This document shows, in pieces, positions 1 through 64,000 of a stretch of 64,000 bases of DNA; positions within the stretch are counted from its first letter, which is position 1; each line of letters begins with the position of its first letter. The notes under the pieces are model-generated. The model was given only the letters and a program-made list of their open reading frames with translations. It ran no database searches and had not been told where the DNA came from. Both the position numbers and the translations under genes were made by a program. This DNA comes from Tigriopus japonicus (Eukaryota; Arthropoda; Copepoda; Harpacticoida; Harpacticidae): assembly GCA_010645155.1 (NCBI GenBank), contig CM021319.1, positions 6,655,106-6,719,105 of the forward strand, written 5' to 3'.

Positions 1-363
1 AAAAATAGTTTGAAAAAAAAACTTAGTTTGATCTTGATGGCACGCCTCGTCTGAAGTCTTCAAAATCGGGGTCACTTTTTGGATATTGTCAATGAACGAA
101 CGGATTTTTCACAGAAGTGACAAATGTATTGTTTTACGGGCATTGGAGGTCAGAACGAAACAGCGATCGCAAAAATGATTGAGCAGATTCAAAATCAGAT
201 TGAAATCCATCAGTGATAAATACCTCACAAATTTCTTGAGAAACGAAAACTTCAACCGAAATGAATGAAATTGATATAAATAATAATGTTTTCCCTCACC
301 CAACTACACTTTTAAGGTAATATCTATCATTAGCGGTACTCATGATATAAATTTAGTAATTCA

Positions 364-637
364 CATAGATAAATAAAATAGAGATATCTCAATTTTGACG
401 TGGCCAAAACCGCCTTCTATGAGGGATTACCTAACAACAATGTTAAAAATGATGGTTTCATAAGGAACGTCATAGAGTGCGCTACCTTGTTTATAACGCA
501 AATATCCTTTTTGAAGTTTGATTCTCAGAGTCAATCTAGAAAATACAGCCTGAGTCATCTAGTGGTCACGGATCAAACAACTGTCGCCGTTGTCTGCTTG
601 CTTAGCTAGAACTGAGAAGTCTAGAGCTGGTTTGTGG
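364..637 (+). repeat. Interspersed repeat, copy A (inverted partner at 46421-46696)
   Basis: A ~275-bp stretch is matched end to end by the reverse complement of 46421-46696. Shared blocks include TAGATAAATAAAATAGAGAT, ATGAGGGATTACCTAACAAC and AAATATCCTTTTTGAAGTT. The match starts and stops abruptly, which suggests a short non-autonomous transposon. The 69-codon open frame inside it (400-609) is part of the repeat, not a gene. Confidence 0.75.
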
Positions 638-1969
638 TAATTCACGATGATGTTGTTTTTTAAATCTCGCAACCTTTTAACAAGAACTTTGCTTACCAAA
701 AGTCAAGGTGATCGTAATGGCTTGAAAATCTCGTAAATTTTCTGATTTTTGCATAACTATGTCAATATTACTCTACTTTGACCTTCAAAAAGGGTAACAA
801 ATCATACGGGATGGCAAATTTGAGCAAAACTGCTTCGTTTCGGTGAGTTTTGGATTGATATCAACCCAACTCTGCTTTCTGTAATTGAATAATCTAGTCA
901 ACAAGTGGCGACTCTTTACGAACAAATAAAATCGCGTAGAATACCCCATTGCTTGAAAGTCAAACCCAAACATATACATAAAAAACGAATAAACATGTGC
1001 ATTAAACAAGTAAATTTGGAACGATAAATGGATTAAAGAAAATAACATTACTTAAGTAGTAATTTTAAGCATTGGGCGTGTCGATGTTTTCAACTAAGTA
1101 AATTGACTTTCAAACGTTATGAAACAAGTCTTTGAATTGATGAAATAATCCCTTTAAATTTCATTTGGCAAGATATTTTCGCAAGAAACCAAAAATAATA
1201 CCATTAGCTGGAACTGGAACTGAAATAATCAAGCCTGTAACGAAAACAAGTCAAAATATTTGTTTCGAACGTCGAAGTCTGAAAAAAACCTTCGATAATC
1301 TAATACCTCAAAAAATGTCAGCTGAAAAACCACGTTTATCAATCCATGGATTTTGCAGATTATCCCTTGGATTGGGTTTTGGCAAAATATCCCTGTCAAC
1401 AAGACTTTGCCATCTATATTTTCAGCCCTTCACAAATCTTCGTCATTAAACTTCTCACTTTTTTAGGTTTCATGTAAACCGTTCATTTAAGTAAGACAAG
1501 TATTATAACTAAAAATTTCACATGTTTTATTTGTTGACCCACTATTACCAAACTTTGATTATCGAAAGATTGTAAGGTTGTAAAAATTATTTGAATTTTG
1601 CGTCACTACCTACGTTGTTAGCGTGACAGGGACCGAAAATTAGGCCAAGTATTTTATTATAAAAATTGCCTACGTTTGATTCAAAATTTTGATTACATTT
1701 GACAAATGTGTATGTACACAGGCTAGAAGAGTGCAAAAAATGTTTGAAATAAAACAGGGTCTCCGGCAAATACGAATGTCAAACAGAGAATGGCAGGAAA
1801 CATCAAAGAAAAATGTATAGTGCCAAATGTTTTCCAGATTCCATTTCCTTGATATAATCTCCTAATAGTTATTTTGCATCTTTCGCCCAACGTCACTTTG
1901 ATCCATATAGGTCGAAGAAAAACCATATACTACAAAAGATTTATTGCCCCATCGAAAACCAAAACAGAA

Positions 1970-2222
1970 GGTCGGTTATTGAGGTAGCTTTAAGTATAGA
2001 AGAAGCATATCTAGAAGCATGAAAGAAGCAAATGGGATGGAGTAGAAATAACTATGCTCGATCAAGTTTCACTACATATGTTGCGATTGAAAAACCGAGC
2101 TTATGTAGTAAAACTTGATTGAGCAGAGCTATTTCTACTCCGTCTCTTTTGCTTCTTTTGTGTTTCTGCTATGCTTCTAGATATGCTTCTTCCATACTTC
2201 AAAATTACCTCAACAACCGACC
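1970..2222. mobile_element. Palindromic MITE, copy 1
   Basis: A nearly complete inverted repeat. The left arm starts GGTCGGTTATTGAGGTA and the right arm ends TACCTCAACAACCGACC. The arms share GAAGAAGCATATCTAGAAGC and fold into a ~120-bp stem. No open frame. Related to 56842-57078 (same termini; shared internal GGAGTAGAAATA and ATGCTC.ATCAAGTTTC blocks). Confidence 0.8.
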
Positions 2223-2271
2223 AATCATTTGACGTGCAGGCCAGCCATGACTGATAATGCGTGTTCGAGGC

Positions 2272-2908
2272 ATGCAGGGGGAGGTTTAAGTGATCTCTCC
2301 AAAAATCTTATCGCGGGCGGATGAAAAAAGAGAAAAGGCTTCTTCTTTCGAAAAATGTAAGATTTTGGTCAGTGCAAGGGTTTTCGCGTTTTACAGACCG
2401 CCCTTATGACTTAGATGCTACAAAAAATGTCGATTTGCAAGTTTGGACATTTTGACTCTCGGTTTTGTAAGAATTTGCAAAATTATTCTATTGATTAAAA
2501 AATGGCAAGCACTTAAAAAAGACCTTTGATATTGAAGAGAAACACGTACAAAAAACGGCATTTTGTTTGATGCCATGATGGTTTTGGAGCTTTACAATAC
2601 AAATCAGTGCTTATAACATCACTTACACATGTACTTACCCAAAAAGTGGCCTTTTGTTGAGAATTTTCTCGTGCAAGAACGAGCAAATAAAGTGTGCATT
2701 TTTTCCAAAATCCTAACTAAAGGTGTTCAAACTTGCAATTCGACATTTTTCATGGCATCTAATTCACAAGGGCGGTCTGTAAATTGCGAAAACCCTTAAA
2801 CTGCCCAAATTCTCACGAGCCACCCACTGTTGCCAAACAAGCCTTTTCTCTTCTTTCATCCGCCCGCGATAAGATTTTTGAAGAGATCACTCAAACCTCC
2901 CCCTGCAT
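2272..2908. mobile_element. Fold-back element with ~185-bp terminal inverted repeats
   Basis: The left arm (2272-2455) and right arm (2727-2908) are inverted copies beginning ATGCAGGGGGAGGTTT. Both contain ATCTTATCGCGGGCGGATGA and the segment around ACAGACCGCCCTT. The ~270-bp centre is AT-rich without a gene. I see no matching target duplication, so the superfamily is open. Confidence 0.75.
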
Positions 2909-4954
2909 TCCCCTATATGTCAGCAAATATTAAGTATTTGTAATTTTGTATTGAAAGATGATGTTCTATCCTTAGTTGTAAAATCAAAAACTAAAATACA
3001 TTTTACACTTTGAGGGTGACAGTCGGTCGGAACCAAACCTCAGCTTAACAGCCCTCAGTCATAACAAACAAAATCCATGTTTTTTTTGGATTATCCACTG
3101 AATTTGGATTTTGGCAAAACAACCTTATTTCCACAACCTTCACTTCGAGGACAAGTTTTCAAATTCTGCAACTTTTGTGCCCAATCCAAATGTGGTTCTA
3201 CGTACGATTTAATTATCAAGGAATCATCAGGTTCAACATGATTTAAAGAATCTAAAAAAGGCATATTTTTCCCTCCAAGAAATAAGAAAATTGATCGGGG
3301 ATAAATCTAATCACGGGTATAAGAAATACCTTCATTGCACAAAAAGACCTTTGTTTGGCATTGTTTTTATGCTCTCCACTCTGAGTAATAAACCCTTTTT
3401 TCTGGGCCAAGATATCTCAGATTGGAAGAGCGAAGTAGTACCCTTCACGGTATTCTACACCTCCCTTGGGCTTTCTTTCTTTGGCTTGAGCTGAGGCCGC
3501 AAAACAGCCAGTTTTACCGTTCCATTCTATTTGGGGTGGAACTCCTCCTATGGGAGCAGTTAACTATTACACACTGCACTCGCCAATGCAAAGGATATCA
3601 GATAGATAGCAACCTCTCTTTCTGTCCCTGCCCTCTCTCTGACTGGTCCCTCGTTTTTTGGGACGAGGTCCCACAAATTAGTTTCTGTCGACCCTTTACT
3701 ACATCTTTATAATGCGAGAGTCCATTTCATTCCCTTGGACCATCAAGATCCAGTTTCATATTGGACAATGGACACCCTAACAAGCCCTCCAAAAAGGTTG
3801 GGTTTCCGAATGAGATGCGCGGCCGTGTTTGTTGGTCCTATAAACTCCCAAATTGTACTATTGATATTTGCCCGAGGAACTTGGTCCACTGAGGTTGTTG
3901 TTCCAGGATCTGCTCTGCATACGGACAGTATTATAAGGAGCAGACCTCTTGTGTTTAGTCTTAAGGAGGTTGTCAATAATGATCTACATTCCGATAAGAA
4001 TAACGGGATTATTCCTGGGAGAATTGGGGTCCAATTTCAGTTCCATCCCAATCTTGGCTCACTTCCACAAACTGGAACAGAATTGTTCGAGCCACAGGGT
4101 TCAAGAGGAGACTGCCTTAAAAGTAAAGCAAGTTTTTAAAAGCGTCGTGTCTAAATAATATCCGCTTTTCTCGAGATCCTTCTTGTTAAAAGGGAGAACG
4201 GAAAAGTTTTTGGGGCTTCATTTTGGAAATGAGATCATGGCACATCATGACCAACCGTGTCGTGCCCAATAGTTATTGTACTTTGAGCTGGAAAGTTTGG
4301 GATGGAATGATGCTCGTGATGTTATTATTATCGCGATTAAAGTAACTGCGGACCCGCTCAAAAGCCAGACAATGCAAGCATTTCAAATTTCAAATCATTT
4401 TCATTGTACATCTCGAATTAGATATGCATCTTGATTCTCAACTGTAATTACAGTCTTCCAGCAAGATCTGATCAAAACGCGTTTCGCATCCAAATAAAAA
4501 CTCCCGAGTTGAAAATGGAAAGGAAATTCATGATACAAAAAACAGGCACATCCGACACTAAACACCTCAACTTTCGACAAGGTTTGTATGTTAAAGAAAT
4601 ACTTTGGCTTTTCTTGCAAGTACAAAGATGGGAATCAGTTGTGCAGGCCCGAACTTTCTGAGCAGTTTTTGACACATCAATAGACAGCCTTTCTTTCAGA
4701 CATCACTTTAGTCACCCTGGCAAGACCTGAGTAGAGAGCTTCAATCTTTTAGATGATCACCATGGAATGGCCAAGATCTTGCAAACGTTAAAGTTTGATA
4801 CGAATTCTCGCGTAGGTACGTCAAGGAAGCGATCAACAAGGGCTATAAGACGGAATCTTCCATCTTTCCCCCTCTACTTCTGAGTTTTCCAGGCCGGAAA
4901 TTGAGCTTTCAAAAGCGACCAGGAAGATCTCTTCATCCATTGTCCGCTCAGCGA
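2909..4954. other. Non-coding or unassigned; GC-richer patch at 3.4-4.1 kb
   Basis: Around 3420-4140 both strands stay open for 75-134 codons and GC content rises, which can indicate coding or former coding sequence. None of the translations (for example 3735-4139 on the plus strand) resembles a family I know, and no convincing splice pair frames them. Confidence 0.3.
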
Positions 4955-4967
4955 TATTTATATAATA
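4955..4967 (+). promoter_or_regulatory. TATA-like box upstream of candidate secreted-protein exon
   Basis: TATTTATATAATA lies about 30 nt before a CACA-type initiator context near 4993 and about 90 nt before the ATG at 5057. It counts only if that exon is real. Confidence 0.3.
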
Positions 4968-5056
4968 TCAGCTCGTTGGCCTGCGTATGCCGGTCACAAG
5001 GGAAAGATCCGTTTGGAAATAACCCGACGAGGAATGGTTGGATTGGATATGATTTC

Positions 5057-5196
5057 ATGTCAACCATCAGATTCCCCTTTTCTTTTCTTTTCTTCTCTTC
5101 GACTCTTTCGATGGTGGATTTCGCTGAAACGGCCGATCCTGGGCGAGCATTGAGCTGTCCAAGTCAGAATGAACGATGCTCTAAATTGCTACCAGA
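5057..5196 (+). CDS. Candidate first coding exon of a secreted protein
   Basis: An ATG at 5057 opens MSTIRFPFSFLFFSSTLSMV, which has the shape of a signal peptide. A short mature start with two Cys follows (GRALSCPSQNERCSKLLPE), and the exon ends at CCAGA|GTAAGT, a near-perfect donor, in phase 2. A TATA-like sequence lies about 90 nt upstream of the ATG. I could not identify the next exon, so the product is unknown. The Cys spacing would fit many secreted Cys-rich proteins. The whole frame stays open from 4901 to 5200. A chance combination remains possible. Confidence 0.35.
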
Positions 5197-8100
5197 GTAA
5201 GTAGATGTCAAAAGTAAGATTCTAGAATGACGAGAAAAATCTTCAACGAGACTGATGATTCTGGTAATAACTAGTTCTTTTGTCAAACGGAAAATATTGG
5301 ATAACTCAGGGATAACCTATTTAATAGTATAAAGGGGTTCCTGGATAAATTATTTTCATTTGCTTTGAACCTTCAGATGTATAAGTTTGAAATTTAAAAT
5401 TTTCCCTAAAATTTAATAAACTCATTTGTATTGATTTAATCAGCATGGAAAAGGGGCTTTAAACTATTCAAGAAATTTTTGTGGTGGTGTTTGTTTAAGG
5501 CACTTAATTTGATTACTTAATTTGATTGACTACCCAAAATCTTTCTCGAGTTCAAAAGAGTCAAAAGTTCAAAAGAGACACAATTATGAACCATTTCATC
5601 GCCTCCCTTATTCTTGAACACAGAAGTGGCTTACAAAGGCACATTTCTGATATTCTAAACAAGTACAGTAAGTAGAAAACAAGTGTGATTTGCTTAGAAC
5701 AAGCTATTGAAATTGGGATCAAAATTTTGAATGCAATCTAATCTTCCAGACGAAAACCCACACAGCTAACCAAAGGTTGAAATTTTTACAAAATAAGTTT
5801 CAAAAAGCTCGATTAAATAACAGTGACTATATTCCTTAGAAAAGTGTTTTCATTCTAGCGGTTATTACTGTGGAGTGAACAAGGTTGATTCCTCACGCAG
5901 TTGCAAAAAAACTCGCCTAGAGAAAAAATGAACATGCAATCATGCGTCAATATAGAGCACTGGTTCCATCTAACTTGAAGCCTCTTAAGGGGTAGAAATG
6001 CTATTAGCGACGCATGTGCTCGAGCGTCGGGGAAATAGATTAATAATCTTATGACGAGGGATTTAAAAGCAATTATGTCAAACACCCTCCTTCTTCAATC
6101 TTTCCTCTTCATTGGAGCATTGGGATTTGGGGCACATGGCTCGAGAAATAAATAAAAATAGAACCGTTTCCTACTAGTTTTCGCTTTGTTTATAGGTCAA
6201 AGGCCTATTCTTTACTTGACTTTACATAAAAAAGCTTGGACGCATTCATTATCTGTGTGTAAATCGTGGAGCGTCTGTTGTTCTCGCTTTAACTCTCGCA
6301 GGTTCCATAAATTTAGATTTGGAGGGACACCAGCCCACTAAAATGAATGGCTTCCTCTGCTGTTAATGTTAATGGCTAGATCGCATTAGAACCGAGATTC
6401 ATGGCAACATCTTGGTGCTGTTGTTGTTGTCGTTGTCGTTTTCATCGTAATAATCTAGGGTAACCTGGGTGTTCCATAGAAATAAGTCCCTCCACCCTCT
6501 ATCACTTGTACTACCAGCTTTGTGTCCATATGATCCTTCCTTTGAGCTCAATGAAGAGAGGAGAAAAATGCCAAAGATTGATGATCCAAAACCAGAAACA
6601 AAAACATCAAAGTACCCCGGTGCGAAAGGAGCTCAAGCAAAATTTGGAACACCTACTCAGTCAGTTCCGTTCCAGAAGGAAAGGAAAGAGGGAACCATGG
6701 GATGGGTCCACAAAGAGCACCTAGAACCAGTGGAAATAGAGGGAGGAGGGTGTTGGAGGTGGTTGGATTTGTGGAAAAAACGAGACCACACCATATGTGC
6801 TTCAGCAAAGTATTGAGGAATGGATGTGGGCGATGATCGGAGATTTGGAATTTGGACCACTGAAGGGAATGGAACAACAACTCAACTCTCTATCGTTTTA
6901 AAATTTAATTAAAGAAAGACTAAGAACCAGTTATTTTGATATGCGACCGACTTCAAATTTGGGTTCAAAATGGAAGTGATCCCTGTTTTCGGAAGGTGAG
7001 AGTGCTCTAAACAGTGTTGTTTTGTGTGATAAGAGGTGCAATATTTGGTTTGGGCTATTGAAAGACTCACGGAGATGAAAGCTTTTGGATGGTTGTTTGC
7101 CACTGAGTTTCAGACACTCAACAGTGTGAGACTCTCAATCGATACAAGAATCTCCCCCCATATAACCCATTTTGATCCTAAACGTGGGACAATCAAAACG
7201 AGTTCTCCTCAATGACATTCATTCATGAGAGCAATCATAATATCTTAAAACATTGATGGCATTTCCATGGTTGCACAACAAACTGCCAATTTTTTTGCTC
7301 CTTTGCAAGGGATAGTTGAACGTTTCTGGAACAACATAGTCGAACCGGTATTTACATACATAAACGATTTTCTCTCAACAAGGGAACAACTAATTTAGGA
7401 CCAAAAAGTAAGGATCTTATTAAAATAGAACAACGGCAAAAAATGCAAAACAAATATTTCCTATCTCATGCTTACTTAGGCCAATATCATCTCTAGTTCG
7501 TTCGTTGATGCTGTTTTTTGGGATTGACGAACAACAATTGGTAAGTGGATTATGGACTTGAACATTCATCCCCTGAGCCATTGTGTACTGTATGTAGTCT
7601 TGATCTACTAGGGCAGTACGAGTGTAGAGACTAGCAAAGGGAGAAAAGACTTCATAATCTGGTTGGGAAATGCCTTACAGGGAAATCAATAATGCCCGGC
7701 TACCAAACAACTTCTGGTGCGACGACTATTCACCCGCTATGCCAATATGAATGCCTACAAATTGAAGCAAGATTAATAGCTATGATGATTAAAGAACCAT
7801 TCAACATCGTATTTTTCCTCCATGGAGGAGACCCTTTTTGAGTTGAACATATTTTGAGCAGGCTTATCTGGATCCTGCAGGTCCTTTTTTCACACCCCAC
7901 AGAGTGACGAAGCTGGCTCAAAAATCGATACTTATCTCATTTGTGAATTACAATTTCCTTCGTGTTAGACAAACAGTTCAACAGACAAGGGAATTTACGA
8001 ACGAGCAGGGTTGCCATGATGAAACTCGGAATATTATATGTTTTATAAGCTGGGCTACAGGGCTAGCGCAGATATCATATGTCATCTTGGTAATCCGTGC

Positions 8101-9137
8101 TTCGTTCTGACAAAAAGCAGCTTGATGGGTCGTCCACAGACTCATTTTCTCAACATCACTAAACAACATTTCTGCTCTTAGACATTTCTGCTCCCTTCAT
8201 CCTCTCGATCTTTCTCGTCTCTCCTCTCGTTTTTGAGTGTCTGCGAAGTCCAACCTCTCTTTCTCTCCCTTGCCTACATGAATTCGTACATTGAAGAAAA
8301 CAATGTAGAGAGAAACGACTAGTCATTCAGAGTTTTAATGACATTTTTCTCAAAATGAGTGAGAATCTCTTTATTTGCATCACTAATGAAACGAAGTAAA
8401 GCTACTGTATGAAGCGGCACCTCTACTTTGACGAATTTGATCTAAAATTAGATGTAAATTTATTCTCAGACTTACCAACATTGTCAACCAATACTTCTTC
8501 TTTTTGTCAACGCGAACAAGTTTCGCCATTTCGTTAAAAGAGTGACTGAACGGGTATTTTACTAGTAGTACAGAGCTTTTTGACTGCGTTAACTTTCCTT
8601 CTTGATTTCTTGATTACTTCACTAGAAATTGGCTAAAAACATGTTATTGAAAGCCCGACAGTATGTTATACTCGTTTTTATGCAAAGTTTCAAAGCCAGT
8701 TCAGTTTTCAGTTCTGTTTCGGAGTATACAGGGTTGTTTTAAATGAGTCCCAAAAACTTTGATAGTTAAATGTAACAAATGGAGACGATGAAATTGACTT
8801 GATGTCCAAATAACTTAAAAAGTGCAAGTGTATGCCTGACACTTTGGTTTGGTCATCTAATGCATATTAGCAATATTAGTCCTTCTAATGAGCGCTTAAA
8901 GTAAGAGGTTTTCAATATAGCACCTTGGATGGAGCACGTGCACCTTGGATGGGGGACTCTTTCATGAAAACAAAATCAAATATTTTTAACGAGTTAATGT
9001 ATTCTAAAATACTATTCCTCAGTATAACTAAAATTGTGCTCTTCAATTGGTATTAGTACAATTGAATCACCAAAATAATGTATCACAAATGAGTCTTGAT
9101 GCAGTACGGGACTCTAATTCGTGACAACCCTGTAGAC
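5197..9137. other. No supported gene
   Basis: AT-leaning sequence with short overlapping frames only. If the 5057-5196 exon is real, its next exon should be here or further right, but I could not pick one out. Confidence 0.4.
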
Positions 9138-9373
9138 CAAGGATGGGCAACCGGTGCCCCGAGAGTGGTTGTTGGTGGGCACAGGAGCTATTTGGAAGGT
9201 CCAAAATAGTGTACCCGAGGGCATCCATACAATTGTACTCGAGGGCCCAGAGATCTTTGATAGTACTGTAGATATGTGGGCCCATGAACCTTCCAGGATC
9301 TCTTTGGAGGGCCTATGACTACACAAAAGCAAATTTGGTGGACTTTGACCCAAATGTTGTGTGCCGACCCCTG
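9138..9373. mobile_element. Older relative of the hAT-type element
   Basis: It begins CAAGGATGGGCAACCGGTGCC and ends GTGCCGACCCCTG. It shares the internal GGGCC-rich blocks, TCCAAAATAGTG, CATACAATTGTACTCG and a GTGGGCCC..GAACC segment with 43388-43612, in the same order and orientation. No target duplication remains. The minus-strand open frames across it are not genes. Confidence 0.65.
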
Positions 9374-10272
9374 CCCAATCTCAAAATCTCTCAAAATATT
9401 GTTTGTCTTTTTCCCAGTAGGTGTCGTTGACATGTATTTCTTTGTGAAGCTGTTCTTATTTTTTTGGTTGGTTGCGGATTTTTTACTACCGCTACAAGGA
9501 ATGCAAATACACCATTCACAAATACGCTTTATACAATTACGTTAAATAAATTATTTATTTCTTGACATTTATATGATGGTGTGAATATTTAACGAATTAA
9601 TCAAGATCATCAATAATTATATCGGAAGTTTGTTCATGATCTCATGTTTTTCACAACTCTTAAGCCTGTTAAGCCCAAAGTGCAAATTTTCTAAAGTCCA
9701 CTCAACGATGACTCTCTTGAATGAGAACTCTAATAAGTAGAGAGGGTCGTTCGCATTGTCTCGTTTAAGTAGCCATGTACCAACTCATACAAGGAACACT
9801 ACACACCAACTCATAGTGGATGGAACTCATACGAAGAGCTCACGCAAAGGAGGCAGAAAGAAGAGGATGGTCCAATTGGATGGGCAACGTGGTGTTGTTC
9901 CCTAGAGTCCTTCCGTCATGTTCCTCTCATCAGATCAAAAGTTCCTGGGTCTTGGCTCGTCTCTGGTGGGACCTTTTAGATCGAGTTAGACCCTCAACAA
10001 TTTTCTTTGTTCCCTTAACTAGTGCCATTAAATGCAATTGTGTTTCCATGTTCCATCCATCTATCCCGTACTACTCACCCAAGGCTAATTTGCCGAGTAC
10101 GGGAATGAACACGACTATGGGAGATCTTGAGTGAATTTACAAAGAAGAACCTCTTCTTCCTTTCAATATAAGCCAGTAGTTACGACAGCCATAAAGTTTT
10201 ACGGAGATATGGTTGGTTAGGTTCAATCATGACCTGAGACAATTCAACCCGACACGAGCTTAAACGACGAAT

Positions 10273-10424
10273 TATATTGGGTCGTAACTATTGGGTATTG
10301 CACTAACAATGGTCATACTCATTTCTTGGACCTTCTTTTTCAATTCACATGTCGCAGTAATCCGTTGCCGAGATGAATGTGAGGTTCCAGTTACAAGTTA
10401 CCCAAGAGCCATAAATTTGTGTGG
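10273..10424. repeat. Direct duplicate, left side of the first gap
   Basis: Matches 10847-10998 base for base except for about two substitutions (GTCGTAAC against GTCATAAC; AATGTGAGG against AATGGGAGG). It abuts the gap. Confidence 0.9.
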
Positions 10425-10844
10425 NNNNNNNNNNNNNNNNNNNNNNNNNNNNNNNNNNNNNNNNNNNNNNNNNNNNNNNNNNNNNNNNNNNNNNNNNNNN
10501 NNNNNNNNNNNNNNNNNNNNNNNNNNNNNNNNNNNNNNNNNNNNNNNNNNNNNNNNNNNNNNNNNNNNNNNNNNNNNNNNNNNNNNNNNNNNNNNNNNNN
10601 NNNNNNNNNNNNNNNNNNNNNNNNNNNNNNNNNNNNNNNNNNNNNNNNNNNNNNNNNNNNNNNNNNNNNNNNNNNNNNNNNNNNNNNNNNNNNNNNNNNN
10701 NNNNNNNNNNNNNNNNNNNNNNNNNNNNNNNNNNNNNNNNNNNNNNNNNNNNNNNNNNNNNNNNNNNNNNNNNNNNNNNNNNNNNNNNNNNNNNNNNNNN
10801 NNNNNNNNNNNNNNNNNNNNNNNNNNNNNNNNNNNNNNNNNNNN
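10425..10844. other. Assembly gap (420 N)
   Basis: Unresolved bases. The long open frames crossing it are artefacts of N translation. Both sides carry the same ~152-bp sequence. Confidence 0.99.
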
Positions 10845-10846
10845 AA

Positions 10847-10998
10847 TATATTGGGTCATAACTATTGGGTATTGCACTAACAATGGTCATACTCATTTCT
10901 TGGACCTTCTTTTTCAATTCACATGTCGCAGTAATCCGTTGCCGAGATGAATGGGAGGTTCCAGTTACAAGTTACCCAAGAGCCATAAATTTGTGTGG
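10847..10998. repeat. Direct duplicate, right side of the first gap
   Basis: Second copy of the sequence at 10273-10424, offset by 574 bp, starting two bases after the gap. Most simply an unmerged contig overlap, possibly from two haplotypes. Confidence 0.9.
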
Positions 10999-12702
10999 AT
11001 ACGGTTAATTAGACGCGTTTTTCCTCAGGTTTCGAGCTCTTCTTTTACTTGGTCATATTTCCTCCCCGGAGTTCCGTTGGAAGGTTTAGATTGGTGTTGT
11101 GGGGAATTCTTTAGATCCAATGGCAACACCATTCATCCTGTAACTTGTCACTGTCAAGCTATCAGGATGATGGCAACCAGATAACCCTTCAAATTAATGA
11201 CAGACATTATTCCGATATTTCAAACATTGATCCAATCATTGAAAAATAAACACGGTACCAGTTTTGGGAAGCGAATCGTGGTCTGGCATGAAAATTCAGC
11301 GTCAGTCGTCAATTGCCACCCTATGATTATCTTGATTTCGAAAGAGAATGATTTTGCCGATTCACCCAGGAATTCAACCGTGTTTCAAAGCCAACCCCTA
11401 TATTAGGGGAAGTTCGATTCACGGAATGAACAAAGAATCTCTCTCCTACCGTAACAACGTTTGGCAACCCTGTTCACCGAAATTGGATGTTGTTGTTCTA
11501 ACCAACAATGAACTTTTAAGGTGACGTGCTAAAAATGTAACATTCTGATGGTTGATTCACCAAACTATATAGAGCCCTTCCTTCTCCTCTGATTGAAACC
11601 ATCTATTGTTGGCTAAATGTGGAAGTGTCCAGGAAAAGAAAGGAAAGAGATGGGTGGTCAGCTATGTTAATTCCAGCCAGTCAGACGTGAAATTGCGGCG
11701 CAAGTTTTTGAGTGAAAGCTTCCGACAAGAGCTCAATTCGAAACAAAGGAGCCAAGATTATCGGCTCTTCTGTCCTTGTCCTCTCAATCAAATTATTGGA
11801 TTTGCTTTGATAACCTCGGCGACCATTCTTTCGTCTCTGGAATGTTCTCTGGCGTTTTCTCCAAATTTTTAAGTCAAACTTTATGACAGTGCAATGTCAC
11901 GTTTATGAACGCCCTTTATGCATGTCCAATTTCTTTTTGAGTGGCAAAGTGGAGCATGAGGAAACAACTGGCACCACAAAGCACCAAGATAGCCTGACTC
12001 CTTTGTCTCTGCTTGAGATTTGCTTGAAATGCGCCATACGAAAAAAAAGTTGGTCTTGGATTTTGCATGTTCGGCTACCGTCCACCACTCCCTTATCATG
12101 ATTTTTAACCACACAATAAGTATTGCACGCAATATTCGCCAAACTAGCCAAATTAAACCATGTGAAAACTTAAATGTCTGATGGTGATTTAATTTTTGCA
12201 TCTTGTGACCTAGTTTGAGACAATTTCGAATTAAAGGTCATGAAGGAGGAGAGTGTGTGTTGCTTGACAGAGTTATGGTATCGCGTGTGTACCAATGCCA
12301 AAATGTGTGGTCGAGAGATTGTGGTAGCCATGTTGGGGTGTTGCAACAAGTCTCATTATGGCAAGTTTTCATGTTCCGCAAACTATCCCCATTTCTCAAA
12401 TGTTGTCAAAGTTCATTAGGCTCGCCAACTTTTTTTTTTTAGCTCACAGTGCACACAATTGTTGCCGAGAGTTGCCAAAGCAACTCGCTCCCACATAAAG
12501 ACAGTTTTTCTCATGAATAATGCAATGTTGCTGATATGAATACGTACAGGATAACTCTTGGCAACCCTGATTTGACACATTTCCGTTCGAGCTCTGTGGG
12601 AAAAGGTTTTTAATAGCCAAGGTGTGCTTTTGGTAAGAAAAAATGAGAAGTGCAAATATGGCATGAACACCATGATTTTTTGGTTCATTTTTTAAAGTTT
12701 TC
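10999..12702. other. No supported gene; 3' flank of the receptor gene
   Basis: Short frames below 110 codons on both strands and no domain signal. Some stretches (11881-12201) are open on both strands, which fits chance. Confidence 0.4.
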
Positions 12703-12708
12703 TTTATT
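12703..12708 (-). terminator. Candidate polyadenylation signal AATAAA of the receptor gene
   Basis: AATAAA on the minus strand lies about 300 nt after the receptor stop codon. It is the first canonical signal I found downstream of the stop, and would give a 3' UTR of about 0.3 kb. Confidence 0.4.
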
Positions 12709-13009
12709 TCATTAGTGCACGATGATATGACAAAGTTTTAAAAATTCATGACATTAAAATCACAGCCATTCTAAACTTGATACAAAAAAAACATAATTCT
12801 AATAACGTCAAGATTAATAGGTGTTCTGACCGATGTATCCAGAGGGTGGTATTTTACGCGATTTTTAAAGAATGAATTTATCTACTTGTTAAGCACATAA
12901 AACGATCTCATGTTTGTGAGGTGGTAAAGATCCAGTAAAATGCCATCCAACCAGATTGATATCACTTTGGGCCGACACCCTAAAATTTGCACAGCAAAAC
13001 TATCTAATA

Positions 13010-13915
13010 TCAGGCAATGTTCTGTCCAGGGCCACCGAAATGGTTACTGTTACTGTTATTGTTGTTATTATTATTGTTTCTTCGCAACGTTCGGATTTTG
13101 GCCTCGATGTATTCGCTGCTCTTCACTGACACTTGAATGGGTTTGCAGTCCTTAATTTGGACTTGGGTCTGGAGTTGTTCCGGCACATTGCTTGCGGTCT
13201 CATCCTTGTTGGCTTTGCTCCGACTCCGGCTATTGAATCGGTGGGCCCCAGTGCGCACAAAAGTGCTCGAGATCCCTTGACTGCTCAGACCAGATATCCG
13301 TCCGGCAAATTGTTCGTTGGAGGTCGAGGGTCTTAGAGTGGTGCTTCCACCTCCCTGACTGCCTGCCCGACTCACAGAGGCCAAAAGAGGCTGTTGCAGA
13401 GGTGAGGAGATAAGAGGCCGCTGCTCGCTGAAGCGACTCGAGGATTGACGAGAATAGCTGAGCCTGTCTTCTAGGCTCTGATCACTCAAGTCGGATTGCG
13501 GTTGCTGAGGCATGGCCTCTTCGTAAAGTTGAGAAGCCTGCTGTTGGTGATGCATGAGAAGGGGATTACTCGGATCGATCTCCCAATACACGTGTCCATG
13601 AGGAGACACTGCTCGATAGACCAATTCATCTTGGGAAGACACACCACCACCCCGGGACAGGTTCTGTGTCATGAACTGAGGACTCATGGCACCGCTGTCC
13701 AAACTGGAACTGCCGGTGGACCCTGAAGGCATCATCATATTGATACTGTCCACCAATTGAGTACTGTACGGATTTAGGGTGATGTGAGGCCGAGGTTTGG
13801 TCAAATGGTGAGGTTGAGGAAGGAGAGTGGTGGCTGTCCCATTTGGGGTCACCCGCACAGTGCCCACCACTCCATGTTGCAATGTTTTGGTCCCACCGAC
13901 GTATTGTGAGGACAT
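13010..13915 (-). CDS. Terminal exon: long cytoplasmic tail of latrophilin-like receptor
   Basis: The acceptor CTCATTCCAG is followed in phase 0 by ATG TCC TCA CAA. The exon encodes 301 residues and ends at a TGA. The tail is disordered and Ser/Gln-rich, with a compact segment that looks constrained (ELVYRAVSPHGHVYWEIDP, about 115 residues in), acidic Ser motifs (SDLSDQSLEDRLSYSRQSSS), a leucine patch, and a C-terminal poly-Asn tract encoded by AAY repeats (complement of about 13038-13075). The C-terminus GQNIA is not a classic PDZ ligand. An open frame continues upstream to 13960, but the splice acceptor defines the exon start. I do not recognise the tail as any named domain. Confidence 0.8.
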   Translation of the reverse strand: MSSQYVGGTKTLQHGVVGTVRVTPNGTATTLLPQPHHLTKPRPHITLNPYSTQLVDSINMMMPSGSTGSSSLDSGAMSPQFMTQNLSRGGGVSSQDELVYRAVSPHGHVYWEIDPSNPLLMHHQQQASQLYEEAMPQQPQSDLSDQSLEDRLSYSRQSSSRFSEQRPLISSPLQQPLLASVSRAGSQGGGSTTLRPSTSNEQFAGRISGLSSQGISSTFVRTGAHRFNSRSRSKANKDETASNVPEQLQTQVQIKDCKPIQVSVKSSEYIEAKIRTLRRNNNNNNNNSNSNHFGGPGQNIA

Positions 13916-16900
13916 CTGGAATGAGAAAGAGTCCGTTTTATTATTTCTTGTAGGTTGCAAAAGAGGTGCAAATGCAAGGAAATGGTCAAATCCAGTTTAC
14001 GACTTTTTGTTGGCGGCTTCTGATGCATTTTACCACTTTCGAAGATAGTGCCCATTTTGCACCTAAGGAGTGCTCAAGGCTGTGGTCGTTTATTAGGCAG
14101 GCTTTTCACTTTTTAGCATCGGAAAAGACTTAAAAGTTTTCATTAAGCTTCAATCAATTCAATTAGGAGATTCTTTTCTTTGCAAACGTTGCTCATCCTG
14201 ACTTTTCAACCAACTGGTTCGAAAAAAAACACAACTTTTGGGAGATTTGGAGCTCGTCCTTTTTCCGCCAAGAAAAGTACCTGGGAAAACTTGAGTGGTT
14301 TTTGTTGCTTTACTCAACGACCAAGTTCATTCAAGCAAGGTGTGGTCAGAAAACTTTTTTTATTTCGCCAAGTTCCTTACTCGTCGTCTCTCGCCTAAAA
14401 CCACAATCGGGTCTCTTATCCTTCTTTTTCATGGTAATACTTCTTTACCCGACATATCTCTCATCTTTTCCGCGTAGCAAGTGCCTTTGATTGAAGGCAA
14501 GAGACCTTCGTTGGTGCATAACCGAACAAAGGTTGCCTTTATACACCAAATATAAGGACCCCAATACTTCACAGAGTCTCAAATTCGATACTGTACAAAA
14601 GGCAATTTCATTAACTCCGAAAGTTGCTCGCCTGAAAAGCTTTATACAGGGTCTAGCCGTTGGGCTTGTTCAAGTACTTGTTATTCTAGGGTTGCAGTGG
14701 GTCAAACAAAAACTTTTTCATGTCCATCATGCCCCTTCGGAGTTCACTGACTAAAACTGAAACAAGTCCACTTAAGCCCTTTAATCCTCCCTTTCAAGAC
14801 CTTTCTAGCCCATTCATTGTTTCCTCAGTGTCAAGTGGAATAAGGAAGGCCAGCTCTTACCCTTGAAGAATTGTTAAGTAGGAGCGATCTGGAACTCTTG
14901 TTCGAGGCCTCCAAGTTCGATCCACTGTGATGACCTCCAGGACCTGGATGATAGAAACTTTGGCCCTTGTGATTGGCAGACGCGTCCTTGCTGCAAAACG
15001 ACGCCGATGACATGGGCAACAAACCACAGCAGCAACAACAAAAACCATTGGAAGACGAGCCACACATTTTGTGTCGAAACTGGAAATAGATTAAGAGTAT
15101 TCGTTAGTCTTTTGGTGACACTGTCGGATTGTACCAATCGAAAAGGAGCATAAAGTAAGTTTGTCGAAGCTTGGATTGTGGAAAATTGGCTTTTTCTGGA
15201 TAGTTGCAAAAAGGTCCTTGTGGAGATCGAAAGTTTTTCGGAGAACACAAATTTTTCACAAATCACTTTCCAATGTTGGTAGTGAGTTTGGCAGCCTTTA
15301 AAATTCCAGTCACGGAACTTCAAACTTCGAGTATCAGCAACTTGTCGAGGCCTGCGATGAACTCGACTTTTGCAAAGCAAAAAAAGGGGACAAAGAAGGC
15401 CCCCTTGAATGTAAAATTGACCTTCAAAGGCCGTCTCAAGTAACCCTGAATATGTCAATAGCTACCCTTCTTTGCCCTTCAGAGATTCGTGCGTCTTCCA
15501 ATTAGCTTCTCTGTGAGAGATCTATGAAGAAATACTTCCTTGGCCTGTGCAAGTGTGCCAAATAAGTCCAATGCTCAATCGTCCGTGAGACTTGGCATGT
15601 TTCATTGTAGAATTAAGGGAGAAATGAGGTATTAGTGCAGGCTTTACCCTAATGACTCCATTGGAACGAGTTTTCTCTCCCTCGCTTCTAATTAAAGTCC
15701 ACACGAAAATTCTAAAAGCCAACATTTTTGTAGCCAAGTTCATCACAAAACATGCATACAATATATTGGGAGAAGTTTTTTTCCTTCTAATTCCGTGCTT
15801 GAGGCTAGTAGGCAGTAAAAAGTGATTTGAATAGTGCATGTGTGGTTGGCATGACTCTTCATTCTACGCTTGATTTGAAGCGAATTGGATTACAACAAGG
15901 CCACTATTAACCTACAGCCAGAGTCGAAAGTGACGTTCTTTGTCTTGATTACCAAGAAGCACACCAACAGCGAATCCAGCCAGTAAGTTTGCGTTCAAGT
16001 GTACCGTGATTTTCTTGAGGCATGTCAGATGTAATCAAAAGGCACCATCTCATTCTTCACTCTTAAGCCCTTCTATGGGATTCCTATACAACACCTCACA
16101 ATGGAGACAGCGAACAAAGTTAACTCAATCTGCATTCAAGCTCTTAATTTCAAAACCCGTGAACTCAAAAGAAAAAAAAGGGGGGGGAGCAAAATTTTCG
16201 CTAGCATCTTGGAAGAACCATTTGCACTTTTCTCCGAACTTCAAGTGAATAATTCACGCTCTCCCTGGAAGTTCTAGGCTCAGTGTGTACCTACATTGTT
16301 GCTGGGAAGAGAACAGTTGTTCAGACCCATTCGACGGTAATGGAATGATGAAGCTCTTCAAAAAGCACTTTAAGCATCTCTTCCTGGACTTCTGGTTATG
16401 AATTTGCACTACCACCACTCTCAAAATGCGTGCCATTCACAACCTTCCGAACTTCATGCTCGAGAGAAATTTGCAGAGGTTTGGCACGATATCCCAACAA
16501 ATGTGTTCGTTTTTGTCAGAGGACTAAAAGGGGCTCCAAAAGGGTTTCGGGAGTGTGTGTAGAAGGGAGGTTATGAACATTGAGCAGACTATGGAGCATG
16601 AAGAAGTGGATTTGGTGAGGTTCCCTCTGTCTCTTTCCACTTGGCCAGCAAAGCCGAGATCGCCACGGACAGACATTTTTCGGATGTTCGGTTCAAAAGT
16701 AGTAGAAGAAGGGGAGTCGCATGGATGTGAATATTGTGCCCGACCAGAGTGAAATGCAATTTAATTTCAGCTTCACTAAATCATAAAAGATGAGATTTGC
16801 CAAGGCTTCTGTTCGTGCCTCCTCTGGAGAGATGGAGGTCGTCGGGGGAAAAAAATAAGTTCAAAGTGTGAAACGGACAGAAAAAAGCTCATGAATACCA

Positions 16901-19900
16901 TTTTTGGTTGGAGGATTGCCTTTGTCCTCTAGAGACCGGATTCATCCCAGATCGGATTTCAGATGCAGTTCTTTAAATCCTGGGGATTTTGATTTAGATA
17001 ACTTGAGATTACCACGACAGGAAATAGAGGGGAAAAGTGGACAAAAAACTCGGCGACGACCCAACTTTACTTCTCGATTCCCACCCCTCCAATCATCAGT
17101 CTGCTTCTGTCACTCCAAGATATGGAATGAGGGAACGAGGGAGACACTGAGGTTTTTAAAAGATTTGAGCAACACGTCCACGTAACTCGTCGGTAGCGGA
17201 GGAAAAGTTCATCGGGATCTCTCATTCTTGTAAAGTTGGCACCAAGATGTCACCTTCCGCCTTTCCGCGTGACAATTCTTGTCATCTGGTGCCAAGAGTT
17301 TGCAAGCAAACTTGTGGCGGATTTCGGATCAATTTCATTTGATCTACCAGGTTCCTACATCCTCGCTTTGCCATGCTTCTTTGATCATCACAAATTATAC
17401 AGCTGCCTCGAGTATTAATCACATTGAGTCGCAGGTGACGGATACAAATCAAATCTAGATTGTCAGAGCCTAAAGGATGCAAATATTGATAATACGAGGC
17501 ACAAAAAGTTCACACGTTGCTTTTCGATATCTTTTTTGTGAGGCCTTGTTCCAGATTTGCCACTCAAGTTTTGGGTTCAACAAGTTTTTATTACATGTAA
17601 AATTTAATTAGAGTACTTGGTGGAACGTCTTTGCTTTCAATATCAAAGGATTAAATACTTGAGTGGCATGCTCCATAAGCCCTCTCCATCTTCTTGTCTC
17701 CTAGTTTTAGTTGGCGAGAGGCTTTGGCAACTTTGAACATTTTTATCAAGAAACTTTTCAACTTGGTAAGTTATCATTCAAAATTTCTCTCCAAGGACAA
17801 AAATGAAGCCCACCCTCAGACTTGAGGTTTTGTTGATTCTGCGGAAAATTACAAAAGTTTTGACATTTCTTGGGACTCTGTCGTTGTCAGAGCAAGACTG
17901 AAAAGGGGGAAGTTCTGTTGACATTTCCCTATTCAATAGGGGGTCTTTCGAACATCAGGCAGTCAGTTCGCTCATCCGTCTTTGTCCGTCTTTTCTTGTT
18001 CTTGGAAACGGCCATTTCCACCAACCCTTAGATCGTAAAATATGACTGAACCAACTTTTCCACCCCTTAAATAGCAATTAAGCCTCATTCACTATTGTTC
18101 ACGGGTTCTTTTCAGCCAGATCCCATCATTTTGTGCTCAAATGTCAAGAACGAAAATCCTTTCTAGGCTAACGTGAAAGAAAAAATGCTATTACATCATT
18201 CTGTTATTCCCTTGGAGTAAAAACCCATGAAATGAAAACTTTCGCGAGCCATTGTATTTTTTCCACTTTCTTAAATTCAATTCCAGTTTTTGAGGTTACA
18301 AACAAGGTCCCAGGATTGAAATTTAATCCCTAGTGATGGGATTAATGCAGTTAAGCTCAAGATTAACTCGAGGAGCATCACTCACAAACTCGATCAAGGA
18401 CGGACTTTCGATATCGGAAGATGTTTCAAGATCCTATCTAGCCAAAGATTTATGACGATAGCCCTGAAATATGGTCCAAAGAGGGGCCCTCGTTTTTTTT
18501 ATTGAAAATTCGATGCCCTCCCTTCCTCAAGACGGGAAGAAACCTCAAAGCAAGCGACGTTCCGTAAAATTGGAGGAAAACGCACCTCAGTGGTGGAAAC
18601 AGCGACTTTATTACCATAATATCGGTAATTATTTCCCAATTCATATTTTCCGCGCTTGCCTCAAGTGCACGATATGAAAAAAACACGGTTGGCAGAGAGG
18701 GAATATACAGAGAGAGAAATGTTCGAGTTCGAATCTACCCCATCAATCTTTCACTCCCATCCTGGAGCAATGCATCACCCTCATCTCAAGTACACTACGA
18801 ACTGTACGCTTAGTTCCTCGTGTACTATTCACGTAGCTCTATCTGGCATAACGAAGAGACACCACTGAGAAAAGAATGAACAGACAAGGGGAAGAAGATC
18901 CTGAGACCAATCGTCCCGCTCGTTGCGGTAACCGATCAGTTTCGAACAAAAAGCCCTCTAAAACCATAACTAATTGCATTTACATCTGAGAAGATTGAGT
19001 CCCCGGTAATGGGGAATGAGCGGCAATGCTTTTGAATTATGTTTTTAGAGCGCCTCCAAACTTTCATATAAGGGCTGTTTCAGGACATGTACAATTTGGC
19101 CAATAGATTGCTCCGCAGATTGACTGCATGTACAGGCAGTAATTGAGGGACTTCTTGATGAAATGGAGTCACAAAAGAGACTAATTTCCTGCTCAAGTGA
19201 CCCTTGCCTGACCTCGAAAGAAAAGGAGGCCAGATTGATTATCCGTGATGCCAAGGAAACTACTTTTCCTCTTTCTCTCTGTTCTTGCTCCGTGTCTGGA
19301 GGTCCCTTTGGACTTTGCTTCCGACCAATTACACCCATGTTCATTACCAGTGTGCAACGACTGAGCCCGAGTTGTGTGTCAAGGCCTCGTTTCGACGAGC
19401 TCAATTCCAGGGAAAGCTTACAAGCACTACAGGTTTTCCAGTTTATGAATAAATCATGTCTCGAGCAAACCGGCCAATTTTATGCATTGAGAAACGGGGA
19501 ACCCGAGACACAATGCCAAGTAAATGACTCAATTAGTTCGGGGTTGTAACGGGAACACCACCGCGTATTCATGGCTAATGAGATCGTAGCCCTAGTGGGC
19601 CCTTAATGATACGGTATATTCCGTTCTTGGCAAGGCCGCTGAATGGGAGAAAATAAAAGAGTAATATATCGTGTCTTACCACCAAGAGAATCAGGACCAA
19701 GCAGAACACAAAAATGGCGGCTACCACCGACCCAATGATATCGATTCGATTCAAAATGGATTCCAATAGCACTTCCGATTCGTCGCCCGGAATTAGAGGT
19801 CGCATGCTCACTGCGAAGTTGGTTAGGTGGTCACACTCACAGACAGTTTGGGTCCTATTGCTTGACTTGACGCGGCAGCCCTGACTTGACCAGGAGTGCT

Positions 19901-22900
19901 CGTCAACGTCCCAATAAACACACACAGCGTCAGTCATGTTTTCACTCAAGTGGCGGAATGTGATTTTCACTGGCTCGGCCAATTGTGTTCCTTGACCAGG
20001 CTGAGAGAGCGAGGCCGAGATGATCCTCGAATTAAGGACTCGGTCACGGTGGGCCTTGCGGTCTTCCACTTCCATTTTGGCATGACCCAAGATCTCGTGA
20101 AGATTGTTGAAGGAGAAGAACACCACTTCACTTAATCCACCCTGAGCATGATTTTGAGCATCTCCAAACGAGATCTGGACCGAGTCGTCCACATACAGGA
20201 GATTGGAATTTCGAGAGGGAAAAGTGAGGCTCTTCCGACGGTTCCTTCCTTCTGTGGATTGGCCTCTGTTTGTGACATCTACCACGGAAACGGCCATGGC
20301 TGGAAATACACAAAAGAGGAATGGAATGAAAATATTTGATCTAACTGAGGAGACTGGAAACTTCTTTTTTTACTCCTCAAAGACGCCTACCGAGTTCTGT
20401 GTCTTAGTGCCTCGCTTTGCTATCCTAGTTCTCAGTGGCAGACCTGCAGGTCTTCTCGCTTTTGTACTTGACTCAAGTCATTTAGCCTAAAGGGGTGATA
20501 GATGATGACAGGGTCTCCTATGACAGCCTCTAACAATCCAACTCATTTCTCAACAATTTTGGGAAAGACACACCGAGTGAGTCGAATGATGCCACGCAAA
20601 GCGAGACAGAAAGAACGAAAGAGATGGAGGTAGATAAAAGCAGGGGAGGGAGAGAATTCTCTTTTTCCCTTTTACAATATTGCTCCTGTCATCATTCATT
20701 TCAAGATCTGTGCTCAGGTGAGGAGAGCACAAAGAGGGAGAAAGACGGAGGCACTTTTTGTCTCTCGGGCATTTTCTTCATTTGTCATCATTATCATTCC
20801 AAGGCCGGGTTCAAGTTTTGCGTCGACCAAAAAACACTGGCCATCAAGGGTGGATACTTACTTAAAATATCCGAAGACTCCACAACAGAATTGGGATCAT
20901 TCATCACATTGGCCAAGAGAAAGGCATTCTCATTCAGAGCAAGGATGAGCTGACTAGCCACCTTCATCTGACCATCAGGGTTGAGATCAAACCAAGCCTC
21001 GCGGTTGATTGGATCCAGCACATTATTTGCCGATCGAAAGACATTTTCCAAAACTTGACGAATATGTGACTCCTTGTTAGGAAGGCCTCCGTTTTTGAGT
21101 GGTTGTTGCAAACGGTATTGGATTCGATTGGCCACTGTTCTCATGGTGGCCACGGCTGTCTCCAGGTCACCCCCATACAAAGACTTGGTGCGAGTCAAGT
21201 AGGCCAGGGCAGAGACTAGAATATTTTCTGGATCTTCCTTTCGAACTTGAGCCTCAAGGTTGGTCATGGCAACTGACTTACAGTTGCTCATGTCCGGCTG
21301 AGGTGGTGCCCATGTGGAAGTCATCTCTGGGGTCTCATTTCTGCCGTGGATCTCAACTAGGAGACAACTCCAGCGGGCATGACCAGTGGCCCCAATCGGA
21401 CATGGTTGAACAACTTCTTTCCCGGCTTGGGTCCAGTCCCATTGAAGTTTTCTGGCAGTGGTGGGGGCACACCAGAATGAAGGATTAGAAGAAACAGATG
21501 TCGACGAGGGACCCACAAAAAGGCCGTTATCACCTTCTTGCTGTTTGGCCATATTTATGGAGGAAGACGAAGAGGGCTGGAGAGCTACAAAGTTATCTTC
21601 CTTGGAACCCGATGAAGGATTAAAGCCATCAACACTGGCCATCTCGTTGGATTGTGGTGACTGGGAGTTGTCTTCCATTGGATGGAGGTCTGCCACTAAA
21701 ACGAAATGGAACAAAGAAAACCTATAAAAACCTGATACGCCATGAGGGAACAAAAGTTGATCTGATAGGACAAGGAAAAATGGCTCATGATAACCCATAT
21801 GGTCCTCGTAAAATGTTATATATCAAGTTGCTGTCTTTTCTGAGGCCAGCATACTTGAGCTAATCCCATTCTCCCTTCCAGTTCTTATTTGGCAAACTCT
21901 TCCCCTTGAATCAAATGTCCCAACCCAAGGTTTCTTTGCCCAACTATGAGCGTGGTATGTCCGACGAGAAAGGGTTGTTGGTCTTACCTTTATCAGTCTG
22001 TAACTTAATGGGATCCTGGAGACGGTCTGTGTCAGGATGTGGAGGCCTCGGCTCGCCAACTGGTCCCAAACTAGATGTTGAGGGTATCGGTGTAGTGATA
22101 GGCACTCGGGGAGTTTCATCTTCCTTGTCGGTCACAAGTATTGGTTTTCTTGGGGCTTGGGTGGTGACTGGTATCACCACTCGATCGGTGTCAGTTTGCG
22201 GTTGAGATGGACGTCCTCCACGAACACTTGATCCTCCACCGCCCACCAGAGTCGGCTTCCACGTCTTCCTTTGATCGGGTGTGTTTCCACCCTTTTGAAG
22301 CCAAGGAGGCCGATGTTGATTGGTATTGACGACGACTTGAGCTTTTGACGTGGAACACGCGTAATGGATCTCCAAATATTTGTGAGTGCCTGGACACGCA
22401 TCAGGTAATATGGAACTAGAGACTGGGATGGTACACGCTCGTCTCCCATCACACCTGAAATTATGGAAATCCAGATTTACGCTACTTCAACACGGGATTT
22501 AACTTTTCTATATATTGATGCTTCATCTCTTCCTGAGGAGGGCCTCTATTCGCCCTTTTGAAATGGGTTCAGTAGATGTACTCACTAAACTAAACACGCA
22601 TTCTTGGAAACCAAAGTTATCTTTTCAATTACTCAAATAACGACCAATGTTAGTTCCATGTCGACCCCAAAATGCTGTTTTATTGCGCAAATTTGGGATT
22701 GGAGCAATTTGCTTACCTCATGGTAGCACCTTTTCATCCAAGTCTTTGGCTTGTCATCGAATGTCACAGATGCGTATTCGATAGGATCTAATCTTACCCA
22801 TTGGCTTCCGAGTTCTCTCTCTCTCTCGTTTCCTCTCTTCACTCCCCCGAAATTCACCCACACACGAATCTTTTGACATTTTTCCAGACTTCTCATCTTC

Positions 22901-25900
22901 CTCTATTCACGGATCTAGATCAAATTAGACCGTTTTCAGAGGGGGATTTGGTAGCCATTCAGAGTCGACGGGGGTAAAGAAAAAGAGGTCCTTCGACATT
23001 CGTTGTCGTTCACGTCCATTTCATGCTGAGGTCTCAAGCTGGGCCCACGCCACGAAAGATATAGTATCCAAGCAATTTCATTCCCAATTTTCCGAGTCTC
23101 TCCCTCTGCCCCTTGGTTTGCCCCAAGACCGTCTGAAAGAGACCTTCTTGTCCACCAGGGGCCATTCCGGGAATTAGACGCCTTGAAGAAGAAGGCTCAA
23201 GGGCGCACACGGCAAACCTTCTCAAGAGGCAAAATAAGGCCTGGATAAAAAGTGACTTACGGCCTTGTTTTATGGCAAAATAGAGAGTGCAACAGTGTCA
23301 AGCAGGAACCTTTTCACGGGCTTGATATTTTCTATTAGGTCCGCAGAGCTTCTGGCCATCGGACTTGCTTTGGCGTCGAGTCTTCCAATTGCTGTCAGAG
23401 TTGATCTATGGTTGATCTTGATATCTGGCCGGACTATCAATTGCCCCTGGCTTTTCTAAAGGGGTTGGGATTTTACCATTAACCCAGACCAGAGCAAAAT
23501 AATTGGCCTGGACCTGATCAAGAGTCCATTGTCACCTTTCATCTGTCAAGGCATGGCATAAATCTCAGTCAGTGAATAGAAGAAACACTGACGGGACAAA
23601 TACCAACTCCTATCATGCTCTTAGCTCGAAGTACTGAGCCCTTTCTTGTGGACGTTAGTTTTTTTGCAGTGAGGAAGCCTTTGGTATTTGAATCCGGGCT
23701 TTGTCCAGGCTTCCATGTATAGAGATTGAACAAGATTCTCTTGTCGTAAATTTGATTCGATCTTGCTTGCCTTCCAGGTCAATTAGCTTGGTCACTCTCC
23801 AAACAAAATATGTGGGCAAGAGAAGCCTCAAAATAGAAAGAAGGCTAGGAACCGAGGACAAGGACATTCCTTCTCTTTCTCTATATTCATCCATATCAAG
23901 CTACAAGCATGAACTGTTTAGTTATTCCACGCCTCGCACAAAAACCATGTCAGTAATCTCGTGTTTTCAGTCCCTCTACTATTCAAGACACCTAGATTTG
24001 TTGCACGACAAGGAATGAAGTACATACGTAACAAGTAACATTCTAAACCCTAACCGCTTTCTTGCAATCAGCATCCACATTGAAAACTAAGCACGTCGAC
24101 ACTTGTGACTAAAGATTGTTTTCTCGTAAATCATCCCTAGCAGCTCCCCCGAGGATCTAGATGTCCAACCAAACAACCCTCGAGCCACTTTTGTGTTGTC
24201 GTTTAGGGGATCATTCCAAACCCTTTCAGGCGTGACGCTTTTCAGACGAGATCTCTTTCTTTCCGCGAATGTTTTGAGCTGTTTGCCCGAAGAATCGGAG
24301 GGGTGACAAGTGCGAGTAACAAGACGCCTTGCCACTTCACTTAATACTACTGTGTTCAGACGAACGACCACGAGAACACTTGGTGACGATGATAAGCCCA
24401 GGTAAAAATGTGCTGTTTACTGGCCAACTTTTAAGAAGCTCTACTTTAGATCGGAATTGGTTCTCAAGATAAGACACTCCGAAGCTAGACCTTATGTAGA
24501 AATGGGATATTTATGCTAATAGTGACAGTGGTGCCGCCATTACGATGGCTTTTTTCTCCTTCCTTCCCCTCTCTATTTACTTGCCTAAAGACAAGAAGGC
24601 ACTGTCAGTGGAATTCACGACTTCATTAGTGCTTGGAAACTATGCAAATCATTACCACCCCGCTTATCCTTCGTCTTATGCGTGTTCCACAACGACGTTG
24701 TCCCACCTCAAAGCCAAAGATCAAATACTGCTTTTCCTGAACCCCAATCTTCCCTCACACTTGTTGTGATGACCCGGGCGGATTTGACGAACTGTTGTAT
24801 ACAGATTATTGTTGAAGGAAAAGGGTTTGGAGGTTTGTATACGAAATCTTTGAGTTTGTTGTCTCTTTGTTGGCTCAAAAGCACGGTGTCCTCTTGAAAC
24901 GAAGGATCGAGAGAGAGAAAGAAAGTGGAGGCAGATCATGTTTCCACAAATCGACTAATCACTCAAACGGACGGACAAAGATGGCAAAGATCAAGTTTCT
25001 GCCCTTCGTTCCTTGAACTTTGCACCAACTTGTTACTTTATGAGCCTGTTCGTCTCGTCTTTTGGTTGAACAACTCGAGAATGGCTGCTGGTGAGAGAAA
25101 TGGTCTTAAATTAGCCGTTGCAGACTGTAACCCGAGAATGTGATGGGCGAATATGCGACTTTAAGTGGATGTGTTGTACCTCCCGCCTAGACGACGGATT
25201 GAAAGTCACGAAAGACTCTGATGAGCCCAATGAGATATGACGTCCGTCCGTGCTGGTCCGTCGACCCAGGGTTTTTGTTCAACTCAAAAGCAAAAAGAGA
25301 CATCCAAATCATCTTGTTCTGAAGCATTTAGTAAGCACAAAAGATGCCTCAGGGCCACCAATGAACAAAGGGGATCTAGTCAGTCTTTTCCGGAACATGT
25401 CACTCTCAAATAGACGGGACGGCCAAAGGACAATGGCGACATCGGGATAGGCGTAATTTAGGACCAGTCTTGCTTTTGGCCAAATAATTGAGCAAAACCC
25501 CCAGCAACCCTGGTTCAAATAACCCAGTCTTAGTTTAGGAACCCTTTCTTGTTGAGAAGAAGGGGGTGATAAATTACTTAATCAAATGTTGTTTGCTTCA
25601 ATGCACCCTAGATTAAGATCACGCCTTCCCCACCCATCACGGAAATAAAAACTTAAATCATGCCACTAAAATTCACCCTTCTACACTTGTTGGGTATCTA
25701 TTTTTCACAATGATTACTTCTCTGTCAATCCCATTCGGGTTTAGCCCTTTACATTCCAAGTGAAAATTTGTCCACATCTAATTGATCCAACGCGTTTTTA
25801 GCACACCATTTGGAGCACTACTTTAAGTTAAAAAGAAAGAAGTTACAAGAAGAAAATACATTTTTTTATAAATTGCACTCATTCTTATTCCGTCTCCCTA

Positions 25901-27451
25901 ACATCGGCTCAGTGGTCTAGGGGTATGATTCGCGCTTCGGGTGCGCGAGGTCCCGGGTTCAAATCCCGGCTGAGCCCAGTTTACTTTTTTCAACTTGTGT
26001 ATATTTATTTGTTATCTTCGCGAGACTTTGGATGCCAATCAATCACTTGAACAATCAATTATAAGCAAGATTCGATAGCATATTGCGTCAAAATCCATTT
26101 TTCTCCTTTGGCTACTCCCATTGCACACAATTCATCACGTGAATATTGGCGTAAATGTCATTGAGAACGACAATAACGTTCGTTCAATCCTTGTCACGAT
26201 TGTCACGTTCACTCTCAAATTAACCTTAAAACAATTTGCATAATTTGAGGTCGATCAGAAAAGCCACAACAGCGTCGGTAGACCTCATTTTGTACACAAC
26301 CGAGTACAGGATAATCCATTGAGCAAACATCAGGGGTACTTTCAAAACTTAGCTGCCTGCCCTCCAGTGTTTGCTTTATTTAATGAATTGCCACCTATTT
26401 CGTATTCTTCCATGGACAAGCAACCAACCCAAAAGAACCAACCATTTAGCTTTTTCGGTCTCTGCTGTTGCCACCTCACTTTGGTGCCCTTTAAGGAAGT
26501 TCGAGTTAATAGACCAATCTCTCGTTGAATTCAGCACTCTATCGCCATCAAGTCCATAAAACGAGATTTGATGACATTGAGAACAGTTTTGAACCCAATT
26601 TTCACATGGGTGAGATTTGAGCTCAATCTTGGGAAGGATGGCAAGATCGTAAAACCTTCTCATTCTTGATGTGCTAGTCATATTTTTCCCCCTTGGCGGA
26701 TCTTTCTTCTCAGAAAATGCCATTAGCATTTTAATTTCAAACGTACTAATTCTGACCATTCTGGGCATACATGGACTGTTGAACACGCGGAGACAGTTTA
26801 ACTTTTACGACATCTTATTCCCAAAAACTCCGAGTTGAAGGTCTTTTTTTTAAGCACGGACCTTTTGCTGTCAAGGCTTCAATTCCTCTAAAAAAACAAG
26901 AAGCGTCTTTTTGATTAGTGGCTTGTGGAGTCTGAGTCGTAGTTTGTGGGCCCTCTTGGGCACAATTATGAGCAAATGAGACGTAAAATGACTCTCGCCA
27001 CTCACTAGGAACCAAAAAGTCAACGAAAGTAATTCCGCTCCTTTTTTTCATTTTGGAATGTGTGTCCATGTTCGGTTTTAGAACAAGCTGAAACTGAGCT
27101 TGATTAGAATGATCATGACTTGCGGGACCCTTAAATTGGACTTTAGCTCTCCCTTTCACAGACAGATTGGATTAGAATGCCCCCCATTATTAGCGTCTTT
27201 GACTAGAAGAAAGGAATCTTTGGGGACTGACCGTTCTTTCAAGGTGATCGTAGTGGAAGGAGCCATGCAATTGACACTCCAATCGGTTTGGCCGTGTTGG
27301 TTGCACAGGGCAATGGTGAAACGCCCAAAATTGCCACGCACCACTTGGATCATCTCACGTGGGTTCGAGCCTCGGTCGTTGCATGTGATGGTCATGTTTT
27401 CACCCTCACAGCTGTAGGCGGTCTTGAAGCGGGTTCCATCGTGAGCCAGGC
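13010..27451 (-). CDS. Latrophilin-like adhesion receptor with a single transmembrane helix (gene span, 5' incomplete)
   Basis: Six exons, complement of 27232-27451, 21988-22454, 20862-21695, 19680-20299, 14861-15079 and 13010-13915, join in frame to 1,088 residues plus stop. Every junction is GT-AG and the phases match (2/1, 1/2, 1/2, 0/0, 0/0). Domain order: SUEL lectin, linker, HormR with four Cys, GAIN, GPS with His-Leu-Thr, one membrane helix, long Ser/Gln-rich tail. Up to the helix this is the latrophilin (ADGRL/Cirl) order, a cell-surface adhesion family that undergoes GAIN self-cleavage. Latrophilins normally continue with helices 2-7. Here the first helix splices in phase 0 to a basic, Cys-rich tail exon, and I saw no helix 2-7 exons in the 4.6-kb intron, so the protein reads as a type I single-pass receptor. 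The signal peptide and 5' UTR are upstream and were not found. A canonical seven-helix gene may exist elsewhere, or the locus could be misassembled. Confidence 0.85.
14861..15079 (-). CDS. Exon: basic juxtamembrane segment and Cys cluster of cytoplasmic tail
   Basis: This 219-bp exon has phase 0 at both ends (acceptor CTATTTCCAG, donor TCAAGG|GTAAGA) and encodes 73 residues. It opens with FRHKMCGSSSNGFCCCCCG. Joined to the previous exon, the Phe extends the hydrophobic helix and Arg-His-Lys forms a stop-transfer signal, as expected for a type I membrane protein. The run of five Cys, with further Cys nearby, is a likely S-acylation site (inference). The rest is Ser/Asn/His/Gly-rich. A 194-codon open frame that overlaps this exon on the same strand in another register has no support. 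Confidence 0.72.
15080..19679 (-). other. Intron of the receptor gene where helix 2-7 exons would be expected
   Basis: This 4.6-kb intron separates the helix-1 exon from the first tail exon. I looked on the minus strand for latrophilin seven-helix landmarks (a Trp-Met pair in helix 3, the LTW-x-x-G segment of helix 6, the F-N-x-x-Q-G helix 7 motif) and for long hydrophobic open frames, and saw none. Sequence is continuous, with no N. Confidence 0.6.
19680..20299 (-). CDS. Exon: GAIN subdomain B, GPS cleavage motif and the transmembrane helix
   Basis: The exon encodes about 207 residues. It completes the GAIN domain and contains a full GPS: VCVYWDVDEHSWSSQGC, then VCECDHLTNFAVSM. All four GPS Cys, the two Trp and the His-Leu-Thr cleavage triad are present, so autoproteolysis between Leu and Thr should be possible, giving an N-terminal fragment held non-covalently. 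The Thr-Asn-Phe-Ala-Val-Ser-Met start of the tethered-agonist strand is intact. After an acidic spacer (PGDESEVLLES) comes one hydrophobic helix, IIGSVVAAIFVFCLVLILLV. The exon ends in phase 0 at TTGGTG|GTAAGA. If the intron were retained, 34 further residues would follow before a stop. Confidence 0.9.
20862..21695 (-). CDS. Exon: linker end, HormR domain and first part of GAIN domain
   Basis: The exon encodes about 278 residues. The first ~70 are Ser-rich linker. The HormR domain begins at FWCAPTTARKLQWDW and carries four Cys (FWC, QPCP, WSC, SNC). The helical GAIN subdomain A follows, with recognisable latrophilin positions in TKSLYGGDLETAV, the NNVLDP segment and WFDLNPDGQMKVASQL. The acceptor is TTTTAG, adding TG to complete a Val codon, and the donor is TTTTAA|GTAAGT in phase 1. 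The similarity in HormR and GAIN-A is strong enough to place the protein in the latrophilin subfamily rather than another adhesion-receptor group. Confidence 0.9.
21988..22454 (-). CDS. Exon: second half of SUEL lectin plus Thr/Pro-rich linker
   Basis: The acceptor (TTTCAG) leaves one base that completes an Arg codon with the previous exon, giving LKERCDGRRACTIP. The lectin ends with the signature DACPGTHKYLEIHYAC, which is diagnostic for the latrophilin/rhamnose-binding lectin family. The remaining ~110 residues form a low-complexity linker rich in Pro, Thr, Gly and Ser, like the mucin-type stalk between lectin and HormR in latrophilins. The donor is AAAG|GTAAGA and leaves phase 1. Confidence 0.9.
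25906..25977 (+). tRNA. tRNA-Pro (anticodon CGG)
   Basis: A 72-nt cloverleaf. The acceptor stem GGCTCAG pairs with CTGAGCC, the D-arm is TGGTCTAGGGGTATGA, and the anticodon stem CGCGC/GCGCG carries loop TTCGGGT with anticodon CGG at 25938-25940. The T-arm CCGGGTTCAAATCCCGG is perfect and contains A-box and B-box promoter sequence. CCA is not encoded, as expected for a eukaryotic tRNA gene, and there is no intron. It lies in the second visible intron of the latrophilin-like gene on the opposite strand. Confidence 0.97.
25985..25990 (+). terminator. Pol III terminator of tRNA-Pro
   Basis: Six consecutive T begin 8 nt after the tRNA 3' end, a standard RNA polymerase III stop. Confidence 0.8.
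27232..27451 (-). CDS. Exon: first half of SUEL/rhamnose-binding-type lectin domain
   Basis: The exon runs from a TTTTTCCAG acceptor to a CG|GTCAGT donor and enters with two bases of a split codon. It encodes AYSCEGENMTITC, then NFGRFTIALCN and TDWSVNCMAPS, the N-terminal half of the SUEL lectin fold, with Cys spacing and a GRF-I-x-x-C-N core as in latrophilins. In that family the domain binds extracellular partners such as teneurins. The remainder of the domain is encoded at 21988-22454. The lectin begins about seven residues into the exon, so a signal-peptide exon must lie further upstream (higher coordinate). Confidence 0.88.
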
Positions 27452-30400
27452 CTGGAAAAACAGAATTAGCATATTTGAATGACTTTCAAATTGCCCCGGA
27501 GATGGAAATGACATGTGGATTTCAGAGCACAATCGACTGACAAAAAGCCACCGGGTGAGTCGGCAAGAATCTAATAGGCCACGATTAACTCTCGTTGGAA
27601 TTAAACTCACTGAAAAGAGTTTCAGCTCAAAGTACCAATCTTGACTTGGATTCGAGAAGTTTTTGTTTAAAGCTCCAATTTGAAAATGAAAATCTCGAGA
27701 GCTTATCACAATTTCATATCTGCAATTCTAGGGGCAATTAAGAGACACATTTTAAGTTGTCTTGCCAAAGGATTTTGATCACCCTGTGGTTGGGATAGAA
27801 TTTGAATAGAGAAGCATTGGTTTGGATGGCTGATGATGACTGGAATGATAACGTGAAATGACACGGAGAGGAGGTAAGTCGTCATTTGAAGGGTGTGGAA
27901 GACTCGGATTCGGAATAATGACAGTTGAAACCACTCGCTCGTTCCCCATCATTAGGGAGGATGAGAGACCAAAAATCTATTTCAAAGTGTTTCTCCTTGT
28001 CTCCCTTTACAAAGTTTCGCCCCCAAGAGGAGTTGATTCGATTTCCATAAAATTCTCACGGAAAAGATCCATTGACCCGTAAGAACTCAGTTGCGAAAGA
28101 AATGCATCTTGAGGTTTCAACCACGCCAAAGAAAAGGGAGAAAGAGAAAGACCGAGAGGCACCAGAAAAACGAAAAAAATACTCAAGATTACCACACGAC
28201 GAGCTCTGCACCCATTGATCAGACTTCAATGGAGAACGAGGAGAGAAAGATCCTTGAAAATACCAAACAAAGGAATCTTCCGTGTAATCATCAGAGCTTG
28301 AAATTGATCCAAGGAAAAAAGACCCATTGATTGCATTTTAATATCTTTGATCGGCCATCAATTTCCTGGAGAGAAATTCAATCACACACTTTTCCTATTC
28401 CAGAAACAAGACCAAACCTGTTCGACCCAAGTAGTCTGATCAAAAAACACTCCATGACGTTTTATTCAGAGGAAAATGCACTTGAACACACCAATTGACG
28501 ACCCATCAAAAACTTTACGACCTGATTGGGATTGTCTATTAAGTCCAATACCTTGAACCATTCACGTCCACAAGCTCATTAGACTTTTATGAGTGTCTTT
28601 TACCTCCCCTCACCCAACCCAAAAAAAGAGACCGAGAGTTGAATCACTAGCAATGAACAATGAGGGTACAATGCCGAGTGCTGAATTTCTCGAACAAAAA
28701 TGTTTGTTGACGACAAAACGCGTTTCCTCAGCTCGACAAGACAATTGGAATGCTAGGGCAATTAAACCCTTTCAGTACTTTTATGATGGATCGACTCGGC
28801 TTGAGTTGGATTGCCAACTCTTGTTGTTTTGATACAAATCACCCCCGAAAATCTCCCAATCTACGCAATTCATTGGGATCAATTCAGGCGTGCAAAAGCC
28901 AACCATTCTCAAGGTGAAACCAATCCACCAAACACGAAACCTGTAGATTACTCATAAAAGGACCTTCTGATTGTTTTTTCGAGACACGAAGCCTATAAGA
29001 AATGTTTTGAGGAGACATCGACTACCTTAACCCAAATTCAAAGCCAGACAAAAGCATGCAAATGTTAGTTTAAGGCACCTCGAACGAGATGCATTTCGCA
29101 CTTTGTCATAATACAATATTGGATAAGATTTCGATCTTTTGAGAAAGTGCCACCTCCGGTTTGCTATCACGAAGCCCATTTCATTTCCAAGGCATTTCTG
29201 CCTTTGCAGATGAGGCCATAACTCTTCGTTGTGCGAGAGCGAAAGGTCAGATGGTCAGTCAGTCAGTCTGTGTGTGTGTCTGTCAGTGTGTCGGTCGTTG
29301 GCAACTCCTCTTGGGGTCGTGTTTTGCATCTGATAAACACGTTAAAAATGGCTGATTAAGTGTCTTGATATTCCAAATTAATGGGAGGGCTGACAAAACC
29401 TGAGAAAGTCCCGAGCTTGAGAAATACCGTCCATGTTCATCATTCCTCATGAGCCAAAAGTTAGTTGGCATTGTCAATTCTAAGGACTCGACAAAAGTCC
29501 TCTTCCAAACGTCGGAGCTTCTTTCTTCCTTCCCAAAGTCGGCACTGGCAAACGCACTTTTTCTGGTTCCACATTCCTAGAATTCATCTGAGGAAAGTTG
29601 CCTTTTACCCCTCCAACCACTGGAAGAAGAAGTCCAGTCACACATCTTGGTTACAAGAATCCCTCCCAGCTCCTTAACTGGCCAACTGCCTCGAAAATGC
29701 ATTCTCCTCTCGAGTTTGAAAGCAACGACAAGAGTGCAAAACTTCTACAGATACGATCAATTTCGTTTCCTTTTCTTTAGAAATGAGCAGGGAACCCGGT
29801 GGATTGATTAGATATCAACGATGTACTTTGGGCAAACTTCACTTCAAATGATGGCAAACGGGGTGTCAAATGATCATCAAACCTATCTGACGAGGACTTG
29901 CATTTCGCTCGGATTTGGCACTTTGGAGTGGCCTTGATTCGTCTGCCCAAGAAATGGCTTTTCTACTCGGCACCTTCACGGTGGGGAGGATCCCAATAAA
30001 ATGGCACCCAAGACATTTAAATGACGATAAAATGGAAGGGGTCCAATGTAGTCAGTCCCTCACAAAGCTGGAAATGAGCTTTGGAAAGAGCGAAGGACAG
30101 CAAGATTTATTTGCAAGTCACAATCTGTCGACTTGTGTCCCTTGATAGGATCGTCGGCATTGGCAAGGAAAGAAACTCAAACAAACGAATTAACGAAGCC
30201 CTTTGTGAAGAAAGGGTATTTGCAATCTCCGCGTTTCCAAGCCCATTTACATAAGTGAACGAATACAAAACAGCGCCAACGTCTTTTCACCCAATGATTA
30301 TTGAATTTTTCAATCGTCGACAGAACCTTTCACATGCCATCCAAATTTATAGGTAACGAGTATGCGGAAGTCAGAACGAATGTGCAATTGGGTGCATCTA

Positions 30401-33400
30401 AAGCACTTTATGGTCAATATTTGCTCTTTTGCCTTTGGTAAAGGAAACACTTCGTAGTAAATTTGTACACACACACAAATATGAAGGAAATTGAGGGGAA
30501 TGTTCTTCATTTAAGAACTTCATGATGGGAAATAACAAACTTTATGACGCTCAATATGCATCTGTAGCACCGGGAAAGAAAAAGGAACTCCTCGCTCCCT
30601 GCAAAGATATATCACATAAATGTGACAGTTTCTCCTCATGCAATGCACTTCTCGCCAATTTCATATATCCTCAAAAGAGAGAAGGAAAGATATTCTTTGA
30701 CTAGGATATTTCAAATATGCACACCCTTGAGATGTATCACTCGATGGTAATTTGATGTCTTGTCAAACGGGCTTTCTTTGGGTGATTCTACTTTTTGGCA
30801 CCCGAAACTTTATGCAACTGGAAGGATCATCATAAAAGTTCATGAAGATCTATAAATATCTCACCATTCCTTTCAGGGTTACCCTTCTTTGTTGAGTGAG
30901 TGGAGTAGCGTGTAACTCCATCCATCACCTGATAAAAGCCTTTTTCAACTAAAAAAGTGTCACCCCCTTGGGCTGACTTCTTTTTAATGGATTCGTTTTC
31001 ATGCCAAATGCCCACAAAGTCGAATTGTTACTTGGCTTTTTTCGTTTTCCTCCCCTTCGTCCGTTGACACTAATTGAGTAGCTCATTAGGAACCAAAGAG
31101 ATTTTATCGGAGGACATTTATAGCTTTCAGGGCTTCACAATGACAGATTATTGGACAGCGAGGCATAAACAAAAAGTCGTTTGCCATTTGAAGATAAGCG
31201 AATCGAGCAAATATTTAGAGCTCTCGTCACTTCATTCTGACAGTCGGTAGTCTACAATATTTCTTCAAAGGTGGATTCTCTCATCAAAGCTCATGATTAT
31301 AGAGCTAAATTATAGACCAGTCTCACTCTCCTTCCTGCGTTTTAGTTTTCCAAACAATGTTGACATCATGAAAAAAATGGCCTCAATGGGAACCGAAAAG
31401 AACAAGAATAGACACGATTTCCAGTCGGACCTGATTACAATTATCTGTTTGAGGATCGATTCGCCGGTAGAAAAGAACAATGATGGATGAAGTCCTCCTT
31501 CATAGAGTATTCTGTTCATGTCGGAATTCTCCAAGGAACAAGCCCAATGGTCGATCATGGATTATAGATGAAGGAAATTACTCCTATTTCGGTGGCTATA
31601 ATTTGAACATAAGCAAAGTGAACCACCAATGCGACGAGCACGGCATCGTCCAAGAAGACAGAGAGAGCGAGAGATGGCAAACTATGATGGAGCCAGAAGA
31701 TGGCAGAGCAAGATTGAGCGGTTCGCCACAAAGAGACCATAGACATGCATATGAGTGCTCAACAAAGAATCGAGCATTGTCCAACTGAATACGAATCACG
31801 ATTTTAACAGTCTCGCCATTGCCGAGAAGGGCTATTTTGAGGTGGAAACCAGACAATGTCGAGTTAAGACGCATGAATGAGACCGAAGACTAAATCTAGT
31901 CTTCAGAGGGATATCTGTGAGCATGTCTCAATTGAACCGTTGCGGATGAGGATTCTTGAGTGTGTTATTGGGAAATGAGAGGAAAAATGAGAGTTCGAGT
32001 CAGAAAATAATCATCATCGTGGATCGACCGAAACGAGGGCACAAATTCTCTTCCCCTTGAGCAAACAACAACACTAAATGTCTCGCATGCAAAAGAAAAG
32101 AGGCACATCTGTGAGACGGTGGTCTTGTCTTTCTTTCGGAGCGTTCAAATAGATAGAACACGGGTTGGATGGCAAACGTTTTTCTCACATGCAAAGCCTT
32201 TATAAATAGGAAATCCTTGGATCTGCAATAATGCACGAGCCTCAAATGCATCTTCATTTCGTCACACTACACGTCAGCTGTTTGTCTAGGGGAGTTATTT
32301 TGGATCCATTAAATTCAATGACAGTGGAGGACAACTCCAAACATGGGCTTCTTGCTAAGGTATAGGCTCTTCTTGCTCAATTCAAACCCCACTTTGGTTG
32401 CTCCTTTCGAAGAGACCCTGAAGATACCAACATCCGGACAGCTTTTCCCAGTCGGATTAGAGTTATCCGTGTGTTATGCTAAGAAATGTGTGCCAATGGG
32501 GACCTTTCTTCTCCACTTTTGAGCCGTTTTGGCAATCCCAATGCAGAGAAGACCTCTCTTTCTCTTGATCCATTTAGACTGGATAGGGGTGCCACTGGCA
32601 TTGGCATTGGGAGCGCTTAGTGGATGGAAGGTGTGTGAGGAGGATTATGCAGTTTTGAAAAGTGTTGCATTTTAAATGGAGAGAAACGGGGATAAAAAGG
32701 AGCCCGAGGGGCTTTGGAAACCATTCCAGGAAATGTTCATAATTCCGGCCCTATTCGTGAATATTTATTGCCCATCCTTGAGGTCCAACAGCCGCTTAAC
32801 AGAGAGAGCTGCTAACAGTGGTGTGTTCAGAGAGATTACAATGTCACAATTTGTTCCGGATTAGAGCGTAAACGAAGAGTTATGCCCGCCAAATACGGAC
32901 CACGCACTTGAGAGAGTGCCATGTGGGATGCCACCCAAAGCACTGCCCAAATCATAAATACCTAATGAAGGACTTGAGCAGGAGCATGTTCCTCACACTT
33001 GACACTAAGGGGAGGGAGCCATTATTTACCGCGACTGTTGCTTCTCTACGAGCCTTTCAATAGACATCGCTGGCTTCGATGACCTCAAGACATCGCTTGG
33101 CACCAAAACCAATTGAGATGAATAGAATCAGCTAGATAGGAGAAGAAGGACGTAGTTTGCGCTTATCCCGCAGGGCACGTTTAATTGCACCAGGTTTTGC
33201 TCAGTGTACTAGTTGTTGTACCTGTGGCAATTCTGATAAATTATTAAACACTTTTTTGCTCCCCCCTCCAGCCTCCGACACTCGAAAGGCTCCAAAAGCA
33301 GCGGGACGAACAAAAAGCCCTCCTCTCCAGCCATAAAACTTATGAAGATCAACAACAACGACACGAAGTAGTACCTCTTTTTCAACCACCACCAAACTCT

Positions 33401-36400
33401 TCCTCCTCCTCATCATCATCAGCATCACCATCGTGGTGGTGGATAAGTGAGTATGACTGACGCTTTCTTCAACAATGAACTAGCAGCATCTAGCGTACAT
33501 AATAAGAGCGGCTCGCATGAGTCATGCCCAAAAAGAAGCCGGAGAGATGCTCATATTTTAACACCGCTTTTCAGGTAATTACTGCCCACAGCATTACTCG
33601 TCATCCCATCTTTCTTTCTTACTTACTCAGCTCAGGTAAGTTCGGCGCAAGGAGTTGATGTGTCGATGATGTAGAGTTTTTTATTCCCGCCAACCACCAT
33701 CTAATGATAATGATTTCAGATGTGTTCAAGATCGAGTTACCGCAACCATTTGTCTGAGAGCAACTTGGTGTGAATGAAATTTATTGGCATGGGTTCCAGG
33801 TAGTAAGAACATTTCCACTTGAGAGTGGGCGTTGGCGTCTAAAACCACAAGCATCCATTGCCATATCTCTTAACGCGGAATAGAGAGCTTAAACAAAGAG
33901 TGGCTCCAAGGCACTTATAACACGGCAATTTGCACCACAAACGTTAAAGGTATCGGTTATTTCTGGATGTCAGAATTCTATAGTGGGTGGCTGAAGTCCT
34001 ATGAACCCATTATGCACGGTTCGAATTTATCCTCCAGGCTTAATTCCCAAGAACTTGAGGAAACTAATTGTAGGTTCCTTCGAGCCCTAAAATGATAACA
34101 GAGCCATAAGAGACTCTTGGATTTGCCTCCAGGAAATATTTCAATAGCATTCCGGTATGAATCGGGAGAATACGGGTCAGATGTTCACGGATGAAGAACA
34201 GGTGTGAAAACGATAAGATCTCGTGAACAAGTCGGTGCGATATGGATAGAGTGAAGCCTGTGAAGGCCGCTATAATTCAATCGAAGGTGACGGGAGTTGA
34301 AATTATGGGTGCGGCTTTTGAGATGGAAAGATAACACGCATATGATGCCTTCTTCAATCTGCTCCCTTGCTTCATTCTTTGGAGCCCCATCCAGACCCTC
34401 TGTATCCTCAGAATCAAGATTGGAATTTCAGTCACAAGATCTGTTCGAACTTGAATCCCTCGGTTCTCCATAATCACAACGACGACAAGCTTGATCGATG
34501 AAGATGGAGATGCTATTGGAAGCTGGTACTTCTTAATTGATCGTGTTGTTTGTACAATGTACATGTCAAGAAAAACGGTTTGAAGTGTAATAAATGAACT
34601 ACTGGAGCTTCCGACCCCAAATGGCTCCAAGGTCCTCATTAAGTAGCGTTCTAAATTATTTATTTCGTCTGAATCAACAAAAGATCCCTCTCTCTAGCTC
34701 TCTTTTCCTTGGAGAAGTCTTGCAACGTCACGCTATCCTATTGATGGTTGGATACGCGGTACGGTAGAAGTAGATCATCCTCAAAAAACGACCATTTGGA
34801 GGCTTTTCGAAATCAAAGACTTCCTCGGCAATCAAAAGCATGTTATTGAACAGCTGTTGTTGGACGAACCCAATTCGAGTGTCTAAATGACTTGAAGAAA
34901 CTTGGCCAAGAAGATTGACTTAAAGAGAGAGGAACGAGAACTTAGTAACTTCTTCCTTTTAGGAAACGTCCCGAGAGATTCCGGGATTGGATTTCAGCTC
35001 TATTTGTGGACCCAACAGGACCAGACTCTCTCTCTCTCCCACACACACACAAACAGACAGATAAGGATTTACAAATGGACCCAGGAGAGACTTCTTCTCC
35101 TTTTAAAGAGAAACTATGTCTTTTTGTTCCAACACTAGCACCTCCAAAGCTCATCAAGAAAAGAGAAACAGTGAGAACAGGGTCCGGCGGGGTAATGACC
35201 ACAATTTTTTGCTTCCATCTCATGCCACAAAAAGTCGAGACAAAAAGAGACACTAGGAAAATGAGGGAGAAGAAGGAGAAAGAGTCTGGGGTTAATGAGA
35301 AGTGATGCAAGCGCCACAGCTTGAGTCAACTAAAGATGAAAATATCTACTGTTCCACTCATTAATTGTTTCCACATGAGATTCTCCATTTGAACACCTTT
35401 GAGAGGGTCATCAAAACGGTGTTTTGAAACAGCTTTCGATAAATCTTTTTGAAGGGCTGACAGAAGTGATCAATGGATTTACAGGTGTAAAAGGCAAAAC
35501 AAATCATGTCTCGGTCGAGATATGTCCAAGCTTAATAGACTTAGACTGTATAGAGACTGACTAATGAAACGTTGTCTCGAACTGACGAAGCGGACTCGCT
35601 CCCGATTCTCTCAGAGCTGAGTTGTGGGTTCCAGATATGCACTTTGTGATGCAAAAGCCTCGAAACAAGGAACTATTTTTATGAATTAATAAATAGTGAG
35701 ATGCTTGTCTACGAAAATGCCTCTCGGACAGTCTGAAAGATCTTTCATTACGGAGAGAAAAAAGTGGCTTTAGGCCAATGAAGAGCGTGATTCAAAACTC
35801 GTTTTGACTAACCTTCCACTTCTAAAATTCAGTGGATACAGTGGGAAATTGAGACTGGTGATTGCGGTAGCGCACATCTTTCTCTATCTCTCTCTCTGAC
35901 CACTCTCTCGGAAATGGGCTTTTGTCGGTGAATCAAAGATTGTAATTATGGTCGAACAAAGGCTCTTGCTAATGAAAGAACCCGCTTCATTGGTCCAACC
36001 ATTCAACAGACACAAAACCACCGTCGTGTTTGGTGTTCGTTGTTCTGGAGTAGCCAGATCACCTCCAATTGGTGGTAAAATTGGATTTCACGAATTACTC
36101 CGAACTGCCCAATAAAAACTCAAAGTCTCGAACGTTGAACCCTTCAGTTTTCGTATCTCATTTTTATTTCGTGCCCTCAAGACATATGAGTCAATATGAT
36201 GTCGGAGCCCTGGGAAAGAAGTTCAATCTCGAATCAAAGCTTGAAAAGGAAATCATAACCCACAAATCACACCCAGATTCGTGTTAATAACATCCTGCCT
36301 CAAGAAGATGAGATGCAATTTGCCCCCCTCCCCCTACAAAATTCACTTCCTTCAACCATTCACAGCTGCAATTAGATCTCAAACTTTTAAAAGCATTCAA

Positions 36401-39096
36401 AATGTAATGGCTCCAAAGAGGGTTGTCGTAATCAAAAGAGCAACGCACCACAAAATGGGGGCCACCCTGAAGGTGCCAATTACCGCCAGTTTGTTTCCCC
36501 CCTTGTTCTAACAACCATCGACCCTCGAACGAACACAATGTCTTAAAAAGGTTGACATTTTTATTCGTCCGTGTGTGTTCTGTGTATAATTACGTCGACA
36601 ATGAAACAAGCACGTAACACGAAAATGGTTTCCAGCAATTAAACCAACAAACCATCTCGGAAGCTCTTTTTAAACCTGTGATAAATATATGAGCACAGGG
36701 TGACCCAGATGCTTTGCTTCATGTCTATTCCCTCACTCTTGTCAAAGGAAATGTTCATTTTCGTCAAGGGAGTGTCCACGCGCCCCAACGGCTTCAATCC
36801 AATTTGGCGACTTAGTGCCCGAAAAATCACCCATAAAAAGGGCCGAGCAGGGAATCTGAGAGGCTTTCAGTCGTGCATGCACTTGGGTAGTCTCTCTTAA
36901 TTGCCATCAATTAAAAAACAATTCTCGGACTTTTTGGCCCCTGAACCCACGTTCTTGACACAAGTTCATCACGGCAAGACCACGGAGTATCTCCGCCCAA
37001 ATGGGAATGACTCCGAGTTCAAGGAGCTCATTCTCGTGCTTGATTCACCCTGACAGCCGACATCAAAGACGTGACGTCACTTTTCAAATTGCTGACAATG
37101 CCTATTATGACATTAATCTCAATTCATCTTGGTAAACATGGGCCCTTTTTATAGCATGTGATACTTCATCGCGTCTTAAACCGGTGCCAACGCTCTTCGG
37201 ATAGAGCCAAAATTAAGAATTTTTGAAATACGAGTGCGGTTCGCTTTTAGCATTTGCCAGCTCAAGTTACGTTGAAAGATTGAAAGTCCGAGGTTGAAAA
37301 GATGGTGAACTCGAAGCGAAATCTTTCATGACTGGGCTTGCTTGTCTGGCCAGGAAGCTCTGTATCTCTCCGGTTGCTGCCCACTCTTGGGAAAAGCCCC
37401 TGAAGGTAAGTAAATTACAGGGAGTCTACATCTACATCTCGACAATTAGCTGAATGGTTGGAGAACTCCTCGAAGGCTTTGGCAACCCTTTTGCTCAAGT
37501 TCGAGCATTACTATTACTGCTTAGCTACTCGGCCCTAGGATGGCTGAGATCGAGGAAAAAATTCCGTGAAAACAAAAACAAGTTCAACAGGAGGAGCTTT
37601 TAAATCCCAATGATCCCGGAGACGACAAGCCAAAGAGAACAGGTTAAGCTTTGGAAATGAAAAATAAAAACATTCCACTGTGGGAGGTTTTTGAAGTACA
37701 CAGCCTGAAGATGTAAAGTTATTGCTTATAAAGGTTCAAAGCCACAAGTTGTAATCGAATCATAAATATTAGGAGCAAACCTGCTCGAACAAAAGGCTCT
37801 TTACATGTTCAAACAAACTTCACATCAAGTTTCTCGAATACACTTGGATACGATATTCGAGTTGAAAGTGGCATTTACTTATTTCACTCGTTTCCAGAGG
37901 CAATTTCCTACTTTATGCAGGTTAAGCGCTTTACAACTCATGCAAATGTGGACCCCATGCAATAAAACGGTCGTGATCTGCGATCTAGGTACTACTTACA
38001 AATATCGTGACTTTCTTTTATCTATCGTGATGTTGGTGGAACCATTCATGATCAAATCAATTTCTCTCGGCTTTTTTATCTTCCAGTCATTTATAGCTAA
38101 CTTGTGTTGCTATCTTGTCAAACTCAGAAACCTTAAATTGATTAAATCATTCCTAGTCTGGATTGCACAACTGATTAGCTATCGAATGAGTGAAAATCGC
38201 CTGAACAGTGTTTGGATTGCCCAAGCAGCTGTCCATTATTCAGGATTGCACCCCAGAAAAAAGCCCTTTAGACTTGAGGGTCGGATGACATTAATTTAGG
38301 TAGGAACTGAGAAGTTAGAGCCGGCTGATTGCCCGCTCGACAACGTCGTTGCCATTCAGTCATTAGAGTAAAGCTGCTGATGCCCATGCAAAACCCTTGA
38401 CCATAAAGGCGGTGAGTGAGGGGCTCTTAGTAAGAAAGACGAAGGATGTCATAAATCGGAATCTTTCGAGAGGATTTTCTTCTTACCTTCTGGGAATGGT
38501 GGGTATAGACCACCCTGACTGTCCGAGGTTTGTCCGGGGTCACCCGAGATGTGCTGGACATCGAGTAAAAATACGGACACAAGTAAATGGGTCACAACCC
38601 CGCCAAGAAGCGGTCTTTTCTTCGTTGCCATGATGACAAGCTAAAAAAGGCCAAGCACAAGGCCAGGCGTGGAGTAGGTAGAAGAAAGATGGCCAAACAG
38701 ATTGAGAGGTTAGGGAGGAGATGGGATCCTCATGACTACTCAATCACTTTCCACGAGATTCACTAAGTGGATCTTTTGTTCAACCTCAAGATCATTCCCA
38801 CGAAAGTTGCGAAAGACAATGCAAATGGGCAGGAACCACCAGCACTTGGGCACAACTCGTCCTACAGCCACCACAACAGCCTCTTTGGGGGAAGAACTGA
38901 CTATCTTTATCACCACCTCTTATCTTCCGTCTCGGACTCATTTAACGCCCTTTCAAGTGGGTAAACACTTTTCTCTTGAAATCTGAGGTAAATAGGGGGC
39001 GAGGACTTGTAATACCCTGAAACTCTTACAGCACTTCACTTGCAAAACAATCCTTGTCGACAGTGATCTTCCCTCCTCGGTCCCACTGACACTGAC
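27452..39096. other. No confident gene; should hold or lead to the 5' end of the receptor gene
   Basis: I found no ATG-bearing signal-peptide exon on the minus strand that leaves phase 1, as the lectin exon requires. The longest open frame is 37805-38299 on the plus strand (164 codons from an ATG), with hydrophobic runs and poor codon structure, probably chance. Confidence 0.35.
35026..35051. repeat. Compound (TC)n-(AC)n microsatellite
   Basis: A TC run passes directly into an AC run. Confidence 0.85.
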
Positions 39097-39263
39097 CGAT
39101 TCCGAATTTTTCCTCCGACAACCGAACCTCGGGCAGGACTTCGTTCGCTCGTTCAAAGGGACATGGCGCTTCTCCAGCCCTTCAACAGGGCTCTTGGCGG
39201 AGAGCGCGTTCTCCTCGTCGATAAAAGCGCGCGCAATCTCGTTTTCAAAACATTGCTCGAGAG
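39097..39263 (-). CDS. Candidate exon with dibasic site and paired Cys (secreted-peptide-like)
   Basis: On the minus strand the segment lies between acceptor TTACCCTGTCCAG and donor GAATCG|GTCAGT. It encodes LEQCFENEIARAFIDEENAL, then SAKSPVEGLEKRHVPLNERT and KSCPRFGCRRKNSES. GC content is above the surroundings and the codons follow a purine-first pattern. The KR dibasic site before a short basic segment with CPRFGC is the layout of a processed peptide, but I recognise no family and found no signal-peptide exon. The opposite strand is also open across this stretch and reads on to 39448, so the strand is uncertain. Confidence 0.25.
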
Positions 39264-40172
39264 CTGGACAGGGTAACTCATCTGTACGGCCAAGCCATTT
39301 GCTACCAGGGGTTGGAAATTCGAAAATTGGCACCACCAAGAAAGATCTCCAAACACCCACGATTGGATGGAGTCTGGGTGCCAAACTCAATTTGGTGTTT
39401 GATGTGCGGGAAGATTCTACCTGTCCATCGGCCAAACCCATCAGTTGAATGGTGGGTCCCCAGGGCATACTTGGCGGCAATTTCATTCGGAATATCTTGT
39501 CACCAGACTTGACATCGGACTACTCGAACAAGATTTTCGGGTAGATCCAATTTGGGCATTTTGGCGAAGGTTTCGACTATGAAGGGTAAGATCGATTGAG
39601 CCTGAGAGACAAGAATTGGTATGTTTCCTTAGACCTCCCTGTGAGCTCAAGACAATCAACGCAATGTAGTATTGACCAAGATTTGATGAATTGAATACCA
39701 AAGAGTGCCTAGGCTAGAAGGATTTCTAGTTACAATACATCACTCTTCGATTGGAAACGGACGTCGAGCCGGTAGAGTCCGCCAGGAAAGATTTTACATA
39801 GATATCACTTCGACCACTTAAACTCCATTTCTTGTCGAAATGCAGCAACTACTTGTCAATGGAAGCGTTATTTACAACCCTCGGAAACTGTAAATGGCAT
39901 GGAGACAGTTTCCAGATGAAAAATCTTAAAAGCAAGGTTTTCTCTCATTCAGGTGTGAAAATCTAGATGTAGCTACTGCTTTAAATGATGTCTATGTTTC
40001 GTTAATTTATCACAAATATTGAAGCTCTAGCACAACCAGGAACAATAAGCTTCCATTTGATTTGGTTCAGCAACCACACTATCCAGAAAGTTAGCGTGAG
40101 AGACGCCATCGCATTAGATCATTAGAAGCTAACCTAGCGACGAGGGGTTTTGTTTTCAACCCTTTTTTCCAG

Positions 40173-40501
40173 ATTTTCACATCGCCTTCAATCTCGGTCT
40201 CATCAATAAGACCGGAGCATGGCAAGGAAGAGAACCCTTCACCCCCATTGCTACTTTCTATGCTTGCCACAACTCCATTTGGAATGGGAATGGATCATTG
40301 ATGATCATCAGGGAAAAGGCAGAAGCTATTGGAATCGCATTCTCGACTTCTCATTACGATACATATCGCGAGAGTGTCTTTTATGATAATGGGTTGGCCA
40401 AATCAATACGGAGTGCTTTTTTCCCAGGGTTTTGCTCGTTTTTATTGTCTCCCTGCATACGTAGATTTGGATGGAAAATGATGTGGACAAAATTACCATG
40501 A
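40173..40501 (+). pseudogene. Gene-like fragment, unrecognised, possibly decayed
   Basis: After a strong acceptor (ACCCTTTTTTCCAG) an open frame reads FHIAFNLGLINKTGAWQGRE, PFTPIATFYACHNSIWNGNG, then SLMIIREKAEAIGIAFSTSH. About 85 residues show clear coding-like codon use with many RNY codons. Beyond about 40425 the quality drops, and the similar-looking continuation (VDKITMTMSRSVFQRQSRR, ending 40601) lies in another frame. Together with broken plus-strand frames at 39053-39540 and 40960-41173 this suggests an inactivated gene, or exons of a gene I cannot assemble. I do not recognise the protein. Confidence 0.3.
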
Positions 40502-41173
40502 CAATGTCACGTTCCGTCTTTCAAAGGCAGTCTCGACGAGACAAATTTGATATTGAAGCGTCGTTCTTCACAAATGCTATCGATCCTGTCCAAGCCAAAT
40601 GAAGTGAGTGGTGCTTTGACTGCGAACCATAATTACTTCATATAATTCATGCCATCCCATTCATCAACGTCAATGGCGAATGCTTTGGAGCAATTGAATG
40701 CCAGCTTTGCACCTAGAATAGAACAGATGCCTTTGATGTGAGTACTGGCCTCAAAGTGAGATTGACAAGACAGATAGCAAGAGAGGTGTATCAGACTACA
40801 CGGATCACGCCCGGACAGGAAAGGATCACCCAAAGCGATGCCATGAAATGTTCATTGCTAGTGATAGCGAATGCTGAAAAACGATCTGCCTCTCACTCAC
40901 CTTGAACCATTCCCAATTTGCATCCAAGTTCTCGGTTTCACACCATGACAGACGATGAGAGATGGTTCTGTCTGATCGATATTGGAACGAAAGCGGATCT
41001 CTCCCAATGCTCAGCAGTCCTTCTTGGTTTTCAGGACCAACCAACGGACTTGTGCTCTCTTTTTAGATGATAAAGAAATTGTTGGCCATGGATGTGCTGA
41101 CTCCAACAGCCCACAAGCTATCAAACTCTTTCCACGTCGTATCTTATCTGAGATCAATCAAACTTGGCGATGA

Positions 41174-43379
41174 CCATTTGCGGATGGTCTCGTGGTCGAG
41201 ATCGTACAACGGCAAGGAAGAACAGCAAGTCAGAGCAAATTGATATCTTGTAGGCGTCACAACATCAACTTCTTCACACTATGACAAGGATGACGAAGAG
41301 TGAATCGGCGGCCATCTGTCAATCGCTCCATCCAGATACGCCAAAATCATCTTGCTCGATTAGATCGTGAGATACCGTAGTTTGCAAACTCAAGAGCTCA
41401 AGGCCCGTTTCGTTTTAATGGCTTCAAAAGCTCGACGAGCAAAACTGAGCCCACCAAAGCTCACAAATAGAATGACTATTTGAAAAACCTTTCAGTTTTG
41501 CGGTCAACCAATCTTAGTTTGATGGCTGGAGGCATCGGGTGCGAAGGTTTGGTAGCTTTGGTCGATTGTTCTCGTCTGGACCACAGACAAGTGGGTGTGT
41601 CTGAAAGTGTCCTATACAATATGAGCTTTATTCTGAACAGCTTTTGGATTTACGTGATCAAATGGAGATTGCATGGGACGGGTTAACGTCAGTTGCGTGT
41701 GGCAGAGGGTGACAAACGATCAATTCAACCCTCTTCTCTATTTCTCTTTCTACTTTGGCCCACACAAACCGAACCGTTTCCAGAACGCGTTTTTCCACAA
41801 GGAATCGTTTCCCAATACATCAAAGAATGTTAGAAAGTCTACTTGGTGCTTGACAAGTTTATGAACACAAGGACCAAAACCAACCAAAAATAGGTCTCCC
41901 GCGGGTTCTTAAATGAGCCCATTAACTTTCCAAAGATACACGAACAAATTTCACTGACAATACTTGTTTTCGGCATGATCGTGCCATCAATTGATTATTT
42001 TTCTACAAAGTTTTCTTTGGAATTAAAAAATGGTTTGGATGGATTGGCAACAAAAAAGAAGCCAACAAAATTGAATCGTTTTTCAATTTTGACCCGATCA
42101 ATTTTTCGAGTAACCTTGAGTTTAATTCCAATGAAGACACAAATGAAGGAAACTATTTTTTTGTGGCCATACTTTTCTAGACAAATGTTATCAGTTGATG
42201 CGTGCAAATATACTAGAAATTTGTAAATTATTCAGCAATGTTTTTATAGCTTTTGAAGGTGTTGCAATCCAATCCAAACGTTCAAGACCTACAAACCTTA
42301 AAAGGAACTTACCCTTCTACATAAACATGTTTTTTTGAAATACATGGCAAAATGAGAATAAAATACAGTAGTAGGTAATTCAGGACTAAAGCACTTTTAA
42401 GTAGACCCAGAGAGACTAAGGACCTCGTTGAGATGGGAAACGAGAACAAGAGAAGGAGAAGTGGATCGCTAACCCAGCAGGAGACTTCTCTCTCCATTGG
42501 ATTGGCGTCCCGAGTCTCAGGATCGCTCACTCACGTTGGAAACAACGCTCGATTCTGCCAGAATTGGAGGATTCATGAGTTCATTTGAACACCCAGGGGG
42601 TGCATCATCCTCGCTTCAATTTAGTTGAGGGAGGGTTGCACTCTCAGCTCTGAACACGTTGAGCGCTTGGGAGAGAACTAACACTCAATTTTAAAGAGGT
42701 AAACTTATAAGTATTTTTCTTGAGCCACCTTGCTTTAAAGTTTGAATTTGGCCATAAAAAATGAAAATGTACTAATATTTCTGGTCACATTCTACCAATG
42801 CATGTTTCATTTGGTTTGAAGGCTCAAAATTAGGTGATAAAAATGAAAATGACCCATTAATTTGATTTGAATATTTCCTACTTCATTTTCACTGATTATT
42901 GTTACCATGCAAGAGGGGCAAACGGATTTGAAACAAAATAGCAAAAAAAAGGTAGAATTGGTTAACCTTAAGGTGGAATTGCCCTGACTATTCCTAGAGC
43001 TCTACTGTATACCCAGTTGTGCATAAACTACGCACAATACGAAGGGAACAGGGGACCAACCCTGCCTTGATTTATGGAGTGATTGATTTAGGGTTTGCGC
43101 AAATCGGTGGCGGCAACAATACCACCACCAGCACCACTATCACTTCTTGATACGAGCAGTCTGGATCTACATATTCAATTCTTAAGGAAGGAGCCAAGAG
43201 TAACTTGTTTTCTGAAAAGAGAAACTGGATTGAATTCCATCCTCGAATCCGGTACAGAGCATGGGTATTTGGATTTCTTTAGTGATGCACTGAAGGGTCA
43301 TGGCAAGATCGAACTCTTTGTAAAGGAGAGATTTACAGTGCTTAGGAATCCAAATATAACTCATAAGAATAAATTGATA
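41174..43379. other. No supported gene
   Basis: AT-rich sequence with short frames only, ending at the hAT-type element. Confidence 0.5.
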
Positions 43380-43387
43380 CTGTAGAA

Positions 43388-43612
43388 CAGGGGTAGGCAA
43401 CGGGGTAGTGGGCTGTGGCCCACTGGTGGGCCCAGGATCTGTTGGGAAAGTCTAAAATAGTGGTCCTGCGAGACATTCATAGTACTGTACTCGTGGGCCC
43501 AATTCTTTTTGACCGTTGATTTGTGGGCCCTGAACCTATCAACGTCTGTTTGGTCGGCCCCTTACAACATGTAATCAAATTTGGCGGGCCTTGGCCCAGT
43601 TGCCCACCCTTG
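43388..43612. mobile_element. hAT-type non-autonomous element with 8-bp target duplication
   Basis: The element starts CAGGGGTAGGCAAC and ends GTTGCCCACCCTTG (imperfect inverted termini), 225 bp. Perfect 8-bp direct repeats CTGTAGAA flank it at 43380-43387 and 43613-43620. CAGGG-type ends with 8-bp duplications are the hallmark of hAT transposons. A perfect duplication suggests a fairly recent insertion. Confidence 0.85.
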
Positions 43613-43620
43613 CTGTAGAA

Positions 43621-46420
43621 TGATGCATGTTCAATTAAAAGTAAGTGCTTTAGAGAAATTCAAATCTATGCAACCGTTAATGAATATCCAAAAAAAACCG
43701 TGGCGATACTAGATTGGTGAATCTCAGATGGCTTTTATTCTTCCTTCTTATCAAAATAGTAGTTTTGTATCAGAGCTGTTTACGATTTTTCTTTTCCAAT
43801 TTGAAGCCTTTGAACAATCAATTCCACAATTCCCAGAAAAAGGAAAATATGGCAAAGGTTGAGTATTTACCTTTTATTCTTTTAAAAGGCCAGATCGGTT
43901 CTTTTTAGCCCCAATCAACTTTATCCAAACATTTCTTATTTTACAAACAAAGTCAAGACATCCCGATAAAAGCAAGGGAGATTTCCCAAAAAAGTTTTTC
44001 TCCCTTTGGGCTCGTAGAACGAAAGCTAAGATTTGCAATTATTGATGTTAGTTCTTTCTTCAATATGTTCTCATGCCATGTACGTTTAGAACATTTTCTT
44101 GCACACATTGATTGTCGAAGCTAGGTCACATTCATCAGAGACGACAAATGTCTCGCTATTTTCTCCATATCTGAACGAAGTCCAAATGCGAGTGAAACAG
44201 GTTTAAGTCTGGACATGGGGAAACTTTGTCGCCACGTGATGACCGGAAATCTCATGATGAGAGGATCAATTTCCTCGAGGGTCAACAGACCCAGAAATTG
44301 CAATTAACTGGGACGAAAATACATGTCCGCTCTTGACGGTCTTCATCCTGAACCTGTCATAAAAAGTTTCACCTTCACAGAAGGATTTATTTCGTAATTG
44401 GCCATCATCTCAAAAAAGATTTGAGGTGGTTTGACTTGTTGGGACTGACCGAGGTGGATTATTTGACGTAAAGTGCTCGATGAACTCGATTGCTCGAATT
44501 GTAGCCCAATCAATCATCTTTTCTCGATTTCTTAATCCCTTCCAACGTCCACCGAAGCCCATCCATCCAACACCTGAACGTCAAAAGCCAGCCAACACAC
44601 GGATTTCACTTCAGAAATGAAAAGGGTCAAATTATGAGTTTTATTTATTCGTAATCCAAGGACCAAAGTCACTTTTTGATTGAGATTCCACTGATTCAGA
44701 GGGAAAGGATGGGATGTAACAATAACAAAATCCTATCTACTTCATAATAGATATGCCAAGTGCGGGCGGACCAGTCATAATAGCACTTGAAGGATCTCGA
44801 GCGATGGCATTCCTACGATAATTCGATCCGAAATGGATAAGAATGTTAAGTGCTTTACCCTCCGAAATCTTTCAAACGAACCCCGAGATTCATCCAGCAG
44901 ATATTTTCTCATATCAAGGAGATTGACCGATGGACTGACTTTAGATAAGGTCAATGAGAAACATGAACGATCTTTGATAAAGTAGGTAAAGCTTGGTCGA
45001 TGTTTGAATCGCTTATCGAGTGTTGACAAAAGCGATGCAGAATTGTAGTGTCTAATTCAGCCTTCTCCGACAGGTGACACCAGCCACAATTGTGGAGTTC
45101 GAGTCTATTTTAAGACGGAAATTGAAATGGGAGATTATCCTGACTATGAATTAAATCTGAATTACGGGGGAAAAGTGGAGGGTCCAATGTCCATTCACCC
45201 AACTATTCAACCTACCAACCATTGTGAGGACAGATGGTACAAGAAATAGAAATGAGATTAAAAGTGGCAATCCCAAGTTCAACAAGGGGATTGCCATTCA
45301 AGAGGAGGGAGAGACATGATGCAGGTTGATGGTTTGTTAGTAACTATCCAATTCATTTCCCATTACCGTTCCAGCACTCTCTTAAGATGAATTGAAAATC
45401 ATGGCCTTGAAAAATGGAAAGACATTCGAAAGCACTGCACATGTTTGAAGTGTTGCAAAACTCCTTGGATTCTCAAAAGTAGGGCACAAATAAGATAGTG
45501 ATTAATTCTTTGCATGTTACCTTTCTTCGCCAGAAGCAAAATCAATTTTGAGACAATCTTGGAAATATTAGATTACCAAAATTAAGAACCAGTGGATCAT
45601 GTTTTCCCGCTTTGACAAATATAACTGTACCTTATATATGTTAGAGTGCATTTTTAAACTTTTTCAATATTTGCCCCCCAAATCAGGATTTACGATCTGA
45701 TTTTTTAAACGGAACTAGTCGAGTGGCTAAGAAGTTCACTAATCTAATCTTAAACTAGCCTGACAAAGCAACCTAAATATTCTAAGTTTTTATATAAAAT
45801 GATAAAATTGGAACAATTTTCACCCTTCGCCATTTCTATAAACTGTTTGACCAACTATTTTGTCGAAAAAGCTTGTAAAAAAGTTATCTCTTTTGCCATT
45901 TCACCAAATAAAAATCATCCCCCATTATAGCTTGAGTGGTGCATGAATTTTCGAAAAACAAGGAAATGAAAATGAAAAGCAGAAGATTTGACTGATGATT
46001 CTAAATGAGGATTTCGTCTGCTACAAATATTTCAAATTTCATGAAGTTTTTTTTCGTTCATTTTCACATTTATTTCTAGTCTTTTCATCCATAATTAAGG
46101 CTAAATTGTCGCTGACAAGGACAATTACAGAAGAATTTCCCTGTTAATCAAAACTTAAGGTTATGTTCAAAAACAAAAAAAGAGGTTTAGTGAGCGCTTG
46201 TTTTCAGTTTCGTCAAGTTTACCGGCGCTCTGACCGACGCGCTGAAAGCCTGCGATCACTTTGGAAATTCTTATTTCATAAATAGATTCACACCCCAGAA
46301 ACCCACTTCATGTACAACTTTAAAAGATAATTAATCCATTCCAGTTGAGTAATTGAAGACAAAATAGATTATGTAACAAAAATGAACTAGTAATCATTTC
46401 TCTCACGTGCTATAAGCCTT
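43621..46420. other. No supported gene
   Basis: AT-rich, with no frame above 84 codons and no domain signal. Confidence 0.5.
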
Positions 46421-46696
46421 CCCACAAACTACCCCCAGACTTCTCAATTCTAGCTAAGCAGGCAGACCGCCGTGACAGTGCGGAGATCCGTGACCTCTAG
46501 ATGACGTAGGCTGTATTTTCTGAATTGACTCTGAGAATCGAACTTCAAAAAGGATATTTGCGTTACAAACACGGTGGCGCACTCTATGACGTTACTTATG
46601 AAACAATCATTTTTACCAATGTTGTTAGGTAATCCCTCATAGAGGGCGGTTTTGTCGACGTCAAAATTGAGATATCTCTATTTTATTTATCTATGG
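46421..46696 (-). repeat. Interspersed repeat, copy B (inverted partner of 364-637)
   Basis: Reverse-complement match to 364-637 with scattered substitutions and small indels. The outer boundary is CCATAGATAAATAAAATAG on the minus strand. Confidence 0.75.
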
Positions 46697-48431
46697 CCTT
46701 CCTTACTCTTTCTCGCTCTTCTTTGTCTCTACAGTACCTTCGACATGAAATTTCAAATGACTAGAGCTTTATCAGTAATATCATGTGGTATTTTCAAAGT
46801 TTGTTTAATGTTAGATAATCGTACACAAGAAGCAATATTAATCCCTACAGTACCGTCTGAAGCACCAGCTTATAAAGGAGACCAACAATGGAAATCAAGG
46901 AGCAAGTACTGAAAACTGGTTGCTGTCTGGATTCCATGAAATTACATCGATAGCACTGCCTGGGATTATGTATATGACAAATAAATCTTTGGCGGCTCTG
47001 AAACAAAGCATATCTTACATATTTTTGGCTTTGCCAAAATAAACAAGAAAATGCTAAAATTGGGTTTTTCTGTTCATCTTTCATTCGGCTACTTTTAGCT
47101 CGCACACTTTTTTATCTGTTCAAGGGGTGTGTTGACCTCTTAATTCAAAAGGACCCACGGATAAGTTGCTTTAGATCTTGGAGGTGACTGTGAGCATAAT
47201 TGCTACTCCATTAATTGAACACAAGATTAACTACAGCCACATTTACTGGGCTTAATGTGACATGGACCAAGTTTAGGATCCATGGAAACCAACAGGGACA
47301 ATTGTAGATTACTCTTTGGGCACGTCTCAATTCATGGACACATCAACTGTTAACAAAAAACAGCCTAAAGGAATCAAATCATTTTGATGGCTTCCTATTG
47401 TTTGACAAGAATGTATAAAGCGTAATAGTAGCTTAAAATGACGGGAAAACACATCGTATGTAGTAAACCTTTTTTTGGTTATTGAAAGGGCAAATATAAG
47501 TGATTTTGTAATCATTGTCAGCAGGTAAAGATTATTGTGTCATACTATAAATATGATGTTTCACTTTGATAAGCATTTAAATCAAAATATGAAAACAAGT
47601 TAATCATGTCCAAATGAGTTTAGCTCGATTTTCTATAATAACTCCCTGTTTTCACTAAATTCTCCAATGTTTCTTTCATTAAAACATTCATTTTCTCTAA
47701 TACAAAAAAGTTAAAAGGGGTCATCAAATAGGCAAGATATACGTTAACGTAATCAAAAGTAATCAAATTTCAAATTTCAGAGCTCTTAGCCATTTCTGTT
47801 TCAAAACTTAAAGGAAAAGACTGTAGTTAACGATGAAAAGCTTTCGATCTAGATGAGTCGGAAGAATTGAAATAACGTAAAAATGATTTTGGACATGAAG
47901 AAGTAACGTGTAGATTATGGGATCGACAAGGTGCATAATTCGTGGTGGGGGCAACAAAACCACATTATCCCCACTCTATTAATTGAGCAGGGATTTGCTT
48001 TGGGGCCCACCAAAATGTGCATTGGGCCCTACTGACACCTGGTGTACGCAGGGGCATGTCCTCTTCTTTGTCTCTGCATGTTTCCTAGTCCATGATTTAT
48101 ACAAATACCACTAACCCCTTGTAGAAAAATCGGTTGATGATCGGTAAATTACGTCTTCTGTTTTTTAAGCAATATGCTGGCTCGATGTATGCATTTATTA
48201 CTGTCTTATCGCACATCTCCCTGTCCTTGTTAAATGTGCAAACCTTATCACTTGAGTTTTTATCTCTTTTTAATTATGTTCAACTCTGAATAATTCCTAT
48301 GCACCGGCACCCTTGTCCAAACCGGGCCATAATTTCATGTCTCAGTCACTCAGATTTAGCCTGGCTGTGATCTCATTACAATATGTGCATTTATGATCGT
48401 TTGCCCGTCAAATTATTGGCCATATGCCATC

Positions 48432-49199
48432 NNNNNNNNNNNNNNNNNNNNNNNNNNNNNNNNNNNNNNNNNNNNNNNNNNNNNNNNNNNNNNNNNNNNN
48501 NNNNNNNNNNNNNNNNNNNNNNNNNNNNNNNNNNNNNNNNNNNNNNNNNNNNNNNNNNNNNNNNNNNNNNNNNNNNNNNNNNNNNNNNNNNNNNNNNNNN
48601 NNNNNNNNNNNNNNNNNNNNNNNNNNNNNNNNNNNNNNNNNNNNNNNNNNNNNNNNNNNNNNNNNNNNNNNNNNNNNNNNNNNNNNNNNNNNNNNNNNNN
48701 NNNNNNNNNNNNNNNNNNNNNNNNNNNNNNNNNNNNNNNNNNNNNNNNNNNNNNNNNNNNNNNNNNNNNNNNNNNNNNNNNNNNNNNNNNNNNNNNNNNN
48801 NNNNNNNNNNNNNNNNNNNNNNNNNNNNNNNNNNNNNNNNNNNNNNNNNNNNNNNNNNNNNNNNNNNNNNNNNNNNNNNNNNNNNNNNNNNNNNNNNNNN
48901 NNNNNNNNNNNNNNNNNNNNNNNNNNNNNNNNNNNNNNNNNNNNNNNNNNNNNNNNNNNNNNNNNNNNNNNNNNNNNNNNNNNNNNNNNNNNNNNNNNNN
49001 NNNNNNNNNNNNNNNNNNNNNNNNNNNNNNNNNNNNNNNNNNNNNNNNNNNNNNNNNNNNNNNNNNNNNNNNNNNNNNNNNNNNNNNNNNNNNNNNNNNN
49101 NNNNNNNNNNNNNNNNNNNNNNNNNNNNNNNNNNNNNNNNNNNNNNNNNNNNNNNNNNNNNNNNNNNNNNNNNNNNNNNNNNNNNNNNNNNNNNNNNNN
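48432..49199. other. Assembly gap (768 N)
   Basis: Unresolved bases. I see no duplicated flank here, in contrast to the first gap. Confidence 0.99.
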
Positions 49200-52100
49200 T
49201 GTATTTCCATTGGCGTTTATCTTGTGATAAAAGTTGATAAAGCACAAAAGCGGAGAACCACCTTTTTTGAAGTCTATGAGATGAAAGTCGGAGCCTTGAA
49301 GTACAACGGAAATTATATTTCCCGCGTACCAAAGAAGCCGATGATAGATAGATCGAGGCGAATGGAGAAAGAGAGAGACGAAAGGGGAGTTTTGTAAAGA
49401 AGCCATCGTGAAGCTCGGTAATACGTGATGACATGTCTCTGTGCTATGATGAATTCTCAGCCAGTCTCAGTACGACAAAGGTGGGCTTGTCTCACGGATT
49501 ATTGGATGGACTCATTCATAATTTACAATCCTTTGAAACAACGATTCAACTGAGGTTTCCTGTCCTCCTTTCAAGCAATTGCCATGTTCAATAACGGCAA
49601 AGACACAACCATGTGGATTTTGGAACCCGTGAATCTATTTCCATTTTTATTGTGGTTTGCGTGAGTCGTGTCTTCAAAAAGTAATGTTTCTATCAAATTA
49701 TTTACATTTTGGTTGACTACCGATGGCTGTATGGCAAATGGTTTTGAAGTCTGTCTGATGGATTTTGTAATGGCTTTAGAAACCTTCCGGTCTTATTCTA
49801 TTCTTTGAAACTGTACACAATTGTAATAGAAAGAGTGCATTTAACAATAAGAGCTTTTTGTTAGACAATACAATCATGAAAAAGGACGACGAATAGACCA
49901 TTGCCAACCTTACAAGTTCAGGAACAAACCTTCCCATTTTGCTAAAACTTTTAGCTCAAGATATTTAAGTGCACCCCCTCTTATGGAACTGCGAGCAATC
50001 GAACTTTCAAAATGTTAACGGCACCTTTGCATACAATCAAACAATTCAGTGATCCACTTAGCAAAGACACGAATTTTGTCGGTTGGAGAATATTTTAACC
50101 AAAAGAGTACGTGCAATGTTACCAATCATTAAGACACTCCCGGAAAACTGAACCGTGTTTCTTGATCATCTCCAACCTAGCTACACCCCTTCCTTCTAAG
50201 CGACGACAAATCCCATTAGAATAAACCAACAGATGTCTGGAAAAAACACCCAAACCTTCCCCTCCAACACACATCATATTTCAAGCGGCCGCTTGGTTTG
50301 GCTCGGAATTTCCAACCCATCCAACTTGATCTCCCCCGTGCTCGTTTTTTTCCTCTTCGACTGATTATATTTCAAATTATGCACCCGCGTGATCATTCCC
50401 CGCCCATTTTCGGCTGATTTAATTCAATGGTTATTCGCGAAAGGGGGGCTTTCGATTGCTCGCGAGATGCCTTTACTTTCGGGTGTTGGAGCCAGGACCA
50501 TAATTGGGCATCTCATATCTCACATGACGAAACTTCAAATGAATTAGTTCTCTAGTCTTGGATTCTAATTCAGGATCGACCAGATTGCTCAGATTTCTTC
50601 GGGCACCTTTTTGTTTGAGACGGAAAAGAGAGAGGTTGGCAATGAGTGTCGTTTGTGGGGAGAATGATCCCACAGCCCATAAATCAAAGGGATATTCATG
50701 CAAGAGGTAAGCAAGCTTCTACAGTATCTTCTTAGCCAGCACCCTGGTTCGTTCGCTTTCTTGAATCAACAACCCTCGAGAAGGAATCTCTCCCGAAGGA
50801 AAGATCCTCGCGAGAAAAGCCATAAAACCCACAGCAGGAACCATCCGACACATAGCACAACAACCGTTTCGACAGAGGAAGTTCGGGACCTCAAATATAC
50901 CTTGGTATAAGAATCTGCTTTAGAAATTTTTAACCCCTTTTGCAAGAATAGATGTGAATAGATCTAGATCCTTGTAAGGCCAAATCTTTTAAAGTTTTAT
51001 CCAAGTTCAATGACGTCAAGCACTTTTCCGGTCCACATCGTGGGAAGAGCGATATTTGCATAGAAGGAAGGCACATAAAACTGTGTACCTCTGGTATGCA
51101 TTGATTTTGTATCAAACTCAGAGTGCATGGCATCCCATAACTATTTATGGCCAGCTTCTTGGGTTTGCATCAAGTGTATGTCGGGAGTAGTCATTTGAAT
51201 TTTGATGGAAATCACTTGTCTCATCGCATGTGGCACGCAACCAACTCAGGGAAGAATGGGGTGCTTGGTTGTTGGTTGGCTGGTTGTCTGGGTGGGAGGG
51301 TTTTTAAAGCAAGAAAAATGTGGGGAAATGAACTCGAGAAGGCATCGTTCAATGAGGTAGGTATGAGATGTAAGACTTTCCTTGCGAACATTTCTCTCCT
51401 GCAAACGACCATTGAACATGCAATGCAGTGGAAAAGAAATCCTTTGATCTCGCCTCACAATAGGCAATTTCAAGGACGACTCGCTTCCATGGAGGGCACA
51501 CCTTTACAAGGCTGAAGAAAAGTGATGAGAAACGGATCGCCAAGTCGAAAGCCGCGCATTTGTTCCCTCCTATTTGCAAGTTGCAAGAGCTTTTTATGTG
51601 GCCTTATTAATTTTCTTTACCCACATTGGTTGGCTTCTAACTATGGAAAGCAAGGGTTCTTAAACTTTTTTGAGCCAGGGCCCCTTCAGCGGCCGGTAAA
51701 ACCTTCATAAGGCCGGATTTTGATTTTAGCCTTTCCATGTTTGTAAAAGAAAATAAGCAAAACAAATTACTCTGTTTGATTGATGGGCTTTAAATACGAC
51801 TTAAAACGCACGGTTTTAGGTAAGATTCGGAAATTGCTTTGCTGCTTTCAATGGGTATATGAATTGCATGTTGGAAAAAGTTCATAGGCTTGCATGAGTT
51901 GAAACAAGGGTAAAACAATACCGAGAAATCAAAAATGTGGTTTTTTTTTTTAAGTTTCTCTTATTTGCCCTTGTTTACTGAAAATTAACGAGCCTGTACC
52001 CTATATTGGAATAATTTCTCTCATTGTACAGAAGATTTAGTAGTGTTCTAAGAAACATTTGAGACGAGAGCCTCGTCCAGAATGTCGAGCCATCCCTTCG

Positions 52101-53571
52101 GACTTCCAATAACCAGCCAGAAAATATTACTCGAACTTGAAAGATATACTCCGATATTTCTCGTAAGTAGTATTTGTATTGGTCCCTTTCTTGGCATGCA
52201 AGGTATTTAATGTCCTTTGGCCTTTCTTTTTGCTTTTTGTTCTTTTTTATCTGCAGTCTCGGAGCTGAACTTTCAATCTAGATTCACGTGCTCGGCAAGT
52301 CTTAAAGGGCATATGCAAAGTCAGTACGTACATATCTGAGAGCCATTGCACCAGCCAAGGCAATGCTTTTCTTTCATTAAAGGCCACTGTGAGCCCCTCG
52401 ATAATGGCCGAGAGGATTTACTGCATTGGTTCGAAGAGTTGTGGTCGCATTCCCTTGAATAATGGCCTTGTTTGCTTGTAAGTTCGCGAAGCGTGACCGA
52501 CTCGTTGTACCATCAAACCCCTTCTGGTTATTAGTGGTCGCATTAACCACTCAGCACCCCTTGTGGCGAGCCTGGGTTGACTTCTCCACGATCATCACCA
52601 TAGTCGTCATCATCATCATCGTGATCTTTAAACTGGGCCAAACACGTTCCACATATTCTACATATGCGATGTACGATCATATATTTGCCATGATGGCATG
52701 GACAGATCGGGCATCGTCTTCTTCATATTGGAGCTAGGTTCGTTCAATATTTGGTGTGCCCGGAGGTACTAACCAACAACCAAGGTGCATCAAACATTTG
52801 CCCTCCTCCATTCACCTATTGATATTTGATCAGTGATTTCTTGCCAACCACTCTAAGCACGTGCCTTTGTCACGGACATGAAATAGCCTCGTAACCCATT
52901 GGTCTGGATTTGGCTGAATTTTATGGTTATTACATCTGTGCACCCGTTAAAAAAAGTACCTCTTGCGTTAGAATTATTAACCACCTGAGAAGTTGATGAG
53001 GGTGTGGGCGAAAGGCGAGGAGATATCTACGGTAGACAAAGCAGTTGGACAGTCAGTGCACATTAGACAGATCTGAAAAGGCTTGTTCAAAACCACAAGT
53101 GAGAGTCTGCAAATGAACGGTTGGGAAGTCATTTATTTCCAATCAAGTATTCCGATTGGAGTGTCTCCTGGTCCGTCCAAGTAGTTGATTTCGTGATTGC
53201 ATGGTATGATTCAAATAACTTGATGACAGGCTTCGAGGTTGAATTGTTAACGAGGGAAAAAGAAGTTGAAGAAGAGCTGAGCATTTTTCGTCCCTCGGCC
53301 ATTCTTAAAATTGAGCTGTCAGCTCCAGATTCGATTTATCATATTAGATTTAACTAGGTGAACGATCAAGGGATGAAATGAAGCGTTCCTTCTTAAGAGT
53401 TCTTTAGAATTTTAGTTGTCTTTGACTCATCGAAGAGAGTCTTTCTTCTTAAAACACTGGGGTCCCCATGAAAACAATCCATTCGGTTTATTGTGGTACC
53501 CAGGGATCTCAATTTCATTATTTATATCTAAAAAACATGTATTTTTACCCTTTAACGAGTCCCTGAATAAA

Positions 53572-53592
53572 ATCATCATCATCATCATCATC
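53572..53592. repeat. (ATC)7 microsatellite
   Basis: Seven perfect ATC units in non-coding DNA. Confidence 0.9.
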
Positions 53593-53907
53593 AAATGAAT
53601 GTGAAATTATCGAAAAGGGATTCTTAAAAAGAGTATTTTTTTCGTTTATGCAAGTAATACCTGTCTTATTGATTTTTCCCAAACTTGGAATTTTCCTCCT
53701 GGACTTCACAAGTCCATTACTTCAATGTCTGGTAAGCTCTCCCTCTTAATTTTTAAACGGAATCGATTCCCGACCATTTTCAAAAGAGGACCAATTTTCC
53801 TTCCCAAGACCTCTAGACATTAAGGTGATCTTGAATATTCGAAGATCAACATCGATATTTGAATCGTTCGAGTTAACCTAGAAATCGATCCTCTCTTTCT
53901 CTCACTA

Positions 53908-53935
53908 GGTTGGTTGGTTGGTTGGTTAGTTAGTT
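53908..53935. repeat. (GGTT)n/(AGTT)n microsatellite
   Basis: Tandem GGTT units followed by two AGTT units. Confidence 0.9.
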
Positions 53936-55268
53936 GACTGGATGGTCGGATAGTCGGTCTGGTGGTTGATGTTGCCCAACCTTCTTCCAAACGCCAGATT
54001 GAGCGAGTTCGCATCGACACAAAAGGGGAAAATCGGCCACTTTTCTCTCATCATTTTGACCGACATAGTTTGGCCACGACAGGGTTCCTTCAGCTTCAAA
54101 GACCTTTCAATTACACACTGACAAAAATACGACATTGTCAATGACGTCCCAATCTGGGATATCCTTTCTGATCTGACCTTGTACCTAGTGTATCGAATGT
54201 ACTCGTAAAAAATCAACCGGTTGACCAACCGGCTCATTTAGCTGTTTTTTCAACTGCGGAAGTGTCAGTGTTGCCACTAACAAAGAGCCAATATCGGGCA
54301 AGTTTCAACACGGCTGAACAGAAGCTTTCACAAAATTTTAAAAATGTCCGTGGAACATCCCTCAAAAAGGAAAGGGCATTTTTTGGGCTTGAGATTTTTA
54401 CAGGAAGATTAGCAATAATAGTTTCTGCAGACCGTTATTTTTATGTTGTTTATGCCATGTCAACCGTTGACCAGAAATCGTAGCGGTCTGGGTTTATCTG
54501 GGTTTAAACAACTCAATTTAAAAGCCATTCATTTGGTTCTGTTACGCATTTAACCAGGGTTAATTCCAGGAAAGGTTCCTTATTAAATCTCAGTTTATGG
54601 TACCACAAAAAATATTTCCAAAAATGGAATCCTGAGTTGTGACCTAGTACCTGCTTTGACCACCACTCACTGACCACCTTCCCTTTGGTAACTCAATTCA
54701 AACCATTGGTCTAGTCTGGTTGAAGTACAAACAGGGACCAGGAGTAACTGGGATCCCCTCAACAAGAGCAGGTAGCATTCCAAAGGATTGAACAAAATGG
54801 CCCTGGATTCTCCCCAGTGACAAGCCCCCATGTTCCCTTTTCACCTTCATTGGGTTTGCGATCCATCGATCTTTTAAGGCGACTCACATCCACGCACGTC
54901 CTCACATCCACACACACATGATGCGTTTCAAGGAAAAGGAGGAAGTGCTCCAAAAAGGCTGCGAGTGGCGCTGACAAATGCTTCTCATGGGTCGTCAACA
55001 TTTCGAGATGATTGGTTTTGAAGATCGGTTCGAGCAATATCGGGACCGTCCTAACTGGGATTGATTCCTCAAGAAATTGCTCAGTGTTTGAATTATTCTA
55101 ACGCGTCTGTAGCTATGTAGGGAAGATTAATTTGTGTTGCTAAGGGGGTGAGTGTCAAATGTTGAACTGTCTTCACCAGCCCCTCAGTCTCCCCAAGAAA
55201 TTCCAATCGATCACACGTACCCACCACGCGTTCGTCATTCGTTACCACTTTCCATTTTTTGAAAAAAG

Positions 55269-56303
55269 ATGGCACCCAAACCGACCACCAAAGAATTCGA
55301 CACCCTTTACAAAGCCATTGTGATCCGCATGGACCCCACTCTTCACGAGAAGCTCTATAAATTTGGCATCAATCCCTGTAATTTGACCAAAGAAGACTTT
55401 GCTCTCCTCTGCAAAGAAATGATTCCCAAGGAACACAGCACCAACCACATCTACAACTTAGTCATCGCCCTGGCTTTCGAAACTTGTGGTTCCAAATACG
55501 CCGAGGATATCTGTGTCATTGTCACTCCCATTAAAGATGAAGACCCTGTGACTCGGAAAATCCGCATCATTCACCAACTCATGAAAGCTACGGTCAATTA
55601 CGTTGACGCTGCCCGAGCCGTTATTCAACTCAAGATTCCTACCTGGAGAGGTCAACTTCCTCGAGATTATCTCACCAATTGCGTCAAGACTCTTCCGATC
55701 TCCATGAATGAGAGCATTGACTCGCAGGTGATTTTTGATATCATGACGGACAAGGTCGTTTCCATGTTGGTACACCAAGGTCGGCAGTGTCGACATTTGA
55801 AAGATTCCATTATTATGGAACACTTTGTCGGAACCCATGAAGTCGAGGTTTGCCCCCAATGCGTTCTAGCGGATATTAAACGGAGACGTCGAATCCAGAA
55901 GGTAGACAAAGTGGATGCTGACGTCAATGTCAAGATGACCGGTGAAATGAAGAGATTGGAGAAGAAGAAACTCAAATGCGAGAAAGCTTTAGCGATTGCC
56001 TTGAGTACAGAATGTCGATTTAAGGACACCCAAAATTGTCGCTCTAGGGTTCCGATTGAAGATGTTCATGTTCAAGATCCTCACGACTCCAAAGATGTGG
56101 AAGTGGATCAGTTGCTTCGTAGTATTCGATTGGGAAAGGGTTTCACGTTTTCATTTGACGATCCACTCTTTTTGGACGATGTCGAAGGGGGCGACAAGGT
56201 CGAAATATCAACCGAAGATGAAGAGCCCATCAAGAATGAGACCCGAAAAGGAGGCTTTGGTTTCAAAATTCGCCAATTCATGACCACGCTTATTGGCGAG
56301 TGA
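55269..56303 (+). CDS. Intronless gene, 344-residue protein of unknown family
   Basis: A single open frame starts at ATG in a good context (AAAAAAGATGG) and ends in TGA. I do not recognise the family. Residues 1-190 look globular and mostly helical, with regular hydrophobic spacing. Residues 190-260 are Cys-rich and basic: a CPQC pair at 195-198, KRRRR at 204-208, then a charged helical stretch (MKRLEKKKLKCEKA) with further Cys at 237, 249 and 257. The C-terminal third is acidic (DDVEGGDK, STEDEEP) and ends in a short basic/aromatic segment (GFGFKIRQF). There is no signal peptide or membrane helix, so a cytosolic or nuclear protein is inferred. Codon use is biased to C/G third positions and the frame is uninterrupted, which argues for a real gene. 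Absence of introns, unlike its neighbours, could mean a retrocopy or a lineage-specific gene. A polyadenylation signal follows at 56528. Confidence 0.85.
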   Translation: MAPKPTTKEFDTLYKAIVIRMDPTLHEKLYKFGINPCNLTKEDFALLCKEMIPKEHSTNHIYNLVIALAFETCGSKYAEDICVIVTPIKDEDPVTRKIRIIHQLMKATVNYVDAARAVIQLKIPTWRGQLPRDYLTNCVKTLPISMNESIDSQVIFDIMTDKVVSMLVHQGRQCRHLKDSIIMEHFVGTHEVEVCPQCVLADIKRRRRIQKVDKVDADVNVKMTGEMKRLEKKKLKCEKALAIALSTECRFKDTQNCRSRVPIEDVHVQDPHDSKDVEVDQLLRSIRLGKGFTFSFDDPLFLDDVEGGDKVEISTEDEEPIKNETRKGGFGFKIRQFMTTLIGE

Positions 56304-56527
56304 GGATTGTCCATAATTGGGTTCTCCACACGTGGCTGGGAACGATTGTGTGCAGATTGGACCACCTTCAATTTGGGCACGGAGATCCGCCAACTTATTC
56401 ACGGAGAAGAGCAAAACCAAGGAATTGAAAATAGGAGTTTCATTGTACAGAACAGGGTGTCGACGAATTTTTTGGATGTTGAACACTCCAAATGAAACCG
56501 TTAATTAGAATTGCCATTTGTTGTAGA

Positions 56528-56533
56528 AATAAA
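56528..56533 (+). terminator. Polyadenylation signal AATAAA of the intronless gene
   Basis: AATAAA lies 225 nt after the stop codon of the 344-residue gene, with a GT-rich stretch downstream. Confidence 0.6.
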
Positions 56534-56841
56534 CCCGTTGTACAGCACTGAAACGCCTTCGCAATTTGGATTAGTCTTGTCGTTAGAGATAAAAATAACA
56601 GCTGAAATTGAATGCAATGTCGTAGCTTGCTCTTGACTAATGTGCTTTATAGTTTTGTAAAGATCAATTATTGTGTATCACTCTTGTTAACGTCGAGTAT
56701 CGAATTGTCTTTTGATTAATGAACATTGAAGATTTTTAGGCTTTTCCTTTTTCCTTTCAGTTTTTCCGTCATCACTCGTTGAGGAGTATATGATTAGTGA
56801 TTACGTTCGCTCTCTGAAAGATGTCAATTTCGGTCATAATA

Positions 56842-57078
56842 GGTCAGTTGTTGCGCACGTTAGGGAAAAAAGTAGAAGCATAAAAAAGCATGAGATGGAG
56901 TAGAAATAACCATGCTCAATCAAGTTTCGCCACATAAGTTGCGTTTTTCAATCGCAAAAACGTAGCTTCTACACTGAGCATATGCTCGAGCATGCGTATT
57001 TTTACTCCGTCTCAAATGCTTCTATACCTGCTTCTACTAAGCTTCTAATATATTTCCAAACTACATTAACAACTGACC
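56842..57078. mobile_element. Palindromic MITE, copy 2, with TA target site
   Basis: Termini GGTCAGTTGTTG and CAACAACTGACC are flanked on both sides by TA, the target duplication of Tc1/mariner elements. The internal arms share GATGGAGTAGAAATA and CATGCTCAATCAAGTTT with the copy at 1970-2222. The terminal inverted repeats and lack of coding capacity mark a non-autonomous element. Confidence 0.75.
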
Positions 57079-60000
57079 TAGTATTTGTAAAGGAAAAATT
57101 AGAAAAACGGAGGTTGACAAATTGAGGAAAGTAATTAAAATCATCGATGTAAAATTGACTATAGATACTGAACTGCTGATTTGCATGCCTTTGAAATTAG
57201 AAGTTTGTCTCAAGAGTTTCAGTACATTTTGAAGGTTGAAAGCTTCATATGAACATGTAAAAGTAGGTCAAAACAAACAACAAAAGCAGGCAAGTTTCCT
57301 GTCACGTGAAAATGAAGAACTTTATTAGTTTTGTTATAAAGTTTTGCTTAATCGGCCTTAAAGGATCCATTGGCAACCAAAAAGTGGCCAGGAGTGGGAG
57401 TATTCCTTCATGGAACACCCTCTATCAGTGATTTACTGACTCCTAAACTAACAAACAAACAGCCTTAAAGGACAAGCTAGAAAAATGACTTCATAATCAG
57501 GACTAAAGACCCTCTCTTCCAAAATTCAATCTCAAACAATATCTTAAAGAACGCACATACACGTACATACACTACATCGCGATTCAACTATTGATTGTTA
57601 CACGGTATGAGGAGTTTTATCTTGGCCCCTTGAACACCCGGTGATCTGCTTCATCCAGTCACGCCCAATCTGATATCTGAAATGAGTTGTTAGGGTTGGG
57701 CGTGAGGTTTTGGCGAGGCATTCCACATGTCAAAACACGTCTTGGTAGGGATAAAATGCTTGGGGATTACAACCACTATCTGAAAGGGTCAAGACTAACC
57801 CACGAAGATCTGATCAATCGAAGAAGCCATTCCAACCAGAGCATAGCAACCAGTCCAATATTCATCTCGTGAGGTTCTTGCTTCGTGATAGGAAAGCCTA
57901 ATCTCCTCAGGTAATCAAACGACTTCGTGCGAGTCTCTCCTTATTTGAATCAAAGACAAGGACACAATAATATGCATTTTCAGTTAAAGAAATTTGATTA
58001 GCATTTTTCTTGCAATAAAGCTCCACAAACAAAAAGTTCTTGTACCTTATTGTTTCTCCATCTTCGCCAAATTTGGTCATTAATTAAAGAAGATGAAAAG
58101 TAGGGAAACCCATTTAAGTGGAGGTGATTCATTTGGTTTCATTAAATAAATTTATTCCAGAGTTTCTTCATCCGAGTTTTGCTTTGTTACGTACATGAAT
58201 AAAAAAATGTTTAGTAAGTAGTGAGCGCATGTGGTCGGTTGGTTGGTGCTCTTGCGTGTCAAATTCTCATCAACCTGAAACGAGACGGCTGGACGAACAC
58301 ATCCCCCAAATGACGGTTACCCGCGTAGATTACACTTATAGGTCAATAGCATTCCTGGCCTGATGTTCATAATAGACAACTAATGGAATATACGGGTGTA
58401 AGTTTCTTTAATGATATCCTTCATGTCATGCAAGTGTAAGGACGGCAAAGTTATGTGGACAGTGGCAGTTTGGACAAAATTGGCCGAGTGCATTTCAATC
58501 TGCATTTTGACACTTATCGAAAAAATGTCGGCATCAATATCACGTTGTACTTATCGGGGTCTTAGATGGACATCAAACATGGCAATCAGTCACAACGTGC
58601 TATTTGATTAAATGTCGGTGCCATAATTAACGGAGTCCCATCCTTCTCAACTTCGACGGGTATTTTGGCTCTTTGATGAGGGGCTTTTTCCCTCCACTTG
58701 ATCGTGTGGTCCTCGTCACATGCAAACTTTATCATATGTCCGAACTCACACCTCAAACTCGTTCGATATCATTTCAGATAATGTTTGTTCATACCCAATT
58801 TTCCAACTAATGGTTTTTTCCTCGTTGTTGGAATTTTGATGAAGCTGATACTATATTTGAGCAAAACCTGAATAGAAGCCAATGAAATGAACTTAAAAAG
58901 GGATGTGGTTTCAGTAAAACGGCTTTCTTGCCTTCCATTTTATATTCATCAATAAGCAAAAAAAGCGACGAATTCACATCATTTTTGAAATGATTTGATT
59001 TAAAGCTTTGGGGACATCAAACATTTTTTATCGGGTATTGTTCATCAAGCAAAGTGGTAAGAAAGGCTCTCCTTAAATTGGATGATTTGGTCTTACCTTG
59101 TGGGGGTCAAAACCCTCACTAACGGGATTTAGTACTTTGTGTGAGCACCCTTACAAAAGCATTGGTTTTCAGCCTGGTTGAACCATGGATCTGCAGTCAA
59201 GGGTGAGTAATGAACAATTTCAAAAGATCCCTCATCTTGACGCACTGAAGCCTTGGCTTGCTTGGTTTGGTTTGGCTTCACCTCGGGCATACTTCGTCGC
59301 ATGATAATCTTGATCTTGATATTGATGAAGGTGTGAGGGTAAAGTCAATTCGTCAACCCATATTTGGTTGGAAACCACACAAAGAAATATTCAAAACGCG
59401 TTCTTCTTTGAAACACAAGATGCACGCATGAAATTAAGAAGAACTTCTTCACTTGTCATGCGTAGAGGTCATTACAAGCATGTCTTCCTTGAGTTCTTAT
59501 CCAGATTCATTCATCAAGCTTGAACGGTGAGCTCGTCATCAATGATAAGCATAAAATGTCGCTAATGCCTTGAATTCTCGGTTAAAAACCAGTCCGGATT
59601 CCTGGATTGGAGGCGGCAAAAACCGCTCAATCAAAGCGATAAGAGCTTTTAGAGTCCGATTTGACGCGTTGTCAATGAACAAAACTTCTGAGACGAGCAC
59701 CAAATCTACGTAGAGGACTTGGTTCGTTTTTTGATAGTGGAGAAAAAACTCGCTTTGTTCACATGTGCTTAGCTGATGAACTCAGGTGCTCTGATGCGAG
59801 ATTGTGAGTGGAAGAAGTGTATCATATGACATGATGGACAAGGGTTTATGATCCTTCTCCCCTTTAACAGTCTCTCTCTCTCTCTCTCCGGAGCTCAAAT
59901 TATGGCTTGTACAACTAGACATGCAACACCGAGGTTCCCTTGTCCTATAAAACATGGAAAAAGCTATTGAAGGCAATGATTTACATACCTCAACTAGATC

Positions 60001-63000
60001 TTGAGCAATGCCTTTTAAGCTCTTATCATTAAAATCTTCCGATCTTTCATCAATTTTCAAATCACAGCACGGTGTTGAAAAGGGATCCAAAAAATAACAA
60101 AGATGCAAAGAAAGCTTGTTGAATCATGTTGAAAGGTGTAATCATGTCTGTGACCAAGGATTGGGCAATTTCACACGATGCTCTATGATGTGGATGTATG
60201 AAAATTTCACCCCTTTCGTTTCTATATTCCCATGGATATTGGCCATCTTAGGGACACCTTAGCCGATTGACTCAATACAAGAAGGGAAAGGCGAACGTCA
60301 TGAAATATTCACGTTCCCCTTCAAGAAAAGGGGTTGATTTTGAATACATTTGTGGCATGCTTGAATTTCATATGAAATATTAATAACACACCATGTTGAA
60401 CACACTCGTGAACATCCTTAAATGGACCGAAAGTGCCCACTTCAAAAAAAAAGCGGTCACTTAAAGGAAGCACTCGGACGAGAATTTTAAAGTAAGGTTA
60501 AGCCGTGTGTTTTTCCCCTTTTCTTTTCTCCCAAAGGGTTCCAAACTGGATGGTCATAAACAATTGGCGCAATATTGGTTGTCCTTGGATAAATTTGTTG
60601 TAGGCCATTACTTGCAACCCATTGATTTCCAGCTTCTCTCAATTGTTGTTGGCCTTTTTGTAACGTTTGTACCGAAAGGTTTCGGCGACAGGGCCAGAGG
60701 GCTTTATAAACCGACACGAATTCGGTTTCCTTTTATTTTTTGTTGTTGTTTCGAGGCCATAACGGGCCTGACAAGCTGGCATTTATATTCCTGTCTATGA
60801 AGAATAATACATTGGGGCCATACATTTCCCAGGTGGTTCACAATGGAAGACCATTTCATCTTTTTATATCCACGTTTATGATGAGTCATAAAAGACATTG
60901 AAATGGGACGCTTAGTACCATTCATATTGAGAGCAGTGTAATGCTACGACTATGAGCTAGTGTGACCTAGTAGAAGGATATAACATTCATGGCAGCCTTC
61001 ATGCACCAAGAAAGGCCACTTTCTTCCTCTTCTTACCGGATCTCCTTACGACGTGGAAAAATGAGTCTGTTTCCACCTTTTTATCAGGTTCTTTCAGCGA
61101 GAAAAGACAAATGTTTGGAGGAGAACACTTTTTTTCAAGAAAGATGGGGAAATTGTTGGAAAGTGAAAAAAAAGAACCATTATCAAATGAGACTACTTGC
61201 TGAGTGGCCTTATATTTCTTCCACCCTAAATTTGTTCTTCCTCTTTGAGACGTTTGGACCTTGGGTGGAACAGCATCTTATGCCTTGCCTCCCAAGCAGG
61301 GACCACTCATCCATCTACGGCCTTGTCAAAGAATCGAGGGGAAGGACAGAGCTCTTCAAAGATTAAAAGATCTTGATTACTCAGCATTTCATTGGACTCT
61401 TTCTAAGCTGCTTCACTCGGGCCTACTTATCTTTTCATCTCGAAGCCTTGCCTTGGGTTTAGGACTTCCCCAAAAAAACAACCACAAAGCAACCCTCTTG
61501 GGACCACAAAAAGTACTTGGAACTATTTGGCACCTGTTTGGTTTGAATGGGTTGAGAATTTTTCTAGTATTTTTGTGCGACAAAACAATAAAGAGGTTTG
61601 GAGACTGAGTATTCAAAAACCTTAAATTTTCCAGAAGACCATTGTAAACTCACGGAACCCAGTCCAAAGGTTAAACTGTCATGATACAAATGCAAGTCGA
61701 ATTTCTAATATTGGCTCAATTTTTACTTATTTATTTATATACATCTTCAATGACAAGTCTTTCCCCTTTCAGGCTTTTAGCTTGGTTAAGTGTGTCTTGT
61801 CACTTTTGAGCATTTATCAAGTATGGTTTATCGACGAAACTTCTAAAGGCTGATTGCATGTTAAGATCTAATTCATACTGGCTAGAGGCTCCTCCCAAAG
61901 AAATCTTTTGTTCTCGAGCCATGCCGAGTGTCTTGAAAAAGAGTTGAGGAATTCGATTTAAAATGGGTCGGTCATTGAATTGAAAACCGGCTGGTTAGAT
62001 ATGCTTGGAATAAATGGTGATTGGGCCCAGCTTGGAATCCATTCCGTGTCTCTCCTCAGGACGTTTGAGCCCCGCTGTGAAGGGAATTGGTAATTTGCCA
62101 TTGATATAAGGCCAAGAATTATGATCATTAGAGGCCATTATTGGATCGGTATGGACAGATCATTAGTATCCAGGTTCCAAGGTCGATTTAATCCTCACAA
62201 AATCACGTTTCCAGAGAGCTACCTACCCATAGTACACATGGGTAATGAAGCCAGTCTCGAAACGTCCTTCTCATATCCCCAAAGTGAGTCGACGAAGAGA
62301 GGAAAATACCCTCCCAAGTTGATGCATTCACTAATGGGTACTCGCTGGCTTCCTCTTCGCCATTCCATTCCAAGCTGTGTCATGAGTGACCATTTGCTTG
62401 TTGCAAGCCCAATGAATACCCAAACTTTGGTCAGCAAAAATGCTAGGAGTCGTCGATCCAAGCACTCAATACATTTGTCGACTGGAATTTCTGACGCCGG
62501 GATATCGGAGGGAGGTAAAAGCCGAGGACTCCATCGTAAATCTGCCAACTTTTTGCTGCCTATTTCTTTCTCCTCCCTCTCTTCTTCATTCTATTCGGGC
62601 AATGGGGACACCCTCTGGTCTGGGTAAACTAAGTGCGCCTATGAAGACTCTTTGTACCCAAACAAATTACCCTGAATGAACCATCGACACTCTCCGACGG
62701 ATGTTACCTATACCGAGGTCTCCGAGACATTTTAGTATTAAAAAAAGGAACCCCCATTAGAGCAAAACGTCGGAACAGCTGCTTCAACTTCAAAGCTAAA
62801 AGATAGGAGTGCAGCTGCATCTGCACTTTGTATTTGATCAACTACCCATGGACGGTGAGATCGAGTGAGAGGCAAAGGTGATGTACGCACACACAATGAC
62901 AATTAATGTGAGAAATTTACCACCCCTTTTTTAACAACGGTGATTTTCCATCTCAATGGCTCCTTTGATATAGGCTCCAAGTGACTGGATTTATTGCTCA

Positions 63001-63169
63001 AAGGTGGAAAAGTCAACCAAACCTTTGTCAGTGAAGCTGAATATTGATCAAACCTTGCCGGCGAATTTTGTTGTTAATACAAGAAAGGGGAAAAGCATCT
63101 CATCAAGACGCAATCAAATCGCAAAAACTAATATTTGCAGAGAAAATTCAATCTTGATTGCCTGACGAG
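57079..63169. other. No supported gene between the second MITE and the DNAI4-like gene
   Basis: Mostly short frames. The longest is 62121-62627 on the plus strand (168 codons from an ATG, Ser-rich), with the minus strand open across 62219-62548 as well. No family is recognised and no splice context is clear. An upstream 5' UTR exon of the dynein gene could lie here. Confidence 0.35.
59871..59888. repeat. (TC)9 microsatellite
   Basis: Nine TC units in a row. Confidence 0.9.
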
Positions 63170-63316
63170 ATGACGGAAGACTTTGGGCACGGATTCACTT
63201 ATAAGATTATCGAAGGCGAGGGAGATGAAGAACCAGTCGTGGAATTTTTCGATCCGGAAGGAAACAATGTGACTCCACTTCCACTCTACTTGCCAAGCGA
63301 GGACCCGAAATTAAAG
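63170..63316 (+). CDS. DNAI4: DNAI4-like exon 1
   Basis: 49 codons from ATG to the donor TTAAAG|GTAGAA, phase 0. It encodes MTEDFGHGFTYKII, an acidic stretch, then the conserved GNNVTPLPLY segment. Confidence 0.75.
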
Positions 63317-64000
63317 GTAGAAAAATATGTTCTGGCAGCGGTTTACATTTCTTAAAACCTCCAAGATCACGTTTAGGAGGAGGGGGAAAAACGAGTGCGG
63401 AAAGTTCCTCGGCCAAATACCATAATGAGGACTTTCTTGCATGTGACCACAGCCTTGTATAGCATGGCGGGTTTGGGATCCTTGAAGCAATCCCGGTTCT
63501 ATCGGGACGAAATCAACAAGAACCAACTCATGCCTAGTAGAGAGGGTGACGAAATCGGTCCATTGGGAGTGAGTATATTTCAGTTTCAAAGATAAATCGA
63601 TAATTGTAAACGAATTTTTCCGCCTTTATAGGACCCCAATGATGTTTTCCTTGATGACAAAACTGAACAAAATGACGTCATGGAGAAATTAAATGCTCCA
63701 CTAGAGAGGCTGGAAGCCGAGCATTCGAAAGAAATCGACATTTATCTTGTGGAAACGGATACGATTTGGATGTTGAATATCCCTGGCACGTGTGTAGAGG
63801 TGGATCCTGATAACCCCGACAGAGCTGACGATGGCAATGACGGGTCAAACCTAGAAGATCAAGAGGAAAAAGTCGTATTCAAGTATCAATTGGTCGATCG
63901 ATGGAGCCAAACGTTGGATTTCTCTAAGAAACGCAAAGGGACCCAGTGTGACGAGATCGAGGTTGAGCCTCAAGGAACACAAGTCAGCACCAAGGACTTC
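63170..64000 (+). CDS. DNAI4: Axonemal dynein intermediate chain 4 (DNAI4/WDR78-like), N-terminal part, truncated by window end
   Basis: Three coding exons, 63170-63316, 63377-63568 and 63632-64000, all in phase 0 with introns of 60 and 63 bp, give the first 236 residues. Family marks: the opening FFDPEGNNVTPLPLY resembles the 'D-x-G-x-(D/N)-VTP-x-PLY' segment of DNAI4. IYLVETDTIWMLNIPGTCV matches the ET-(E/D)-TIW-L-(D/N)-(I/M)-P segment. Further on, WSQTLDFSKKRKGTQCDEI corresponds to the conserved MQT-x-N-x-x-x-K-x-x-x-x-Q-C-D stretch just before the WD-repeat propeller. The WD repeats lie beyond the window. DNAI4 corresponds to IC138 of the I1/f inner dynein arm, which regulates axonemal bending. 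The ATG at 63170 is chosen because a TGA lies in frame 15 nt upstream. The N-terminus before the first conserved block is shorter than in vertebrates, so an upstream exon cannot be excluded. Confidence 0.82.
63377..63568 (+). CDS. DNAI4: DNAI4-like exon 2
   Basis: 64 codons between acceptor CACGTTTAG and donor TTGGGA|GTGAGT, phase 0 at both ends. It encodes a basic start (EKRVRKVPRPN) and a helical segment ending GDEIGPLG. Confidence 0.75.
63632..64000 (+). CDS. DNAI4: DNAI4-like exon 3 (runs off the window)
   Basis: It follows acceptor GCCTTTATAG in phase 0, and 123 codons are visible. It holds the TDTIWMLNIPG and KGTQCDEIEV segments that identify the family. No donor is reached before the window ends. 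Confidence 0.82.

Follow-up and report, generated by a model that had tools for sequence, protein, structure and literature searches.

Latrophilins are adhesion receptors of nerve cells and have seven transmembrane helices. The window analysed here, a stretch of 64,000 nucleotides from Tigriopus japonicus, carries on its minus strand a latrophilin-like gene in which one helix is followed by a long tail. Are helices 2-7 encoded elsewhere at this locus, or is a single helix the design of the gene? The initial annotation had proposed the latter, a one-helix latrophilin dedicated by gene structure.

Exons and domains of the window gene

Joining the minus-strand coding exons (Table 1) gives 1087 residues with no internal stop, and the GT-AG junctions are phase-consistent throughout the exon series. 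For all genes discussed here, the splice sites were inferred from the DNA letters and not from transcripts. The product contains SUEL (the galactose/rhamnose-binding lectin), a weak HRM, GAIN, a GPS with the site HL/T, one helix and a tail of 374 residues.

Table 1. Features of the gene in the window
Feature	Position	Strand	Basis or remark
Candidate signal-peptide exon (MATKKRPLLGGVVTHLLVSVFLLDVQHISG...)	38520..38631	-	phase-1 donor after 38520 (or 38487)
SUEL (galactose/rhamnose-binding lectin) first-half exon	27232..27451	-	PDB matches, splice phase
SUEL second-half exon (CDGRRACTIP...CPGTHKYLEIHYAC) and Pro/Thr-rich linker	21988..22454	-	PF02140
HRM-like and GAIN subdomain A exon	20862..21695	-	PF16489; PF02793 below cut-off
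GAIN subdomain B, GPS and single transmembrane helix exon	19680..20299	-	PF01825, PDB, hydropathy
GPS	19809-19925	-	CDHL/TNFAVSM, site intact
Single transmembrane helix	about 19680-19739	-	hydropathy
Intron after the helix, 4600 bp	15080..19679	-	no 7TM exon detected
Juxtamembrane exon, 219 nt, phase 0/0	14861..15079	-	C9 counterpart; phase-0 junctions in C13 and both C22 genes
Last exon, cytoplasmic tail, TGA end	13010..13915	-	homologous C9 tail exon, motifs
Tail motif HVYWEI	13577-13594	-	
Tail motif RQSSSR	13433-13450	-	
Tail motif EQRPLI	13409-13426	-	

The first half of SUEL was spotted by eye among the open reading frames and then confirmed by PDB matches (CSL3, E 2.5e-5; C. elegans latrophilin-like protein 1, E 0.0027) and by splice phase, the exon being bounded by TTTCCAG/GC ... 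CG/GTCAGT and in phase with the next one. With 33.8 bits for PF02140 in the second half (cut-off 31.4), the lectin of a latrophilin (ADGRL) is present. HRM reaches 21.0 bits for PF02793, under the cut-off of 26.2, GAIN (PF16489, E 1.6e-16) and GPS (PF01825, E 2.1e-15) are above their cut-offs, and CDHLTNFAV can be read directly. Since SUEL, GAIN and GPS pass the cut-offs and the top PDB match of the GPS/helix exon is ADGRL3 (E 4.7e-18), the ectodomain is, by its sequence, of the latrophilin type. The candidate signal-peptide exon was the only one to pass the thresholds when the minus strand from 27.45 to 60 kb was scanned for hydrophobic leaders that start at an ATG and have a donor in phase; its assignment to this gene is unproven.

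The helix exon ends with TTGGTG followed by GTAAGACA, in phase 0. The juxtamembrane exon is preceded by TTTCCAG, opens with FRHKMCGSSSNGFCCCCCG... and closes, again in phase 0, with AGG followed by GTAAGAGC; its peptide starts with FRHK, a Cys cluster comes next and KGQSFY stands further on. After an intron of 945 bp, the last exon is preceded by CATTCCAG. The phase-0 joining of the first two of these exons, as initially annotated, is thus borne out and leads on to the last exon and the stop codon.

Two other features of the window were observed. A tRNA-Pro (CGG) is predicted at 25906-25977 on the plus strand, antisense within the intron separating both SUEL exons. At about 10288-10971, near-identical sequence lies on either side of an N run, as if a stretch had been duplicated at a gap or at masked sequence.

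SUEL, GAIN and GPS are shared with the latrophilins/ADGRL (LPHN1-3, LAT-1), as is an HRM-like stretch that in the window gene stays below the cut-off, and the best PDB matches of GAIN/GPS are ADGRL3 and latrophilin-1. In contrast to these receptors, no helices 2-7 were detected in the family described below, and a Pfam scan of the window tail gave no match. EVA-1/EVA1C and other single-pass SUEL proteins also combine SUEL with one helix, but they have a FAM176-type tail and are not known to have GAIN/GPS, and the GAIN of the window gene argues against membership in this group. In the available passages of PMC6422961, invertebrate latrophilins mostly have GAIN, RBL and HRM and no OLF, with extra domains in some.

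A family of eight loci

The genome was searched with PF02140 (12 matches from 20 candidates), with PF01825 (14 GPS matches from 19 candidates) and with a latrophilin-type SUEL query (19 matches at E<=1, the best 20 candidates being scored). Eight loci yielded a SUEL first half (C40:394k, C40:447k, C40:456k, C9, C13, C22:554k, C22:831k and C5), and all eight a second half as well, while the remaining matches of the SUEL query (C4:509k, C6:7.53M and C2:2.67M) are weak and partial. At every one of these loci a GPS and a single helix lie on the strand of the SUEL, about 2-15 kb downstream; a full gene model was built for the window gene only. GAIN was found at seven loci, to which, with the eighth, all nine genome-wide PF16489 matches belong, and HRM is above the cut-off at six. 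A whole-frame scan gave values just under the cut-off for HRM in C40:454k (24.9 bits) and for SUEL in C40:450k (29.5 bits). Residues 80-514 of the 856-residue frame of C40:450k align with the ectodomain of ADGRL3 (E 2.6e-44), and the best stretches in its PDB list (E<=1e-5) stop by residue 561, inside the helix.

Across the eight genes, GAIN-B/GPS identity is 19-45%. A small GAIN-B/GPS tree, in which one of six inner branches is starred, puts all three C40 genes in one cluster (84/85) and both C22 genes in another (83/96). For the window gene and its counterpart on C9, the GPS, middle and tail exons give a pS of 0.80-0.82 and a pN of 0.44-0.55, alignment by protein similarity lowering pN; no dN/dS is given because dS is saturated. 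The two are taken, with no neutral control, to be old copies with constraint acting at the protein level. Judged from these comparisons, the window gene is one of eight old paralogues sharing the one-helix design. At C40:447k-456k, two adjoining one-helix genes lie on opposite strands and both have lost the GPS cleavage site. At C22:553684-566482, an additional SUEL half was seen at 558450, apart from the two halves paired at 553684 and 554288, and this one-helix locus may carry two lectin domains.

The passage from helix to tail differs in its introns. C40:391k, C40:450k and C40:454k each encode GPS, helix and tail (260-414 residues) in a single open frame. Four further paralogues have an inferred post-helix intron of 62-764 bp, namely 62 bp in C13 (between ...LLALLAMR and FRRSFIKSCCSS), 113 bp in C22:566k, 123 bp in C22:832k and 764 bp in C9 (between ...FVAVK and FRSQLSHVV). 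The long one of 4600 bp, between ...LILLV and FRHKMCGSS, is found in the window gene alone. All five of these introns are in phase 0, and the following exon, where traced, closes in phase 0 (219 nt in the window, 222 in C9, 198 in C22:566k and 144 in C22:832k). In the closest paralogue, C9, the phase-0 junction also opens with Phe-Arg and is followed by the 222-nt middle exon and a homologous tail; the two middle exons (FRSQ...KSQSFY in C9) share 27% identity over 64 aligned residues. Because the junction and the exon series recur in diverged paralogues, the exon series of the window gene is more than chance. The contiguous or short-intron paralogues therefore make one helix the design of the family, independent of the long intron in the window. 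These are very probably one-helix genes, and the lack of the other six appears to be a set feature of the family, neither a one-off nor an artefact. Hence the structure proposed initially is supported by three contiguous frames and four short introns, and with eight such genes found the window gene is no isolated oddity.

The GPS cleavage site reads HLT in the window gene, C9, C13 and C40:391k and HLS in C22:566k, so that, by their sequence, five of the eight members could self-cleave. The site is lost in C40:450k (RIA), C40:454k (KLG) and C22:832k (HLG), and cleavage is therefore not needed family-wide. According to the accessible part of PMC12488864, ADGRE2 built with one helix is delivered to the cell surface, with an extent of cleavage that was not quantifiable there.

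The tails of the family comprise 224-414 residues. With the window tail as query (E<=1), two of the seven paralogue tails come up, C9 at E 1.3e-12 and C40:391k, a weak match, at E 0.011; the C9 tail (E<=5) retrieves C9 itself and the window only. The C9 tail exon is 42% identical to the window tail over 94-279; RAVSPHGHVYWEIDP and SRQSSSR are identical in both, and VQI.D...I.VS.KS..YI.AKI is held in common. For the other tails no alignment was obtained beyond short motifs. H-[IV]-Y-x-E-[IV], a motif picked post hoc, occurs in seven of the eight tails, with 0 or 1 match per 2000 shuffles of each tail; it is absent from the 5.2 kb scanned at C13, whose tail end is unsure. It may be an SH2-type docking motif. 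RPL[ILV] with a nearby acidic residue, a pattern relaxed to admit C9 (HPLI), occurs in six of the eight (with 0 to 14 matches among 2000 shuffles of each), and the EQRPLI-type stretch may be an acidic dileucine-like AP-2 motif. RQSSSR is found in three tails and SSQSSGY in two.

Helices 2-7 and the seven-helix relatives

PF00002 (7tm_2) was run against the whole genome in six frames; of the 53 candidates scored, 36 were matches at E<=0.001. Both matches on contig C5 are more than 4 Mb from the window gene, and no 7TM match lies within the intron after its helix. Ten minus-strand open reading frames from the two introns, one of which extends into the middle exon, yielded no 7TM family at E<=5, and hydropathy in the three coding-strand frames over the 6.7 kb past the helix gave no segment with at least two helix-like stretches. 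By profile, intron frames and hydropathy, the seven-helix domain of a latrophilin was not detected in the window gene, in agreement with the initial reading, which saw no exons for helices 2-7 in the 4.6-kb or the 0.9-kb intron.

The same hydropathy scan found no segment with at least two helix-like stretches at C9, C22:566k and C22:832k, and one segment with two such stretches at C13, about 3.5 kb beyond the exon following the helix; since all three C40 genes have helix and tail in one frame, they were left out. As a control, six other GPS loci were scanned. Multi-helix segments appeared at five of them (C4:10958k, C8:722k, C8:588k, C4:9264k and C6:2458k) and none at C1:5326k. A 7tm_2 match lies near five of the six as well, and none is listed for C6:2458k, which is probably, from its hydropathy, a diverged 7TM receptor. 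With helix-like stretches and no 7tm_2 entry, this gene shows that diverged 7TM genes can escape a search by profile alone, and for this reason the evidence from the paralogues matters. On contigs C40, C13 and C9 there is no 7tm_2 match at E<=0.001, and the single one on C22 lies 58 kb past the GPS of C22:832k.

Does the genome also encode a seven-helix sister with the same ectodomain, as had been suggested? C4:10958k is a single frame of 703 residues with GPS and 7TM, its top PDB match being ADGRL3 (7.4e-53), and SUEL, HRM and GAIN are absent from it at E<=0.1. C8:722k also has ADGRL3 as its top match (1.7e-24), and two of its ectodomain frames are without a Pfam match. For one exon of C4:9264k the top matches are ADGRL2 (E 6.2e-19) and ADGRL3 (7.4e-19), followed by ADGRL4 (6e-17) and ADGRE1 (7e-17); its helices thus appear ADGRL-like, with a small margin over other subfamilies. 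The ectodomain frame of C4:9264k (C4:9260001-9270000), 359 residues long and with no PDB match, contains a degenerate SUEL-like stretch (18.1 bits, cut-off 31.4) together with C-type-lectin-like and EGF-like stretches, all below the cut-off, and a neighbouring frame has a weak HRM. The statement that no seven-helix gene here has any SUEL-like stretch was overturned by this degenerate SUEL and had to be narrowed to a clear latrophilin-type SUEL. Among the best candidates listed, no gene links such a SUEL to seven helices, so that no second canonical latrophilin gene came to light, nor did the supposed sister, as the ectodomains of C4:9264k, C4:10958k and C8:722k differ in their readable stretches.

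One-helix receptors and competing explanations

The available passages of PMC13197933 describe seven-helix and one-helix forms of Drosophila Cirl that appear to heterodimerise and to signal through G-alpha-o; the title of Bormann et al. 2025 (Cell Rep), cited there, matches the initial annotation in attributing one-helix Cirl isoforms to intron retention. As in these isoforms, a latrophilin ectodomain is carried by one helix after the GPS in the window gene. In Cirl, however, this form results from intron retention in a gene with seven-helix products as well, whereas here eight long-tailed genes fix one helix, and at the DNA level no 7TM exons were detected near any of the eight loci. According to the same passages, a membrane-bound N-terminal fragment of LAT-1 suffices for the fertility functions, and ectodomain-only variants reported in C. 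elegans are thought to function without the 7TM domain (PMC13197933). Those variants arise from a 7TM gene, while the genes described here are dedicated single-pass genes with tails. Among open-licence papers, judged from leading titles and abstract openings, none was seen to describe latrophilin genes dedicated to a one-helix form. One-helix Cirl forms are known as splice products, and a family of dedicated one-helix genes would be the new part.

The best overall explanation of these sequences, to which we assign a probability of about 0.62, is a family of one-helix latrophilins acting as adhesion and recognition receptors with docking tails. The protein would be made with one helix and then cut at the GPS, leaving a lectin-bearing outer fragment on a one-helix stub, and would work without a G-protein module of its own. 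Its main role would be cell-surface adhesion and recognition, with the ectodomain binding partners on neighbouring cells or in cis. The tail may dock cytoplasmic adaptors through the tyrosine motif H-[IV]-Y-x-E-[IV] and may drive internalisation through the acidic dileucine-like motif (EQRPLI in the window). By analogy with Drosophila Cirl, a seven-helix latrophilin relative may serve as cis partner. A bolder version, which we regard as tentative and put below even odds, is that the latrophilin ectodomain has been fully uncoupled from the GPCR module, giving eight single-pass receptors that would signal by SH2-type tyrosine docking and not by G proteins; the ADGRL-type 7TM would persist with other ectodomains.

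Several other explanations have to be weighed. One helix might be one splice form, with a seven-helix form also produced from diverged or distant exons. Drosophila Cirl has both forms (PMC13197933, available passages), the window intron spans 4.6 kb, and C6:2458k indicates that diverged exons can be missed. Yet three paralogues are intronless from GPS to tail, in four others the inferred intron measures 62-764 bp, no multi-helix segment follows the window helix, and 7tm_2 matches at E<=0.001 are lacking on C40, C13 and C9, with the sole match on C22 58 kb past the C22:832k GPS; we consider this quite improbable. Somewhat less improbable, though still doubtful, is a canonical gene with SUEL and seven helices that is missing from the assembly, in which case the one-helix genes would be extra copies and not a replacement. 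In an assembly of 158 contigs, and with the best 20 SUEL candidates scored, absence is no proof; on the other hand, contigs reach 15 Mb, 36 7tm_2 and 14 GPS matches were recovered, and both lectin halves were recovered at all eight loci.

On a similar level of doubt we place decoys or ligand traps, in which a membrane-held or shed ectodomain would compete for latrophilin ligands and the tail would serve trafficking only. The GPS site, intact in five of the eight (four HLT, one HLS), would allow release, and ectodomain-only latrophilin variants are reported in C. elegans (PMC13197933, same passages), but tails of 224-414 residues with conserved blocks, such as RAVSPHGHVYWEIDP in the window and C9, exceed the needs of a plain anchor. 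That the window locus is a decaying or mis-assembled gene is hardly credible, since nothing but the unusual architecture speaks for it, and the frames are open, the splice signals good and the design repeated in seven diverged paralogues.

So far, the action of the latrophilin ectodomain apart from its GPCR half has been approached by means of splice forms and truncations. Eight genes that place this ectodomain on one helix are a natural experiment, in which function, ligand binding and GPS cleavage are testable without the 7TM domain. A family of one-helix latrophilins would show that an adhesion GPCR is able to evolve into a family of single-pass receptors.
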